From the NCBI GenBank assembly GCA_021205755.1, contig JAJPWX010000110.1, forward strand, positions 19,389-83,388: DNA of 64,000 bases, read 5' to 3'. Positions 1 to 64,000 of the stretch are shown here, one piece after another. The position numbers were made by a program, and so were the translations under genes. The notes under the pieces were generated by a model. It was given only the letters and a program-made list of their open reading frames with translations. It was not told the DNA's origin and did no database searches. Position 1 is the stretch's first letter. Every line of letters begins with the position of its first letter. This DNA comes from Lachnospiraceae bacterium (GTDB lineage: Bacteria > Bacillota > Clostridia > Lachnospirales > Lachnospiraceae).

Positions 1-39
1 TGAAGGCTAAGTAAAAGCAGGCGGAAGGGAGTGATATTC

Positions 40-1170
40 TTGAGGCTGCCAAATGGATACGGAAGCGTCGTTAAACTGTCCGGAAAGCGAAGGAAGCCTT
101 ATATGGCAAGGGTGACTATCGGCTGGGAATTAGACGAAGCATCTGGGAAAGCTTCCCAGCAACGTATTTCTCTTGGGACATTTGCCACCAAAAAGGAAGC
201 TTTAGAGGCTTTGGGTGAATACAGTGCAAACCCTTATGACATTCAGAAAGAAGATATCACCCTTTCTGAATTATACCAGAAGTGGACCGAGGCATATTTC
301 CCAACTCTAAACGGAAAATCATCTGAACGCACAATTACCTCCGCATGGAAGTACTGCAAGCCTTTGCACAATATGCGGGCAAAGGACATTCGTGCGCGGC
401 ACATAAAGGGAATTATCGACGATGCCTATATAATCAAAACTTCCGGTGCCAATGCAGGCCAGAAAGTAATGGCTTCTCCGTCAACAAAAGGGCGCATCAA
501 GTCTCTATTTAATCTGATGCTGGATTTTGCTGTAGAATATGAAATCATTGATAAGAATTATGCCAGGACATTTGACCTGTCTACAGACATCATCAAAGAA
601 AAGGAAGCTGCTACCAGATGTCATATTTCATTCAGTGAAAAAGAAATGGAAATTTTATGGACAAACGTAGACGAAGTTCGATTTGTTGACTGGATTTTAA
701 TTCAGTGCTATATGGGCTGGAGGCCGCAGGAACTTGCGCTTTTAAAGTTGGAAGATGTCGATCTTGAGAAACAATGCATAACAGGTGGTATGAAGACTGA
801 TGCTGGTAGGAATCGTACAGTTCCTATACATCATCGCATAAAGAATCTAGTGGAAAAAAATTATCGAGTTGCACTCGAACTTGGAAGCGACCGTTTACTG
901 AATGACCCTGATGCTGTCAAAGGCGGAATGAAGATCACCTATGACAAATATGCAAATCGTTTTGATAAAGTTATTCACACACTCAATCTCATGGAAGACC
1001 ATAGGGCACACGATCCGAGAAAGACTTTTATCACAATGGCGAAAAAGGCTGGTGTTGACGAATACACAATAAAAAGGCTTGTCGGTCACCGCATCGTAGA
1101 TGTAACCGAAAATGTCTATACAGAGCGTGATCTTGAATGGCTAAGAAGCGAACTCGAAAAAATACAGTAG
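40..1170 (+). CDS. Tyrosine recombinase / phage-type integrase
   Basis: Site-specific recombinase that would integrate and excise a mobile element using a covalent 3'-phosphotyrosine intermediate. The N-terminus (RLPNGYGSVVKLSGKRRKP) is the arm-binding start typical of Firmicute ICE and phage integrases; a SAM-like core-binding domain follows (about residues 65-170). The catalytic domain shows the first Arg in GWRPQELALLK, HDPRKTF (H-x-x-R), LVGHR, and the nucleophile Tyr in TENVYTER close to the C-terminus. The track opens at GTG 31, directly abutting the GGAAGGGA Shine-Dalgarno; TTG 40 sits 9 nt behind it and gives the usual MRLPNGYGS start, so I prefer it. The gene points out of an element lying to the left of the window; a short upstream frame ends at 12-14, possibly an excisionase. 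Base composition is more AT-rich than the genes to its right. Confidence 0.93.
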   Translation: MRLPNGYGSVVKLSGKRRKPYMARVTIGWELDEASGKASQQRISLGTFATKKEALEALGEYSANPYDIQKEDITLSELYQKWTEAYFPTLNGKSSERTITSAWKYCKPLHNMRAKDIRARHIKGIIDDAYIIKTSGANAGQKVMASPSTKGRIKSLFNLMLDFAVEYEIIDKNYARTFDLSTDIIKEKEAATRCHISFSEKEMEILWTNVDEVRFVDWILIQCYMGWRPQELALLKLEDVDLEKQCITGGMKTDAGRNRTVPIHHRIKNLVEKNYRVALELGSDRLLNDPDAVKGGMKITYDKYANRFDKVIHTLNLMEDHRAHDPRKTFITMAKKAGVDEYTIKRLVGHRIVDVTENVYTERDLEWLRSELEKIQ

Positions 1171-1216
1171 CCCTTGTGGCTGCTGTTTTTTTTGCCAATT
1201 TATAGTATACATTTTT

Positions 1217-1260
1217 GTTACCTGCGGCTTGTTACCTGTATGTTACCTGTACGTTACCTG
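1217..1260. repeat. Four GTTACCTG direct repeats behind the integrase
   Basis: GTTACCTG occurs at 1217, 1231, 1242 and 1253, the last three at an 11-bp period, which is about one helical turn. Iterons like this next to an integrase gene commonly serve as arm-type integrase or excisionase binding sites near the attachment site. The role is inferred; the repeats themselves are plain in the sequence. Confidence 0.75.
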
Positions 1261-1327
1261 CGGAGGAAATCCCACGACATCCCACAACGTTTTCATAATT
1301 GATTCCATTCCGAAACTTCTAAAAGAA

Positions 1328-1362
1328 AAAGTGCCGCAAACCCTTGAATTTGCGGCACTTTC
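1328..1362 (-). terminator. Intrinsic terminator after the GGGtGRT gene
   Basis: A perfect 13-bp stem (AAAGTGCCGCAAA paired with TTTGCGGCACTTT) with a 9-nt loop. On the minus strand it is followed by TTTTTCTTTT. It sits between the integrase repeats and the GGGtGRT stop codon and could stop transcription from both sides. Confidence 0.85.
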
Positions 1363-1396
1363 TGAGTTGTTTCTATTTTCGAAGAAAAAATATACT

Positions 1397-2407
1397 TTAG
1401 AATTTACCAGCCTGAGCTGCTTCCTCAATAGACACTGCAACCGCTACCGTCATGCCGACCATCGGGTTGTTGCCCGCGCCGATCAGACCCATCATCTCTA
1501 CGTGCGCCGGTACGGATGAAGAGCCCGCGAACTGCGCGTCAGAGTGCATACGGCCAAGGGTATCGGTGAAGCCATAGGAAGCCGGGCCTGCCGCCATGTT
1601 GTCCGGATGAAGGGTACGGCCTGTGCCGCCGCCGGATGCCACGGAGAAGTACTTCTTGCCTGCTTCGATACGCTCTTTCTTGTAGGTACCAGCTACCGGA
1701 TGCTGGAAACGGGTCGGGTTCGTAGAGTTACCGGTGATGGAAACGTCTACGTTCTCTTTCCACATGATCGCTACGCCTTCCGGAACGCTGTTCGCGCCGT
1801 AGCAGTTTACCTTGCCGCGAAGGCCATCCGAGTAGGATTTGCGGAATACTTCCTCTACCTTATTGGTGTACGGATCGTATTTTGTCTCTACATATGTAAA
1901 GCCGTTGATTCTGGAAATGATCTGTGCAGCATCCTTGCCAAGACCGTTCAGGATGACACGGAGCGGTTTCTGACGAACCTTGTTCGCTTTCTCAGCGATG
2001 CCGATGGCACCCTCTGCTGCCGCGAAGGACTCATGGCCAGCGAGGAATGCGAAGCACTCGGTATCCTCCTCCAGGAGCATCTTACCAAGGTTGCCATGGC
2101 CTAAGCCTACCTTACGGGTATCTGCTACAGAGCCCGGGATGCAGAAGGACTGCAGGCCCTCGCCGATGGCTGCCGCTGCGTCTGCTGCCTTGCGGCAATT
2201 CTTCTTGATTGCGATGGCTGCGCCTACAGTGTATGCCCAGCAGGCATTCTCAAAGCAGATCGGCTGAATGCCTTTGATCTGGTTGTAAACATCCAGTCCG
2301 GCGTCTTTTGTGATTTTCTCTGCTTCCTCAATGGAAGCGATTCCATAACTGTTCAGTACGGAATTGATCTTGTCAATTCTTCTCTCATATGATTCAAATA
2401 AAGCCAT
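1397..2407 (-). CDS. GGGtGRT protein (unknown function)
   Basis: 336-residue protein of the family named after its conserved GGGTGRT motif, visible here as VASGGGTGRTLHPDN near residue 260. No reaction is established for the family to my knowledge. It is glycine- and alanine-rich with no signal peptide or membrane segment, so it is probably cytosolic. ATG at 2405-2407 is preceded by AGGAGGTGTGAC. It lies 19 nt downstream of the NifU-like scaffold gene, so the two are almost certainly co-transcribed; this pairing is recurrent in anaerobic Firmicutes and suggests a role connected to iron-sulfur clusters or a redox enzyme. Ends at a strong hairpin terminator that also marks the boundary with the integrated element. 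Confidence 0.85.
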   Translation of the reverse strand: MALFESYERRIDKINSVLNSYGIASIEEAEKITKDAGLDVYNQIKGIQPICFENACWAYTVGAAIAIKKNCRKAADAAAAIGEGLQSFCIPGSVADTRKVGLGHGNLGKMLLEEDTECFAFLAGHESFAAAEGAIGIAEKANKVRQKPLRVILNGLGKDAAQIISRINGFTYVETKYDPYTNKVEEVFRKSYSDGLRGKVNCYGANSVPEGVAIMWKENVDVSITGNSTNPTRFQHPVAGTYKKERIEAGKKYFSVASGGGTGRTLHPDNMAAGPASYGFTDTLGRMHSDAQFAGSSSVPAHVEMMGLIGAGNNPMVGMTVAVAVSIEEAAQAGKF

Positions 2408-2426
2408 TTTGTCACACCTCCTTTAC

Positions 2427-3119
2427 TCACTCTTTGCGCGGATCAATAATCTTCACTGCATCAGCTACACGGCCATACTGACCTTTCGCCTTTTCCCATG
2501 CAGTGTTCGGATCGTCGCCTTTTTTGATGAAATCTGTCATCTTGCCAAGGCTGACAAACTGATAACCAATGATCTCATCATCTGCGTCAAGAGCGATGCC
2601 GGTTACATAGCCTTCTGCCATCTCCAGATAACGCGGGCCTTTCTTCAGTGTGCCATACATGGTGCCGACCTGAGAGCGAAGTCCCTTTCCAAGATCCTCC
2701 AGACCAGCGCCTACCGCCAGACCGTCCTCTGAGAACGCCGACTGAGATCTGCCGTATACGATCTGTAAAAACAGCTCTCTCATAGCTGTATTAATTGCAT
2801 CACAGACAAGGTCTGTGTTCAGTGCCTCCAGAACCGTAAGTCCCGGAAGGATTTCTGCTGCCATTGCCGCAGAGTGCGTCATTCCGGAGCAGCCGATCGT
2901 CTCAACCAGAGCTTCCTGGATCACGCCATCCTTAATATTCAGGCTCAGCTTGCAGGCACCCTGCTGCGGTGCGCACCAGCCTACGCCATGTGTAAAGCCA
3001 GAGATGTCTTTGATCTCTTTTGCCTGTACCCATTTTGCTTCTTCCGGAATCGGAGCGGCGCCATGATGGACTCCCTGCGCCACTGGGCACATTTCTTCTA
3101 CTTCTCGTGAATAAATCAT
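2427..3119 (-). CDS. NifU-like iron-sulfur cluster scaffold protein
   Basis: 230-residue relative of the NifU/IscU N-terminal scaffold domain, which assembles Fe-S clusters on conserved cysteines. Cysteines that could serve are seen in EEMCPVAQG, GVGWCAPQQGACK, ETIGCSGMTHS and DLVCDAI. It is longer than classical IscU (about 130 residues), having an extra C-terminal region (YVTGIALDADDEIIGYQF onward). The start ATG at 3117-3119 has AAAGGAG upstream. It is the first gene of a two-gene unit with the GGGtGRT gene. A perfect inverted repeat in its leader (3153-3169) may be an operator. The exact client protein is unknown; it is not accompanied by iscS here. Confidence 0.8.
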   Translation of the reverse strand: MIYSREVEEMCPVAQGVHHGAAPIPEEAKWVQAKEIKDISGFTHGVGWCAPQQGACKLSLNIKDGVIQEALVETIGCSGMTHSAAMAAEILPGLTVLEALNTDLVCDAINTAMRELFLQIVYGRSQSAFSEDGLAVGAGLEDLGKGLRSQVGTMYGTLKKGPRYLEMAEGYVTGIALDADDEIIGYQFVSLGKMTDFIKKGDDPNTAWEKAKGQYGRVADAVKIIDPRKE

Positions 3120-3152
3120 TGTCTTACTCCTTTCGGTAAAAATATAAATATG

Positions 3153-3169
3153 AAACGATAAAATCGTTT
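3153..3169. promoter_or_regulatory. Perfect inverted repeat AAACGAT-AAA-ATCGTTT upstream of the NifU-like gene
   Basis: Two 7-bp arms separated by 3 bp, lying about 35 bp before the NifU-like start codon. Size and position fit a dimeric repressor site, though an RNA hairpin is possible. The regulator is not identifiable from this window. Confidence 0.5.
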
Positions 3170-3221
3170 ACACGCAGCCATCACACTCTGCATACGCAAA
3201 ACTGTCATAGCTACTTTATTC

Positions 3222-3270
3222 GTAACAGTTCAGAACAGCATCGCTGTGGCCTGCTGTTCTGAGTAGTTAC
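3222..3270. repeat. Short form of a dispersed inverted-end repeat
   Basis: 49 bp beginning GTAACAGTTCAGAACAGC and ending GCTGTTCTGAGTAGTTAC. The two ends form an imperfect inverted repeat. The left half is nearly identical to the reverse complement of 13911-13930 and the right half resembles the reverse complement of the other end of the 13658-13931 element, so this looks like the long element with its middle removed. Confidence 0.75.
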
Positions 3271-3283
3271 ATTTATTCTCATA

Positions 3284-3309
3284 AAGCGGCGGATAAATCC
3301 ATCCCGCTT
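3284..3309 (-). terminator. Hairpin upstream of the galE 3' end
   Basis: AAGCGG pairs with CCGCTT and an inner GGAT-AA-ATCC stem extends it. It lies just beyond the galE stop on the minus strand. There is no clear U-run after it, so termination is uncertain. Confidence 0.4.
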
Positions 3310-3325
3310 ATAAGCATAGCAAATA

Positions 3326-4342
3326 TCAGTCATTATACCCATTCGGGTTCATCGACTGCCATCTCCAGCTGTCCGCACACATTTCATCAATGCCATACTG
3401 CGCTTCCCAGCCCAACTCCTCTTTTGCCTTCGTCGGATCCGCATAACAGGTCGCGATATCGCCCGCGCGGCGCGGCTTGATTTCATAAGGAAGTGTTTTG
3501 CCGCAGGCTTTTTCAAATGCGTGAAGCACCTGCAGAACGCTGTAGCCTTTCCCGGTGCCGAGATTGTAAATGCGAACCGCCGGCTCGTCGTCAAACTTCT
3601 TCATCGCTTTGACATGACCGTTTGCCAAATCCACCACATGGATGTAGTCGCGCACACCCGTGCCGTCCGGTGTATCATAGTCATCGCCAAATACGCCCAG
3701 CTTTTCCAGCTTGCCGACCGCCACCTGCGCGATGTATGGCACGAGATTGTTCGGAATTCCTTTCGGATCCTCACCGATGATGCCAGCCTTGTGCGCGCCA
3801 ATCGGATTAAAATAGCGCAGCAGCACCACGTTCCACTCCGGGTCGGACACATGCAGGTCCGTCAGAATCTGCTCCAGCATCCCCTTCGTCTGTCCATACG
3901 GATTTGTAATCTGTCCTTTCGGACAGTCCTCCGTGATCGGCACAAATGCCGGATCCCCGTAAACAGTAGCTGAAGAACTGAAGATAATTTTCTTTACGCC
4001 ATGGTTCCTCATAACGTCGCAGAGCGTCAGGGTACCGGTGATATTATTGTGATAGTATTCGAGCGGCTTGCGCACCGACTCGCCAACTGCCTTGTATCCG
4101 GCAAAATGTATCACGGAGTCAATCGATTCCTTTTCAAAAATCGCATTCACCGCTTCACGATCCAGCATATCCGCATTATAAAAAGAAATCTTTTTCCCTG
4201 TGATCTGTTCTACCCGTTCAATTGCCTTTTCATTGGAATTATAAAGATTGTCCATCACGACAACGTCGTATCCATTATTCAGAAGCTCCACACACGTATG
4301 GCTGCCGATATAACCGGCTCCGCCCGTTACCAATACTGCCAT
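3326..4342 (-). CDS. galE: UDP-glucose 4-epimerase
   Basis: NAD-dependent cytosolic enzyme that interconverts UDP-glucose and UDP-galactose (Leloir pathway; supplies galactosyl units for surface polysaccharides). Short-chain dehydrogenase fold: the NAD-binding GGAGYIGSH motif is at the N-terminus, the catalytic Ser is in FSSSATVYGD and the Tyr-Lys pair in NPYGQTKGMLE. The length of 338 residues is normal for GalE. The track begins 8 codons earlier, but ATG 4342 has a GGAGGA Shine-Dalgarno at the right distance and gives the standard MAVLVTGG start. It is monocistronic, with a promoter at 4408-4436, and has no galK or galT beside it, so it is probably used for glycan synthesis as much as galactose breakdown. 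Confidence 0.96.
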   Translation of the reverse strand: MAVLVTGGAGYIGSHTCVELLNNGYDVVVMDNLYNSNEKAIERVEQITGKKISFYNADMLDREAVNAIFEKESIDSVIHFAGYKAVGESVRKPLEYYHNNITGTLTLCDVMRNHGVKKIIFSSSATVYGDPAFVPITEDCPKGQITNPYGQTKGMLEQILTDLHVSDPEWNVVLLRYFNPIGAHKAGIIGEDPKGIPNNLVPYIAQVAVGKLEKLGVFGDDYDTPDGTGVRDYIHVVDLANGHVKAMKKFDDEPAVRIYNLGTGKGYSVLQVLHAFEKACGKTLPYEIKPRRAGDIATCYADPTKAKEELGWEAQYGIDEMCADSWRWQSMNPNGYND

Positions 4343-4407
4343 TTTCTCCTCCTTAACCAATGTCATAAGCTGCGGTTGGCCCCGCTGGTTCTATCTGGTC
4401 GTCTCCC

Positions 4408-4436
4408 ATGATACACTTTTCTCTCTGTTTTGTAAA
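4408..4436 (-). promoter_or_regulatory. Sigma-A type promoter for galE
   Basis: On the minus strand TTTACA, 17 bp, TATCAT, ending about 65 bp before the galE ATG. Confidence 0.6.
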
Positions 4437-4582
4437 CCGAAAAATACGTTCGTTCCGCGAAAAAAAGCAAAACTCCTGCAAAAATCCCATAGAAAACAGC
4501 TGTGCGAAACCCTGTTTCTATGATATACTGAAAACGCAGATTGCTTTCCAGATCACGTTCATCAAAATCGAAAGGAGTCCTT

Positions 4583-5653
4583 ATGTTCCAATATATATAT
4601 CTATCAGTTAAGGAAAATGCCCATTCCCCTGTACGCCGTTTACTGCCGCTGATGCTTGCGGCTGCATTGCTTCTCCCATCTCTCCCGGTCTGCGCTGAAG
4701 AGGAAAAAACTTCAGAAACAGGCTTTTTTCTGGACACGGTGATCACCATCACGCTCTATGGAGATACCGATTCCACAGCCATGAATGGATGCTTTGACCT
4801 GTTAGATGAATACGAAAATATGCTCAGCCGCACCGTTGAAGGCAGCGATGTCTGGAATGTAAACCACAGCGGCGGCGAACCCACGGAAGTCAGCGAGGAG
4901 ACCGCATATCTGATCGAGACGGCTCTGTATTATTCTGAGCTCTCCGACGGCGCCTTTGATATCACAATCACACCGCTCGTAGAGCTCTGGGATGTGCAAA
5001 GCAAAGCCAGCCAGGTTTCCGAAGGTGAGACGACAGAGGAAGCACTGGCCTCCGGCCTGATTCCTTCTGATGAGGAGATTGAAGAGGCGCTTTTGCACAT
5101 TGATTATACAACAGTCTCCTGCGAAGGCACGACGGTTACTCTCTCTGACCCCGATGCAGAAATCGACCTCGGCGGCATCGCGAAAGGGTACATCGCGGAT
5201 TGTCTGGAGGAATACCTGCTTTCCGCTGGGATTGAGAGCGCTCTGATTAATCTCGGAGGCAACGTGCAGACCGTCGGCACGAAACCGGATGGCAGCAGCT
5301 GGAAAATCGGTATCCAGAAACCCTTCGGCGGGAGTTCGGATATCATAACGGTAGTGGAATGTACCGGTGAATCGGTTGTCACCTCCGGCACCTATGAGCG
5401 ATATTTTGAGGTGGACGGGATCATTTATCATCACATTCTCGACCCGAATACCGGATATCCAGCGGACAACGGGCTTGTCAGTGTCACAATCCTGGCTGAC
5501 TCCTCGACCATCTGCGACGCCCTCAGCACGACCTGCTTCGTCCTCGGCCTGGAAGATGGCCTGGATCTGATCGAATCCATTGACGGCGTAGAAGCCCTGT
5601 TTATCACAGAAGACGAGACCATGTACCGCACAAGCGGATTCCCCGAAGATTGA
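4583..5653 (+). CDS. apbE: FAD:protein FMN transferase (ApbE family)
   Basis: Exported enzyme that attaches FMN from FAD to threonine residues of target flavoproteins (such as NqrC/RnfG-type subunits or extracellular reductases). A hydrophobic signal sequence (LMLAAALLLPSLPVCAEE) is followed by the ApbE domain with DTVITITLYG, the flavin/Mg site DLGGIAKGYIADCL, LINLGGNVQ, TSGTYERYFEVDG and the HHILDPNTGYP block near the C-terminus. The track start at 4541 is too early; ATG 4583 has AAAGGAG 7 nt upstream. The 356-residue length is typical. The signal sequence ends in PVCAEE, a poor lipobox, so it may be released or retained by another route. The target flavoprotein is not in this window. Followed 15 nt later by the YprB-like gene. 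Confidence 0.93.
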   Translation: MFQYIYLSVKENAHSPVRRLLPLMLAAALLLPSLPVCAEEEKTSETGFFLDTVITITLYGDTDSTAMNGCFDLLDEYENMLSRTVEGSDVWNVNHSGGEPTEVSEETAYLIETALYYSELSDGAFDITITPLVELWDVQSKASQVSEGETTEEALASGLIPSDEEIEEALLHIDYTTVSCEGTTVTLSDPDAEIDLGGIAKGYIADCLEEYLLSAGIESALINLGGNVQTVGTKPDGSSWKIGIQKPFGGSSDIITVVECTGESVVTSGTYERYFEVDGIIYHHILDPNTGYPADNGLVSVTILADSSTICDALSTTCFVLGLEDGLDLIESIDGVEALFITEDETMYRTSGFPED

Positions 5654-5668
5654 AAGGACGCACAAAAC

Positions 5669-6916
5669 ATGCTCCATGAAATACAGCCTTTAAATAAAGA
5701 AGAAATACAGCTGATCGAGGGAATAGAGTTCCGCTCAATCCTAATGGAAAGGATTCCATCCCAGGAGCAAGCCCCAAAAAGCGCTGCTTCTGCTCTCTTT
5801 TTTGATATTGAGACAACTGGTCTATCCGCGGACAGATCCTTTGTCTTTCTGATCGGCTGCATCTGCTGTGAAGAGGGAAAATGGAACCGCCATCAGTTCT
5901 GTATCCGCCTGGTACAAGAAGAGAGCCTCCTGCTCTCTTCCTTTTTCGAGATCACCAAAAAAGCCCGTTTCCTGGTTCATTTTAACGGCAATACCTTTGA
6001 CATCCCTTTTATTGAGAAACGAGCTGCCGCAAATGGGCTTTGTTCTTGCTTTGATGGCCTGCTCTCCATAGACCTCTATCAGCACTTCCGTCCGTTGCGC
6101 AAGATTCTGAATCTTCCACATATGAATCAGAGCTTCCTGGAAAAATACATTGGATGGGAGCGGGAAGATACGCTTAGCGGAAAAGAAGTCGTTTCCCTGT
6201 TCTGGAACTATGCGTCCTCACCAGAAACAGCCATAGAAAAGACGCTCTCCCCTGCCGCCCCCGACATCAATGACACTTCCACGGAGCAAACCGCAGAACT
6301 GCTTCTGCTTAGGCACAACCGCGATGATCTTCTTGGCATGCTGCAGATTCTGAAACTTGAAGCATACTGTATGCTTTTTTCCGGTCAAGATTCCATGTTT
6401 CAAACAATCTCTGTATCAGATTCGCATTCTGCGCTGCAGTTCCATTTTACCACAGCTCTGCCGCTGCCCCACCCGCTGCAGCTGACAAGGCCAGTTTTCA
6501 AAAAGGAAGAAAACAGCCCAGTCCTGACACTGTCCGTAAACGCCTCATCCGGAAACCTCACTGTTCCCATTTTCTGCGAAACGCTCCGTTATTACATTCC
6601 GGATTATAAAAATTATTATTACCTTCCCCTGGAGCAACAGGCGATTCACAAAAGCGTCGCCTCCTATGTTGCCAAAGAATACCGTGTTCCCGCTAAGCCT
6701 GATACCTGTTATGTAGAAAAGACAGGACTCTTTCTGCCGCTCCCGCAAAGCTTTCCGGCGTCAGATGATTTCGCTTTTCTAAAGGAAAAACTGATTTTTC
6801 GTGAAAGCTATGATGCAAAGCAGTTTTTCTTTGAATATACGGAAGGTACGGAACAACCGAAGGAGTTTTTGAGTTCCTACTGCAAAGCATGTCTTACTCT
6901 CATCTTTCGAGAATAA
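5669..6916 (+). CDS. YprB-like RNase H-fold exonuclease domain protein
   Basis: 415-residue protein with a DEDD-type 3'-5' exonuclease fold: motif I FFDIETTGLSADRSFVF (about residues 47-65), motif II in FLVHFNGNTFDIPFIE and motif III in LLLRHNRDDLLGML. This matches the family of Bacillus YprB, a predicted nucleic-acid exonuclease of unknown substrate. The C-terminal third (from about residue 245) has no recognised catalytic motif. Cytosolic, no signal peptide. ATG 5669 follows GAAAGGACGC, and the short gap from apbE suggests shared transcription. Function in repair or RNA turnover is inference. Confidence 0.82.
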   Translation: MLHEIQPLNKEEIQLIEGIEFRSILMERIPSQEQAPKSAASALFFDIETTGLSADRSFVFLIGCICCEEGKWNRHQFCIRLVQEESLLLSSFFEITKKARFLVHFNGNTFDIPFIEKRAAANGLCSCFDGLLSIDLYQHFRPLRKILNLPHMNQSFLEKYIGWEREDTLSGKEVVSLFWNYASSPETAIEKTLSPAAPDINDTSTEQTAELLLLRHNRDDLLGMLQILKLEAYCMLFSGQDSMFQTISVSDSHSALQFHFTTALPLPHPLQLTRPVFKKEENSPVLTLSVNASSGNLTVPIFCETLRYYIPDYKNYYYLPLEQQAIHKSVASYVAKEYRVPAKPDTCYVEKTGLFLPLPQSFPASDDFAFLKEKLIFRESYDAKQFFFEYTEGTEQPKEFLSSYCKACLTLIFRE

Positions 6917-7013
6917 TCTTTGTGCGTCAGATGCGTATTACGAAGCAATCATGTACCTATGCATCTGTGCGCAGCAATTCTATCCGAAAGGAAAGCTCGA
7001 AGGACTTTCCATT

Positions 7014-7052
7014 TAGAAAAAAAGAGGAAAGGCATCCTATGTCCCTTCCTCT
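7014..7052 (-). terminator. Terminator of the ispH-S1 operon
   Basis: On the minus strand AGAGGAAGGG pairs with the CCTTTCCTCT arm (one wobble pair), with a 10-nt loop, followed by TTTTTTT. It lies 31 nt beyond the S1 gene stop. Confidence 0.75.
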
Positions 7053-7083
7053 CTTCTGCTATCATTCATTCTTTCTGAATCAA

Positions 7084-8214
7084 TTATTCCTCAGAAGTCT
7101 CAGCAACCGGTGCTTCATCCTCTACAGGAGCTTCCTCTTCTGCCGGTGCCTGTACAGGCGCCTGATTCTCGATTGCCTTCATGCTCAGGCTGATCTTGTG
7201 ATCCTCGCCGTTGAAATCGACAACCTTTGCCTCAATCATCTGACCAACCTTCAGAATATCGGACGGCTTATTCACATGATTGTGTGAGATCTGAGAAACA
7301 TGAAGCAGCGCATCTACGCCCGGCTCAAGCTCGATAAACGCGCCAAAGTCAGTCATTCTGGCAACTCTGCCCTCTACAATAGTGTCTCTCGCATACTTCT
7401 CACCAGCAGTCAGCCACGGATTCTGATCTGCAAACTTCAGGCTGAGTGCAATCTTGCTGCCATTGATATCCTTGATCAGAACAGTCAGCTTCTGTCCTAC
7501 CTTGAAGACCTTCTTCGGGTTCTCTACATGTCCCCAGGACATCTCAGAGATATGAAGCAGACCATCTGCTCCGCCCAGATCAACAAACGCACCAAAATCA
7601 GTTACGTTCTTCACAACACCATCTACCACATCGCCCGGCTGGATACGCTCGAAGAGCTCCTTCTGCATCTGCTCCTTCCGAGCTACCAGAATCTGCTTGC
7701 GATCACCAATGATGCGTCTTCTTCTTGGATTAAACTCCGTAATAATAAACTCGATTTCCTGGCCGGCATACTTCTCAAGATTCTTCTCATAAGTATCGGA
7801 AACAAGGCTCGCCGGGATAAAAACTCTCGTCCCCTCTACGACAACACTGAGTCCGCCTGTCAGCACCTGTACAACCGGTGCTGTAAGTACTTCCTGAGAG
7901 TTAAACGCTTCTTCCAGTCTCTTGTTTCCCTTCTCGGCAGCGAGACGTTTGTAGGTAAGAACAACCTGGCCGTCGCCATCGTTCACCTTCAAAACCTTCG
8001 CCTCCATTTTGTCATTCACCTGGACAAGATTTCGAAGGTCCACATTTGATTCGTTTGTGTATTCGCTTCTGGTAATAATTCCGTCTGCTTTATATCCAAT
8101 GTTAAGGATGATTTCATCTTCCTTGACATCAATCACAGTCCCTTCGACTACCTCCCCATTATGAATTGTTTTGAATGATTCATCCAGCATTTGATCAAAA
8201 CTCATTTCTGACAT
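7084..8214 (-). CDS. rpsA: S1 RNA-binding domain protein (ribosomal protein S1 homolog)
   Basis: 376-residue protein with four S1 (OB-fold) repeats, at about residues 15-80, 100-165, 185-255 and 270-340. The last two carry the classic DFGAFVDLGGADGLLHISE and DFGAFIELEPGVDALLHVS patterns. An acidic tail (AEEEAPVEDEAPVAETSEE) follows. Members bind mRNA and help 30S initiation; in Firmicutes the S1 homologs are shorter than the six-repeat E. coli protein and not always essential. ATG 8214 has GAGGAGG upstream and is preferred to the track start at 8232. The first 20 nt lie inside the end of ispH. In several Clostridia these two proteins are fused in one chain; here they are separate but overlapping. 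Confidence 0.9.
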   Translation of the reverse strand: MSEMSFDQMLDESFKTIHNGEVVEGTVIDVKEDEIILNIGYKADGIITRSEYTNESNVDLRNLVQVNDKMEAKVLKVNDGDGQVVLTYKRLAAEKGNKRLEEAFNSQEVLTAPVVQVLTGGLSVVVEGTRVFIPASLVSDTYEKNLEKYAGQEIEFIITEFNPRRRRIIGDRKQILVARKEQMQKELFERIQPGDVVDGVVKNVTDFGAFVDLGGADGLLHISEMSWGHVENPKKVFKVGQKLTVLIKDINGSKIALSLKFADQNPWLTAGEKYARDTIVEGRVARMTDFGAFIELEPGVDALLHVSQISHNHVNKPSDILKVGQMIEAKVVDFNGEDHKISLSMKAIENQAPVQAPAEEEAPVEDEAPVAETSEE

Positions 8215-9049
8215 GTTTTGATACCTCCTCAATCAATTTATTTGGGGTCGATGCCCCTGCTGTAATGCCTACGCAGCCCATGGATGGCAATAGTCGAATA
8301 TCCAAATCTTTCATAGTTTGTATATATAAAGTATTTGCACATTCCGTCTTGCATATCTCAAACAACTTACGTGTATTCGAGCTATGGGTACCTCCTATCA
8401 CGATCATACAATCCGCTCTGCTCGCTATCGTGCGGGCTTCCGACTGACGTTCCTCAGTCGCGCTGCATATCGTACACATGACATCTGTAGTATCATAACG
8501 CATTTTTAAAATAATTTCAACTAATTTATCAAATTTCTTGTAATTAAATGTCGTTTGCGAGACGACGGAAAGCGGCTTTGCTGACAGTGGACGGAATTTC
8601 TCCGCCTCTTCCTCCGTACCGATCACCGTCACCGGCCCGTCTGCCCATCCTTTGATTCCCTCAACCTCCGGATGGCCGTCATTTCCGATGATCACAATTT
8701 CACTGCCGGCCGCGCTGCGCTCCTCTACAATCCGATGAATCTTCTTGACAAATGGACAGGTCGCATCAACCATCTGCAGACCATTCTTTTCAATCAGCGT
8801 ATAAATTCTCCGCGGTACACCGTGGGAGCGAATAATGACCGTTCCTTCCTTCACCCGGCATAGTTCCTCTTCGCCGTTAATAACCTGAACGCCTTTTTCG
8901 GAAAGTTCGCGGACGACCTCTTCATTATGAATAATCGGACCATATGTATAAATAGGTTTCTGGCCTTCCTCGATCTGGCGGTACACCTGATCAACAGCGC
9001 GTTTTACCCCAAAACAGAAGCCGGCCGTTTTTGCGACAACTACTTCCAT
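8195..9049 (-). CDS. ispH: 4-hydroxy-3-methylbut-2-enyl diphosphate reductase
   Basis: Last enzyme of the MEP isoprenoid pathway, reducing HMBPP to IPP and DMAPP at a [4Fe-4S] cluster. The three cluster cysteines are visible in TAGFCFGVKRAV, DATCPFVKKIH and CTICSATEERQ; HNEEVV and IIRSHGVPR supply substrate-binding histidines and QTTFNYKK the conserved Thr region. ATG 9049 follows AGGAGAATT; the track start at 9076 adds nine unlikely residues. The length of 284 matches the family. It sits between a GntR regulator (14-nt gap) and the S1 gene (20-nt overlap), so translation of S1 is likely coupled to it. Confidence 0.95.
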   Translation of the reverse strand: MEVVVAKTAGFCFGVKRAVDQVYRQIEEGQKPIYTYGPIIHNEEVVRELSEKGVQVINGEEELCRVKEGTVIIRSHGVPRRIYTLIEKNGLQMVDATCPFVKKIHRIVEERSAAGSEIVIIGNDGHPEVEGIKGWADGPVTVIGTEEEAEKFRPLSAKPLSVVSQTTFNYKKFDKLVEIILKMRYDTTDVMCTICSATEERQSEARTIASRADCMIVIGGTHSSNTRKLFEICKTECANTLYIQTMKDLDIRLLPSMGCVGITAGASTPNKLIEEVSKHVRNEF

Positions 9050-9063
9050 ACAATTCTCCTGAC

Positions 9064-9453
9064 TCAACCGGCACATTCCGTATTTGACAGCAGCTCATCA
9101 TAAATCTCATCCGCCATCGCGTGTACATCTGCCCGCGGAATCTCTTTGCAAATGCTCTTCGCAAGCATGACAAGAAGCTGCTTACGCAGTTCTTCTTCTG
9201 TTCTCTCCCGATCTCCATTCAGCGCGATGACTGCGCCCCGTCTCCGATCAATCGACACAAAGCCCTCATCCCGCAGCACAGCATAAGCTTTATTTACCGT
9301 ATGCATATTAATACCGATATCGCCCGCCAGCTGCCGCACAGAAGGAAGCGGGTCACCTTCCCTGATCATGGATCTCGCAATTCCCAGCACGATCTGATTG
9401 CGAAGCTGCATATACAGTGCTTCTTCACTCTGGAAGTCTATCTCTATCAGCAT
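9064..9453 (-). CDS. GntR-family (YhcF-like) transcriptional regulator
   Basis: 129-residue DNA-binding protein. An N-terminal winged helix (EALYMQLRNQIVLGIARSMIREGDPLPSVRQLAGDIGINMHTVNKAYAVLRDEGF split across residues 9-63) is followed by only about 60 residues, mostly helical, without a large effector domain, which fits the short YhcF/YtrA type. Such regulators often sit first in the operon they control, frequently with ABC transporters; here the downstream genes are ispH and S1, so it may autoregulate this unit. ATG 9453 is preceded by AAAGGAGAG; the track start at 9474 is less likely. Confidence 0.88.
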   Translation of the reverse strand: MLIEIDFQSEEALYMQLRNQIVLGIARSMIREGDPLPSVRQLAGDIGINMHTVNKAYAVLRDEGFVSIDRRRGAVIALNGDRERTEEELRKQLLVMLAKSICKEIPRADVHAMADEIYDELLSNTECAG

Positions 9454-9556
9454 TTTTTCTCTCCTTTGTACCATTCTGCCTTCTTGGCAGGGCTTTTCGC
9501 GGTTTCCTGTACGTTCTCATACGGTCTTCGCAGCGAGTACGGAGACCTGTAGGTTA

Positions 9557-10600
9557 TTAAAGATCAATATAATCGATGTCTACCTCACCGTTTTCGCTGT
9601 TTGTTTCCTTCGGCGGCGTATAGCGCGGCTGTTCTTTCAGAGGCTCATATTCCGGCATCCGCTTTGCCTGATTTCTGGCTTTCGAAGGTTTCGGAACAGT
9701 CGCAGGATCATCTGCGTTCTGCTGTCCCCTCGTCTGAGTTTCTGACTCATAAAACGTATCGCGACCAGTACGGTCAAATACGTCCTCATCCGGCTCCTGT
9801 ACCTGCTGATGCCTGGTATCCTCCACAATTACCGGTTTTTCTTTTTTCTTTTTGCTCTTTTTCTGTTTTGCTTTTTTCTTCGGCTGCTCCTCTTCCGTAT
9901 CCTCCGGCGCCTTGCGTCCGGAATTATAATTCAGCCCCCTGTAATTTTTCAGTTCTGATTTCAAATCTTTATTTTTCAGAAGAAGATTAATCACAACAAA
10001 CAGTAGTACGACACACAGAGCAATCATGCCATACAGAATCTTCATCAGAAGGTCAACGCGGTCGCGATAAGAACTGGTTTCTGCTTTCAGAGTATCAATC
10101 GTATTTTCCGCTTCTTCAAGAGTTTCCCTCGCCACACTCACGTAGCGGGAATCCTCCGTCTCCGCTTCCGTCTCTGTCTGCACCTCAGTCTCTGTCTGCG
10201 TTTCTGTCTCCACTTCTGCTGCTTCTGCCGTCACGTAAAGATAATACGTATAAGCATCGCCGTTCTCCGCAACCACCACAATAGAAACAGTCGTTGAACC
10301 ATCTGTCAGATCTGTACCAGAAATACTGTCAATATAGGCTGCGCTGTTGGATGTTGTTGGACTTAACGACAGGGAAGTCGTCCCCGCCGGAACGGTCACT
10401 TCATACTCCGTCGTGCCATAAGCAAATTCCGGCGATACGACCGCTCCCTCAGTCGTAATGCCCAGCGATGATAAGGAATTATCCGCCGAAAGGCTGTCTG
10501 CCGCTGCGAACACACTGCACAGCCACAGCATCGTGGCAAGCAAAAGCAAGGCTGCCCGGTTTTTTTTCTTTCCTACAAGAATAGATGATACCATTTTCAT
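9557..10600 (-). CDS. Membrane protein with extracellular cadherin-like beta-sandwich domain
   Basis: 347 residues. Order: N-terminal signal or anchor (ALLLLATMLWLCSVFAAADS); a cadherin-like beta-sandwich domain (about residues 40-125, pattern NSLSSLGITTEGAVVSPEF then YEVTVPAG), a Thr/Glu-rich spacer, a short coiled region, one transmembrane helix (MIALCVVLLFVVINLLL, about residue 190) and a long charged cytoplasmic tail with KKKAKQKKSKKKKEK and later proline- and acid-rich stretches. This layout suggests a sensor or scaffold spanning the membrane, but no enzymatic domain is visible and the function is unknown. ATG 10600 follows AAGGAGAG. It is downstream of purD on the same strand, probably a separate unit. 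Confidence 0.75.
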   Translation of the reverse strand: MKMVSSILVGKKKNRAALLLLATMLWLCSVFAAADSLSADNSLSSLGITTEGAVVSPEFAYGTTEYEVTVPAGTTSLSLSPTTSNSAAYIDSISGTDLTDGSTTVSIVVVAENGDAYTYYLYVTAEAAEVETETQTETEVQTETEAETEDSRYVSVARETLEEAENTIDTLKAETSSYRDRVDLLMKILYGMIALCVVLLFVVINLLLKNKDLKSELKNYRGLNYNSGRKAPEDTEEEQPKKKAKQKKSKKKKEKPVIVEDTRHQQVQEPDEDVFDRTGRDTFYESETQTRGQQNADDPATVPKPSKARNQAKRMPEYEPLKEQPRYTPPKETNSENGEVDIDYIDL

Positions 10601-10655
10601 TTATACTCTCCTTAACTGCCCACTGAGTTTTCTCACTCAGCGGTTTGCCTTCTGA

Positions 10656-11927
10656 CTAAGCCTCGTCTATCGCCTTCCCGATATCATGACGATAATATTT
10701 ATTTGCGAAAGAAATCCACTCTACCGCCTCATACGCGTTCGCACGGGCTGCTTTCAGATCCGTACCAGTCGCAGTCACGCCCAGCACACGTCCGCCATTC
10801 GTCACAATGTCTCCATCCTTTTTCGCGGTTCCGGCGTGGAATACATAATAGCCATCTTTTCCGCGGAAAGCATCAAGGCCTTCAATTTTCAGTCCTTTCT
10901 CATAGTGAACAGGATAGCCGTCCGATGCTAATACAACGCATACCGCTGCATTGTCTGCAAATTCCAGATCTACCTGATCAAGGGTTCCGTCGATACACGC
11001 TTCAAAAACCTCTATAATATCCGTCTTCATGCGAGGCAAAACAACCTGTGCCTCCGGATCTCCGAAACGCGCATTGTATTCCAGCACCTTCGGTCCGTCC
11101 GCCGTCAGCATCAGTCCGAAGAAAATGATCCCCTTAAATGGGCGCCCTTCCGCAGCCATAGCATCCACTGTCGGCTGATAAATATGCTCCCGGCAGTATT
11201 CGTCAATCTCTTTCGTATAGAATGGACTCGGGGAAAAAGTTCCCATGCCGCCAGTATTCAAACCAGTATCTCCGTCTCCCGCACGCTTGTGGTCCTGGGC
11301 GGAAGTCATGGGCTTAATCGTCTTTCCATCCACATAAGAAAGAACTGATACCTCACGTCCGGTCATAAACTCCTCAACCACCATACAGTTCCCGGCACTG
11401 CCGAACTTCTTATCCAGCATAATCTCTTTCACACCGGCCTTCGCCTCATCGAGCGTATTGCAAATCAGCACGCCCTTTCCAAGCGCCAGTCCGTCCGCTT
11501 TCAGCACAATTGGAAGCTTCGCGCTTTCCAGATAGTGAAGCGCCTCATCCGCGTCTGTAAAGCTCTCATATGCAGCTGTCGGAATACCATATTTCTTCAT
11601 CAGATCCTTTGAAAAAGCCTTTGAGCCTTCCAGAATAGCCGCATTCTTCCGCGGCCCGAAAACACGCAGCCCCTGCGCTTCAAACACATCCACAATACCT
11701 CCGACAAGCGGATCATCCATGCCGACAACCGTCAGATCAATCTGCTTTTCCTTTGCAAATGCTGCCAGTCTGTCAAATTCCATCGCCCCGATCGCCACAC
11801 ACTCTGCGTATTCCGCGATTCCGGCATTGCCCGGCGCGCAGTATATCTTATCCACACTCGGACTCTGCGCTACCTTCCATGCAATCGCATGCTCTCTTCC
11901 GCCGCTGCCTATGATTAAAACTCTCAT
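10656..11927 (-). CDS. purD: Phosphoribosylamine--glycine ligase
   Basis: ATP-grasp enzyme joining phosphoribosylamine and glycine to form GAR, the second step of de novo purine synthesis. It starts with the family signature VLIIGSGGREHAIAWK; ATP-grasp elements include LPIVLKADGLALGKGV, the SYVDGKTIKPMTSAQDHKR block and NARFGDPEAQVVLP, where the metal ligands lie. The length of 423 residues is normal. Last gene of the purE-purM-purN-purD operon, 60 nt downstream of purN. Confidence 0.97.
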   Translation of the reverse strand: MRVLIIGSGGREHAIAWKVAQSPSVDKIYCAPGNAGIAEYAECVAIGAMEFDRLAAFAKEKQIDLTVVGMDDPLVGGIVDVFEAQGLRVFGPRKNAAILEGSKAFSKDLMKKYGIPTAAYESFTDADEALHYLESAKLPIVLKADGLALGKGVLICNTLDEAKAGVKEIMLDKKFGSAGNCMVVEEFMTGREVSVLSYVDGKTIKPMTSAQDHKRAGDGDTGLNTGGMGTFSPSPFYTKEIDEYCREHIYQPTVDAMAAEGRPFKGIIFFGLMLTADGPKVLEYNARFGDPEAQVVLPRMKTDIIEVFEACIDGTLDQVDLEFADNAAVCVVLASDGYPVHYEKGLKIEGLDAFRGKDGYYVFHAGTAKKDGDIVTNGGRVLGVTATGTDLKAARANAYEAVEWISFANKYYRHDIGKAIDEA

Positions 11928-11987
11928 TTTATTCTTCCTCCATATGCGGTACTTTATAACTCTGACACATCAAAATCCGAAAGTTCC

Positions 11988-12614
11988 TTATTCCAGGATA
12001 GTCACGCGCCCATTTTCAACCTGTACCTTGCCGTTTGCAATCAGATGGATCGCCTGAGGCAAAATCACCCACTCTGCCTGCTCCATCACACGGCGCTGCA
12101 GCGCCTCCGGCGTATCTCCTTGTTTCACCTCGACCGCTTTCTGCAGAATAATCGGTCCTGTATCCGTGCCGCCATCCACAAAATGCACGGTCGCCCCTGT
12201 CACCTTCACGCCGCGCGCAAGTGCCTGCTCGTGCACCTTCAATCCATAATAGCCGGTACCGCAGAAGGACGGAATCAGCGCCGGATGGATATTTATAATA
12301 CGGTTTGGGAAAGCATCAACGACACACTGCGGAATCACCACCAGACAGCCGGCCAGGACAACCAGATCTGCCCCCGCCTCCTGCAAAAGAGTCAGAAGCG
12401 CCTGATCAAACTGTTCCGGATTCGGATACTGTTTTCTGGTAATACAGGCAGTCGCAATCCCAGTCTTTTTCGCGCGCTCCAGCGCATAGGCCTTCGTGCT
12501 GTTGCTGATTACTCGCACAACCTGCGCATTCGTCACCTTTCCCGCATCAATCGCGTCGAGAATCGCCTGAAGATTCGTTCCTCCGCCGGAAACCATCACT
12601 GCGAGTTTTAGCAT
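11988..12614 (-). CDS. purN: Phosphoribosylglycinamide formyltransferase
   Basis: Transfers a formyl group from 10-formyl-tetrahydrofolate to GAR. Motifs: [15 protein letters not shown] at the N-terminus, catalytic Asn-His in [12 protein letters not shown] with [14 protein letters not shown], and [17 protein letters not shown] carrying the catalytic Asp. 208 residues is the usual length. Its start overlaps the end of purM by 7 nt, indicating coupled translation in the pur operon. Confidence 0.97.
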
Positions 12615-13633
12615 AAGTCTACTCCTTTTTCTCCTGCTTCCACATAACCAATCTCATACACGGTCTCACCTGCAGCCGTGATTGCAGCTTTCGCCTTTTC
12701 CACATCCGCCGGATCCACTGCCACTGCCATGCCGATACCCATGTTATATGTATTATACATCATATGTTCCTCAATTTCACCTTTTTTTGCAAGCAAATGG
12801 AAAATCGCCGGAACCGGATAACTGTCCTTTCGGATCACCGCACGCATACCTTCCGGCAGCATTCTCGGCACATTCTCATAAAATCCGCCGCCGGTGATAT
12901 GGCTGCACGCCTTCACACGAACGCCTGCTTCCTTCACTTCCCGAAGCGCTTTCACATAAATGCGCGTTGGAGTCAGAAGTGTCTCGCCAAGCGTACCGCC
13001 CAATTCCTCGTAATACGTCATAAGCGCTTCCTTTTCCATCGGGAACACCTTGCGCACGAGAGAAAAACCATTGCTGTGCACTCCGGAAGAAGCAATCCCC
13101 AGAATCACATCCCCCGCTTTCAGATCCGCGCCAGTGATCAGGTCCTTCTCATCGACCACACCTACCGCAAATCCGGCCAAATCATACTCTTCCTCCGGCA
13201 TCAGCCCCGGATGCTCTGCGGTCTCGCCGCCAATCAGCGCTGCCCCGGACTGCGCACAGCCCTCAGCTACGCCTCCCACAATCGCCGCAATCTTTTCCGG
13301 AACATTTTTCCCGCACGCGATATAATCCAGGAAAAACAGCGGTTCCCCGCCCGCGCAGGCAATATCATTCACACACATCGCAACACAGTCAATCCCGATC
13401 GTATCATGCTTATCTAAAAGAAATGCCAGTTTCAATTTCGTGCCAACTCCGTCTGTACCGGAAACCAGCACCGGATTTTCCATCTTTTTGACCGCATCCA
13501 TCGAAAACGCGCCGGAAAACCCGCCAATATTCGTCAGCACCTCCGGGCGCATCGTCTTTTTAATATGCTCTTTCATCAGCTCCACCGAGCGATACCCTGC
13601 TTCAATGTCAACCCCTGCATTTTTGTAATCCAT
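12608..13633 (-). CDS. purM: Phosphoribosylformylglycinamidine cyclo-ligase
   Basis: AIR synthetase, closing the imidazole ring with ATP. The N-terminus [20 protein letters not shown] and the [35 protein letters not shown] and [16 protein letters not shown] blocks are diagnostic of the PurM family. 341 residues, normal length. ATG at 13631-13633 has GGGAGGA upstream. Between it and purE lies a 300-bp folded repeat, unusual inside an operon that is otherwise compact. Confidence 0.97.
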
Positions 13634-13657
13634 GTCGTCCTCCCGTATTCATGATCC

Positions 13658-13931
13658 AACTATGAGAACAGCAGGCCGCAGACCGCCTTCTCCGAAGGCT
13701 ATATGCCGCTTACGCGTCATATGTCTGTGGCTTGATGGGCGTCTACGTTCCACTTCGGTTGGCGCTAAACGATCGTCCACTGGACGATCAGCGCCCGCCC
13801 ATCCCGAAAAGAAAATACAGCCTTTAGCAGGTGAACCTGCCCATCTCCGCTTCGCTCCGGTCGGTGCTAAACGAGCGCCACTGGCGCTCAGCACCTGTCT
13901 TTTCTTTTCGATGCTGTTCAGAACTGTTACA
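13658..13931. repeat. Long form of a dispersed, highly structured repeat
   Basis: Ends are AACTATGAGAACAGC and GCTGTTCAGAACTGTTAC, inverted relative to each other. Inside are several hairpins: GCCTTC-TCC-GAAGGC; a nested set GATGGGCG / GGCGCT / GATCGTCC with their complements (13734-13803); GCAGGT-GA-ACCTGC; and a second nested set AAAAGAAAATACAG / GGTGCT / GAGCGCC with complements (13807-13908). The region fills the purE-purM gap. The open frame 13649-13957 across it looks like a by-product of the repeat. Short and half copies occur at 3222-3270 and 49966-49983. Confidence 0.8.
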
Positions 13932-13934
13932 ATT

Positions 13935-14453
13935 TTATTTTGCGCGGCTCTCCGCATAAGCCTTATAACCCACTTCCTGCAGTTTTGCGTCCTTCGCCTC
14001 GACCTGCTCTTTTAATTCTTCTGCATAATCCTTTACTTTCTGCAAGAGTTCAGGATCAGAGGTCGCCAGAATCTTTGCTGCCAGAATTCCTGCGTTCGCA
14101 CCGCCATTGATTGCCACCGTCGCCACTGGTATCCCGGAAGGCATCTGTACAATCGAATACAGGGAATCCCGGCCGCCAAGGGACGTCGTATGCATCGGGA
14201 TTCCGATCACCGGCATCGGGAAAATCGCCGCGCACATGCCCGGCAGATGCGCCGCCATCCCCGCTCCAGCGATAATCACCTTAAAACCTTTCTCTTCCGC
14301 CGTCTTTGCGTATTCATAAAAAACATCCGGCTCTCTGTGTGCGGAAATAATCGTCATCTCATAATCAATCCCAAACTTTTCCAGCATATCCGCTGCCTTG
14401 CTCATCACTGGCATGTCCGAATCGCTGCCCATCACAATACCAACCTTTGCCAT
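13935..14453 (-). CDS. purE: N5-carboxyaminoimidazole ribonucleotide mutase (class I PurE)
   Basis: Moves the carboxyl group of N5-CAIR to C4 of the imidazole. The GIVMGSDSDMPVM phosphate-binding motif, SAHREPD with the catalytic His, and IAGAGMAAHLPGM followed by PVIGIPMHTTSLGG are all present. 172 residues from ATG 14453, which has AAAGGAG 7 nt upstream; the earlier track start at 14477 is not supported. First gene of the pur operon. No purK is seen here; it may be elsewhere. Confidence 0.96.
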   Translation of the reverse strand: MAKVGIVMGSDSDMPVMSKAADMLEKFGIDYEMTIISAHREPDVFYEYAKTAEEKGFKVIIAGAGMAAHLPGMCAAIFPMPVIGIPMHTTSLGGRDSLYSIVQMPSGIPVATVAINGGANAGILAAKILATSDPELLQKVKDYAEELKEQVEAKDAKLQEVGYKAYAESRAK

Positions 14454-14492
14454 TGTTCTGCTCCTTTCCGTATTCAAATGACAACTGCTTTG

Positions 14493-14521
14493 ATTCTACC
14501 TGTTAAAAAGCGCGTTGTCAA
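14493..14521 (-). promoter_or_regulatory. Sigma-A promoter of the purE operon
   Basis: On the minus strand TTGACA, 17 bp, TAGAAT, about 40 bp before the purE ATG. The -35 box lies within a few bases of the metA stop codon. No purine riboswitch is recognisable in the short leader. Confidence 0.85.
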
Positions 14522-14526
14522 TCATT

Positions 14527-15498
14527 TCAGTTCTTTCCTGTCTGTTTCCATTTATCCAGCTGGCTGTAGACATATTCGAAATCCGGCGTTCCCATAAGAT
14601 CATAGGGCGTCGCCTGATAGACGTAATAATTCAGCCAGTTCGTATAAAGATTGTTCGCATGAGAGCGCCACATCAAAAGTGGCTTGACTGAGGGGTCGTC
14701 ATCCTTATAATAATTTTTCGGGATCTCGATCGGCAGATTCTTATTGAGATCACGATGGTATTCTCCGTCAAGTGTCACACGATCGTATTCCGGATGCCCC
14801 ATCACAAAAATTCTGCGACCGCCGTCGGCCATCGCCAGAAACATCCCCGCCTCATCCGACTCCGCGAGAATCGTAATTTCTTTCACTTTCCGAATCTCTT
14901 CGATTGGAACCTCCGTATGGCGAGAATGCGGCGCGAGAAACATATCATCAAACCCGCGCACAAGAGGAATCTTCCGATTTTTTACACGATGCCAGAATAA
15001 TCCGAACATTTTTTTGTCCAGCAATCTTTTTTGCAGACCATAAAAATGATAAAGAGACGCCTGAGCCGCCCAGCACAGAAAAATCGTCGACGTCACATGC
15101 ATATTTGTCCAATCCATGATCTCCGTCAGCTCTTGCCAATAGTCCACTTCTTCAAATTCCATCATCTCGACCGGAGCTCCGGTAATAATCATGCCGTCAA
15201 AGCGCTGGTTTCGAATTTCAGAAAATTCCACGTAAAATTTATTCAGATGGCTCAGCGAGGTGTTTTTGGCCTCATGCGAGGTTACCTTCACAAACGTCAC
15301 TTCGACCTGCAGCGGTGTATTCGACAGCGAACGCAGAAGCTGCAGCTCCGTTTCCTCCTTAAGCGGCATTAGATTCAGAATCGCAATATGAATCGGGCGA
15401 ATGTTCTGATGCACCGCACGGCTCTCATCCATCACGAATATATTTTCCCGCTCCAGTATTTCCTTCGCTGGAAGCTCACTTTGTACCTTAATCGGCAT
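14527..15498 (-). CDS. metA: Homoserine O-acyltransferase (MetA family, probably acetyl-CoA specific)
   Basis: Activates homoserine for methionine synthesis. Catalytic Cys142 lies in STIFLCWAAQA, and His235 and Glu237 in VMGHPEYDR, matching E. coli numbering. Residue 111 is Glu (TGAPVEMMEFEEV), whereas E. coli has Gly; in studied MetA enzymes Glu111 goes with acetyl-CoA rather than succinyl-CoA use, so O-acetylhomoserine is the expected product. 323 residues. It lies 60 nt after ligA on the same strand and may be its own unit. No S-box riboswitch is seen upstream, as the gap is too short. Confidence 0.94.
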   Translation of the reverse strand: MPIKVQSELPAKEILERENIFVMDESRAVHQNIRPIHIAILNLMPLKEETELQLLRSLSNTPLQVEVTFVKVTSHEAKNTSLSHLNKFYVEFSEIRNQRFDGMIITGAPVEMMEFEEVDYWQELTEIMDWTNMHVTSTIFLCWAAQASLYHFYGLQKRLLDKKMFGLFWHRVKNRKIPLVRGFDDMFLAPHSRHTEVPIEEIRKVKEITILAESDEAGMFLAMADGGRRIFVMGHPEYDRVTLDGEYHRDLNKNLPIEIPKNYYKDDDPSVKPLLMWRSHANNLYTNWLNYYVYQATPYDLMGTPDFEYVYSQLDKWKQTGKN

Positions 15499-15558
15499 CT
15501 ATTGATCCCTCCTGTATCCTTCATTCTTATCAATCCGGCTGGAAAAAGCTATCCTCTT

Positions 15559-17553
15559 TTAGACTGCGTTACTCTCAGCTTCGCACATTCCCAGAAAATC
15601 TGATTCCGAAAGGATCGGAATTCCCAGCTCCTTCGCCTTTTTATTCTTCGTCGAGGAAGACGTGGTATCATTATTAATCAGATAATCCGTTTTTTTCGTG
15701 ACACTTCCGGTCACCTTGCCGCCCCGCTCCTCGATAAAGGCTTTCAATTCATTGCGGTTCGCAAACTGCTCCACGCTACCGGTGATCACAAAGGTTTTGC
15801 TGGCCAGGCTTTGCTGCGAGTCATCAGCGGAAAACTCCGGTTTTTCCACATGAAGCTCCGGCAGCAGCTGGTCCAGCGCCCGCTGATTATCCCCATCCGC
15901 AAAATAATCCACCACGGAGGACGCTATCACCTCGCCGAGTCCCTCGATTTCTGCGAGGCGCTCTGCTGTCGCGGAACGCACCTGGTCCAGTTCATAGGCA
16001 AACGAACGGCAGATCAGCTTTGCGTTCGCCACGCCGATATTCGGAATGCCCAGCCCGTAAAGCAGCCGCGGCAATGTCGTCTCTCTGGCTCGCTCCGTGC
16101 TCTGAATCAGGTTGGCATAGGATTTTTCTCCAAAGCCTTCCATCTGTAAGATCTCCTCCCGATACTCAGCCAGATGAAAAATGTCAGCAAACGTATGAAT
16201 AAAACCATGCCCGATAAATTTCTCCAGCGTTGCCTCTGAAAGTCCTTCTATATTTAAAGCATCACGGCTGACGAACAGCGTGAACGATTTGATCTTTTTT
16301 GCACTGCATTTTTCATTGGTGCAGTAGAGTGTCTCAACCGCATCCATTTCCCGCAGCGAAGTACTTCGGATTTCCGTTGCACCTCCGCAGGCGGGACAGA
16401 CCCTGGGAATTTCGACATTATCGCTTTTTGTCAGGTTCTCCGCAATCTGCGGGATAATCATATTCGCCTTATAGACCGTGATCCGGTCTCCGATGCCGAG
16501 CTTCAGGGATCTTAAAATACTGATGTTGTGAACACTCGCCCGGCTGACCGTACTTCCTTCCAGCTCAACCGGTTCAAAAATCGCAACCGGATTAATCAGA
16601 CCAGTGCGCGACGGACTCCACTCAATCTCCAGCAAACGCGTCTCCATCGTCTCATCTTTCCATTTGAAAGCAATAGAATCCCGAGGAAATTTCGCCGTGC
16701 GTCCAAGCGAGCGTCCATAAGCAATGTCATCATAGAGCGCCACCAGACCATCTGAGGGCACCTCGTAATGCTGTATTTTTTCCGCAAACCACTGCACTGT
16801 CTCCGGCACCTGAGCCGCAGTCACCTTCTTATACTCTACTGCCTCAAACCCCTGGCTTCTCAGCCATTCCAGCTGTTTCCCTCTGGAATTCTGAAAATCG
16901 ACCCCCTCCGCTTTCACAAGTGCAAATGCATAAAATCGCACATGACGCTTCGCTGTTATCTCATTGTTCAGCTGACGCACCGAACCGCTGCACAGATTCC
17001 GCGGATTCTTATAGCGCGCTTCCACATCGTCGATTTCCTCATTGATCCGCTGAAACTCCGGATAAGTGATAATCGCCTCTCCGCGCAGCACCAGTTCCCC
17101 CTGATAGGGAATCCGAAGCGGAATATTCTGAAAGACCTTCGCGTTATTGGTAATCACCTCGCCGATCTCGCCATTGCCGCGCGTGACTGCTTTCACCAGC
17201 GTCCCTCCCTGATAGGTCAGCACTACCGTCAACCCATCCAGCTTCCAGGAAAGTAAAATCGCATGGTCGCCCGCGAAATCCGCCAACGCCTCGGCCGACT
17301 TTGTCTTATCAAGAGAAAGCATCGGCGTCTCGTGCCGTTCCTTTGGCAGCACATCCAGAGCCTCATACCCCACCGACACGGTTGGGCTGCCTGCAAGCAC
17401 CGTCCCAGTCTCCTTCTCCAGTGCAGCCAGTTCATCATACAGGCGGTCATATTCCAGATTGCTCATAATCTCCTCGTCCGCCTGATAATACGCTCTGGAT
17501 GCCTCTGTCAGCAGGACGGAAAGCTCCTTCATACGTTCCAGCTTCTGATTCAT
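15559..17553 (-). CDS. ligA: NAD-dependent DNA ligase
   Basis: Seals nicks using NAD+. Domains in order: Ia (1-60), adenylation with the catalytic Lys in SWKLDGLTVVL (about residue 105) and RGEAIITYPEF, OB fold, zinc finger (CPACGG...YCTNEKCS, about 385-415), HhH repeats (GLSEATLEKF, GIPNIGVANAKLI, IEGLGEVIASSV) and a C-terminal BRCT domain (about 585-655, KTFVITGSVEQFANRNELK). 664 residues is standard. Its ATG overlaps the stop of the preceding pseudouridine synthase gene by 4 nt (ATGA), showing tight coupling. Confidence 0.97.
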   Translation of the reverse strand: MNQKLERMKELSVLLTEASRAYYQADEEIMSNLEYDRLYDELAALEKETGTVLAGSPTVSVGYEALDVLPKERHETPMLSLDKTKSAEALADFAGDHAILLSWKLDGLTVVLTYQGGTLVKAVTRGNGEIGEVITNNAKVFQNIPLRIPYQGELVLRGEAIITYPEFQRINEEIDDVEARYKNPRNLCSGSVRQLNNEITAKRHVRFYAFALVKAEGVDFQNSRGKQLEWLRSQGFEAVEYKKVTAAQVPETVQWFAEKIQHYEVPSDGLVALYDDIAYGRSLGRTAKFPRDSIAFKWKDETMETRLLEIEWSPSRTGLINPVAIFEPVELEGSTVSRASVHNISILRSLKLGIGDRITVYKANMIIPQIAENLTKSDNVEIPRVCPACGGATEIRSTSLREMDAVETLYCTNEKCSAKKIKSFTLFVSRDALNIEGLSEATLEKFIGHGFIHTFADIFHLAEYREEILQMEGFGEKSYANLIQSTERARETTLPRLLYGLGIPNIGVANAKLICRSFAYELDQVRSATAERLAEIEGLGEVIASSVVDYFADGDNQRALDQLLPELHVEKPEFSADDSQQSLASKTFVITGSVEQFANRNELKAFIEERGGKVTGSVTKKTDYLINNDTTSSSTKNKKAKELGIPILSESDFLGMCEAESNAV

Positions 17554-18458
17554 GTTCTTTTCCCTTTCTCGATCTTCCTATACGCTCCTGATTTTCCCGA
17601 ACCACGACTTTCTATCCTGCCCGCTCCTGGCTTTGCAGCACCAGGATTTTCTGCCCGGCCTGCTCCTGGCTTTGCAGCACCGCGATAATCTGTTTTGCCA
17701 GCTTCGGGGTTTTTCGAATCGCGCAGCAGTTCGCAGAGCCTTGCGTACTCGCTGCGGCTGGCCGGTCGATATTCCCCGGGTTTCAAATCCCCCAGTTCAA
17801 TATTCATCACGCGCACACGCACCAGCTTCGTCACCTGATACCCCAGCGACGCGCACATTCGGCGAATCTGCCGGTTCAGCCCCTGTGTGAGAATAATCCG
17901 GAAACGGTTTTTCCCCGCCAGGAACACCTGACACGGCCGCGTCGTCACATCCAACTCTTCCAGGTACACGCCCCGCGAAAGCTTTTCCAGAAAATCCGGG
18001 CGGATTTCCCGGTTCACCGTCACCACATACTCTTTCTCATGGTAATTTCCGGCGCGCATGATTTTATTCAGAATATCCCCATAATTTGTCATCAAAAGGA
18101 GGCCTTCGGAATCCTTATCCAGCCTGCCAATTGAGAAAACCCGTTTCGGGTAATCCAAAATATCGTAAACCGTCGTATCTCCCCATCGCCGGTCGGTCGT
18201 ACAGACCACTCCCGCAGGCTTATTCATCACAAGCAAAACCATCTCCCGCTCCGGCGTAATCCCTTTTCCATCCACTGCAACGCTCTGACCGGGAGAGACC
18301 TTCTGCCCCATCACAGCAGCCCGTCCGTCCACTGTCACCCGGCCTGCTTCCACCAGGCGGTCAGCCTCACGCCTCGAGCAATAGCCCGCATCGCTTAAAT
18401 ATTTATTAAGCCGAATCGGCTCTCCTCTGCTTTTTTTCATGCCTTCCCGCATATACAT
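17550..18458 (-). CDS. 23S rRNA pseudouridine synthase, RluB/RluF (RsuA) family
   Basis: Converts a uridine in 23S rRNA to pseudouridine. An S4 RNA-binding domain (RLNKYLSDAGYCSRREADRLV, about 15-65) precedes the catalytic domain, whose Asp is in SIGRLDKDSEGLLLMTN. LTQGLNRQIRRMCASLG is the RsuA-family block and resembles the RluF branch. After about residue 245 there is a low-complexity basic tail with repeated GAAKPGAGR units, encoded by a roughly 48-bp tandem DNA repeat. Two close ATGs (18458 and 18452) are possible; the second is better spaced from AGGGCAGG. Overlaps ligA by 4 nt. Confidence 0.9.
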   Translation of the reverse strand: MYMREGMKKSRGEPIRLNKYLSDAGYCSRREADRLVEAGRVTVDGRAAVMGQKVSPGQSVAVDGKGITPEREMVLLVMNKPAGVVCTTDRRWGDTTVYDILDYPKRVFSIGRLDKDSEGLLLMTNYGDILNKIMRAGNYHEKEYVVTVNREIRPDFLEKLSRGVYLEELDVTTRPCQVFLAGKNRFRIILTQGLNRQIRRMCASLGYQVTKLVRVRVMNIELGDLKPGEYRPASRSEYARLCELLRDSKNPEAGKTDYRGAAKPGAGRAENPGAAKPGAGRIESRGSGKSGAYRKIEKGKRT

Positions 18459-18489
18459 ACCTGCCCTTCAAAAACGTTGCACGAAGTCT

Positions 18490-18518
18490 ACTATAACACA
18501 TCAGGACTTTTCAGACAA
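18490..18518 (-). promoter_or_regulatory. Promoter for the pseudouridine synthase-ligA unit
   Basis: On the minus strand TTGTCT, 17 bp, TATAGT, with about 30 bp between the -10 box and the first ATG. Confidence 0.65.
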
Positions 18519-18519
18519 G

Positions 18520-18557
18520 GAAAAGAAAAGGGAGCAATGAAAATCTTCACCGCTCCC
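18520..18557 (-). terminator. Terminator after the SH3 protein gene
   Basis: GGGAGC pairs with GCTCCC, with an inner TGAA/TTCA stem, followed on the minus strand by TTTTCTTTT. It lies 34 nt beyond the stop codon. Confidence 0.75.
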
Positions 18558-18590
18558 ACTCCTGTCTACTATCAGCCTGCCGTCAGAACA

Positions 18591-19547
18591 TCACCCAACA
18601 GCCGAAAGGTATTCCGTCATAACATATCCTTCTACGGTACTCCCCGTCGAATCAATATAAGAAATTCTCGACCAGCCGCTATCCAGATTTTCTAATACCT
18701 CCACCTGTGATCCGGCAACCAGCGAACCGAGCTTCTCACTGTCAGCGGAAGCTTCGCTGCGGACGTTCACACCTGTACTCGCGCCAATCTGCATCGTACC
18801 AAGCGTTCCATCCGAACTGCTGTCTGAAGAATCGTCATCTGAATCATCATCGGAATCACTTGTCGTCGTCCTGGACTCAATGTACTGCGCCAGATCCTCA
18901 TCTGCCTCGCATCTTTCCGTCAATGTATTGCTGACATCCGCGATCAGTGCCTGCACATCTGAATCCGTCTGACGCTCCTGCACGTAAGCCGTAATCTCCG
19001 ATGTGTAATCACTGGTCTGCACCACCAGCAGCGTTCCGTCCGAATCCGGCTGCACATACAGTTCACGCAGCGTCGGCGCCTCTGTCTCAATACCGGTCAG
19101 CTTCAGTTCCATATAAACGTATACCACATAGGAGCCATCCGTCAGTCCGGACTTAGAATAGGTCATAATATCATTATAAGACTCCACAGCAGTATCCATC
19201 GCCGCTACCGTCGCACGGGCGCTGTCATCAAACGTCTTTCCGCACAGAGTCTCCAGTGTGTCATAATCCTGGTCGCCGATCGCCGTCCAGTAAGCGGTAG
19301 CGAGCTCAAGCAAATCTGCCTGATCCTTGACAAGCGCTTCCTCCGTATCATCCGCTACCGTTTCTTCCTCCGTCTGCACATCGGTCTGCTGCTCCGTCTT
19401 ATTCTGAGAACTGTTCGACGAAGAAGTACCAATATGTGTTACCAGGCGCACGGCAAAGACAGCAATAATAATCAGTAAAAGAATCGCCAGTCCCAAAAGT
19501 ATATAGCGAAGATTGTCTGATATCCACTCTCTGATGTCGTCTAACAT
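18591..19547 (-). CDS. Membrane-anchored protein with C-terminal SH3b domain
   Basis: 318 residues. One transmembrane helix near the N-terminus (ILLGLAILLLIIIAVFAV, about residues 16-35) with a short cytoplasmic end, then a Ser/Thr/Glu-rich linker, a central region of about 120 residues that resembles NTF2-like or DUF4878-type folds (AYWTAIGDQDYDTLETLC), an Asp/Ser-rich linker, and a bacterial SH3 domain (TGVNVRSEASADSEKLGSL to EGYVMTEYL). SH3b domains bind peptidoglycan or wall peptides, so a cell-wall sensing or anchoring role is plausible but unproven. Start chosen at the track ATG with AGGGAGGGG upstream. Confidence 0.78.
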   Translation of the reverse strand: MLDDIREWISDNLRYILLGLAILLLIIIAVFAVRLVTHIGTSSSNSSQNKTEQQTDVQTEEETVADDTEEALVKDQADLLELATAYWTAIGDQDYDTLETLCGKTFDDSARATVAAMDTAVESYNDIMTYSKSGLTDGSYVVYVYMELKLTGIETEAPTLRELYVQPDSDGTLLVVQTSDYTSEITAYVQERQTDSDVQALIADVSNTLTERCEADEDLAQYIESRTTTSDSDDDSDDDSSDSSSDGTLGTMQIGASTGVNVRSEASADSEKLGSLVAGSQVEVLENLDSGWSRISYIDSTGSTVEGYVMTEYLSAVG

Positions 19548-19862
19548 AGATTTTTACCCCTCCCTGTATTCCGTATGCCGTCACGCCCTTCATCTGCAGC
19601 ACACAGTGATTTTATTTTCCGGATGGAATCCGATCTTGTGCGCAACAATTCTGAAAAAAAGAGAAAAACCCGCTGCGTCCAATCAATTTTCAGAATAATA
19701 GCACATAAACTATATGTTAGTTTAGCATATTTGCTGAAATATGTAAACACTATTTTCTTAAGAGAATCTAAATTTTACATGAGAAAACAGTTGAAAAATA
19801 TGGGCGAATAAGGTAGAATAAAAAAGATATTGCTATACGAATATATGGAGGAGAACGAAAAA
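19548..19862. other. Divergent intergenic region between the SH3 gene and efp
   Basis: No gene seen. It contains the efp promoter and a perfect 10-bp inverted repeat (ATTCTGAAAA at 19648-19657, TTTTCAGAAT at 19687-19696) separated by 29 bp, which could be an operator or a hairpin in the SH3 gene leader. The rest is AT-rich with no further recognisable element. Confidence 0.6.
19791..19819 (+). promoter_or_regulatory. Promoter of efp
   Basis: TTGAAA, 17 bp, TAGAAT, ending 43 bp before the efp start codon. Confidence 0.75.
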
Positions 19863-20420
19863 ATGATTGTAGCAGGTGATTTCAGAAATGGTATTACGAT
19901 TGAAATGGACGGCAGCATTTATCAAATTATCGAGTTCCAGCATGTAAAGCCGGGCAAAGGTGCCGCATTTGTCAGAACCAAGTTAAAAAATATTATCAGC
20001 GGCGGCGTGGTAGAGAAGTCTTTCCGTCCGACTGAGAAGTTTCCGACAGCCCGTATTGACCGCGTAGAGATGCAGTACCTCTACTCAGACGGCGATCTCT
20101 ATTATTTCATGAACACAGAGACCTACGACCAGATCGGACTGAACAGCGACGCGATTGGTGATTCTCTGAAGTTTGTTAAGGAAAACGAGATGGTGAAAGT
20201 CTGCTCCCACAACGGCAATGTTTTCGCTGTAGAGCCGCCTCTCTTCGTAGAACTTGAAGTGACCGAGACCGAGCCAGGTCTAAAGGGCGATACCGTGACA
20301 GGCGCATCCAAGCCGGCTACTGTAGAGACCGGTGCGACCGTCTATGTTCCGCTGTTTGTCAACACAGGGGACAGGCTCAAGATTGACACCCGTACAGGAG
20401 AATATCTCTCCCGCGTGTGA
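19863..20420 (+). CDS. efp: Translation elongation factor P
   Basis: Binds between the P and E sites and relieves ribosome stalling at consecutive prolines. Three domains: KOW-like N-terminal ([17 protein letters not shown]), with [17 protein letters not shown] carrying the modifiable Lys32-region loop, and two OB folds ending in [17 protein letters not shown], the family signature. 185 residues, normal. ATG 19863 gives the conserved start and has GGAGGAG upstream; the track begins 11 codons earlier. Monocistronic, with a promoter and a strong terminator. Confidence 0.97.
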
Positions 20421-20445
20421 TCGGATTTCTTTTATAACTGTGCAT

Positions 20446-20488
20446 AACACCGCATGGTGCTTTTTCTGGCATCATGCGGTGTTTTTTA
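20446..20488 (+). terminator. efp terminator
   Basis: AACACCGCATG pairs with CATGCGGTGTT (11 bp) followed by TTTTTT. Confidence 0.88.
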
Positions 20489-20526
20489 CATCTTTTTATT
20501 TTTTACATTTCTTTTTCATTTTCTAC

Positions 20527-20555
20527 TTGATTTGTGTAACCTGCTGTGATATAAT
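20527..20555 (+). promoter_or_regulatory. Promoter of the DUF5688 gene
   Basis: TTGATT, 17 bp, TATAAT, 46 bp before the TTG start codon. Confidence 0.8.
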
Positions 20556-20601
20556 CTGCGTTGTAGCAAAACAACATTCATCAAAAGAAAGGTGGTATCG
20601 A

Positions 20602-21501
20602 TTGAATTACAGTCAGTTTTTAGAAACGATTACGAAAGAAGTCCGGGAGCGCACAGACCCGAAGGCCAGGATCTGCATCAGTTCGATTCAGAAAATAAAC
20701 CTGCCGATGATGGACGGCATGACGATCCTGCTCCCTGGAGAAAACACCGCTCCCACCATCTACCTGGATTCCTATTATCAGGAATATCTTGAAGGCGCCA
20801 GTCTTTCCGGTCTCGCTGAGAAAATACTCAGCTTCCACTCCGAGAATCAGACCATCCCAGCCTGCGACATCTCCTTCTTTACGAATTTCGAACAGGCCCG
20901 GAAGCGCATCATCTGCCGCCTGGTAAACTGTGAGATGAACCAGCAGCTTCTGAAGGAAATCCCGCATCTTTGTTTCCTTGATCTGGCGGTCGTCTATTAC
21001 TATGAGATGGAAATCAATTCCTCCGGCCACTCCGGCATCCTCGTGCGAAATACACATATGGAGATGTGGGGAATCGACCTTTGCCAGCTGCATGCCATCG
21101 CCATCCGCAATACACGCACATTGCTTCCATACCGGTTCGGAACGATGGATTTGCTAGCAGAGCTCACCGATATCCCGTTTCCCCCGCGTGACCCCGATGC
21201 ACCGCCCATGTACATCCTCACAAACGAACAACTGTGCTACGGTGCCGTCAACATCATCTTCGACGACATCCTGCACACTGTCAGTGACAAAGTCGGAGGC
21301 GACTTCTACGTCCTCCCAAGCAGCATACACGAATGTCTGATTTTGCCAATCTTCAGCTGGAACGAAAAAGATCCGGAAAAGCTCCAGAGTATCGTAAGAG
21401 AAATCAATCAAAAATACGTTTCTGTCGAGGATATTCTCGGCAACCACATTTATCGCTACAGCCGGGCTGTTCAAAAACTTGGCCTTGTTTCCTGCCTGTA
21501 A
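20602..21501 (+). CDS. DUF5688 family protein (unknown function)
   Basis: 299-residue protein of a family that is common and often multi-copy in Lachnospiraceae. Nothing in the sequence points to an enzymatic site; it has no signal peptide or membrane helix. Characteristic stretches are NLPMMDGMTILLPG near the start, a central IRNTHMEMWGI-like block (ILVRNTHMEMWGID) and VLPSSIHECLILP near the end. The track start at 20332 runs through the efp terminator and promoter, so the real start is TTG 20602, which follows AGAAAGGTGG at good spacing and lies downstream of a clear promoter. It ends at a bidirectional terminator shared with tRNA-Arg. Confidence 0.8.
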   Translation: MNYSQFLETITKEVRERTDPKARICISSIQKINLPMMDGMTILLPGENTAPTIYLDSYYQEYLEGASLSGLAEKILSFHSENQTIPACDISFFTNFEQARKRIICRLVNCEMNQQLLKEIPHLCFLDLAVVYYYEMEINSSGHSGILVRNTHMEMWGIDLCQLHAIAIRNTRTLLPYRFGTMDLLAELTDIPFPPRDPDAPPMYILTNEQLCYGAVNIIFDDILHTVSDKVGGDFYVLPSSIHECLILPIFSWNEKDPEKLQSIVREINQKYVSVEDILGNHIYRYSRAVQKLGLVSCL

Positions 21502-21503
21502 AC

Positions 21504-21553
21504 TGATAGAAAAATCCCGGCAGTAGACGAATCTCCTGCCGGGACTTTCTATC
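21504..21553. terminator. Bidirectional terminator between DUF5688 gene and tRNA-Arg
   Basis: TCCCGGCAG pairs with CTGCCGGGA (9 bp), extended by an outer GATAGAAA/TTTCTATC stem. U-runs are available on the minus strand (TTTTTC) and weaker ones on the plus strand. Confidence 0.85.
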
Positions 21554-21564
21554 ATAAAATTTCG

Positions 21565-21637
21565 CACACCTGAAGGGATTCGAACCCCTGACACGTGGTA
21601 CCGGAAACCACTGCTCTATCCCCTGAGCTACAGGTGC
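21565..21637 (-). tRNA. tRNA-Arg (anticodon CCG)
   Basis: 73-nt cloverleaf on the minus strand: acceptor GCACCTG/CAGGTGT, D arm AGCTCAGGGGATAGAGCA, anticodon stem GTGGT/ACCAC with loop TTCCGGT (anticodon CCG, reading CGG), and T arm CAGGGGTTCGAATCCCTT. The CCA end is not encoded. First acceptor pair is G-U. Confidence 0.95.
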
Positions 21638-21669
21638 AATCCGTGTACGGTTTCCCGCGCACGAAAGTT

Positions 21670-21698
21670 ATCTTACCACATTTTTTTTTTATTGTAAA
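21670..21698 (-). promoter_or_regulatory. Promoter of tRNA-Arg
   Basis: On the minus strand TTTACA, 17 bp, TAAGAT, 32 bp before the tRNA. Confidence 0.6.
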
Positions 21699-21787
21699 GG
21701 AAAAATTATTTTCCTTTCACGCTTCAGCCATGGACAATCTCTTTCTCCCGCAAAGCAAAGCCACAGTTTCGGAAATAACCGCTTTAC

Positions 21788-22819
21788 TCACCAGCGTACC
21801 AGGCACGCCGCGCTGGAAAGTCCTCCGCCAAAAGCCACCATAACAATCAGTTCTCCCTCCTGGAACTTTCCGGCACGGTTCCATTCATCCAATACCAGTG
21901 GAATGCTGGCTGCGGAAGTGTTGCCATATTTCTGAAGATTCACACAGAAGTGATCCGCGGGGACGCCCTTCAGACGCCTGGAAGCACTGTCGATGATGCG
22001 CTTATTCGCCTGATGTGGAACCACCCAGTCCAGGTCTTCTTCACGAAGCCCGGCTTTTGCCAGCACCTCATCTACCCGTTTAGGCAGATTGCTCACGGCG
22101 AATTTGTAGGTTTCCTGCCCATCCATATAGACAAGCGGAAGCTTTTCTTCCTTTTCAAACCAGGGTGAAATTCCGTTTTTCGTGGGAATCGCGATCACCT
22201 CATCGCCGCCCGCCGTGACAAAAGAGGATGCCAGATAATTTTCACCCGGCTCCAGCACCGCTGCTCCCGCTCCATCCCCAAAGAGCACCGCGGTCGAACG
22301 ATCATGCCAGTTCACAATGCGGGACATGGCTTCCGCCCCGATAATCAGCATTTTGCGAATGCCGCCACGCGCAAAAAATGCAGCCGCAGTATCCATCAGA
22401 TAAATCCAGCCTGTGCAGGCCGCGCTCAAATCCACACAGGGGCACTGCGCTCCCAAAGCCCGTTGCACCAGAGCCGCCATCGAAGGACATATGTACTCCC
22501 CGCTGATGGTCGCGCAAAGAATCATATCAATCTCATCCGGTGTAGTGTTCGCGTTTTCCAGCGCATTTTTCGCCGCTCCAATCGCCAGATCAGAAGTCGT
22601 CTCTGTCGTACAGATATGCCTCTGCTCAATCCCGCTGCGGCTCCGGATCCACTCATCACTCGTATCCAGGAATACCGTCAGATCATCATTCGTCACGACA
22701 CGGGACGGCACACAGCTCCCCGTACCAATGATCTTGAAACTCTTCGGCGCTGTGCCCACGCATTCCCTTGCATTGTTTTCGTTTTTCGTATTTTCTGCAG
22801 TCAGATTGGTTCCTGTCAT
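21788..22819 (-). CDS. fabH: 3-oxoacyl-[acyl-carrier-protein] synthase III
   Basis: Condenses acetyl- or branched acyl-CoA with malonyl-ACP to begin fatty acid synthesis. The Cys-His-Asn triad is Cys135 (LSAACTGWIY), His269 (VVPHQANKR) and Asn300 (YGNTSAAS); GDGAGAAVLEP and VAFGGGLSSAACLVRW are typical. The protein carries about 25 extra residues before SFKIIGTGSCVPS compared with usual FabH; an internal GTG at 22759 with AAGGGA before it might be an alternative start, though ATG 22819 has a good AGGAGA site. It stands alone, away from a fab cluster, so it may be a second FabH-type enzyme. Confidence 0.92.
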   Translation of the reverse strand: MTGTNLTAENTKNENNARECVGTAPKSFKIIGTGSCVPSRVVTNDDLTVFLDTSDEWIRSRSGIEQRHICTTETTSDLAIGAAKNALENANTTPDEIDMILCATISGEYICPSMAALVQRALGAQCPCVDLSAACTGWIYLMDTAAAFFARGGIRKMLIIGAEAMSRIVNWHDRSTAVLFGDGAGAAVLEPGENYLASSFVTAGGDEVIAIPTKNGISPWFEKEEKLPLVYMDGQETYKFAVSNLPKRVDEVLAKAGLREEDLDWVVPHQANKRIIDSASRRLKGVPADHFCVNLQKYGNTSAASIPLVLDEWNRAGKFQEGELIVMVAFGGGLSSAACLVRW

Positions 22820-22958
22820 ATTTTTCTTCTCCTGATTTTTCTAACCATGAGCGGTCCCCTGTCAAAAACCAAAGGGATTACGCCCACATTTTTTCAAAAA
22901 AGTCTGATTTATTGTATCTCAATATCCGAAATACCACAAGACAAAATTGCAGTTTTCA

Positions 22959-22987
22959 TTGTAAAAAAACCCTTACTATAGTAAAAT
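22959..22987 (+). promoter_or_regulatory. Probable promoter of the GH3 gene
   Basis: TTGTAA, 17 bp, TAAAAT, 77 bp before the GH3 start codon. Confidence 0.55.
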
Positions 22988-23064
22988 ACAGAAATATTAG
23001 GGAGCGAAACACAAAGAATGATTGCTGTCATACAGCATAACGAGAAACGAATCGAGGAGATTAC

Positions 23065-26001
23065 ATGCAAAAATCAAAGCACACGCGGCCAGCTATTCCC
23101 TGTCTGCTGCTTGTCTTTCTTCTTATTATTAATGGCGTTGCCTCTTACTATTCCCCTATACTCGATCTGTATCTGGGAAATTACTCATCCTCTGCCACAG
23201 CCACCGAAAAAGAAGTCACTGCTGAAGACGCTGCCGCACTGGCGCTGGAGATACAGGCAGAATCCACAGTGCTGCTCCAAAATGAAAATGATACCCTGCC
23301 TCTGGACAATAGCATCACAAAGGTGAACGTCTTTGGCTGGGCTTCCACCCAGTGGCTGGGCGGCGGCAGCGGTTCCGGCGGCGTTTCCGAGGTCGAGGTC
23401 GACCTGCTGCAGGCGCTCTCCGATTACGGTATCTCCTACAACACCAGCCTGACCGAAATGTATCAGAATTTTGCGTCCAGCCGGGAATATACCAACTCTC
23501 TAAACGCTTCCCCCGAAGAATGCTGCCGTCTCTACGAGCCTTCCATAGATAATGCAGATTATTACAGCGAAGAGCTCCTTTCGGAAGCAAAAGACTGGTC
23601 CGATACTGCTCTCGTCGTCATCGGGCGTTTTTCCGGCGAAAGCAACGATATACCAACGGCACAATATAAAGTCACGGATCAGAGTGGCTCTGTCACCGTT
23701 GACGACTCCCGCTCGTACCTGAATCTCTCCACAGAAGAAATCCGTCTTCTGGAATATGTGGGCGCCAACTATGAAAACGTCATTGTCCTGCTCAATACCG
23801 GCAACGTCATGACCGTCGGCGAAATTGAGAGCATCCCCGGTATAGACGCCTGCCTGCTGGCTGGTCTGACCGGTTCTGCAGGTGCTTCCGTTCTGCCCGC
23901 TATTCTGTGGGGGGAAATCTCCCCTTCTGGAAAAACAGCCGATACCTGGGCCTACGACCTTACCACATCCGCCGCATATGCAAATGCCGGCGCAGACGGG
24001 GTTGGAAGCTACTTAAATGCTTCGGGATACTACCCGAACGATGGCACTGTCAATGTCAGTCTGGGAGACGACTCTGCCTACGACCAGGTCAGCTATGTAG
24101 ATTATACAGAAGGGATTTATGTCGGCTACCGCTGGTATGAAACTGCGGACGAAGAAGGCTTCTGGGATGAAACAGAAAATGAATATGGCACTGGCTATGA
24201 CAGTGTCGTACAATATCCGTTTGGATACGGCCTGAGCTATACCAGTTTTACCTGGGAAGTAATCGACGCGCCTGCGGATGGCACAGAGCTGACTGCCAAT
24301 ATGGAGCTTAGCGTTACTGTGCGCGTGACTAATACCGGTGCTGTGGCTGGAAAGGACGTCGTCCAGCTCTATTTTTCCGCCCCCTATACCACAGGCGGCA
24401 TAGAAAAATCCTCTGTGGAACTCGCCGCCTTTGCGAAAACTTCTCTGCTGGAGCCAGGAGAAAGTGAGGAGCTCACGCTGACCTTTGCAGCCGAAGATAT
24501 GGCCTCTTATGACTGCTATGATGCAAACAACAATCATTTTGCTGGATACGAGCTGGAAGCCGGTGAATACCTGCTCACGCTCCGCCGCGACGCACATACG
24601 ATTGACGACTGCGAGCAGGCCCTCATCTGCTGTGTCCTGTCCGAGGGCATCTGTTATGAGACCGACTCATCGACCGGCAATACCGTCAGCAACAAATTCA
24701 CTGGGGAAGATGCCATCGACGGCGTCAGCCTGGACGGCAGCGACTCCGGTCAGGAGATCGTCTGGCTGACACGGGCCGATTTTGAAGGAACCTTTCCGAC
24801 GGAAAACGTCGGCAGCCGCGCTATGTCTGAATCTATCGCCAATCTGAACCTATACACGGAAGAAATGGCGGAAGCATGGATGGATCCCGAAGACGAGCCC
24901 ATCACCACCGGCGCCGATAACGGCCTTCTGATCGAAGAAAACGGCGTTACCACAGAACTCGGCTACCAGCTCGGCGCGGATTACGACGATCCACTCTGGG
25001 AAGACCTGCTCGATCAGCTGACCATCGAAGAAATGACCGAACTCGTCACGCACGCCTACTCTCATACCGCCGCACTGGAAAGTGTGGGCAAAGAAGCCGC
25101 AAAAGAACTTGACGGACCTTCCCAGATCGGAAGCTTTGTCGGTTCCAATACCGGCACCGGTTTCCCCAGCGAAAGCACCCTTGCACAGTCCTGGAACACC
25201 GACCTGGCCCGTCAAATGGGCCGCGCCATCGGAACAGAAGCCCTGCAGTACGGCATCAGCGGCTGGTATGCTCCCACTGCCAACCTCCACCGCACGCCGC
25301 TCGGCGGACGCAACTACGAATACTTTTCTGAAGACAGCCTTCTGACCGGCGAATTCTGCGGCAATGTCGTCGCAGGCTCCCTGGAGGCAGGCTGTTACTG
25401 CTATATCAAGCACTTCATCTGCAACGATCAGGAATCCGGTATCTACCGCGACGGCATCTATACCTGGCTGACCGAGCAGACCTTGCGTGAGCTCTACCTG
25501 ACGCCCTACCAGATCGCCATCGAAGACTACGGCGCGACCGGAATCATGACCTCCTACAATCGTCTGGGCGCCGTCTGGAGCGGCGGCAGCGAAGCCCTGC
25601 TGACTGGAATTCTGCGCGACGAATGGAACTTCCAGGGAGCCGTCATCACCGACTACAGTGATCACCACACCTACATGAACGGCGACCAGTCTCTCCGCGC
25701 AGGCGGAGACCTCTGGATGGACGGATACGGCGGCACCTTCCGATACGAAACCGGATCCAATAGCTTCCAGCAGGCCCTGCGCCGCGCCGCAAAGCATATT
25801 CTCTACATGTACCTCAACGCCCGCGTTGTCAACCGCGACTATGCCGCAGCCATTGGTGACGAGACCGCCTTGCGCCCCATCGTACAAAAAGGGATCTCCT
25901 ACTGGCAAATCCTCATCTGGGCACTGATCGCCGTAGATGTGGCATCCATTCTGCGCTGCCTGGTTCCTGCTGCCCATCGGATCAGGAAAACCTCCTCATA
26001 A
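23065..26001 (+). CDS. Membrane-anchored glycoside hydrolase family 3 with permuted domain order
   Basis: 978 residues, probably a beta-glucosidase or beta-xylosidase acting outside the membrane. An N-terminal transmembrane segment (IPCLLLVFLLIINGVASYY) is followed by the GH3 C-terminal alpha/beta domain (about 55-320, with STVLLQNENDTLPLD), a fibronectin-III-like domain (about 410-500, NTGAVAGKDVVQLYFS), and only then the TIM-barrel catalytic domain (about 640-900) with GISGWYAPTANLHRTPLGGR, KHFICNDQE and the presumed nucleophile Asp in GAVITDYSDHH. This reversed order is known in some rumen Clostridia. A second hydrophobic helix (ILIWALIAVDVASIL) and a basic tail end the protein. ATG 23065 has GAGGAGA upstream. 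Substrate is uncertain. Confidence 0.88.
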   Translation: MQKSKHTRPAIPCLLLVFLLIINGVASYYSPILDLYLGNYSSSATATEKEVTAEDAAALALEIQAESTVLLQNENDTLPLDNSITKVNVFGWASTQWLGGGSGSGGVSEVEVDLLQALSDYGISYNTSLTEMYQNFASSREYTNSLNASPEECCRLYEPSIDNADYYSEELLSEAKDWSDTALVVIGRFSGESNDIPTAQYKVTDQSGSVTVDDSRSYLNLSTEEIRLLEYVGANYENVIVLLNTGNVMTVGEIESIPGIDACLLAGLTGSAGASVLPAILWGEISPSGKTADTWAYDLTTSAAYANAGADGVGSYLNASGYYPNDGTVNVSLGDDSAYDQVSYVDYTEGIYVGYRWYETADEEGFWDETENEYGTGYDSVVQYPFGYGLSYTSFTWEVIDAPADGTELTANMELSVTVRVTNTGAVAGKDVVQLYFSAPYTTGGIEKSSVELAAFAKTSLLEPGESEELTLTFAAEDMASYDCYDANNNHFAGYELEAGEYLLTLRRDAHTIDDCEQALICCVLSEGICYETDSSTGNTVSNKFTGEDAIDGVSLDGSDSGQEIVWLTRADFEGTFPTENVGSRAMSESIANLNLYTEEMAEAWMDPEDEPITTGADNGLLIEENGVTTELGYQLGADYDDPLWEDLLDQLTIEEMTELVTHAYSHTAALESVGKEAAKELDGPSQIGSFVGSNTGTGFPSESTLAQSWNTDLARQMGRAIGTEALQYGISGWYAPTANLHRTPLGGRNYEYFSEDSLLTGEFCGNVVAGSLEAGCYCYIKHFICNDQESGIYRDGIYTWLTEQTLRELYLTPYQIAIEDYGATGIMTSYNRLGAVWSGGSEALLTGILRDEWNFQGAVITDYSDHHTYMNGDQSLRAGGDLWMDGYGGTFRYETGSNSFQQALRRAAKHILYMYLNARVVNRDYAAAIGDETALRPIVQKGISYWQILIWALIAVDVASILRCLVPAAHRIRKTSS

Positions 26002-26091
26002 CACAGATTGCGGATTCCTCCTCCCTGGATTCAAAGTTTTCTTGATTCCTCCAGTCATTTGTGGTAAGCTTTCTGCAGTCAAATATTAAAA

Positions 26092-26141
26092 TTTCCAAGA
26101 GAAAGACTGGCCGTCCTGTTTGCCAGTCTTTCCCTTGGAAA
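26092..26141 (+). promoter_or_regulatory. Long hairpin in the leader of the radical-SAM gene
   Basis: TTTCCAAG and GAAAGACTGGC pair with GCCAGTCTTTC and CTTGGAAA, giving 19 pairs with one A-C mismatch around a 10-nt loop. It ends 18 bp before the start codon of the TIGR03960 gene and has no U-run after it, so it seems more like a 5' mRNA structure than a terminator for the upstream GH3 gene. Confidence 0.7.
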
Positions 26142-26159
26142 GAATTTCAGGAGTATTTC

Positions 26160-28025
26160 ATGCGAAAATTAGCGTTAAGTGATGAGATTTTATTATCCGT
26201 TGAAAAGCCGGCCCGCTATATCGGAGGCGAGATCAACGCAGTGATGAAAGATAGAGATCAGGTAGACATTCGCTTTGCGATGTGCTTTCCCGACGTGTAT
26301 GAGATCGGCATGTCTCACTTAGGGATCCAGATTCTCTATGATATGTTTAACAAAAGGGACGACGTCTGGTGTGAGCGTGTCTACTCCCCGTGGGTGGATC
26401 TGGACAAGATCATGCGGGAGCAGAAGCTTCCTCTCTTTGCCCTAGAATCGCAGGAGCCGATCCGGGATTTCGACTTTCTGGGCATTACGCTGCAGTACGA
26501 AATGTGCTACACCAATGTGCTGCAGATTCTGGATCTGGCACAGGTACCTCTGCATGCGTCGGAGCGCAGCGAGCATGACCCGCTCGTAATCGGCGGTGGT
26601 CCCTGCGCATACAATCCGGAGCCGCTCGCTCCGTTTTTTGAGCTGTTCTATATTGGAGAAGGAGAGACGGTCTACGACGCCCTGTTTGATTTGTATAAAC
26701 GCTGCCGGGCGAACGGGAATTCCCGGAAAGAATTCCTCCATCAGGCGGCGAAGCTTCCAGGCATCTATGTACCGGCACTTTATGAAGTGACGTATCAGGA
26801 AGATGGCACGATCGCCTCTTTTATGCCAAAGGAAGCAGACATTCCCTCTGTGATTGAGAAGCAGGTGGTAATGGATATGAGCGATGCTCCTTATCCGGAA
26901 AAACCGGTTGTCCCGTATATGAAAGTGACCCAGGACCGCGTAGTGCTGGAAATTCAGCGCGGGTGTATCCGCGGCTGCCGTTTTTGCCAGGCAGGTATGA
27001 TTTACCGTCCGCTGCGTGAGCGAAGCCTGGAGTGTCTCAAGGAGCACGCCGCGCGGATGCTGAAAACCTCCGGACAGGAAGAGATTTCCCTCAGTTCGCT
27101 CAGCTCCAGTGATTACAGTGATCTAAAAGGGATTGTGAACTATCTGATTGATGAATTTGGCAGCCAGAATATCAACATCTCTCTCCCCTCCCTGCGCATT
27201 GACGCGTTTTCGCTGGACGTGATGGGGAAGATACAGGATGTCCGCAAAAGCAGTCTTACCTTCGCTCCGGAGGCCGGTTCGCAGCGGATGCGCGATGTAA
27301 TCAACAAAGGACTGACGGAAGAAGTCATTTTGCAGGGGGCGGATGAGGCCTTTCACGGCGGCTGGAACAAAGTCAAGCTCTATTTCATGCTGGGGCTGCC
27401 TCTGGAGACGGATGAAGACCGGCAGGAGATCGCGCATCTGGCAGATAAGATTGCCCGGACATATTACGATATTCCAAAAGAAAGCCGCAACGGCAAGTGC
27501 CAGATCACGGTCAGCACCTCCTTTTTTGTGCCGAAACCTTTTACGCCCTTCCAGTGGGCTTCCATGCACCCGATGGGCGACTATCTCGGTTTCGCGAAGA
27601 CCGTGAACCATGAAATCAAAGATATGCTGAACCACAAAAGCATCCGTTATAACTGGCATCAGGCGGATGTCACGCTGTTGGAGGGCGTATTTGCGCGCGG
27701 GGACCGCAGAATCGCGGCTGTGATTGAGGATGCATATCGAAACGGCGCGCTCTATGATGCCTGGACGGAGTTTTGGAATTATGACCGCTGGCTGGCCGCA
27801 TTTGCACATACAGGAATTGATATGGACTTTTATACGCTCCGCGCGCGGTCCCTGGATGAGATCTTTCCATGGGACTTTATCCAGGTCGGCGTGACAAAAG
27901 ATTTTCTGAAAAGAGAATGGAAAAAAGCGCAGGAAGCGGCGGTGACGCCGAACTGCCGCCAGCAGTGTTCCGGCTGCGGCGCGCGCTGCTACGGAGGAGG
28001 TGTCTGTATTGAAAGTAAGGGTTAA
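26160..28025 (+). CDS. TIGR03960-family B12-binding-type radical SAM protein
   Basis: 621 residues. The N-terminal part (to about 180) resembles a B12-binding-like domain (MCFPDVYEIGMSHLGIQILY); the radical SAM core has the cluster motif in IQRGCIRGCRFCQAGMIYRP (C-x3-C-x2-C), followed by ISLSSLSSSDYSDLKG and SFAPEAGSQ-like blocks (LTFAPEAGSQRMRDV). The C-terminus has a Cys-rich end (CRQQCSGCGARCYGGGVC). The family has no established reaction. The track start at 26061 runs into the leader hairpin; ATG 26160 follows CAGGAG. It overlaps the next gene by 17 nt, and the pair is fused into one protein in some bacteria; position beside RNase G suggests a role in RNA or ribosome modification, which is inference. 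Confidence 0.9.
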   Translation: MRKLALSDEILLSVEKPARYIGGEINAVMKDRDQVDIRFAMCFPDVYEIGMSHLGIQILYDMFNKRDDVWCERVYSPWVDLDKIMREQKLPLFALESQEPIRDFDFLGITLQYEMCYTNVLQILDLAQVPLHASERSEHDPLVIGGGPCAYNPEPLAPFFELFYIGEGETVYDALFDLYKRCRANGNSRKEFLHQAAKLPGIYVPALYEVTYQEDGTIASFMPKEADIPSVIEKQVVMDMSDAPYPEKPVVPYMKVTQDRVVLEIQRGCIRGCRFCQAGMIYRPLRERSLECLKEHAARMLKTSGQEEISLSSLSSSDYSDLKGIVNYLIDEFGSQNINISLPSLRIDAFSLDVMGKIQDVRKSSLTFAPEAGSQRMRDVINKGLTEEVILQGADEAFHGGWNKVKLYFMLGLPLETDEDRQEIAHLADKIARTYYDIPKESRNGKCQITVSTSFFVPKPFTPFQWASMHPMGDYLGFAKTVNHEIKDMLNHKSIRYNWHQADVTLLEGVFARGDRRIAAVIEDAYRNGALYDAWTEFWNYDRWLAAFAHTGIDMDFYTLRARSLDEIFPWDFIQVGVTKDFLKREWKKAQEAAVTPNCRQQCSGCGARCYGGGVCIESKG

Positions 28026-28713
28026 ATTTTCCAAAAAAGGAAGTATGAAGTTCATCGGGCATCTCGATGTAATGCGCTATTTTCAGAAGCTGATCCGCCG
28101 CGCCGGGATTGATGTTGCCTTTACCGAAGGCTTCAACCCTCATATGATCATGTCTTTCGCCTCACCGCTTGGCATCGGACTTACAAGCGACGCGGAATAC
28201 ATGGACATTGAACTTCTGTCGCCCATCTCTTCGACAGAAGCGATAGAAAGAATGAATCAGGCCGGGACGGACGAGATGGAGGTCACTGGTTTTGTTCAGA
28301 TACCGGAAGGCAAGGCTGACAAGGCCATGACGCTTGTCGCCGCGGCAGATTACAGAGTTCGCTTTCGCACTGGTCATGAACCGTCTGTGGACTGGCAGAG
28401 CGGCCTGGAAGATTTTCTGACCAGAGAAACGATCCTTGTCATGAAAAAGACCAAGCGTTCAGAAAAAGAAGTGGATATCCGTCCGATGATCTATGAGTGG
28501 TCGCTCCAGGACAATACCATTTTTCTGAAGCTCGCCTCCGGAAGCGTGGCAAATCTTAAACCAGAGCTGGTCATGGATACGTACCTGAAGACTCTCGGCA
28601 TCGAGCCGGATCCGTTTGCGTATGAGATCAACCGCTGCGAAATTTACGCGGATCTGGGGACGGATAGTGAAAGGAAGCTCGTCTCCTTATATGATCTTGG
28701 GAAAAAGATATAA
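28009..28713 (+). CDS. TIGR03936-family radical SAM-associated protein (DUF2344)
   Basis: 234 residues, cytosolic. It opens KVRVKFSKKGSMKFIGHLDV and has GFNPHMIMSFASPLGIGL, both diagnostic for the family, which accompanies TIGR03960 proteins. No catalytic residues are known to me; it probably binds RNA or the partner's substrate. GTG 28000 overlaps the GGAGGAGG Shine-Dalgarno, so TTG 28009 (8 nt further) is the better start. Overlaps the TIGR03960 gene and is followed by RNase G. Confidence 0.87.
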   Translation: MKVRVKFSKKGSMKFIGHLDVMRYFQKLIRRAGIDVAFTEGFNPHMIMSFASPLGIGLTSDAEYMDIELLSPISSTEAIERMNQAGTDEMEVTGFVQIPEGKADKAMTLVAAADYRVRFRTGHEPSVDWQSGLEDFLTRETILVMKKTKRSEKEVDIRPMIYEWSLQDNTIFLKLASGSVANLKPELVMDTYLKTLGIEPDPFAYEINRCEIYADLGTDSERKLVSLYDLGKKI

Positions 28714-28829
28714 CCTGCAGCCAGGAAGGAACGGAACCCTTACGAACCATTTACTGTAGGTAAAGTGGTGCAGAGAAAATCTCTGTATAAGGAATACTGT
28801 GAAAGAAAGTGGAAGGCGGCCAAAATCAT

Positions 28830-30077
28830 ATGAATCAGTATATCATCTGCCGGATGCGGGACTCCATCTTTTCTTTTCTGATGAAAGATGGAAAAGCCGT
28901 TGAAATTCACTGTGACCGGGAAGAAAACGCATCCGTTCTCGGCAATATCTATGTGGGAAGAGTCCGGGATATTGCCCGCAATATAGGCGCGGCTTTTGTA
29001 GAGATCGCTCCGGATACAGTCTGCTATCTGGCTCTGGATGAGATTCAGAATCCCATTTACACCAAAAAAGGAAGTTCCCAGAAAATCCAGCTGGGGGATG
29101 AGCTTCTGGTACAGGTCTCCAGAGAAGCGATCAAAACAAAATATCCCTCTGTTACGACCAATCTGACCTTTCATGGGAAATACCTGCTGCTGACCACTGG
29201 AAGGACGCAGATCACTGCCTCTTCCAAGCTCGCGGGCGAAGAGAAGAAAAGACTGATCCATCTGGTGAATGAACTAGAGTCGGAGTCAAATGAAAAGACG
29301 TCGGATTCCCCGTCAGGCGAAATTACGACTTCAAACGACACCCAGTCTTCCCCCCGTGCTTACGGCTGGCTGCTTCGCACAAATGCGGGCGGCGCCGATG
29401 GCGATACGCTGCGGCGGGATATGGAGCTTTTGCTCACACAATATCGCAGGGTAATCGCCGATGGCGCACACCGGGTCTGCCATAGCTGTGTACTTGCCGC
29501 CCCGCATGCCTGGATTTCCCGTCTTTCCGATATCTATGAATCCTCCGCCGAGCAGTTTTTGACCGACGACGAAGGAATCTGGCAGGAAGCGAAGGAGTAT
29601 CTGTCCTCCTGCCAGCCGGAAGACCTGCCGCGCCTGGCCTTTTATCAGGATGCCCTGCAGCCGCTCTGCAAAAAGTATTCGCTGGAGCGGCAGCTGGATA
29701 ACGCTTTATCCGAAAAAGTCTGGCTAAACTGCGGCGGATACCTGGTGATTCAGCCAACGGAAGCGCTTACGGTGATTGACGTCAATTCCGGAAAATATGA
29801 GGGCAGCGCGAAGAACCGGCAAAAGGCCTTTTTCAAAATCAATCGGGAAGCCGCCCTGGAAGCGGCCTCCCAGATTCGGCTGCGCAATATCAGCGGGATT
29901 ATCATTATTGATTTCATTAATATGGAATCCGAGGAGGATAAAGAAGAGCTGCTTCATTACCTCGAAGGCCAGCTCCGCCAGGATCCGATCCGCACCGTGC
30001 TGGTCGATATGACAAAGCTGTCCCTCGTAGAAATCACCCGGATGAAGAAAGAGAAGCCGCTGCGTGCGCAGCTTTAA
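28830..30077 (+). CDS. rng: Ribonuclease E/G family protein (RNase G)
   Basis: Endoribonuclease that cleaves single-stranded A/U-rich RNA and can mature rRNA. An S1-like insert is present near residues 35-110 (ASVLGNIYVGRVRDIARNIGAAFV); the catalytic Asp residues are in LTVIDVNSGKY and GIIIIDFINM. The protein ends ITRMKKEKPLRAQL at residue 415, just where the zinc-link region (CPxC) of canonical RNase E/G would begin, so the zinc link is missing. ATG 28830 is preferred over the track start 28809. The leader has two small hairpins (28748-28786). Its stop codon overlaps the stop of the convergent surface protein gene. Confidence 0.9.
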   Translation: MNQYIICRMRDSIFSFLMKDGKAVEIHCDREENASVLGNIYVGRVRDIARNIGAAFVEIAPDTVCYLALDEIQNPIYTKKGSSQKIQLGDELLVQVSREAIKTKYPSVTTNLTFHGKYLLLTTGRTQITASSKLAGEEKKRLIHLVNELESESNEKTSDSPSGEITTSNDTQSSPRAYGWLLRTNAGGADGDTLRRDMELLLTQYRRVIADGAHRVCHSCVLAAPHAWISRLSDIYESSAEQFLTDDEGIWQEAKEYLSSCQPEDLPRLAFYQDALQPLCKKYSLERQLDNALSEKVWLNCGGYLVIQPTEALTVIDVNSGKYEGSAKNRQKAFFKINREAALEAASQIRLRNISGIIIIDFINMESEEDKEELLHYLEGQLRQDPIRTVLVDMTKLSLVEITRMKKEKPLRAQL

Positions 30078-33000
30078 TGTTTCTTCCGTCTCCGACAGGA
30101 TAGATTCGCAGCCATCATTCCCAGGGCGGCCAGTGCAACGGTCAACCAGAAGATGGGGCTAGACGGATCTCCTGTCTTCGGAGTTCCGCTCGTAGAAGAG
30201 GAAGTGGCAGATGTTCCATTTTCTGTCTCACTTTCTGTTTCCGTTGCCTGTTCACTTTCGGATTCACTCTGTTTCTCGCTCCCTGATTCTGTCTCTTCTT
30301 CCGTAGCGTTCTCACTCTCCGGCTCAGTCTCCGCTTCCGTAGCGTTCTCGCTTTCTTCTTCGGTCTCCGGTTCCGGCTCCGGAATATGCGTGTTAGTCAG
30401 GGTAAAACCATCTTCCGTTTCTGTTACCGCGCAGGTATATCCTTCGATCTCTGTCTCAGAGAGTGTATAGAGGATTTCTTCTCCCCCGTCCATGTACTGC
30501 GGCAAACCGGAAAAAGTATAACTCCAGTCATCACCGGCGCTCAGTGCAGCGGTATAGCTGCTGCCGTCAGAACCAGTCAGGATAACCTCTACGGTATCAG
30601 GTCGTATGCCATCCTGGTTTTCCGCGTCCTCCCATACCTTAACAACTGTGAGATCTAACGTAAAAATCTCATGTGTATTGATGAAAGTGAATGCCCCGCC
30701 ATCTTCAGAGGTTATAAGCTCTGCCTCGTAATATGCGGTCGGATCCTCTTCCACAGTATAGACGACCTTCTCTCCATGGTTATAATACACTGGGAGCTCG
30801 GTAAAGGTTCCGCTCCATCCGCCCTCTTCTGTCAGATCTGAGATATAAGTGCTGCCATCAGAGCCTCTCAGGGTCACGCGCAGGAAGTCTGCGCGGACGC
30901 CGTCTCGGTTTTCCTCATCCTCCCATACCTTATTCACAGTAATTTCTGTGATTTCCGGAATGTGTGTATTGGTGATGGTGAATCGATAGCCGCTGCTGCT
31001 TTTCTCGATCTCCGCCGTGTATCCATCCACAGCCACCTCGCTCACAGAATAGACCACGGTAGAACCATGGTTGTAGTAGACCGGCAGACCAGAAAACAGG
31101 CGGGAATATCCGTTTTCACTTGTCAGTTTAGCTTCATAGGAGCTGCCGTCGCTGCCGGTCAGCTGCACAGAAATGCTTTCCGGACGGATTCCATCCTGGT
31201 CGTCTGCGTCTTCCCAGTTTTTGATCACAACAACATCTGTCACCGCCGGAATGTGATTGTTGGTCACGGTGAAGCTGTAGCCATCTTCGCCCGCTACCAC
31301 TTCCTCGGTATATCCATTGGTCTCTTTTTCCTGCAGAGAATAGGTGATAAGGGCGCCCTCATTCCAGTATTTCGGCAGATCCTCATAGACGTAGCTCCAC
31401 GCACCTTCTCTTGTCAGTTCTGCCTCTCGTGTTGAGCCATCCGAGCCGGTCAGGATTACTGTGATGATTCCTGTGCGCAGCCCATCCTGGTCGCTGGCGT
31501 CATTCCATATTTTTTCTACGGAAATATCAACAAGTGTGATTTCGTGCGTATTTGTCACCTCAAACAGCTGTGTGCTGTCTGCATCCGCCACAACACTTTC
31601 GTAACCTTCCACGGAATCCTCCTTCAGGCTGTAAGTAATCAGAGTTCCTTCACTCCAATACACCGGCAATTCAGTAAAGGTATACTGCCAGCCTTCTTTT
31701 TCCGTCACAGATGCCGTGCGCTCGGAGCCGTCTGAGCCAAGCAGCGTCACTTCAATGCCGGACGGACGGATTCCATCACGATTGTCATCATCTTCCCATA
31801 CCTTTTTCACGGTATAAGCGGTTTCTTCCGTTTCATGCGTATTCGTAATCCGGATCGAATAACCTGATTCCCAATCTCCTTCCATAGCCGAATAAGAGGC
31901 GACATATCCCTCGACCCGCTTCTCTTCCACGGAATAAGTGATCATCTGCCCGGAGGCGCAGGTCGGCAGTCCTTCGAACACACAGCTCTGCCCGGAGGAA
32001 TCCAGGGAAATCACCGCTTCTTTCGATACTACCGTCGTTTTCGCTCCTTCTTCTGTAATTGTTCCTGTCAGAAATACGGTGACATCCGTGCGCAGGCCAT
32101 CCTGGTTGTCGTTATCTTCCCACGCTTTCTCTACCGTTACTTTTGTAAATGCCACAAAACCGGCATCGTTATGAATGCTTTCATAAAGATACGCATACAT
32201 TTCATCCACAGTCGGCAGTTCAATGCCGCTGATCCATGCATTTTCAAGAATCGTCTCTCCCGCACGGATGGTCGCGGCGGCATCGGAGTCAACCGTATCA
32301 TCGGTTCCGGTACTTTGCACAGTAAGCTCATAGGCTTCCGTTCCGGTAAACACAACGTAATATGTACCCGATTCCAGATCAGTAAAGCAGTAGCTCCCAT
32401 CCGCATTTGTCTGAACGGATTCCACACAATTTCCAAATACATCATAAGCCGTATAAAGCTCCGTATTATTCACGCTTGCAGCACATTGAGACGTATTGGC
32501 ATAGCCAGATACAGATGTCCGGTACAGAGAGACCGTCATCCCTACCATCGTGCTTTCTGCATTTTCCCGGATTCCATCTCCATCCTCATCCAGCCATGCA
32601 AGTCCGCTGACCGTCCGTTTGGCGACCTGAATATTGACGGTATTACTCTCCACCAGGGCAGCCTGTCCAGCCGCATATTCATAAAAAGAATTTGCATAAA
32701 GATCCCCTGGTTTCTGTGTTCCCCCGGAGGCGTCCCTTAAGAGGTTACCAGAGGAATCCTGCACGGTAAATGTCACTGTGATTTTTACGTATTCCTGCGC
32801 TTTTACCGTGCCGAGTGCGATCTGCAATCCAACTGCGTCACGGATGCGCAATCCACTGTAAGTAATGGATGTTCCGCTTGCGCTTCCTCCGCTTATCCCG
32901 CTCCAGGTGAAGCTGTCACTGCCGCTTAATATCGCATCTACCGCATTCTCATTGCGCGCGCCTTCCTCCGCGGTCGTCTGAATCCGGATGGTGTCTTTCC

Positions 33001-36000
33001 CCTCCGCATAGGAGTTCGCGGCGTTCGAAAAGTCCAGCTCAATGCGCTCAATTGCGTAGTCTCCGCCAAAACCACTTCCGCGTGAATCGCCATTATACGG
33101 CAGAATATCATATAAAATAACGCCATCCACATCTTCTTCAGCGCTGTTTCCATAGCGGAGGATGTAGGTCAGTTTCTCCCCTTCCTCAACAATGCTGCGC
33201 GCTACTGCCTTAGTGATGGAAGTGCTCGCCAGCCGGATAACACTGGTCGTCGTCTCGGAATAATTGCCAAAGCCGCTGGTAATCGTCCTGCCATCCTTAT
33301 CGGACGTGATTGACGCGGAAATCGTAATGGTATCGTTATTCTGAACATCGTCCGCAGTCCCTGCCGCTCCGATCAGACAGGAAAAATAAATATCCTCCAT
33401 GGCCTCGCCCACCGTCTGCGACGGAATCTCCCAGGTCACAGTACTGGTTCCGTCCGCATTTTCCTGAACCTGTGACGGTGCCAGGCTGGCACTGTCCATA
33501 ATATAGGTAAGAGCCGTCGGCAAAGTCACCCAGACTGTCACATCTGTTGTCTCTGTGGAGGAGGACACCTCGCTGTTCGCCGATACGACAGAGACCGTCG
33601 GATGAACCACGTAGGTCACTGTACGCTCCCCGATATCCAGATCATAGACCGATTTCGCCGTTGTCACTCCCGCTGTCGTAGTGGTTGTGTCGGCCACCTT
33701 GATGGATACGCCGGTCTTGCACCCTATGATCAGACAGGAATTCCCGGCAATGTATCCGCCTGTGTGCCCTGCCACAACACTTCCATCCTCATACACGATT
33801 TTTCCATAGTCTGTGTAGCAGGTATAGTCGGGAGCTCTATATCCATCCGCATAGCTTCCGCCGCTCATACCAAGCCCATATCCGCCCCCACTGCAGGAAT
33901 ACGCTGTCCATGAAACGACATCCGCATCATTTCTCCACGCACGCAGATCATTTGTGGTCTGGTAAACACTGCCGATCTTAGCGCTTTCCTTCACGTTTAA
34001 CCGCATATAGAACCCCATTGCCGCCGGGTCCTTCGAGCCTCTGTAGACCGCGCAGTTTCTTACCTCATAAAGGAAACCGACGCAGGTATACCCAGCCGCA
34101 TTCAATTCATCTATGCTTTCAAAGTAAACGAGTTCTTCTTCGCGGGTGCTGTTCATCTCTGAATCACTCTGCCACCCCGTCTTGTCCGGTTTTGCGGCAA
34201 ACAATACCCGGATCGTGCCGGCGTCACTCTTCTCATTGTAAACGCCAAATGATTCACAGAACGTTGTTCCCGCAGGCACCTCGAACGCCTCATCGTCAAT
34301 TTTCTGCAGAAGATTGATCGAGGTAAGACAGCCGTCTCCATTATAGTCTGCCACTGATCTCACCAGAATCTGTTCTCCCTGCGTGGCGTAAAAATCCCCC
34401 GCGTCCCAGGCGGAAGCCCGGTTCACATAACCGGTCGTATTGTAATAGTTTCGCTTGGAGATGTATCCATCTGGATATAGGGTAATATTCATTCCATTGC
34501 TGTTGTCGGAACGGTTTTGATCTGTCGTCGTCTGCTGGCCGGAAAGCGATGTGGCGGCAAGGTTCCCTGCCTCAGCCCAAAAATACAGGTTCGATGTACT
34601 TTCCACGCTCCTAGCAAAACTGACGACCATTTCTACGTAGCCTGCGGAAAAGCAGCCAATATTGGCGCCAAAAATATTGTCTGTCGCATTATCGCAGCCC
34701 GTCGTTGGGAATATCAGATTTTCCAGATCGAACGCATAGCCGGACACAGACACATGGTAAACATTGCCGCTTCCCGCATCCTGCGTGATACTCCAGCTGC
34801 CGCCCGCATAACAGGACCGTGTATCTGAAGCACTGCCGCCGCTGTTAAATGGCTGCACATAGATACCGTAACCGGTCGATACCACTCCTCCGGCTACCAT
34901 AGATCTGCCAAGCTTCCCAGTGGTCGTCAGAGTAGGCGTTTTATTCTCCAGGTAATCCCAGAGAACCGGCGTATAATCCTCTTTTGCAGTCACATCTGTC
35001 CCGTCCAGGGTTTCTGTAAAGGTCAGGTCAAAAGTGATTTCTCCGGCAGGCAGCTCAATTCCTTTCAAGCCTTTGTCTGCAGAAGTGTTATACAGCTGCA
35101 GAGTCAGCGCATACCCTTCCAGACGTCCGTAAACCGATCCGTCAACATCTGTGTCGCTGATCGTTCCGGACTGTGTGTCAAAATACGCAATATAATTGCA
35201 GACAGAATTCCGCGCAAGATAAACATTGTAACGCGGCGCGGCGGATACCTTCACCGGCTCTGACTGAAGGTTCTGATAAAGACTCTCCTCATTTCCCTCC
35301 ATCCAGACCGTATAGGAAGGCTGAATGCTGTCACCGTTCTTCGCCGCTTTCACGTATATCCCCACACTCAGAGTGCCTGTGCCGGGGATCGCATTCGCGT
35401 CACCGCTTTTCGACAGGTAGCGCTTTCCGGTAAGGATTTGCTTCGCAACGGTCTTTCCGCTGTCCCATTTCGTCGATGAAGTCCCATCTGCGTAAACATA
35501 GGTAATCTCCAGATCCACGCACCAGTTCAGTGTTTCCGTGTTGAACTCCGCAACGGACGGGTCGCAGGCCAGCGTGAACTCTGCCATCATATACGCCTCA
35601 TCAACCGTCTCCGTCGGATTCATCAGGGCAGTCGTATATTCCAGGGTATAATTCACATAATCAAAGGTTCGCACAATCCCATTACTCGGCCCGGAATCAT
35701 TTCCCACCTCATCGTCACCATCAAACGGAGCGGTACCATCCACCAGGCTCTTCACCACCAGGGAGGAAACATAGCTCTTGTTCTCATTCAGGCCGCTGCC
35801 TTCCTCCCCGCTGTCCGCTTCCGCTGATAAAGTCAGAAGCATGCCAGACAGATCTTCCGTAAGAGCTTCGGTTTCCTCCACGGATTCATCTGCTGTCTCT
35901 CCATCCTCTTCTTCTGCCGCAAAGGAATTGTTTTCATCCAAGGCAGAATTTTCATCACTGCTGTTGTCCGAGTGCGCTTCATCTTCTCCAGAAGAATTCG

Positions 36001-36379
36001 TATCTGGACTCACAGAATTATCATTGCCGCTATCCACATCCGTACCTTTCCCGCCTGTGGCATCCGCGGCAGAATCCGCATCTGCATCTGCGTCTGTAAC
36101 TGTGCCCGCATCCGTGCCCGCATTTGTGCCTGCATCTGTGCCCGCATCTACACCTGCATTTGTATCTGTATTCGTACTTGTATCCGTATTTACACCCTTA
36201 CTTCCATTTTCTGCAGCTGCATCCTCATTCGTTTCTATCTCAGACTCCGTACTGCTGATGGCAGAAATATCAGCAAGCAGGTCTGTACTGGCAACCGATA
36301 TTGATTCTGGTGAAGCGGACGCTGCCAAAACAGCAGCACAAAGTACCCCTGAAAGAATCCTTTTTATTCTTCTATTCAT
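30074..36379 (-). CDS. Large LPXTG-type surface protein with six Cna B-type repeats
   Basis: 2101 residues. Signal peptide (ILSGVLCAAVLAASASPESIS); a long low-complexity acidic spacer rich in Asp/Thr/Gly/Ala (about 45-190); a large unrecognised region to about 960; domains of repeated-unit type near 960-1255 (VVHPTVSVVSANSEVSSSTE, TSITKAVARSIVEEGEKLTY); an SdrD-like B domain (about 1255-1390, GLAWLDEDGDGIRENAES); six Cna_B repeats of about 97 residues starting near 1410 (each opening VxKxWxDxxxxDGxR); a Glu/Ser/Thr tail; and the sorting signal PKTGDPSSP, a hydrophobic helix and RRRKKH. Sortase would link it to peptidoglycan. Cna_B domains often form isopeptide bonds. Likely an adhesin; the ligand is unknown. 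ATG 36379 has AAAGGA upstream. Confidence 0.9.
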   Translation of the reverse strand: MNRRIKRILSGVLCAAVLAASASPESISVASTDLLADISAISSTESEIETNEDAAAENGSKGVNTDTSTNTDTNAGVDAGTDAGTNAGTDAGTVTDADADADSAADATGGKGTDVDSGNDNSVSPDTNSSGEDEAHSDNSSDENSALDENNSFAAEEEDGETADESVEETEALTEDLSGMLLTLSAEADSGEEGSGLNENKSYVSSLVVKSLVDGTAPFDGDDEVGNDSGPSNGIVRTFDYVNYTLEYTTALMNPTETVDEAYMMAEFTLACDPSVAEFNTETLNWCVDLEITYVYADGTSSTKWDSGKTVAKQILTGKRYLSKSGDANAIPGTGTLSVGIYVKAAKNGDSIQPSYTVWMEGNEESLYQNLQSEPVKVSAAPRYNVYLARNSVCNYIAYFDTQSGTISDTDVDGSVYGRLEGYALTLQLYNTSADKGLKGIELPAGEITFDLTFTETLDGTDVTAKEDYTPVLWDYLENKTPTLTTTGKLGRSMVAGGVVSTGYGIYVQPFNSGGSASDTRSCYAGGSWSITQDAGSGNVYHVSVSGYAFDLENLIFPTTGCDNATDNIFGANIGCFSAGYVEMVVSFARSVESTSNLYFWAEAGNLAATSLSGQQTTTDQNRSDNSNGMNITLYPDGYISKRNYYNTTGYVNRASAWDAGDFYATQGEQILVRSVADYNGDGCLTSINLLQKIDDEAFEVPAGTTFCESFGVYNEKSDAGTIRVLFAAKPDKTGWQSDSEMNSTREEELVYFESIDELNAAGYTCVGFLYEVRNCAVYRGSKDPAAMGFYMRLNVKESAKIGSVYQTTNDLRAWRNDADVVSWTAYSCSGGGYGLGMSGGSYADGYRAPDYTCYTDYGKIVYEDGSVVAGHTGGYIAGNSCLIIGCKTGVSIKVADTTTTTAGVTTAKSVYDLDIGERTVTYVVHPTVSVVSANSEVSSSTETTDVTVWVTLPTALTYIMDSASLAPSQVQENADGTSTVTWEIPSQTVGEAMEDIYFSCLIGAAGTADDVQNNDTITISASITSDKDGRTITSGFGNYSETTTSVIRLASTSITKAVARSIVEEGEKLTYILRYGNSAEEDVDGVILYDILPYNGDSRGSGFGGDYAIERIELDFSNAANSYAEGKDTIRIQTTAEEGARNENAVDAILSGSDSFTWSGISGGSASGTSITYSGLRIRDAVGLQIALGTVKAQEYVKITVTFTVQDSSGNLLRDASGGTQKPGDLYANSFYEYAAGQAALVESNTVNIQVAKRTVSGLAWLDEDGDGIRENAESTMVGMTVSLYRTSVSGYANTSQCAASVNNTELYTAYDVFGNCVESVQTNADGSYCFTDLESGTYYVVFTGTEAYELTVQSTGTDDTVDSDAAATIRAGETILENAWISGIELPTVDEMYAYLYESIHNDAGFVAFTKVTVEKAWEDNDNQDGLRTDVTVFLTGTITEEGAKTTVVSKEAVISLDSSGQSCVFEGLPTCASGQMITYSVEEKRVEGYVASYSAMEGDWESGYSIRITNTHETEETAYTVKKVWEDDDNRDGIRPSGIEVTLLGSDGSERTASVTEKEGWQYTFTELPVYWSEGTLITYSLKEDSVEGYESVVADADSTQLFEVTNTHEITLVDISVEKIWNDASDQDGLRTGIITVILTGSDGSTREAELTREGAWSYVYEDLPKYWNEGALITYSLQEKETNGYTEEVVAGEDGYSFTVTNNHIPAVTDVVVIKNWEDADDQDGIRPESISVQLTGSDGSSYEAKLTSENGYSRLFSGLPVYYNHGSTVVYSVSEVAVDGYTAEIEKSSSGYRFTITNTHIPEITEITVNKVWEDEENRDGVRADFLRVTLRGSDGSTYISDLTEEGGWSGTFTELPVYYNHGEKVVYTVEEDPTAYYEAELITSEDGGAFTFINTHEIFTLDLTVVKVWEDAENQDGIRPDTVEVILTGSDGSSYTAALSAGDDWSYTFSGLPQYMDGGEEILYTLSETEIEGYTCAVTETEDGFTLTNTHIPEPEPETEEESENATEAETEPESENATEEETESGSEKQSESESEQATETESETENGTSATSSSTSGTPKTGDPSSPIFWLTVALAALGMMAANLSCRRRKKH

Positions 36380-36661
36380 ACTGTTTTCCTTTCTCTGATT
36401 CAATTGCTCACAATTTCCCCGCGCCCATCTTTTTTAGGACACGGTATTTGTTAAAAATACGATTTGTTCTGTTGGAAAATTATCTTTCGTAAGAAATCTG
36501 GATTGGAACGGCAGATTGCCGTTGTAGGAAATGCCTTTTTCAGGCGCTCAGATTATAAAAGAATGAAATCATATGAATTCATTTAAACACACGTAGTATA
36601 TCACAGCTTTTGTGAGATGTCATGCATTAAATTATTAACTTTTTATAAACAAAAAATCTAT

Positions 36662-36742
36662 CGAGTAGGGAGATTTTCTCCCTACTCGCCGCGCGGGGCG
36701 CATCCAGCGTCAGCTGGAAAACTTCCATGTGCGCCCCTGCGC
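36662..36742. repeat. Tandem large hairpins
   Basis: First: CGAGTAGGGAGA, a 3-nt loop, TCTCCCTACTCG (12 bp, perfect). Second: GCGCGGGGCGCA pairs with TGCGCCCC(T)GCGC and encloses a smaller TCCAGC-GTCA-GCTGGA stem plus an unpaired arm. The nested plan recalls the repeats in the pur operon but the sequence differs. Confidence 0.7.
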
Positions 36743-36744
36743 AT

Positions 36745-36777
36745 CAAAAAAGAGGATGAGTGAAAACCCATCCCCTT
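36745..36777 (-). terminator. Terminator of the his operon
   Basis: On the minus strand GGGGATG pairs with CATCCTC (one G-U), followed by TTTTTT. It is 20 nt beyond the hisIE stop. Confidence 0.75.
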
Positions 36778-36796
36778 CAAAACTCATTCAAAAAAT

Positions 36797-38170
36797 CTAA
36801 CGTTTTGCCAGTTCCTCTGTAATATCTTCCCAGGTCAGTCCTTTTTCAGACATGAGAACCATAACATGATAAAGGAAATCCGATATCTCATAGACGACCT
36901 CTTCCGAATCCGGATTCTTAGCCGCGATGATGATCTCTGATGCTTCCTCGCCTACCTTTTTCAGAATTTTATCAATGCCCTTATCAAACAGGTAGTTGGT
37001 ATAAGAACCCTCTTTCGGGTGTATCTTCCGGTCTTCAATCACAGAAAATACTTCCTCAAAGACCCGCATGGGGTTGGAAGAATCATAGTTCTTCGTGAGA
37101 ATCGGGCGATAAAAACAGCTCCGGTTCCCGGTATGGCAAGCGGCACCCACCTGCACGACCTTCGCCAGGAGAGTATCGTTATCACAGTCAATCACCAACT
37201 CGCGCACATACTGAAAATGCCCTGAGGTCAGCCCTTTGACCCACAGTTCCTGCCGGCTGCGGCTCCAGTAAGTCATGCGGCCGGTGCGGACGGTCGTGAG
37301 GTAGGCTTCCTCATTCATATAAGCCACCATCAAAACCTCCAGTGTCCGGTAATCCTGCACCACAACCGGAAGCAATCCGTCGCTGCCCGTTTTAATATCC
37401 TCCCAGGCCAGAGTGGACTCATAGGTATTGACGGCAATTCCTGCTTCCTTCAGCGCGTGCTTTACATCCATAAAGGCAAACGCCTCTTGTGCAAATTCCG
37501 CACAGCTAATGCCAGTCGCGGCACCGCTAAGCAGCGCTGCCGCCCTGCTGATGATTTCAGAATATGCAGCTGTATCGCCAGTCAAGGGAGCATCCTCATT
37601 TGCCTGCGCATCCGGCATTGCAATCATACAATAAACATTCTGGAAATCTGCTCTTCCACACAGCGCCTCATTCATTAACACAACGCCTCCAAGCAGCGCT
37701 GCGTTTGCCTGCGCCGCACCCAGTTCTTCCTCTGTTCTGACACAGGCAAGCATTTTTTCTTTCCCAAATCGGGCGGAAACCTCAGCAGTCAGCTCGACGT
37801 TTGTCTCTTTCCCATAATTTAAAAACACCTTCGAGCAGCCAGCGTAGAGCAGCTTTTTCACATCCTCCATCCGCTGGATATTGCCTCCGCCGTAGATCGG
37901 CAGATCCGTTGCACGGCTGATTTTTTTGATCGTGCCAATGGACTGTTCATGCTCCGCATCCCCCTCAGACCGGTCAAAAATCAAAAGTGCATCCGCGCCG
38001 AAATTCTCACAAGACGCGGCAAAGTCGGGTGCGTCGCTAATAAAATCATCCAGACGCGATTCAGGCATTCCTTTCCAGCCATTCTTTTTATCCGTGAAAG
38101 TGTTTTTACCATATCGCGTCACAAAGTTCCCTTTCAAGCACAAGGGGACGATCAGTTCTCTGTTTTTCAT
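36797..38170 (-). CDS. hisIE: HisIE (phosphoribosyl-AMP cyclohydrolase / phosphoribosyl-ATP pyrophosphatase) with N-terminal HisF-like domain
   Basis: Catalyses steps 2 and 3 of histidine synthesis. 457 residues: residues 1-235 are a divergent HisA/HisF-like barrel ([45 protein letters not shown]), then HisI (about 240-345; [58 protein letters not shown] with the Zn ligands), then HisE (about 370-457; [20 protein letters not shown] split, [13 protein letters not shown]). The barrel lacks the usual catalytic Asp of HisF at the first strand (IVPLCLKG in place of IPCLDVK), so it is probably non-catalytic. ATG 38170 has GGAGAG upstream. Last gene of the his operon. Confidence 0.92.
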
Positions 38171-38217
38171 GTCATTCTCTCCAGAAACACAACGGTTTTC
38201 AATCATCAAAATGTATT

Positions 38218-38805
38218 TTATAAGGTTCCTTTCGTCGAGAGCACATCCGTAATACGCGGGTCATAGCCGGTTGCCTCATCCAGTGCTTTCGCAAACGCCT
38301 TGAACATTGCCTCCGCCATATGGTGGCTGTTTCCGGCGCGAAGCATGCAAAAATGCAGGTTCATCGCCGCAGAATACGAAACCGCGTAGAAAAATTCGCG
38401 CACCATCTCGGTATCCATCTCTCCGATGCGCTCTGTCGGGAAATCTGCGTCCGAGCAAAAATAAGGACGGCCGCACAGATCAAGCGCACACAGCACCAGA
38501 ACCTCGTCCATGGGAAGTGTCTTCTCTCCATAGCGGCGAATGCCCTTTTTATCCCCGACTGCCTGGCGGATTGCCTCTCCCAGCACAATCCCCGTGTCCT
38601 CAATCGTGTGGTGGCAGTCAACCTGCAGGTCTCCGTCCACCTCTACGGTAAGGTCAAACAGGCCATGTCTGGCAAAGCCGTCCAGCATATGGTCGAAAAA
38701 CCCGATTCCCGTATGGATCTGCGCGTTGCCCGCGCCATCCAGATTCAGTTCCACACGGATGCGCGTCTCCTTTGTATTGCGTATTACTTCAGCTGTTCTG
38801 GCCAT
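38218..38805 (-). CDS. hisB: Imidazoleglycerol-phosphate dehydratase
   Basis: Manganese-dependent dehydration of IGP to imidazole-acetol phosphate. 195 residues with both histidine-rich metal motifs, [16 protein letters not shown] and [16 protein letters not shown], then [17 protein letters not shown]. It is the monofunctional form without a phosphatase domain; a separate histidinol phosphatase must exist elsewhere. Lies 47 nt upstream of hisIE and 101 nt downstream of hisD. Confidence 0.96.
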
Positions 38806-38906
38806 GATTGTTTTTCCTCACTATCTCCTTATGAATCCCTAGTATTGCACCTGCAAATCATATGTGAAAAAGGTTCTTTCCCTCTAAATCTAATTGCCGT
38901 ATCTTT

Positions 38907-40196
38907 TCACTCAAACCGCACCCGGATGGAATTCGCGTGTGCCGTCAGCGCTTCCGCATTCGCAAAAGCAATAATATCATCCTTCACCGGCTCCAACGCC
39001 TCTCTCGAATAATAGATAATGCTGGATTTTTTCACAAAATCATCCACCGAAAGTGGGGAGAAAAACTTCGCCGTCCCGTTGGTCGGCAGAATGTGGTTCG
39101 GCCCCGCATAATAGTCGCCAAGCGGCTCACTGCTGTGCTCACCGATAAAAATAGCCCCGGCATTCTTAATCTTCATCATCACTTCAAACGCATTCTTTGT
39201 CACAATTTCCAGATGCTCCGACGCAATGGCATTCGCCGTGTCAATTGCGTCAGCCATGGAATCCGCCAGCAAAATATATCCGTAATTGTCCAGCGACTGC
39301 CGGATGATATCCGCACGGGAAAGCACTTTCAGATACTCTTCAATCTCATCTGAAACCTTCTGTGCCAGTGCCTCGCTCGTCGTCACCAGAATTGCAGAAG
39401 CCAGGCGGTCGTGCTCAGCCTGAGAAAGCAAATCCGCCGCTACATAATGCGCGTTCGCAGTCTCATCCGCCAGGACAAGAATCTCACTCGGCCCGGCAAT
39501 AGAATCAATGCCGACACTGCCATACACCGCTTTCTTTGCAAGGGCGACATAAATATTGCCCGGCCCGACAATCTTGTCCACCTTCGGAATGCTCTCCGTA
39601 CCATAAGCGAGCGCGGCAATCGCCTGCGCACCGCCCACCTTATAGACTTCATCCGCACCAGCCTCACAGGCCGCTACCAGAGACGACGCAGGCACTTTTC
39701 CATCCTTTCCGGGAGGCGTTGTCATGATAATTCTGCCCACGCCAGCAACCTTTGCCGGAACGATATTCATCAGTACAGAAGACGACAGCACCGCCGTTCC
39801 GCCCGGCACATAGACGCCCACCGTTCCAAGCGGGGTCACCTTCTGGCCCAGCATCGTGCCATTGTCCGTGCTGTCAAACCAGCTGTAACGGCGCTGTTTT
39901 TCATGGTAGCTGCGGATATTGGCCAGAGATCTGCGCAAAACCCCCAGGAACTCCGGATCAACCGCCGCATAGGCCTCATCCACCTCTTCCTTCGTCACGC
40001 GTACATTGGCGGCCGTGATCTCCACTCCGTCAAACTGCTTTGTATAACCGAAAACCGCCGCGTCACGGTTTTCCTTTACATTTCGAATGATCTCCGCCAC
40101 GCGCTCCTCATAGCCCTGGTAGCTGTCCGGGCTGCGCTTCAAAAGCTGCGTCAGAAGATCTTTTCTGGTCTCTTCTGTCAATTGAACGATACGCAT
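38907..40196 (-). CDS. hisD: Histidinol dehydrogenase
   Basis: Zinc and NAD enzyme performing the last two oxidations of histidine synthesis. 429 residues; the family signature IDSIAGPSEILVLADE, KIVGPGNIYVALAKK, and the C-terminal block AGPNHILPTNGTAKFFSPLSVDDF are present, and the catalytic His/Glu pair lies in EHLEIVTKN and nearby. It follows hisG with a 159-bp gap, the largest in this operon. Confidence 0.96.
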   Translation of the reverse strand: MRIVQLTEETRKDLLTQLLKRSPDSYQGYEERVAEIIRNVKENRDAAVFGYTKQFDGVEITAANVRVTKEEVDEAYAAVDPEFLGVLRRSLANIRSYHEKQRRYSWFDSTDNGTMLGQKVTPLGTVGVYVPGGTAVLSSSVLMNIVPAKVAGVGRIIMTTPPGKDGKVPASSLVAACEAGADEVYKVGGAQAIAALAYGTESIPKVDKIVGPGNIYVALAKKAVYGSVGIDSIAGPSEILVLADETANAHYVAADLLSQAEHDRLASAILVTTSEALAQKVSDEIEEYLKVLSRADIIRQSLDNYGYILLADSMADAIDTANAIASEHLEIVTKNAFEVMMKIKNAGAIFIGEHSSEPLGDYYAGPNHILPTNGTAKFFSPLSVDDFVKKSSIIYYSREALEPVKDDIIAFANAEALTAHANSIRVRFE

Positions 40197-40355
40197 ATGT
40201 TAGTCAGATCCTTTCCTTCTATAATAAATATTTAGGAAACGACATACGTCATTTCGCTTTGTCTTTTTTCAATAACATAAGTCTAACGGCAAATGGGTGT
40301 AATACCGCGGATTTCTCCGCGCTCGGCCCCTGCCAGGTAAACATCCGCGGGATAT
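40197..40355. other. hisG-hisD intergenic stretch, possible repeat
   Basis: 159 bp without a supported gene, in an operon whose other gaps are short or absent. GC-rich palindromic pieces (CCGCGG at both sides of the middle) occur, and the last residues of HisG (SSCVGGC) are encoded at its border, which could mean an insertion changed the HisG end. No promoter or terminator is clear. Confidence 0.4.
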
Positions 40356-41009
40356 TCAGCACCCGCCCACACAAGAACTCAATTTTTCCAGAAGCTCCGT
40401 AATCCGCGCGTTCTCCATCCGCATGCTGACCGGATTGACCGTCACGCGCGCGGACAGCGGGCATACCTCCTCCAGCACTACCAGTCCATTTTCCCGCAGA
40501 GTCGAGCCGGTCTCCACAATATCCACAATCACTTCGGAAAGGCCAACGATCGGAGCCAGTTCAATAGAACCGTTCAGCTTAATAATCTCAACCGTCTGGT
40601 TCTTCTGGTTGTAAAAGTAATCCTTTGCAATATTCGGATACTTCGTCGCCACGCGGATGCGCTCCTGGCTGTTCAGAAGCTCCCTGGCCGACTCCGGACC
40701 GCAGACACACATCCGGCATTTGCCAAACCCGAGATCCAGCACTTCATAAATTTTACGGTTTTCTTCCAGTATCGTATCCTTTCCGACAATGCCGATGTCC
40801 GCCGCGCCGTATTCTACATAGGTCGGCACATCCGGTCCCTTTGCCAGGAAAAAACGGAGCTTCAGCTCCTCATTTACAAAAATCAGCTTGCGCGTATCCG
40901 GGTCATTGATCTCCTCACAGGTGATCCCCACCTTTTCAAAAAGCTCTAGCGTCTTTCTGGCCAGGCGTCCCTTACAGAGCGCAAACGTCAGGTACCTCTC
41001 ATCGCTCAT
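40356..41009 (-). CDS. hisG: ATP phosphoribosyltransferase, short-form catalytic subunit
   Basis: First committed step of histidine synthesis (ATP plus PRPP). 217 residues, the short form without the C-terminal regulatory ACT-like domain, which needs HisZ. Signatures: LTFALCKGRLARKTLELFEK, GAADIGIVGKD and the PRPP loop in GLSEVIVDIVETGSTLRENGL. Starts within the hisZ stop (4-nt ATGA overlap), consistent with equimolar subunits. The C-terminal tail SSCVGGC is unusual. Confidence 0.95.
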   Translation of the reverse strand: MSDERYLTFALCKGRLARKTLELFEKVGITCEEINDPDTRKLIFVNEELKLRFFLAKGPDVPTYVEYGAADIGIVGKDTILEENRKIYEVLDLGFGKCRMCVCGPESARELLNSQERIRVATKYPNIAKDYFYNQKNQTVEIIKLNGSIELAPIVGLSEVIVDIVETGSTLRENGLVVLEEVCPLSARVTVNPVSMRMENARITELLEKLSSCVGGC

Positions 41010-42202
41010 TCCATCTGCTCCTTATATAATTCTACCGTCATTTCACAGGAAGTCTTCTTCGCATATTCCAGACATTCCTCCCTGGAGCGCATTCCGGTTA
41101 TCCGGCAAAGTTCTACCTCAATCCCCTTTGCCCGAAGCTCTGTCGCGCGCGCGATCGCCTCCGCCTGTTTCCCATTCTCATAAATGACCACACAGCGCGT
41201 CCCCGGAGCCTCCGGGTGAATATTCTGCCTGGAAAGTGCCGAAAGCAGCTGATCCACCACTGTGACAAAGCCAACTGCCGGTGCGTCCTTGCCGAAATGG
41301 CGCACCAGTCCGTCGTACCGCCCGCCTTTCAGGATCGGAGCGCCGGTGCCATAGGTATAGCCGCGGAACAGGATGCCCGTGTAATACATATACCGGCTGC
41401 GAAGCCCAAGGTCAAACGAAACGTATTTTTCCACGCCGTAAAGCTTTAAGATATCCAGAATCTCCCGCAGCCGCTTTACCGCCAGAAGAGCATCCGCGTT
41501 GCCGGTCAGAGCTTCCGCCCGATCTAACACCTCCACGCCGCCAAACAGCCCCGGCAGCGCCGCGAAGCATTGCTTCAATGAATCACTGAGATTTTTCCCG
41601 GAAAGGAGTTTCTCCGCCCCAAACGTATTTTTATTGGAAATCAGCTCTTTCAGCTCCGATGTGCTCGGCTCATCGAGACCTGCCTCTTTCACCAGTGCAT
41701 CGAAAAATCCGCAGTGGCCAAGGCTGATCTGAAACTCTTCCAGTCCCGAAGCAAGCAGCATCTGCACCGCCAGAGCGATCACCTCCGCATCCGCGTCCGC
41801 ACTGTCATCCCCGATCAGCTCCCCGCCGATCTGTGTCGTCTCCTTTAACCGTCCCTGATAACTGGAATTGTTGATAAACGCATTGCCCAGGTAAGTCAGA
41901 CGGAGCGGCATATTATCATTCAGATAATATTTCGAAGCCGCGCGGACCGTAGGCGGTGTAAAATCCGGCCGCAATACCAGCGTATTTCCCTCGCGATCGA
42001 AAAATTTGTAGAGCTCCCTGGAAGGGATCGTGCCGACCTCCCGGCTGAACACATCAAAAAACTCAAAGGTCGGCGTTTCAATGTCCCGGTACCCATAGGA
42101 CCGAATCACCGTGTGCAGCTTTTCCTGCAGCGCCAGCTTCTCTTCACATTCTCTGCCATATATATCCCGGACGCCTTCTGGCGTATGTAATATTTTCTGC
42201 AT
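41006..42202 (-). CDS. hisZ: ATP phosphoribosyltransferase regulatory subunit
   Basis: Histidyl-tRNA synthetase-like protein that has lost aminoacylation and acts as regulatory partner of short HisG, giving histidine feedback. 398 residues; class-II synthetase-like blocks include RLTYLGNAFINNSSYQGRLKE split by family and LKGGRYDGLVRHFGKDAPAVGF. The N-terminus QKILHTPEGVRDIYG is typical. The track start is a TTG; ATG 42202 with AGGAGA is better. First gene of the his operon. Confidence 0.93.
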   Translation of the reverse strand: MQKILHTPEGVRDIYGRECEEKLALQEKLHTVIRSYGYRDIETPTFEFFDVFSREVGTIPSRELYKFFDREGNTLVLRPDFTPPTVRAASKYYLNDNMPLRLTYLGNAFINNSSYQGRLKETTQIGGELIGDDSADADAEVIALAVQMLLASGLEEFQISLGHCGFFDALVKEAGLDEPSTSELKELISNKNTFGAEKLLSGKNLSDSLKQCFAALPGLFGGVEVLDRAEALTGNADALLAVKRLREILDILKLYGVEKYVSFDLGLRSRYMYYTGILFRGYTYGTGAPILKGGRYDGLVRHFGKDAPAVGFVTVVDQLLSALSRQNIHPEAPGTRCVVIYENGKQAEAIARATELRAKGIEVELCRITGMRSREECLEYAKKTSCEMTVELYKEQME

Positions 42203-42276
42203 CAATTTTCTCCTGATCTATTTCATATATCTGCGGAATAGATTGGCAAATCCCAATATGCCCCGCAATCTTTCTT

Positions 42277-42305
42277 ATTGTACGCAAAAATGGCAGAGTT
42301 GTCCA
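42277..42305 (-). promoter_or_regulatory. Promoter of the his operon
   Basis: On the minus strand TGGACA, 17 bp, TACAAT, about 75 bp before hisZ. No T-box specifier or leader peptide with histidine codons is evident in the leader. Confidence 0.65.
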
Positions 42306-42322
42306 GTCCTGACTTTATGATT

Positions 42323-43099
42323 TCAACCATGATTTTGAATGGAATCCAGGAACCCCCTCGCACGCTCTGTCGCCGGATGCGCAAAAAACTCCTCCGGTGT
42401 ATTTTCTTCGAGAATCTGCCCTGCATCCATAAACAGAATACGGTCTGCGACACGTCTGGCAAAATTCATCTCGTGCGTAACAACCACCATCGTCATCCCA
42501 TCTCTGGCCAGTTCTGTCATAACGGCCAGAACTTCCCCAATCATTTCCGGATCAAGCGCACTGGTTGGCTCATCAAATAAAATTGCCTTCGGATGCATGG
42601 CAAGAGAACGCGCAATAGCAACCCGCTGCTGCTGCCCTCCGGAAAGCTGTGCGGGCATTTTGTGGGCCTGACTGTCCACACCGACCCGTTTCAGCAGATT
42701 CATTGCCTCCTCCTGTGCTTCCTTTTTGGATTTATGGAGCACTTCGGTCGGACCCATCGTGACATTATCCAGTATTGTTTTATGGGCAAAAAGATTAAAG
42801 GATTGAAACACCATGCCTACCTGTGAGCGAAGCTCCGCCAGCTTTCTGCCCTCTTCGGGCATAGTGACCCCATCAATTCGAATCTCCCCTGAATCAATGC
42901 GCTCCAGACGGTTGATGGTACGGCAAAGCGTAGACTTTCCGGAGCCGGATGGGCCTATGATCACCACCACTTCTCCTTTTTTTACGGAAAGGCTGATATC
43001 CTTTAATACATGCAGTTCCCCGAAATGCTTATCTACATGCTTCAGTTCAATGACCGGAACCTGCCCGGCCGAATCCAAGTTTGTGTGTGTATTTGCCAT
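42323..43099 (-). CDS. Polar amino acid ABC transporter, ATP-binding protein
   Basis: 258-residue ATPase of the GlnQ/GluA class that powers uptake of a polar amino acid. Walker [14 protein letters not shown]-loop VFQSFNLF, signature [16 protein letters not shown], Walker [15 protein letters not shown] and the H-loop [10 protein letters not shown] are intact. ATG 43099 is chosen over the GTG at 43123 for its AAGGGG spacing. Last gene of a four-gene transporter unit. Confidence 0.95.
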
Positions 43100-43119
43100 G
43101 CTGTTTACGCCCCTTCCTT

Positions 43120-43941
43120 TCACAATTGTTGCGCATTTTTCCTGCGCTTTGACAGAGCAACTGAAATTTTATTCAGAGCATAATTGATCAGAATATAGAT
43201 CACCGCCACAACCAGATATACGGAAAGCAGTGCGTCGTAATTGCTGATCAGCACTTTGGCATTCTGCATCAGATCCGCGTAGTTCACAACGTAGGCAAAG
43301 GTAGTATCTTTCAGGACAATCACCAGTTCAGAAATCAACGCCGGAATCACATATCGCAAAGCCTGTGGAAAAACAATCTTAAAAAATACACTTCCGTCCC
43401 GCATCCCCAGAGACAAAGCAGCTTCACTCTGTCCTTTCGGCACTGCGTTTACACCAGAACGCAGAACCTCCGCAACGACTCCGGAGGCTGAAATTGCTAC
43501 GGGTGCTGTGATTTTCCAATACGAAGGAAGCTTCAACCCGAACTGCGGTGCAATCAGGAAGAAAAAATAGATAAACAGCAGTGTCGGAACACCGCGGGTA
43601 AATTCAATCAATGCCCTGCCGATTCCCCGAAGGACTTTATATTTGCTGATTCTCCCGAGCATCATACCCATCCCCAGCGCAAATGCCACTGTCCCGGCTC
43701 CCAGCGCCACCTGGAGTGTTCCAACAAGCCCTCTCCCCAGAAAACGCCATGTCGTATAGCGGGTAAACAATGTCCAATACTTTGCGTCCAACTGACCATT
43801 GACAGCAAACTGCCGGATCACCAGGGTAACGAGTACCGCAATTCCAACCAGAGAAACCGCCGTCACCGCAGTAATTATCTTCCGTGTCTTCGGCCCGGGC
43901 GGTTCATAAATTGCATCTCTTATCGAAACATTCCCACTCAT
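43120..43941 (-). CDS. Polar amino acid ABC transporter permease
   Basis: 273-residue inner-membrane permease with about five helices, of the HisM/GluD type. The EAA loop appears as [24 protein letters not shown]. An N-terminal cytoplasmic extension (about 25 residues) precedes the first helix. Overlaps the second permease gene by 4 nt (ATGA). Confidence 0.93.
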
Positions 43942-44597
43942 CGCATAATCCTCACTTTTTGATCAATTTTGTTTCCCACCAGACCTATTACAACAGCAGT
44001 TGCACAGTAAAAAAACGCAGAAATGACAAAAGCCGTAATGCCGCCGACCGTTCTTGTATTGATGTAGGATACAATGCCTGTCAGGTCGGTCGGGTTCAGC
44101 GGAACCAGAGCCGCCAGAGACGTAGTAAGCATGGTCGCAACCAGCAGATTTGTCATCTGTAAAACAGAAGACCGGAGTGCCTGCGGAAGAATCACATTTT
44201 TCACCATCTGGAAGAAAGTCATTCCCAGAGATCTGGCCGCCTCAATCTGCCCAATGTCAATGGTGTTCATGCCAGCCATCAGATATTCCGAGCAGAAAGC
44301 AGACGGAATCAGTGATGTAGCGATCAGTACGCACGTATAATAAGACCAGAGAAACCCAATGTACGGAAATGCGTACACCAGAAGGATCAGCAAAGCGGCG
44401 CCTGGTATATTACGGAATATCTGGACATAAAAATCTCCGACCAGACGCAGCGGTTTGATCGGACAAATCCGCATAACTGTAATGACTATGCCAATGACAA
44501 AGGCCAGGACAAATGCAAAAAAAGTCAGCTTCCAGGTCATCAAAAGTGCCGACAGATATTTGTCTCCATATTGTGTTAACAGGTCTGATACAGACAT
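43938..44597 (-). CDS. Polar amino acid ABC transporter permease
   Basis: 219 residues with about five helices; EAA loop as IEAARSLGMTFFQMVKNVILPQAL, typical of GluC/HisQ permeases. It forms a heterodimer with the neighbouring permease. The track start at 44771 spans non-coding leader; ATG 44597 has AAAGGAGGGG right before it. Confidence 0.93.
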   Translation of the reverse strand: MSVSDLLTQYGDKYLSALLMTWKLTFFAFVLAFVIGIVITVMRICPIKPLRLVGDFYVQIFRNIPGAALLILLVYAFPYIGFLWSYYTCVLIATSLIPSAFCSEYLMAGMNTIDIGQIEAARSLGMTFFQMVKNVILPQALRSSVLQMTNLLVATMLTTSLAALVPLNPTDLTGIVSYINTRTVGGITAFVISAFFYCATAVVIGLVGNKIDQKVRIMR

Positions 44598-44667
44598 AAA
44601 GCCCCTCCTTTTTGATGTACGAAAGCTTTCGGACAGAAAAGCAAAAGAGGATTGCAAAACTGCGAAT

Positions 44668-44701
44668 AAGGCCCTCAGGGGTACTGTCCTTGAGAGCCTT
44701 T
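44668..44701 (-). terminator. Hairpin between the binding-protein and permease genes
   Basis: On the minus strand GGCTCTCAAGG can pair with CCCCTGAGGGCC around a short loop. No strong U-run. It may act as a partial terminator or stabiliser, letting the binding protein be made in excess. Confidence 0.35.
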
Positions 44702-44802
44702 CTCCATATTGTTCCTGAACATTCAGCAGCAGAGACCTGCATCTGATGACAGGGCATAACCAATCATCCATTGCAATCCGAATCCAAAAGAATCCGTACG
44801 CT

Positions 44803-45750
44803 TTATTCTTCCCCTACAACCGGAGCATCCGGTACCGTGTCAATCCCGGTGCGGTCGCCGAGGCAAATCTGCCACAGCTCCGCCCATGTGCCGTTATCAA
44901 TGATCTCCTGCAGGAATTCATTTACAAACTCTACGCCATCCGAGTCAAGCGGAAGTCCAATACCGTAATTATCCTCTGGTCCGAACACATCTCCCGCAAT
45001 CTCATAGACATCCGGATTCTTTACAATCGCGTTCAAAAGAAGCGTGTAGTCCGTAACATAAGCGTCAACTCTCCCCTGCTCCAGCGCCGTACGAGCTTCG
45101 GTGTCGGTCTCGAACTCCTGTACAGTAGCGTCCGGCGCATACTCAGCCAGAATATCCGGGCCGGTAGAACCAGCCTGAGTTGCGACTACCTTACCTGCCA
45201 GATCATCTACGCCGGTGATCTCTGTATTGCCAGCCACCACAAGCACAGCCTGCTGGGAGGTATAATACGGACCTGCAAAAGAAATCACTTCTTTGCGGGA
45301 ATCCGTAATGGAATAGGTCGCTACTACAACATCTACCTGGTCACTCTGCAGAACTGCCTCGCGGGTGCTCGAATCTACCTGCGTCAGTTCATAAGCAGTC
45401 TCATCTCCCAGAATATACTTGGCAAGGAGCTGATAAAGACCTGCATCGAATCCGCGAAGACTGTCGTCCGTCTCATCCAGCTGGCTGAACAGGAAAGAAG
45501 TCCTCGTACCGCCGACTCTTAACACACCTGCTTCTTTAACAGCGGTCGCCCACTCACTAGAGGCAATCGTATCGTCATCCGCCACAATACCAGAGGCAAT
45601 CAACTCATCAAATGCATCCTTGTCAATCGCCACAGAATTATCTTCTGTCTCGGTTTCAGTTTCGTCCGCAAGTGCATTCGTTCCCAGCGTAAAGCTCAGA
45701 GCCATAGAAAAAGCCAGCGCATACGCCATTATCTTTTTATAAACCTTCAT
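44803..45750 (-). CDS. Polar amino acid ABC transporter substrate-binding protein
   Basis: 315-residue family 3 solute-binding protein, likely for glutamate, glutamine or a related amino acid. The family-3 motif is seen as DDSLRGFDAGLYQLLAKY, with SITDSRKEVISFAGPYY and VVATQAGSTGPDILAEY. The signal peptide (AYALAFSMALSFTLGTNALADE) ends at an ALA-like type I site and has no lipobox Cys, unusual for a Gram-positive binding protein. An acidic spacer follows the cleavage site. First gene of the transporter unit; preceded by its own promoter. Confidence 0.93.
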   Translation of the reverse strand: MKVYKKIMAYALAFSMALSFTLGTNALADETETETEDNSVAIDKDAFDELIASGIVADDDTIASSEWATAVKEAGVLRVGGTRTSFLFSQLDETDDSLRGFDAGLYQLLAKYILGDETAYELTQVDSSTREAVLQSDQVDVVVATYSITDSRKEVISFAGPYYTSQQAVLVVAGNTEITGVDDLAGKVVATQAGSTGPDILAEYAPDATVQEFETDTEARTALEQGRVDAYVTDYTLLLNAIVKNPDVYEIAGDVFGPEDNYGIGLPLDSDGVEFVNEFLQEIIDNGTWAELWQICLGDRTGIDTVPDAPVVGEE

Positions 45751-45771
45751 GATTCATTTCCTCCTCATTCC

Positions 45772-45788
45772 CCTACTTCTTTAGTAGG
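45772..45788 (-). promoter_or_regulatory. Small hairpin in the binding-protein leader
   Basis: CCTACT-TCTTT-AGTAGG, a perfect 6-bp inverted repeat in the 5' untranslated region, 22 bp upstream of the start codon. Confidence 0.4.
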
Positions 45789-45811
45789 AATAGTATGTTT
45801 TACACTTTCTT

Positions 45812-45840
45812 ATCATACACCTTAATGACCAATTCGTCAA
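45812..45840 (-). promoter_or_regulatory. Promoter of the amino acid transporter operon
   Basis: On the minus strand TTGACG, 17 bp, TATGAT, 61 bp before the binding-protein ATG. Confidence 0.75.
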
Positions 45841-45869
45841 GCCCATATACCTACTGTTTTAATATTTTT

Positions 45870-46604
45870 TTATTCTCCCTTGCATCTGTCAAGGAAAAAA
45901 CGATACACCATACGCCCGTCTGCAAGTCTGTCCGTATTTTTATTTCCCGTACCTTCGGCCAGCATGGACAGCGACGATTCTTTCAGAAATCTCTGCATGG
46001 TAAAATCTTTTCCCCCTGAGATAGAAAAACCGCAGCGTTCCGGATGCCACTGGACTGCCCAGATCGGATACTTTCTGTGTGTAAACCCTTCCAGTATGCC
46101 ATCTTCCGCAAACTGATTCAGCACAATCCCGTCGCCGAGTCTGTCTACTGCCTGATGGTGGTGACTGTTGACATATACATGCTCTCCATAGAGATGCGCC
46201 AGCCAGGAGTCTTTGGATGCCACGGCTCCATGCAGGCAATCTCGGGCTCCGTCCCCATTGTGTGTGTCTCGTTCCGCAATATTCTGAACCAGGGAACCTC
46301 CAAAATAAACATTAATCAGCTGCATTCCCCGGCAAACACCCAAAACAGGCTTCTTTGCGCGAATAAACTCCTCCAGCATTTTCATCTGAAGATCATCTTC
46401 AGCATCATTTATACCCTGGCTTCCCAAATTCGGCTGTCCATACCACACAGGATTGACATCACATCCTCCCGGCAGCAAGAGGCCGTCAAAATGCTCTGCC
46501 GAGTCAAACGCTCCTATCACCAGGGGCTCTGCCCCCAGATGTTTTAACACTGCAACATAATTATCCGGTCTATAAGAAAATACCGGTATCGCAATTCTAT
46601 TCAT
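45870..46604 (-). CDS. Peptidase C26 / gamma-glutamyl-gamma-aminobutyrate hydrolase family (PuuD-like)
   Basis: 244-residue class I glutamine-amidotransferase-like hydrolase that may cleave gamma-glutamyl amides. Nucleophile Cys in PVLGVCRGMQLINV, with LLPGGCDVNP upstream and the His-Glu in VQWHPERCGF. SHHHQAVDRLG is also conserved. ATG 46604 follows AGGAGG. Its position directly before a polar amino acid transporter suggests that the released glutamate or amine is linked to that import, which is inference. Confidence 0.9.
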   Translation of the reverse strand: MNRIAIPVFSYRPDNYVAVLKHLGAEPLVIGAFDSAEHFDGLLLPGGCDVNPVWYGQPNLGSQGINDAEDDLQMKMLEEFIRAKKPVLGVCRGMQLINVYFGGSLVQNIAERDTHNGDGARDCLHGAVASKDSWLAHLYGEHVYVNSHHHQAVDRLGDGIVLNQFAEDGILEGFTHRKYPIWAVQWHPERCGFSISGGKDFTMQRFLKESSLSMLAEGTGNKNTDRLADGRMVYRFFLDRCKGE

Positions 46605-47117
46605 ACGATTCCTCCTGAAAATTATGTGTATCATACCACAAGTTTCTCCAGGAGACAATCAAAAGCTTACGGGTACTCTTCCAAATATATTGTCCGGTGT
46701 TTCTGCAAAAGTTCAGCTGAAGTGAAAAGTTTATTTCCACACCAAAATTTGTGATTTTCCGGTGGATTTCACTCTTTCAGGGATTAAAAGCACAGTCAAG
46801 GAGTAAAACTTCATTCCATTTACGCCATCATTTACCCAGTAGAATTGGGTAGGCCATATGGTGTAAGACTGATTTCCACTAGGTTTTTGCTGCGAACGCC
46901 GGAAATACAAGTGGAATTTTGAGTAAGACTGAATTCCACTTGTACCCCCGAGTTGTGGAATTTAAATTTTCATTTCACTCTGCAAAAGTTCACATAAAGT
47001 TTTATCATGTTTCAATTGACATCCGTCTAAAATCACAGTAAAATAAGGAAAACAGCCCAGATAAATATCAAAATGACATACTATGGATACCATCTCCTAT
47101 TTTCAGAGAGGAACAGG
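46605..47117. repeat. Repeat-rich non-coding region
   Basis: About 510 bp without a gene. TCTGCAAAAGTTCA occurs at 46702 and 46979; GTAAGACTGATTTCCACT at 46863 recurs with one change at 46923, 60 bp on; and TACAAGTGGAATT (46906) with AATTCCACTTGTA (ending 46944) forms a perfect 13-bp inverted repeat. More GTGGAATT/ATTTCCAC pieces are scattered around. The pattern suggests a decayed mobile element end or a clustered binding region. The last 100 bp hold the promoter of the next gene. Confidence 0.65.
47016..47044 (+). promoter_or_regulatory. Promoter of the HEETH-motif protein gene
   Basis: TTGACA, 17 bp, TAAAAT, 73 bp before the start codon. Confidence 0.8.
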
Positions 47118-48140
47118 ATGACTTCAACACGCATACATCGGATAAAAAAATATCTGCGTCTTTTCATTTTCATATTTCTATTCTCCCTGCATTTTACGGG
47201 TTTCTTTGGGTCATCCGAATACTCCAGCTTTGTTTTGAGCGCCCAGGCTGCCTCCGCGAGTGTTCCAAGCCTGAATGCCAAAATCACGCAGAATAACATA
47301 TTGAAAATTCTAAACGCATATGATACAGACGGCGCGTATCTTATCAAAAACAGGATCGAGGCTGGCGATAATATCCTGACCTGGTTCGCGGGCTGCTCTG
47401 ACATCTTAAGCGGGATCGATACCGCAGTCCATGAGGAAACCCACATCTATTCCTATGCGGCGGAGAAAAAGGGGAAGGCTGCTTATTACGTGGGCAATCA
47501 GAAAGTCATCTACGTCCCCTATACAGATGTATTTCAGACCGTGGAAATGGCTTCTTCCATCCCTTCGAGTCTCCGTACCTTCCGGTACAGCGCTTATATC
47601 GCAGATCCGAGTGAAAACCTGGCCTCAAATGTAGACGGCATTTACGGCCTGCTGAATGAATTTATGGCCTACCGCTCCGGCATGAACACCATCGTTTCCC
47701 TTTACGACTACCTGATGGATCAGGACGCCGACTGGGATACCTGGATGCTCTTTATCAACGAGTGTGAAAATGACATGCAGGCTTACGCCGAGTTTAAGTA
47801 TTACATCCTGCATTACCTTTACTATGCAAAGCAGAATTATCCTGCCGTTTACAAGGCGATCATTCAGAACACCCAGTTCTGCAAGGCCTACAAAAAACTG
47901 GAAAGCAGTTACGCGAAGCTGATCCGCCAATACCAGAAGGATCTGACAAAGCTGCAGAAGTATTACGCAAAAAAGGGCTACACGCTCACGATCAAAAACA
48001 GCACGATTTCCCTGACTACCCCCGAGAAAAAAACCATCAGTATCTCCCGCTGCTACAGCACGTATCTGAAACTTGAAAAGCAGCTGAACAAAACGCGCTA
48101 TACAAATCTGCACAATAAACTGCTCGCCGGAGTCAGCTGA
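47118..48140 (+). CDS. Secreted protein with HExxH motif, candidate zinc metallopeptidase
   Basis: 340 residues of no family I can name. N-terminal signal peptide (LRLFIFIFLFSLHFTGFFG, then SAQAASAS). It contains HEETH (VHEETHIYSY, about residue 114), a match to the HExxH zinc site, and about 80 residues later NEFMAYRSG, which could supply the third ligand as in gluzincins. The remainder is rich in Tyr, Lys and Leu, with a helical tail (KLIRQYQKDLTKLQKYYAKK). ATG 47118 has AGAGAGG upstream. Monocistronic with a good promoter. Exported to the outside; substrate unknown. Confidence 0.6.
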   Translation: MTSTRIHRIKKYLRLFIFIFLFSLHFTGFFGSSEYSSFVLSAQAASASVPSLNAKITQNNILKILNAYDTDGAYLIKNRIEAGDNILTWFAGCSDILSGIDTAVHEETHIYSYAAEKKGKAAYYVGNQKVIYVPYTDVFQTVEMASSIPSSLRTFRYSAYIADPSENLASNVDGIYGLLNEFMAYRSGMNTIVSLYDYLMDQDADWDTWMLFINECENDMQAYAEFKYYILHYLYYAKQNYPAVYKAIIQNTQFCKAYKKLESSYAKLIRQYQKDLTKLQKYYAKKGYTLTIKNSTISLTTPEKKTISISRCYSTYLKLEKQLNKTRYTNLHNKLLAGVS

Positions 48141-48198
48141 ATGGCAGCGGCCTGTTGCTCTCACGTAATGTTTTGTTTTTCCTGAACAGCAGACACTT

Positions 48199-48759
48199 TC
48201 ATTTTGAATCAGCATTTTTCTGTATGTTTTCTCTTTCATCAAGGTCACGCTGCAGCGCGTCCAGATAGGGCACCAGAAGTCCGCCCCGCGGATGAATGTA
48301 ATAATTCTGGTCAAGCTCCACATAGCGGAAGCTCTTTCGCCCACCATTCTGTGCACGGTTCCAGAATTTCATCATGTCACGGTAGGGCAAATAAAACAGT
48401 TCGTTTCTCACACTGAAAAACAGGATCAAAAAAGAAATCCCGCCCTGCTCCTCAAAGCGGGTCATAAATTCCACCTGATGCGGATGGATATTCTGGAGTG
48501 CAAAAGTATCTATCGTACATTCCTTGGCGTCAAAGCAGACCGGGAGTCCCTGCACCACGCCGATGTAATCGACCGTACTCTTCTGTTCAAAATAGGCGAG
48601 CGTAATGTGGCGCTCATCTTTATCAATTTTCAGCGGCGTGATCGGCGTCGGTATCTTCTGAATCAGCGCAAGCTTCTTCTCCAGATAAACCTCATTGGTT
48701 CGATTGATCAGCTCCTCCAGAGTTGAACCGCGCAGGCCGCGCGTATTCCAGGTCGCCAT
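48199..48759 (-). CDS. recU: Holliday junction resolvase RecU
   Basis: 186-residue endonuclease that resolves four-way DNA junctions in Firmicutes. The N-terminus NTRGLRGSTLEELIN and the active-site region STVDYIGVVQGLPVCFDAKEC match the family; the common ExK is DAK here, as FDAKE. HQVEFMTRFEEQGGISFLILFF is conserved. ATG 48759 follows AGGAGG; the track start at 48861 overlaps the preceding gene. In many relatives it neighbours a penicillin-binding protein gene; here it is last in a run of minus-strand genes. Confidence 0.88.
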   Translation of the reverse strand: MATWNTRGLRGSTLEELINRTNEVYLEKKLALIQKIPTPITPLKIDKDERHITLAYFEQKSTVDYIGVVQGLPVCFDAKECTIDTFALQNIHPHQVEFMTRFEEQGGISFLILFFSVRNELFYLPYRDMMKFWNRAQNGGRKSFRYVELDQNYYIHPRGGLLVPYLDALQRDLDERENIQKNADSK

Positions 48760-48791
48760 ATGATTCCTCCTGCTGTTTCCAGTACTTTTTT

Positions 48792-49946
48792 CTACAAATT
48801 CCGCTTTCGAGTCCTGTTTTCGCTCTGATCCGTCCAAGACAGATGCCGCTGAGTTATGCAAGTGTGATCGGTAACCATCAGAGTCTCAAACACTTCCGGC
48901 AGCGGAGCGCAAAAAGACTTCCCGGACAGATAAGAGAGCGCCCCCTCTATCTGCGGAAATTCCAGCCGATAGGCATGCAGCAGCTGGCTGTGTATGCCGT
49001 GGGAGTGTGCAAATGCCTTGTTTTTCACCGGATTCCCGTATTTGGGATCGCCGAGAATCGGATGTCCGACACTTGCCAGATGCGCACGGATCTGGTGGCT
49101 CCGGCCGGTAATCAGGTGAACCTCCAGAAGTGTCAGTCCATGTGCGGCGAAAAGCACATGGTACTCGGTCTCAATCGGCTTCGCCCCCTTGGATGGCGCA
49201 TTTGTCACCGTCACTGTATTTGTTCGCTCATCCTTTTGCAGATATCCGCGCAGGTGACTGTCGGCATGCAATTCCCCGCAGACAACGCAGCGGTAATATT
49301 TGCGCACCGTCCGCTCTTTCAAAAGCCGGTTCATGGTCTGAAGACCCGCGAGACTCTTTCCGGCCACAACCAGGCCGCTCGTATTGCGGTCCAGCCGATT
49401 GCAGATCGCCGGACGGACAAGTTGCATCTGCTCGCGCGTCATAGAATCGGAAGCCAGCAGATACGCGTTCAGATATTCCACCAGAGAAACATCCCCCGGC
49501 GACGCCTTCTGTGAGAGCATCCCCACGGGCTTATTAAACAAAAGAATATGCGCGTCTTCATAAACAATCTCCGGCGGCTGTACGCCTGCGACAAGGGTTG
49601 GAACCTCCGACCGGAGGTGAGACGCAGGTTTTCTGACCGAATCTGTACTTCTCAGAGAATCCGATGCCAGAGAATCGGAATGATCTGGCGCCTGTTCCCT
49701 CTCCTGGACGCCCTGTTGAATTCGTACGCCCCCAAATTTTTCGTATGTCTCCTCGGAGAGAAACAGCTTCACGAGATCATTGGGCTGAAGGATTTCCCTG
49801 CCCTCCGCCTTTTTCCCGTTCAGAGTGATATTCTTTTTTCGAAGCATTTTATAAAGAAAGCTCTTGGGCGCCTCCCGCATATAGCGCGCCAGCAGCTTAT
49901 CCAGCCGCTGGCCGGCGTCCCCCTCCTCTATCCGAATCTGTATCAT
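48792..49946 (-). CDS. RluA/RluC-family pseudouridine synthase
   Basis: 384 residues, modifying rRNA or tRNA uridines. S4 domain (about 15-75, GQRLDKLLARYM...FLYKMLRKKNITLNGKK) then the catalytic domain with the Asp in ICNRLDRNTSGLVV and LITGRSHQIRAHLASVGHPI. Between them is a long linker (about 75-130) with repeated ASDSLR-like units and a segment SHLRSEVPTLVAGVQ encoded by a palindromic DNA stretch (49585-49628). The C-terminus is basic. Start ATG 49944-49946. The next gene upstream is 80 bp away. Confidence 0.9.
   Translation of the reverse strand: MIQIRIEEGDAGQRLDKLLARYMREAPKSFLYKMLRKKNITLNGKKAEGREILQPNDLVKLFLSEETYEKFGGVRIQQGVQEREQAPDHSDSLASDSLRSTDSVRKPASHLRSEVPTLVAGVQPPEIVYEDAHILLFNKPVGMLSQKASPGDVSLVEYLNAYLLASDSMTREQMQLVRPAICNRLDRNTSGLVVAGKSLAGLQTMNRLLKERTVRKYYRCVVCGELHADSHLRGYLQKDERTNTVTVTNAPSKGAKPIETEYHVLFAAHGLTLLEVHLITGRSHQIRAHLASVGHPILGDPKYGNPVKNKAFAHSHGIHSQLLHAYRLEFPQIEGALSYLSGKSFCAPLPEVFETLMVTDHTCITQRHLSWTDQSENRTRKRNL
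49585..49628. repeat. In-frame palindromic insert in the RluA-type gene
   Basis: Outer CCTGCG/CGCAGG and inner ACCTCCG-AC-CGGAGGT arms, nested. It encodes part of the domain linker and leaves the frame open. The nested plan resembles a cruciform or palindromic repeat element. Confidence 0.6.
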
Positions 49947-49965
49947 AATGGTTTTCCTGCTAAAG

Positions 49966-49983
49966 GCTGTTCTGAATAGTTAC
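49966..49983. repeat. Single end of the dispersed repeat
   Basis: GCTGTTCTGAATAGTTAC, 17 of 18 bases the same as the right end of the element at 3222-3270. It lies between the RluA-type gene and the membrane protein gene; no partner end is seen nearby. Confidence 0.65.
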
Positions 49984-50025
49984 GTTTTCCTTAATTCCGC
50001 GAAAGGGAAGCCTGTCCTGCCCATT

Positions 50026-50634
50026 CTACAGCGAAATCGCCAGCAGCGTCTGATAAATCACCTCATCGCGCGACAGCCCCGGATAACGCTCATCCGGGGT
50101 AAAGGAAAGTCCCTCCCGGTATTTTTCCGGATTCTTAGCCAGAACAGAAACCCGCTGTAAATATGGCTTCAGATCCTTCATCACCTTTACCTGCGCCTCG
50201 GTAAATCCGTTCGAAGAAAGCATCTGGCGGATATGTTTTTCCAGATAAGCGATATCCGTCTTTTCATCCGCGGTAAAACAAACCACCTGATCGCCGCAGA
50301 TCACCGCCGCCTCCACCAGGCTCGTATGCTCATAGGCAGTAATCGCCAGCTCATAGCCCACGGTCAGGCTTCCAGCTGCCTGTTTGATTGCGTCATATCT
50401 ATCATCTGGCATCGGACGCTGCATCAGCATCATGATCAGCCCGACCATCGACCGGCAGGCCGGCAGACAGCCAAGAATCGCAATCACCGTAAAAAGATTC
50501 AGCCGCGATTTCACTGTGACATACCCGATGATATAGATGCCGAGCGGCAGAATAAACATCAGCAGCGTCATCAGAAATCTCTTTTTCTTTTCATAGCTGA
50601 TATAACCACGGGTTCCCTTTTTCACTTTCTTCAT
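50026..50634 (-). CDS. Two-helix membrane protein of unknown function
   Basis: 202 residues. Two adjacent transmembrane helices (FLMTLLMFILPLGIYIIGY and LNLFTVIAILGCLPACRSMVGLIMM, about 20-75) form a hairpin near the N-terminus; the rest (about 75-202) appears soluble with no recognised motif. It starts 9 nt after the ygiQ-type gene stop on the minus-strand side, and that spacing suggests co-transcription with it. No function can be given. Confidence 0.7.
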   Translation of the reverse strand: MKKVKKGTRGYISYEKKKRFLMTLLMFILPLGIYIIGYVTVKSRLNLFTVIAILGCLPACRSMVGLIMMLMQRPMPDDRYDAIKQAAGSLTVGYELAITAYEHTSLVEAAVICGDQVVCFTADEKTDIAYLEKHIRQMLSSNGFTEAQVKVMKDLKPYLQRVSVLAKNPEKYREGLSFTPDERYPGLSRDEVIYQTLLAISL

Positions 50635-50643
50635 GAAAAACTG

Positions 50644-52563
50644 TCATCTCCTTTTGTGCGTCTTCGTATGTTTATCCCTGTCTCTGCGCGGCCGAATCAG
50701 GCAATTCGGGCCGTAACCGATCAGATCCGTCCTGCCGGCAATCTTCAGTGCTTCCACGACCAGCTCATAATTCTCCGGATTCCGGTACTGGATCAACGCG
50801 CGCTGCAGGCGCTTGCGGTGCGGATTCTTTTCCACGTAGACCGGTTTCATGGTGCGCGGGTCAAGCCCTGTGTAATACATACAGGTCGAAATCGTGGACG
50901 GTGTCGGATAGAAATCCTGCACCTGCTCCGGCATGTACTTCAGATCACGCAGGTACTCCGCCAACTCCACGGCCTCTTTCATGGAACAGCCCGGGTGGGA
51001 CGACATCAGGTAAGGCACCAGATACTGATTCATACCGCAGGCCTTGTTCATTTTCTGATAAGCGTCCGTAAATTTCAGGTAAACGCTGTGCTTTGGCTTT
51101 CCCATCATCTCCAGCACACGGTCAGAAACATGCTCCGGCGCCACCTTAAGCTGTCCGCTGATGTGGTATTTGACCAGGTCGCGGAAAAATGCCTGCGAAC
51201 GATCCGCCATCAGATAATCAAAGCGAATACCGGAACGGATAAAGACCTTTTTCACTTTCGGGATCTCCCGCAGGCGCCGCAGCAGCTTCACATAATCGCT
51301 GTGATCCGCATCCAGGTTTTTGCACGGTTCCGGGAAAAGGCACTGTTTATTTTTGCAAACGCCTTTCTCCAGCTGTTTTTTGCAGGCCGGATGGCGGAAA
51401 TTCGCGGTTGGGCCGCCGACATCATGGATATAACCCTTAAAATCCGGGTCTTCGGTCATCTGCTCCGCCTCCCGGACGATCGAGTCATGGCTGCGCACCT
51501 GCACAATCCGTCCCTGGTGGAAGGTCAGCGCACAGAAGCTGCAGCCGCCAAAGCAGCCGCGGTTGCTGACCAGGCTGAACTTCACTTCAGCAAGCGCCGG
51601 AACCCCGCCCTGCGCGTCGTAAGACGGATGCCAGGTACGGCAGTAAGGCAGGTCATACACATCATCCATCTCCAGTGTCGTAAGCGGCTTCGCAGGAGGA
51701 TTCTGCACAACATACAGAACCCCCTCAGAATTCAATTGCGCAGGCACTTGTCCGGTTTCCGCAGAGCCCTGTCTCTCGCGCGGCAAAGCGTTTTTCCCCC
51801 TGTGATACGGCTCCACCAGCCTTTTGGCCGTGAATGGATCCGTATTGCAATACTGCGTATAAAAGCTCTCCGCATATCGGCGTTTCTCCGCTTTCAGCTC
51901 CTCAAAAGAGGGTAAAAGCTCATAATCATAGACATCTTCCAGATGTCTGGTCAGATAGCAGGTGCCCTCAATAAAAGTGATATCCTGAACAGACAGCCCG
52001 GAATCCAACGCTTCCGCGATAGCCACAATCGAGCGCTCGCCCATCCCGTAGGAAACCAGATCCGCCCCGGAATCAATCAGCACAGACGGTTTCAAAGAAT
52101 CTGACCAGTAATCATAATGCGCCAGGCGGCGCAGACTTGCCTCGATTCCGCCCACAATAATCGCCGCGTCCGGATAGGCCTGACGGATGAGCCTGCTGTA
52201 AACAGTCACCGCGTAATCCGGCCGCTTCCCCATCACCCCGCCCGGCGTATAGGCATCCGCCGAACGCCGCCGTTTCGAGACCGTATAGTGGTTTACCATG
52301 GAATCCATATTCCCAGCCGACACCAAAAAACCAAGACGCGGCCGTCCAAGCGCTATCACACTCTCTTTTTTTCTCCAGTCCGGCTGCGCAAGAATCCCGA
52401 CGCTAAACCCGTGCGCCTGCAGCAGACGGCTAATGATTGCATGACCAAACGAGGGATGATCCACATAAGCATCTCCGCAGACATAAACAAAATCCAGCTG
52501 ACTGATTCCCTGCGCTTTCATTTCTTCCGGCGTAGTCGGCAGAAATTCCATTTTCGACTCCAT
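50644..52563 (-). CDS. YgiQ-family radical SAM protein
   Basis: 639 residues. A B12-like N-terminal region (about 1-290; DFVYVCGDAYVDHPSFGHAII) leads to the radical SAM cluster site NRGCFGGCSFCALTFHQG (about residue 336), then CKKQLEKGVCKNKQCLFPEPC with extra Cys residues, and the QDFYPTPSTISTCMYYTG block. The length and motif order are as expected for YgiQ; its reaction is unknown. The start ATG is at 52561-52563. Confidence 0.93.
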   Translation of the reverse strand: MESKMEFLPTTPEEMKAQGISQLDFVYVCGDAYVDHPSFGHAIISRLLQAHGFSVGILAQPDWRKKESVIALGRPRLGFLVSAGNMDSMVNHYTVSKRRRSADAYTPGGVMGKRPDYAVTVYSRLIRQAYPDAAIIVGGIEASLRRLAHYDYWSDSLKPSVLIDSGADLVSYGMGERSIVAIAEALDSGLSVQDITFIEGTCYLTRHLEDVYDYELLPSFEELKAEKRRYAESFYTQYCNTDPFTAKRLVEPYHRGKNALPRERQGSAETGQVPAQLNSEGVLYVVQNPPAKPLTTLEMDDVYDLPYCRTWHPSYDAQGGVPALAEVKFSLVSNRGCFGGCSFCALTFHQGRIVQVRSHDSIVREAEQMTEDPDFKGYIHDVGGPTANFRHPACKKQLEKGVCKNKQCLFPEPCKNLDADHSDYVKLLRRLREIPKVKKVFIRSGIRFDYLMADRSQAFFRDLVKYHISGQLKVAPEHVSDRVLEMMGKPKHSVYLKFTDAYQKMNKACGMNQYLVPYLMSSHPGCSMKEAVELAEYLRDLKYMPEQVQDFYPTPSTISTCMYYTGLDPRTMKPVYVEKNPHRKRLQRALIQYRNPENYELVVEALKIAGRTDLIGYGPNCLIRPRRDRDKHTKTHKRR

Positions 52564-52657
52564 TCCGCCGTTTATTACTCGAACGGCCTTTCATACATAA
52601 ACACGTTTATCCTGCAACGCAGGAATAGCTTCTCTTATCGTAGCTTCCGGCCTTTTC

Positions 52658-53323
52658 CTACAGAATCTCATAGCTGCCATCAAGTATCTCATCGTAGCTG
52701 CGGATATAGTAGTCCGCCAGCCGCCGCACCTCCTCTTTGCGTGCGGAAGAAAAATCATCCTCCATCGCACAGACGCGCATCCCTGCGTTTTTCCCGGCGA
52801 GCACACCCATCGGCACATCCTCAAACACCAGGCAGCGCTCCGGACGGACGCTCAGCTTTTGGGCCGCGGCGAGATAAACATCCGGCGAGGGTTTTCCTTT
52901 CGCGACCTCACAGGAGGTCACAATCGCGTCAAAACAGTCATCCACCCGGTTGTTCGCCAGCGCAGCGCGGATCAGCTCCTGGCTGTTGCTGCTCGCAATC
53001 GCGACCGGGTAGGCATTGTCCCTCAGATACCGCAGGAAAGCTGCCGCGCCAGGCTTCATCGGCACCCTTGTACCATAAACGCCAAGCGCCATCCGGTTCC
53101 ATTCTTCCTTGATCTCTTCAATCGTCAGCGGGAGGGAAAAGCGTTCCCGAAAGTAAACGGCGGTCTCTGTAAACCCCATCCCTTCAATCGCGACGGTCAG
53201 CTCCGGTGTAGGCGCATACCCGTAGCGTCCCAGAAAATCAATATCAATATCCGTCCACACCCACATGGAATCAACCAACGTCCCATCCAGGTCAAAAATC
53301 ACAGCTTCCGCCTGTTCTAACAT
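52658..53323 (-). CDS. HAD-family hydrolase (beta-phosphoglucomutase-like)
   Basis: 221 residues. Motif I VIFDLDGTLVDSMWVW, a helical cap, motif II AIASSNSQELI, Lys of motif III in VAKGKPSPDVYLAAA and motif IV CLVFEDVPMGVLAGKNAG. A phosphatase or phosphomutase acting on a small phosphorylated sugar or nucleotide. ATG 53323 fits the AAAGGA site 8 nt upstream; 53332 and the track start are too close to it or lack one. Confidence 0.9.
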   Translation of the reverse strand: MLEQAEAVIFDLDGTLVDSMWVWTDIDIDFLGRYGYAPTPELTVAIEGMGFTETAVYFRERFSLPLTIEEIKEEWNRMALGVYGTRVPMKPGAAAFLRYLRDNAYPVAIASSNSQELIRAALANNRVDDCFDAIVTSCEVAKGKPSPDVYLAAAQKLSVRPERCLVFEDVPMGVLAGKNAGMRVCAMEDDFSSARKEEVRRLADYYIRSYDEILDGSYEIL

Positions 53324-53355
53324 ATGTATCATCCTTTGTCGTATTTTCCGCTCCC

Positions 53356-54738
53356 TCATTGCAATCTCCAGCCGGGATAATATTTATTTTTCAGGCTTCC
53401 ATTCCCATATTTTCCCCAGCCGAGCGCATGGCCGTCCACACAGACCAGCACCCAGCCTTCCGCCAGCCTGTCCGTCTCGGCCGTCTCAAGGGCAATTGTC
53501 TCACCTTTAAGATAGCGCAGCACCCGCTCGTCCTCCGTCTCCAGATCCAGTACCACATCAAAGCAGGAAGAATCCAGCAGCATCGCCAGCTCCTGGGATG
53601 GCTCAAAGCGGCCGCGCTTCAAAGTGCCGACCCGCACCCCCGTGCGCAGATAACGAATGCTTTTGGGCAAATCAAAGGGAGGCACCAGCAAGCACTGTTC
53701 CCCGATCTGTTCATACCGAAACTCTTCCAGCCAGGCCTCCGTGCAGGAAATCCGTGCAAAAAAATCCCGCACCTCCCCGGGAAATCGTTCCATCTTTCCG
53801 TTCCTTAGATTGTTTCGCATCGTTTCTGTACAATCATTTTCTTCCTTGGGTCTTTTCCGGAGCAGCGCCGCAAAATGTCCTTCTCCTTCCACCCGGTGCG
53901 GGTAAAGACGAACACAGTTTTCCAGTCCTCTTCCGGGCGCTGCCCCCTCTATCCTTTTTGCGGGAACCAGAGTCAGCTCTGGAAAACGCTCCAGCGCGTC
54001 CGCGACAACCGCCTCATCCTCTTCTTCGGAAAAGGTACAGGTCGAATACAGGAGCATTCCGCCCGGCTTTAGCATCCGCACCGCCCAGGAAAGAATCTCC
54101 TTTTGCAGCGGCGCGTATTCTTCCGGGCCTTTCTCCATCCAGGAAGCAATCAGACTGCTGTCCTTTCGGAACATGCCTTCCCCGGAGCAGGGGGCGTCCA
54201 CGAGAATTTTATCAAAGAAACAGCCAAACGCTTTGAAAAGGCGCTCCGGCGTCTCTGCCGTGACACAGACATTTGCCGCGCCCCACACAGCCAGATTTTT
54301 CACCAGTGCCTTTGCCCGACTCGCGCTCACATCATTCGCTACCAGAAGTCCGCTTCCCTCCAGACGGGAAGCCAGCTCTGTGGCTTTGCCCCCCGGCGCC
54401 GCGCACAGATCCAGCACCCTGTCGCCCGGCGCAATCGGAAGAAGGCTTGCCGGAAGCATGGCGCTCGGCTCCTGAATATAATAAAGCCCTGCAAAGTACC
54501 AGGGATGCCGCGAAACCGGCGCATTCTCCACATAAAAACCATTCTCTGTCCAGAGAATCGGCCGGAGGACAAACGGCAGCTTCTCTGCGGCGTCCACCGC
54601 CGATATTTTTCCAGTATTTACACGAATGCCGGAATAAGCCTCCCGCTCACAGGAGGACAAAAATGCCTCTGCCTCTTCTCCCAGCTGGCCGCGCATCCGC
54701 GCGACAAATTCCTCAGGAAGCCGTTCTCTCACAGACAT
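53356..54738 (-). CDS. RsmF/NSun-type rRNA m5C methyltransferase
   Basis: 460 residues. SAM-binding VLDLCAAPGGKATELASRL; two catalytic cysteines in VDAPCSGEGMFRKD and YSTCTFSEEEDE; YYIQEPSAMLPA before. The C-terminal third (about 300-460) has the extra domain seen in YebU/RsmF homologs (GHALGWGKYGNGSLKNKYYPGW). It methylates a cytosine in 16S rRNA or a similar RNA. ATG 54738 with AAGAGGAAG is used. It is 4 nt after the alarmone synthetase gene. Confidence 0.92.
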   Translation of the reverse strand: MSVRERLPEEFVARMRGQLGEEAEAFLSSCEREAYSGIRVNTGKISAVDAAEKLPFVLRPILWTENGFYVENAPVSRHPWYFAGLYYIQEPSAMLPASLLPIAPGDRVLDLCAAPGGKATELASRLEGSGLLVANDVSASRAKALVKNLAVWGAANVCVTAETPERLFKAFGCFFDKILVDAPCSGEGMFRKDSSLIASWMEKGPEEYAPLQKEILSWAVRMLKPGGMLLYSTCTFSEEEDEAVVADALERFPELTLVPAKRIEGAAPGRGLENCVRLYPHRVEGEGHFAALLRKRPKEENDCTETMRNNLRNGKMERFPGEVRDFFARISCTEAWLEEFRYEQIGEQCLLVPPFDLPKSIRYLRTGVRVGTLKRGRFEPSQELAMLLDSSCFDVVLDLETEDERVLRYLKGETIALETAETDRLAEGWVLVCVDGHALGWGKYGNGSLKNKYYPGWRLQ

Positions 54739-54742
54739 AGCT

Positions 54743-55555
54743 CTATTCTTCCTCTTCCACCGACTGGGCACGGTAGCCTTCCGCAATCAGATCCAGCTCT
54801 TTTCCAAACCGCGACAGCTGTTCAATATCATCCAGTTCGTAAATGCGGTAAAACTCATCCTGTATCTTCTGAATCTCTCTCTTGTTTGCCACACGGTAAA
54901 GGTTCTGAATGTTATTCAGGATATCCGCCACCAGCCTGGAGTGAATCTGAGAAGAATTCTGCGCATCCATAATCTCACTGCGCACCGAAGACATCTCATT
55001 GTCCAGGGAAATGATCGCGTTCGCCGCATTTGTCAGCTTCTCACGAATATGATCCGGAATGTTTTCCCGATACTTGTACTGGAGAGAATGCTCAATCGTA
55101 GACCAGAAATTCATCGCCAGCGTACGAATCTGAATCTCCGCAAGGATCCTGCGGCTGCCGGAGATGGTCTGCACCTCATAGCGGATAATCATATGATAGC
55201 TGCGGTAGCCGCTGTCCTTCATATGATGGACGTAATCCCGCTCACTGACCACTTCCATATCCGTCCGCTGCCGGATGATCTCAACGACTGTCTGAATGTC
55301 CTCCACGAACTGGCAGATAATCCGTATTCCTGCAATATCAGAAATTCGTTCTTCGACTTCCTCTAGCTTCACATTTTTTCTCTGTGCCTTTTCCAGAATA
55401 CTGGCAATTGTCTTCACGCGGCCGGTCACCTGCTCAATCGGGGAATAAAGACCCTGATTCCGGTATTCGCTTCTCAGGTGTTCAAATTTTAAAGTGAGCT
55501 CTTTCACCGCCAGATCATAGGGGCTTAAGATCTCACGCCACAATAGTATTTCCAT
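54743..55555 (-). CDS. Small alarmone synthetase (RelQ/YjbM family)
   Basis: 270-residue GTP pyrophosphokinase-type protein making (p)ppGpp. RelA/SpoT synthetase block: EQVTGRVKTIASILEKAQ, ISDIAGIRIICQF, HMKDSGYRSYHMI and LAEIQIRTLAMNFWSTIEHSL. There is no HD hydrolase, TGS or ACT domain. The C-terminal helical part (from about 190) is longer than in B. subtilis RelQ. ATG 55555 follows AGGGAGAGA; earlier residues in the track are not plausible. Confidence 0.92.
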   Translation of the reverse strand: MEILLWREILSPYDLAVKELTLKFEHLRSEYRNQGLYSPIEQVTGRVKTIASILEKAQRKNVKLEEVEERISDIAGIRIICQFVEDIQTVVEIIRQRTDMEVVSERDYVHHMKDSGYRSYHMIIRYEVQTISGSRRILAEIQIRTLAMNFWSTIEHSLQYKYRENIPDHIREKLTNAANAIISLDNEMSSVRSEIMDAQNSSQIHSRLVADILNNIQNLYRVANKREIQKIQDEFYRIYELDDIEQLSRFGKELDLIAEGYRAQSVEEEE

Positions 55556-55708
55556 CTTTCTCTCCCTAAACGACGCAGCAGCCGCCGATTCAGGCCCGCC
55601 GCCCGAATCATATACCACAGCACCATACATGGGCAAATTCTCGAGGTTACGTTACAGCTTTCCGCCCGTTATCATAACATACAAAACCAAAAGATGCAAT
55701 GCATTCGA

Positions 55709-56530
55709 TTACATCAGCTCCGCATACCGGAGCACCCAGTAGGGATTGACGCTCTGCTCCTGTGACTGCTCGGTCCGGATGTAAATCCCCAGGTGAAGGT
55801 GCACGTCAAACATCCCCCGCGTTCCTTCCTCGCCGTACCCTGTATCCCCCATCAGGCCAAGCCGTTCCCCAGCGTATACGCTGTCCCCCACTGCGAATTC
55901 CCGCGCATAGGAATCCAGATGCGCGTAATAAAAATAGCCGCCGCTCGGGCTTCGAATCCCAATACGGTATCCTCCCTGCTCCAGCCAGCCGACCTTTTCT
56001 ACCACTCCGTCGGTCATACTGACGACCGGATAAACACCGGCCAGATTTTCCGCAGGCATCAGATCCGTTCCCTCGTGTCCGCGCAGGCCGCCATAGGTGC
56101 GTTCAAACATCCAGGTATTTTCATAAGAAACCGTTCCCGCCGCGACCGGAAAGCATTCGATATCGTCCCAGATCGCTGCGTACGCGCTCCACACAGCCTG
56201 ATAGCCGCTTCGGTTTTCTTTAAGAAGTGCGCTTCTCCAGGAAGAAAGCGCTTTGCCATCCCATTGTTTTGGCCAGGAAAACGTTCCCTTCCGGCAAAAC
56301 GGATACAATGTTGTCAGAACCTCTCCGGGTGTCAGGCCTTCATCCACTGCATTTGACAATTGGCAAAGCGAATACTCCGACAGCTTCATCTGCCGAAATG
56401 AATCCGATTCCGTCACCTGGGCTCTAAGCGCAGCAGCCGTTTCCCTCTGATACAGGAGCGCAGAAAACCACACGGAAACGCCCACAAGAAAAAACAGAAA
56501 GCAGATCCAGGAAAGCCCTCTCTTTCGCAT
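55709..56530 (-). CDS. Membrane-anchored M23 metallopeptidase
   Basis: 273-residue LytM-type peptidase acting on wall peptides. N-terminal helix (ICFLFFLVGVSVWFSALLY), a middle region (about 30-150), then the M23 domain with GHEGTDLMPAE (H-x3-D) and HLHLGIY (HxH). Zinc ligands are all present, so it is likely active or a regulator of wall hydrolysis. The region around residues 40-110 (SEYSLCQLSNAVDEGLTPGE) has no recognised fold. ATG 56530 has GGAAGGA upstream. Confidence 0.88.
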   Translation of the reverse strand: MRKRGLSWICFLFFLVGVSVWFSALLYQRETAAALRAQVTESDSFRQMKLSEYSLCQLSNAVDEGLTPGEVLTTLYPFCRKGTFSWPKQWDGKALSSWRSALLKENRSGYQAVWSAYAAIWDDIECFPVAAGTVSYENTWMFERTYGGLRGHEGTDLMPAENLAGVYPVVSMTDGVVEKVGWLEQGGYRIGIRSPSGGYFYYAHLDSYAREFAVGDSVYAGERLGLMGDTGYGEEGTRGMFDVHLHLGIYIRTEQSQEQSVNPYWVLRYAELM

Positions 56531-56793
56531 CCCATGCTCCTTCCGGTGCCGAACCATAGCCTGGGGCAATGGCAATCGCTTTCCGGCACGCAGGCTGTCT
56601 GCACAGTATATTCCGCCAGACCGCAAATTATGCCAAAGCATGACCACTTTTTGAATCCCCTCACTCAGAAAGAGCAGATTCTTCTCCAGCAGAAGCTAGT
56701 TCCTTCGCAGCGCGTGAGGCAGGAATTTTTCAATCATAACGAAGGAAATGTTCTCATACAATTTCATATCACAGGCTCAAAAAGGAGCACAGC

Positions 56794-57729
56794 ATGTCAA
56801 AGAAATCCCTATTCGCGATTTTCCTCTTATTTATATACCTGCTTCTTTGCCCCCAGATGGCCCTGAATTCCGCCCGGGAAGGCCTGCTGCTCTGGTATCA
56901 TTCTGTACTTCCGGTCGTCTTTCCATTTCTGTTTCTAAGCAGTCTGGCCATACGCCTCGTAAGCGCGGAGGATATGCCGAAAATACTTACCCGACCCTTT
57001 ACGCGCCTTTTCGGCTGCTCCGCATACGGAGCTTTCGTCATTCCGGCCGGTTTCCTCTGCGGCTTCCCGATGGGCGCCAAACTCACCGGGGATCTGTACC
57101 GGGATGGAAAAATCACACGGGAAGAAGCCCTGCGGCTTTTCGGCTTCGCAAACAACCTGAGTCCCGGCTTCATCGTCTCCTACCTGGCCGCCGAGCAGAT
57201 GCAGCAGCCCGCGCTGGCAGGATGCTTCCTCTTACAGATCCTGGGAGCGGCGCTCCTATATGGGTGGACGCAGGGCTGGCCGCACCATGTCCATCAGCAT
57301 CCGGCGCCTCAGCAAACGCCACGCGGCCATGAAAAAGTATCCTTCTCCCTGATTGACGACTGCATCTACGGCGCCATGGAAAGCGCCCTCCGGCTCGGCG
57401 CGTATATCCTGCTCTTCGCAATTCTCAGCGGAGCCATCACCCAGGCCGCACCTCTTTCCAATCCGGCCATACTGTTATTTGCATCCAGCATTGAAGTAAC
57501 CAACGGAATCCGGCTGCTCGCCGCTTCCGCCCTGTCCGCAGGAGAAAAATATGTCGCGGTATCCGCGCTTGCGGCATTCGGCGGATTTTCCGCTCTGGCA
57601 CAGAGCGCGGGAATCGCGCATATGGACAAAGAGATGCTCTTTTATTACATCAAAAGCAGGGTGATTATCACCCTGCTCTCCATTCTGATATCTATTGCCG
57701 TATTCCTGCTGCTGCAGGCAATGCACTGA
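56794..57729 (+). CDS. YlbJ-like integral membrane protein (nucleoside recognition/GATE domain)
   Basis: 311 residues with about eight hydrophobic segments. The first is FAIFLLFIYLLLCPQMAL; the GATE-type block is FPFLFLSSLAIRL then VIPAGFLCGFPMGAKLTGDL and GFANNLSPGFIVSYL. YlbJ is needed for sporulation in Bacillus; in this organism the role is not known. A His-rich stretch (HHVHQHPAPQ) sits in a loop. ATG 56794 follows AAAGGAGCAC. It converges with the next gene. Confidence 0.85.
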   Translation: MSKKSLFAIFLLFIYLLLCPQMALNSAREGLLLWYHSVLPVVFPFLFLSSLAIRLVSAEDMPKILTRPFTRLFGCSAYGAFVIPAGFLCGFPMGAKLTGDLYRDGKITREEALRLFGFANNLSPGFIVSYLAAEQMQQPALAGCFLLQILGAALLYGWTQGWPHHVHQHPAPQQTPRGHEKVSFSLIDDCIYGAMESALRLGAYILLFAILSGAITQAAPLSNPAILLFASSIEVTNGIRLLAASALSAGEKYVAVSALAAFGGFSALAQSAGIAHMDKEMLFYYIKSRVIITLLSILISIAVFLLLQAMH

Positions 57730-57753
57730 TCCGGATCAATCTCATAAAAACAA

Positions 57754-58359
57754 TCACTCATCCTGAGGCTGCTCCGGAAGCTCTTCTTCTTCCGGCTGTG
57801 TATAGCTCGAAGGCTCGACGGTCGGAGAAAGCTCGGAGCGGTTCTTGCTCACAATATCATAGCAGGACTGAAGCGAATTGATAAAATTACTGTACTTCGT
57901 CCCGGCTGTGTCAATCGTATGGCTCATGATCTTCTCCAGATTCGCCAGCATATCATCCGTGTAGCGAATCGCACTCATACGAATATTATTTGAATCCTCC
58001 GTCGCCCGATCCATAATATCCTGCGCCTGTGCATTCGTCTCGTCAATCAGCTGCTTGGACTGCTCCACAGCAATCCGCATCACTTCACTCTCGCTGACGA
58101 TCTGCTGCGCCTTCGTATTCGCCTCCGCAATAATCGCGTCTGCCTTCTGCTGCGCGTCCTCCAGGATCGCGTCCTTATTGCTGATGATCTTCTGATAACG
58201 CTTGATCTCATCCGGCGTCTTCATACGCAGCTCACGAAGAAGCTCCTCAAGCTCCTCTTTGTTCACTACGATCTTCGTCGAGGAAAGCGGCTGAAACTTA
58301 CAGCTGTCAATGTACTCCTCAATCTCCTCAATGATCTGTTCAATTCTACTGCTTGCCAT
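57754..58359 (-). CDS. Coiled-coil protein (V-ATPase subunit H/DivIVA-like)
   Basis: 201 residues, almost wholly helical and rich in Glu, Gln and Ala, with the coiled-coil around 55-140 (DAILEDAQQKADAIIAEAN), and a Pro/Glu C-terminal tail. These proteins are often annotated as ATPase or H+-ATPase subunit H but lack nucleotide motifs; a structural or division-related role is more likely. ATG 58359 has AAGGAGAAGGG upstream. It follows coaD. Confidence 0.75.
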   Translation of the reverse strand: MASSRIEQIIEEIEEYIDSCKFQPLSSTKIVVNKEELEELLRELRMKTPDEIKRYQKIISNKDAILEDAQQKADAIIAEANTKAQQIVSESEVMRIAVEQSKQLIDETNAQAQDIMDRATEDSNNIRMSAIRYTDDMLANLEKIMSHTIDTAGTKYSNFINSLQSCYDIVSKNRSELSPTVEPSSYTQPEEEELPEQPQDE

Positions 58360-58485
58360 GGTTCCCTTCTCCTTACTTAAAATATTTATACTCCGTTCGT
58401 TTCCAATTGCTATCAATCTCTTCCATACGCATCCAGCCTGCATCTCCGGCAGAGCGCGCCGACTCTCCTCTTGCAGTGCGAATGG

Positions 58486-58977
58486 TTATGATCTTTTTAC
58501 AGTGCCAATTTTCGCGTAAACATGCTCCGCGACCTGCGGCGGTACAAATCCTGAAATATCCCCGCCATAAAATGCAACCTCTTTTACGATCGTCGAACTA
58601 ATATAAGCATAATTCAGCTCCGTCGTAAAAAACAGCGTATCTACTCCCCGTTCAAGACTCCTGTTTGTCTGCGCCATCTGAAGCTCATATTCAAAATCGG
58701 TCACGGCTCTCAGGCCGCGGACAAGGAACGAGGCATCACACTTCTTGCAAAAATCAACAGAAAGTCCGGAAAACGCCTCCACCCGTACATTTGAAATATG
58801 GGAAGTCACATCTTTTAACATATTAACACGTTCTTCCACAGAAAACAACGGTGTTTTTTCATTATTATTTAATACACCCACCACCAGCTCATCCGCCACT
58901 GCCGCGGCCCGCTCGATGATATCCAGGTGCCCTTTTGTCACCGGGTCAAAACTGCCCGGATAAACTGCACGCCTCAT
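58486..58977 (-). CDS. coaD: Phosphopantetheine adenylyltransferase
   Basis: Adenylates 4'-phosphopantetheine in coenzyme A synthesis. 163 residues; [17 protein letters not shown] with the T-x-G-H site, [27 protein letters not shown] and the C-terminal [15 protein letters not shown] are standard. ATG 58977 matches the family start; a GTG at 58989 would overlap the rsmD stop by 4 nt and is an alternative. Follows rsmD as in many bacteria. Confidence 0.96.
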
Positions 58978-58985
58978 AACTCCAG

Positions 58986-59558
58986 TCACTCCTCCTCATG
59001 AATCACCGGGCCGAGAAAGATATGCTTATTTGTCTTATACGTTTTCACACGAAGGATCTCATATCCGTAATCCGCCAGATGCGCCTCATCCGTCTCAAGC
59101 GCCATCTCCACGATAAACATCGTCTGCGCATCCACAAACGTCGGCCTTCTAGCCGCGATGGCCTGTAAAACCTGATCCTCCAGCCCTTTCCCATAAGGCG
59201 GATCCATGAAAACAATCTGATACGGCGGCTGTCCATTCAACCGCTCAAGCGCCATGCGCACGTCGCAATTCAGCACTTCCGCCTGCCGGTCCAGACGCGT
59301 AAAGCGAAGATTCTCCCGGATGCAATCCGCAGCCGCCCGGTTCTGATCAACAAAACAGGCAAAAGCAGCGCCGCGGCTCAAAGCCTCAATCCCAATCCCG
59401 CCGCTCCCGGCAAACAGATCCAGGAACCGGATCTCATACAGATCATTCTGTAAAATATTAAACAGTGTCTCCTTAATCCGGTCTGTCGTCGGCCGTGTGC
59501 TATCGCCCGCGATGGTCTTCAGCGGAAGTCTCCGCGCTTTTCCAGCAATCACTCTCAT
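58986..59558 (-). CDS. rsmD: 16S rRNA (guanine966-N2)-methyltransferase
   Basis: 190 residues; [18 protein letters not shown] start, [18 protein letters not shown] site [19 protein letters not shown] and the catalytic block [13 protein letters not shown] (DPPY). Methylates G966 of 16S rRNA in the small-subunit head. The promoter at 59605-59633 sets the transcription start near the track ATG at 59591, leaving no room for a leader, so ATG 59558 is more plausible, though its Shine-Dalgarno is weak. Confidence 0.94.
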
Positions 59559-59604
59559 ATTCGCTCTTAGCCCATCTTTCATCTTTCCCATTTGTTCTCA
59601 CACG

Positions 59605-59633
59605 ATTATAATTTTTTCAACCCAGACTGTCAA
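59605..59633 (-). promoter_or_regulatory. Promoter of rsmD-coaD
   Basis: On the minus strand TTGACA, 17 bp, TATAAT, a full consensus match. Confidence 0.88.
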
Positions 59634-59786
59634 TACAAAACACATATTCGATTTCAAAATCTCTGTTCAGTGGCAGCTGAAAACCATCAGGCTTCTTCGA
59701 AAAAAAGGACAAAATCAGGAAAGTGTGTAAAAATGGAAAAATACTGCTTGACAGAAAAAAAGACTTTGATGCATACTTCTGAATAA

Positions 59787-59832
59787 GAGCAGCAACGAGA
59801 ACAGGCTTTTACCTGTTTTTGGCGATTGCTCT
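59787..59832 (+). ncRNA. Folded leader before the CaCA antiporter gene, unidentified
   Basis: AGAGCA pairs with TGCTCT and encloses AACAGG-CTTTTA-CCTGTT with internal loops of 8 and 9 nt. It looks like a small structured leader about 60 nt before the start codon. It does not fit the yybP-ykoY, ydaO or fluoride riboswitch patterns that I know; the identity is open. Confidence 0.4.
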
Positions 59833-59893
59833 GCCTGATTTAATAAGGAAGACTTTGCTTACTTTAAGACTGACTTGAATGGAGGTTTCTTTT

Positions 59894-60859
59894 ATGCTGA
59901 TTCCTGTGATTTTGTTTCTGATAGGACTCTTGTTTCTGATCAAAGGGGGCGACTGGTTCGTGGACGGTGCGACCGGAATCGCCGAGCGTTTTCATCTCCC
60001 TGATTTGCTGATCGGCGCCACCGTCGTTTCCATCGGGACGACCCTGCCAGAGGTTATGGTATCCGCCACATCGGCCGTCAGCGGGCACAGCGAGATCGCC
60101 TACGGGAACGCCATCGGTTCCATCATCTGCAATACCGCTCTAATCTCTGCAATCACCATCGCCGTCCGCCCGGGCAAGGTATCCCGTAAAACGCTGACCC
60201 TGCCAATCTGCTTTTTCTTTGCAGCGGCACTTTTCTATGCGGGAGTCGCCTACACGACCGGCTCATTTACCCGGCCGGTCGGCATCCTGCTGCTGCTTTT
60301 ATTTGCAGTATACATGGTCCTCACCGTGCGGCAGATGACCACTGCCGAAACAGCAAGCACGAACGACACGAAAAACACAAAGGAATCCAGTATCACAAAA
60401 GAAATCATTCTGTTAATTGCCGGAGCCGTCCTCATCGCCATTGGAGCCGATCTCCTGGTTGACAACGGAACTCTGATCGCCGAAGCACTGGGCGTACCGG
60501 AATCCGTCATCGCACTGACCTTCGTCGCGCTGGGAACCTCCCTGCCGGAGCTGGTAACCGCCATCACATCGCTAATCAAAGGTCACAGCGCACTTTCCCT
60601 GGGAAATATCATCGGCGCAAACCTGTTCAACCTGGTCCTCGTCTGCGGTATTTCCATCACACTGAATCCGTTTCACATCCCCGTCTCATCCACACTCTTC
60701 GGATACAACGCATCCCTGGTGCTGGATCTGCCCGTGATGTTCGCGGTCATGCTGCTTCTGACCATTCCCGCCCTGGTTCGGCAAAAGCTCTCCAGAGTGC
60801 AGGGAATCCTGCTGCTGATCATTTACGCATCCTATTGTGTGATTCAGTTTACCATGTAA
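59894..60859 (+). CDS. CaCA-family calcium/sodium antiporter (YrbG-like)
   Basis: 321-residue membrane protein with about ten helices. It has the two alpha-repeats characteristic of the CaCA superfamily: TVVSIGTTLPEVMVSATSAV with GNAIGSIICN, and TFVALGTSLPELVTAITSLI with GNIIGANLFN. The acidic residues of each repeat that bind the cation are present. A short cytoplasmic loop with charged residues (TTAETASTNDTKNTKESS) lies between the halves. ATG 59894 has GGAGG upstream. It may have a structured leader. Confidence 0.93.
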   Translation: MLIPVILFLIGLLFLIKGGDWFVDGATGIAERFHLPDLLIGATVVSIGTTLPEVMVSATSAVSGHSEIAYGNAIGSIICNTALISAITIAVRPGKVSRKTLTLPICFFFAAALFYAGVAYTTGSFTRPVGILLLLLFAVYMVLTVRQMTTAETASTNDTKNTKESSITKEIILLIAGAVLIAIGADLLVDNGTLIAEALGVPESVIALTFVALGTSLPELVTAITSLIKGHSALSLGNIIGANLFNLVLVCGISITLNPFHIPVSSTLFGYNASLVLDLPVMFAVMLLLTIPALVRQKLSRVQGILLLIIYASYCVIQFTM

Positions 60860-60964
60860 AAAAAGCCGAACGACAGAATGATATAACAAGATATGCTGCA
60901 TACAAAAGAAAGCGCCCGGATTCGGGCTGAAAAGTCTTATTTCGCGGAATAAAGGGAGGACAAC

Positions 60965-62071
60965 ATGGGTGGAAAAAATGACAGACGACCATCGGCACGC
61001 CGCCGCAGATGCGCCCGTATACGCAGGCGGCTGGGCTCATTCCTGCTGGCCTTCTGCATGATCTTTACCATGCTGGAGGCGGCACCGGCGACAACCGTCA
61101 GCGCGGCGTCCACTCCGGTCAGCAAGCACGGCCAGCTGTCCGTCGACGGCGTAAATTTTGTAGACAGCAGCGGAAATGCTTTTCAGCTTCGCGGGATCAG
61201 CACCCATGGCATCAACTGGGATGTAGGAAGTACCTATGTCAGCAAAAAAGCCTTTAAAACCCTGCGCGATGGATGGGGCGTAAACGCCATCCGGCTTTCC
61301 ATGTATACAGAAAACTGCAATGGCTACTGCAGCGGCGGCGACCAGAGCGAATTGAAAGCGCTGGTCAGCAAAGGCGTAAAATACGCAACCGATCTGGGCA
61401 TGTATGTCATCATCGACTGGCACATTTTATCAGATGGGAATCCAAATGAACATATAACAGAAGCGAAGGCATTCTTTACCACTATGGCAAAGAAATACAA
61501 AAACTACAACAATGTGATTTACGAAATCTGCAATGAGCCCAACGGCTGCAGCTGGAAAAGCATCAAATCCTATGCCAAGAAAATCATCAAAGCGATCCGA
61601 AAATACGACAAAGACGCCGTCATCATCGTCGGCACGCCGTCCTGGTCGCAGCTCGGAGCAAGCCTCACATCCAACGAGGTCGCGGATGATCCAATCACAG
61701 GCTATGATAACATCATGTACTCCCTGCATTTTTACGCCAGCGAAGACGCCCACAGCGAATACCTGCCGGATAAGCTGAACTATGCCCTGGAAAAAGGCCT
61801 TCCCGTCATCGTCTCCGAATTTGGACTGTCCGAAGCCGACGGCAACGGCGAAATCGATAAAACGTCAGCCAATCAATGGTTTAAGCTGTTAAACAAGTAC
61901 AACATCAGCTACTTTTGCTGGAGCCTGAGCAATAAAGACGAATCCTCGTCCCTGCTGAAAGCCGGCACCGCCAAAACCAGTTCCTGGAAATCCAGCGACC
62001 TGAGCACAGCAGGCAAATACATCAAAAAGAAATATCTGGCACGGCAGGAAAAACTGGGGGCCGCGGCGTGA
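60965..62071 (+). CDS. Secreted glycoside hydrolase family 5 cellulase
   Basis: 368 residues. A basic N-terminus and signal peptide (FLLAFCMIFTMLEAAPATTVSA), then one GH5 TIM barrel: FQLRGISTHGINW, AIRLSMYTENC, IIDWHILSDGNP, the acid/base Glu in YEICNEPNG and the nucleophile Glu in VIVSEFGLSEADG. It resembles endo-1,4-beta-glucanases with a single catalytic domain; no carbohydrate-binding or dockerin domain is seen. ATG 60965 follows AAAGGGAGG. It could act with the GH3 enzyme elsewhere in the window on beta-glucans; the two are not linked. Confidence 0.92.
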   Translation: MGGKNDRRPSARRRRCARIRRRLGSFLLAFCMIFTMLEAAPATTVSAASTPVSKHGQLSVDGVNFVDSSGNAFQLRGISTHGINWDVGSTYVSKKAFKTLRDGWGVNAIRLSMYTENCNGYCSGGDQSELKALVSKGVKYATDLGMYVIIDWHILSDGNPNEHITEAKAFFTTMAKKYKNYNNVIYEICNEPNGCSWKSIKSYAKKIIKAIRKYDKDAVIIVGTPSWSQLGASLTSNEVADDPITGYDNIMYSLHFYASEDAHSEYLPDKLNYALEKGLPVIVSEFGLSEADGNGEIDKTSANQWFKLLNKYNISYFCWSLSNKDESSSLLKAGTAKTSSWKSSDLSTAGKYIKKKYLARQEKLGAAA

Positions 62072-62124
62072 GGCCACTTCAGCACCTCTATTGCACACGG
62101 AGCGCCCGAATTGCTGCCGAACGC

Positions 62125-62676
62125 TCAACTGGTATGATTATACTTTAGTAAATCGTATAAGCAATATTCGTCAACATGAATATATGATATTCTATGGTAT
62201 TCATTTATTGCATTTATCAGTTTATCAACATCACTAAAATAATTCATTACAAAATTGTATGTTTTTACTCTTTTCATTTTTAACACGACCTTACAATAAT
62301 CGCTCGGCTTCATTTTTGACTTTTTAAAATCATCATATCGTCCTTCACTTAGTACAATCAACATTTCGATTTCAGGAGCAGTAATAATGTTTATCACAGA
62401 TCCTACTTTATTCTCATATGCTTTCGATATTTTAAATTTTTCTCGTCTAGAATCCAATATTCTTAATATTGTAACCTTTTCAGAAAACTCACGTGATAAA
62501 TATTTCATTTCAAAATCTTTTGAATTAGTCCGCCTGATTATCTCATTGTCTAAGAGGTTTTTATTAGTGAATATTAGCTTATCTTCTTGAAGCAATCGCT
62601 CGATGACAGCACTCTCTGCACTCCCCTCACAGATACAAGCAACATATTTTGTTAGCCGGATTTCATATCTGCTCAT
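62125..62676 (-). CDS. RloB/TOPRIM-like protein, effector partner of AAA ATPase
   Basis: 183 residues. The N-terminal YVACICEGSAESAVIERLL resembles the TOPRIM/RloB first motif (EGxxE), ILRILDSRREKF sits where a DxD might be, and IITAPEIEMLIVLSEGRYDDF corresponds to the RloB 'NPCFExWlLLHF' block. DxD is incomplete (DSR), so any nuclease activity would use altered ligands. ATG 62676 starts 1 nt after the stop of the ATPase gene with AGGAGG upstream, giving coupled expression. The gene is more AT-rich than those before it. Such pairs occur in phage-defence systems (AbiL, RloA-RloB, PARIS-like), but the exact type is not certain. Confidence 0.62.
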   Translation of the reverse strand: MSRYEIRLTKYVACICEGSAESAVIERLLQEDKLIFTNKNLLDNEIIRRTNSKDFEMKYLSREFSEKVTILRILDSRREKFKISKAYENKVGSVINIITAPEIEMLIVLSEGRYDDFKKSKMKPSDYCKVVLKMKRVKTYNFVMNYFSDVDKLINAINEYHRISYIHVDEYCLYDLLKYNHTS

Positions 62677-62677
62677 T

Positions 62678-63826
62678 TTATGCCTCCTCGTTATCCAAGG
62701 AAACATTTTCTATGATTACATTCTTCAGATCAATATACAGATCATAAACAGGAGTTGTTCCACCCAAGTATCCGCTCTGATACACTTCACTCTTTTTTAT
62801 GTCATTTCGTCCAAGTATTTGTGATAGATTATTGACCGTAATACCATTATTATTTCGGACAATATATACATTGTCATTTCTATTGAAGTTATCCAGCAAC
62901 TCAGAATAATGTGTTGTAAATATCAACATTGCACCATGGGGATTAACCTTATTATTCTGGTAGAACTTAAACAATGTAGAAACTATCTCCTTATTAAAGT
63001 GATTCTCCAACTCATCAATAATCAAATATCCGCCATTTTTAAATGAAGATATTGCGTTGACAAATACGTTTATGCCTTTGATTGTTCCAGATGACAGATA
63101 TTGATTCAGCTCCTCTGGCTTGTTCAATATGATTTCATCTTGGTTATAAAACTTCAAGTAAATTGCTGTCCTGTTTCTGTTTTTCTTCGTGCGAAGGTAC
63201 TCGACCGTTGAATCAAAGTATCTTACTATCTCAAGGGGAAAATCATCAGTAATAAGTAGCTGATTTATGTTTGTACTGAACAGCATTTCAATTAGACTGA
63301 CGTTCTGACATTCTTTTTTATTAAAGGCGATAATGATACTCACATCATCCAACAGATATTGCTCTGAAACATTACGAATATTTATCGGAGCTTCATTTGA
63401 AAAATCACATATAGATTTTTTATTTTTCGCCGCCTTACACGGTTTAAGATACAACGCCTCGTCCTTGATGAAGTACTTATTGTCGTAACCAATAACAGTA
63501 CGCAAGTATCCAATCTCTTGATTGTCTGTCAGAAAATAGTTCTCAATTATTGTTTCGCCAGTACCAAGGATCTCATGATACGGAATGGAGTTAATAGGCT
63601 CATTGTTCAACAGACGCATACTAAAGACAATAACCTTCAGCATGGATGTCTTGCCGGAAGCATTGATACCTATGGCAGTGATTACATTGTTCTGGTAAAA
63701 GTTTCTAAAGAGGTTTGACATCTCATTTCTGTCAACATCGTTCACTCGCTGCATGGCAACAAAGTCAATTTCAAATGTGTCAGCAAAAAGCGGCAATCCT
63801 GTTGCTTTGATTTTTAATAATTTCAT
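62678..63826 (-). CDS. AAA-family ATPase (AbiL/RloA-like) of a candidate defence module
   Basis: 382 residues. Walker A in AIGINASGKTSMLKVI (about 53), and Walker B in GYLIIDELENHFNKE (about 268) with the glutamate for hydrolysis; IFTTHYSELLDNF is the switch-like His block. These fit the ABC-type AAA_21 ATPases found with nuclease or TOPRIM partners in abortive infection systems. ATG 63826 with GAGGAGGG spacing is used; 63835 abuts it. It has its own promoter and is followed without gap by the RloB-like gene. Confidence 0.72.
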   Translation of the reverse strand: MKLLKIKATGLPLFADTFEIDFVAMQRVNDVDRNEMSNLFRNFYQNNVITAIGINASGKTSMLKVIVFSMRLLNNEPINSIPYHEILGTGETIIENYFLTDNQEIGYLRTVIGYDNKYFIKDEALYLKPCKAAKNKKSICDFSNEAPINIRNVSEQYLLDDVSIIIAFNKKECQNVSLIEMLFSTNINQLLITDDFPLEIVRYFDSTVEYLRTKKNRNRTAIYLKFYNQDEIILNKPEELNQYLSSGTIKGINVFVNAISSFKNGGYLIIDELENHFNKEIVSTLFKFYQNNKVNPHGAMLIFTTHYSELLDNFNRNDNVYIVRNNNGITVNNLSQILGRNDIKKSEVYQSGYLGGTTPVYDLYIDLKNVIIENVSLDNEEA

Positions 63827-63852
63827 GGTCTGCATCCCTCCTCATATTTTAA

Positions 63853-63881
63853 ATTGTAGCACACATTTGCCCTGTGGTCAA
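63853..63881 (-). promoter_or_regulatory. Promoter of the AAA-RloB module
   Basis: On the minus strand TTGACC, 17 bp, TACAAT, 26 bp before the ATPase ATG. An AAAAAC...GTTTTT inverted repeat lies just upstream (63885-63905) and could be an operator or the end of another unit. Confidence 0.75.
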
Positions 63882-64000
63882 TACTAAAAACAGAAAATCC
63901 GTTTTTAATATTAAGGCTCTCCATTTTACCGTGGGGATTCTATCTATCTTAACTTCCTCTAAATTTTAACCCTCAATGGCTTTCAAGACTCGCAAACTTC

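Follow-up and report, generated by a model that had tools for sequence, protein, structure and literature searches.

A candidate family of secreted HExxH metallopeptidases in Lachnospiraceae and other Firmicutes

Results

The window analyzed here, a 64,000-nucleotide stretch of Lachnospiraceae DNA, carries on its + strand a gene for an exported HExxH protein of 340 aa (47118..48140; ATG at 47118, stop codon at 48138-48140 included). The start is preceded, 6 nt upstream, by the ribosome-binding-like site AGAGAGG (47105..47111, +), identified by eye in the sequence. An alternative start, ATG 47073, would give 355 aa and was rejected because it lacks a ribosome-binding site. A consensus scan of the region found a promoter-like site, TTGACA-17-TAAAAT (47016..47044, +), matching the consensus at 11/12 positions, in surroundings where the count of such sites does not exceed that of shuffled sequences. 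The first-pass annotation had credited the gene with its own strong promoter: the near-consensus site is present, and "strong" can be read only as a statement about the match to the consensus. The intergenic region upstream (46796-46940) also contains three imperfect 25-nt direct repeats at a spacing of exactly 60 nt, with 64-100% identity to the reference copy, possibly a regulatory or a degenerate element.

The gene is monocistronic here: it lies between a Peptidase_C26/GATase gene on its upstream side (45870-46658) and a gene for RecU on its downstream side (48199-48861), each read from the opposite (-) strand. This agrees with the earlier remark that no partner gene follows, and inspection of 17 loci by eye revealed no evident conserved partner. 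The HExxH gene adjoins recU in 5/5 of the related loci L001-L005, and a hisZ-like gene lies directly upstream of it in four of them, the contig of the fifth ending at that point. In the window, a block encoding a glutamine amidotransferase (Peptidase_C26) and an amino acid ABC transporter (42323-46658) stands between hisZ and the HExxH gene; it is missing at the corresponding place in L001, L002, L004, and L005. One relative (L008:445-3893), unlike the other sampled loci, is flanked by two same-strand genes for signal-peptide-like proteins.

The N terminus of the protein resembles a signal peptide by hydropathy (residues 1-45; 47118..47252, +): a basic stretch leads into the hydrophobic core FIFIFLFSLHFTGFF and then SAQAA. 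Hydropathy revealed no second membrane span in the mature part, in line with the earlier description of the protein as exported. The mature part contains HEETH at residues 105-109 (47430..47444, +), with H105 and H109 as predicted zinc ligands and E106 as predicted general base. It is followed by NEFMAY at residues 180-185 (47655..47672, +), an E-x-x-A-Y context in which E181 is the predicted third zinc ligand. Both motifs, reported by the first-pass annotation as HExxH and a later NExxA-type motif, are kept in the family. The segment from R156 to Y160 (47583..47597, +), invariant at both ends in 28 sequences, offers candidate transition-state or substrate contacts. Finally, AEF at residues 224-226 (47787..47795, +) contains a second invariant glutamate, E225, which could be an alternative ligand or a catalytic residue. 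When the mature sequence was shuffled 20,000 times, HExxH arose by itself in 0.16% of cases and together with a downstream [ND]Exx[AG] in 0.01%. At the level of sequence, we regard conservation as stronger evidence for the HExxH/Glu motif than this rarity.

The protein could not be assigned from its letters, and the family searches led to the same outcome for Pfam, NCBIfam, PHROG, and PDB-sequence families. Against Pfam and NCBIfam it gave chance-level matches or none, and none above a curated cut-off; an alignment of 15 members (A1, 14 of them relatives) matched nothing in Pfam except one accessory domain. Single and profile searches of the HExxH domain against PHROGs and PDB sequences returned chance-level matches only. 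The phage collection held no relatives of the HExxH domain, and the matches of one relative (L018) there were confined to its accessory domain. Among titles and abstracts in the literature, we found no paper describing a family of such HExxH proteins.

We did find about 30 relatives, with identities from 84% down to ~20%. They come mostly from Lachnospiraceae, with a few from other Firmicutes, one from a Carboxydocella plasmid, and one from an IMG/VR contig. Six Lachnospiraceae loci encode proteins 58-85% identical to that of the window. Searches of whole genomes added more distant relatives, with hits in 16/47 genomes of the genus-level search, 6/200 of the family-level search, and 4/399 of the phylum-level search, the window's own genome being counted in the latter two; two genomes have two and three copies of the family. 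The family is rare, patchily distributed, and mostly found in Lachnospiraceae, and it extends beyond the gut. The original attribution to gut Clostridia was too narrow, since relatives also exist in other Firmicutes, among them an environmental Carboxydocella with its copy on a plasmid, and in a large viral contig of IMG/VR. The member on this 344-kb contig (L020:3425-4684) is distant and has HETTH, DEFSAY, and YEF. The ORFs beside this gene gave no match to PHROGs and thus no confirmation of a phage origin for the contig.

Several relatives have accessory domains: Choline_bind_2 in L011 (E 1e-7), Cu_amine_oxidN1 in L016 and L018 (E 4e-43 and 3e-13), fn3 in L014 (E 8e-7), and a weak fn3 match in L044. 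These choline-binding, copper-amine-oxidase-N, and fn3 domains support an extracellular role. The first two kinds would also suit a secreted metal-dependent hydrolase that uses the same HExxH center on a substrate other than ordinary protein, e.g., the cell wall. Copper-amine-oxidase-N domains are found on endolysin-type phage proteins as well, and the absence of a fold match to known peptidases (see below) points the same way. However, most known secreted enzymes with HExxH and a Glu are peptidases, and Pfam revealed no recognizable wall-binding domain in the window protein itself, and we consider such a substrate improbable. In one further relative, of 629 aa (L050:1381-3288), the HExxH domain comes after an internal hydrophobic segment and a long region rich in Ser, Ala, and Asp, an arrangement that suggests a protein anchored in the membrane rather than released.

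Eighteen positions are invariant in the 28 aligned sequences: H105, E106, H109, T136, R156, Y160, G174, Y176, G177, E181, Y185, G188, E225, F226, Y233, Y236, Y245, and N251; A184 is kept in 27/28. The invariance of HExxH, E181, and E225 holds down to ~20% identity. The collection of homologous frames required the E181 region and not HExxH, so the invariance of E181 in this set is partly built in. E181 is also invariant in alignments A1 and A3, which were made from whole matches, and one relative outside the E181-region filter (L030) has, by eye, HEEFH, NEFCAY, and AEF. The spacing from H109 to E181 is 72 residues in the window protein and 70-87 across the family, and that from E181 to E225 is 42-45 residues, with L011 (35) as the sole exception. 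The ratio dN/dS was ~0.05-0.15 against six relatives, with dS near saturation. These data indicate, as far as sequences can tell, that the putative active-site residues are conserved and that the gene is under purifying selection.

Homologs lacking HExxH, named by the first-pass annotation as a case contrary to its proposal, were absent among the 28 aligned sequences. This bears on the idea of a surface protein with a binding or structural role and a noncatalytic HExxH. Such a protein would be in keeping with a family that has no solved or characterized relative and whose catalysis is predicted. Yet the two histidines and the glutamate of HExxH are invariant despite low identity, and a noncatalytic metal site would not need E106, which makes this idea very unlikely.

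The AlphaFold2 model of the full-length protein, built from a shallow alignment of 8 sequences, is mainly helical (mean pLDDT 83.9, pTM 0.80), with low pLDDT at residues 25-46. HExxH lies within a predicted helix (97-115) that is followed by two beta strands in a predicted hairpin (120-134). E181 falls in helix 175-194 and E225 in the long, very confidently predicted helix 206-240, after which come a long helix and a small sheet. All four residues of interest, H105, H109, E181, and E225, are thus in confident predicted helices. Foldseek gave no match at E<=0.001 to the PDB, zincins included, or to viral models. The explanation may be that no relative of this fold has been solved, or that a helical protein is at the limits of what Foldseek can match. 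When trimmed to a core of residues 48-261, the protein was modeled poorly (pLDDT 55, pTM 0.48), and this second model was left out of the fold search. From the models, the C-terminal helices seem to be needed for the fold and the C-terminal half to be an integral part of it.

E181 is placed as expected for the third ligand of a gluzincin, and E225 is equally invariant; with both glutamates conserved, the assignment of the third ligand is ambiguous. A secreted HExxH metallopeptidase could use E225 instead, leaving E181 in a structural or second-shell role. The invariance of F226 next to E225 and the confidence of their long helix fit this arrangement. On the other hand, the E-x-x-A context typical of a gluzincin ligand surrounds E181, which lies 72 residues after H109, versus 116 for E225. 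We therefore favor E181 as the likelier ligand, with E225 possible in that position at a fairly low probability.

Discussion

Our analysis suggests that the window encodes a single-zinc secreted metallopeptidase of a new, unnamed family that probably works like a gluzincin; we infer the zinc, the geometry of the site, the catalysis, and the substrate. The basis for this is the export-like N terminus, the invariance of the motifs, purifying selection, and the fusions to surface domains in relatives, together with the E-x-x-A-Y context of E181 and the predicted helices that contain HExxH and both glutamates. The evidence against it is the absence of matches by Foldseek, to peptidase profiles, and to PDB sequences. 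The protein would be exported across the membrane and act outside the cell, with zinc held by H105 and H109 from one helix and, most likely, by E181 from a second one. E106 would activate a water molecule for the attack on the peptide bond. R156, Y160, Y176, and Y185 could stabilize the transition state or bind the substrate, and E225 could be a second-shell or substrate residue. The enzyme may be free or, through the cell-wall-binding or surface domains present in some relatives, held at the cell surface, and it would cut peptides or proteins there.

The first-pass annotation had suggested a new secreted peptidase family. An unnamed family with HExxH and Glu invariant in every aligned relative does exist, and its peptidase activity is a prediction. 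A bolder proposal, which we put forward tentatively and hold to be somewhat doubtful, is that this new secreted metallopeptidase family has a mostly helical fold outside the solved structures, with two invariant glutamates (E181 and E225) beside HExxH, and occurs on Firmicutes chromosomes, on a plasmid, and on a large viral contig. None of the family libraries searched contains a model for the window protein, and one relative takes its name from an attached accessory domain only. If these proteins are peptidases, Lachnospiraceae and other Firmicutes gain a patchily distributed family of secreted enzymes in which the targets for mutagenesis are evident and fusions to surface domains already exist among the relatives. 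Should the fold truly lack a solved relative, a structure would reveal another scaffold for an HExxH site.

Gluzincins such as thermolysin (M4), neprilysin (M13), and the M48/M56 families have an HExxH helix and, on a second helix farther along the chain, a Glu within an E-x-x-A-type motif. The family described here has the same two elements on predicted helices. The E-x-x-A-Y context is the pattern of gluzincin glutamate helices, and the spacing of 70-87 residues between HExxH and the Glu is within the range of families such as M13 and M48. The family differs from gluzincins in lacking a profile match and a Foldseek match to a solved zincin, in its second invariant glutamate, E225, and in a mostly helical model whose C-terminal half is seemingly integral. 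Hence, as the fold comparison with solved members gave no match, we do not file the protein as a gluzincin. In classical zincins a sheet precedes the HExxH helix, whereas our model has no sheet before this helix and two beta strands after it, which also counts against the proposed reading. Closer at hand, AVX40812.1 from the Carboxydocella thermautotrophica plasmid pCCELLA01 (77% of the query covered, 34% identity, E 5e-28) is a member of the family, with HELNH and DEFNAY. It differs in being annotated as a "Copper amine oxidase N-terminal domain-containing protein," a name derived from its attached C-terminal domain only and not from the HExxH domain. M60-like metallopeptidases are reported to be extracellular proteins of host-associated microbes (PMC3267712). 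Although the window family has no Pfam match to any family of that kind, what it appears to share with them is an extracellular HExxH domain in host-associated bacteria.
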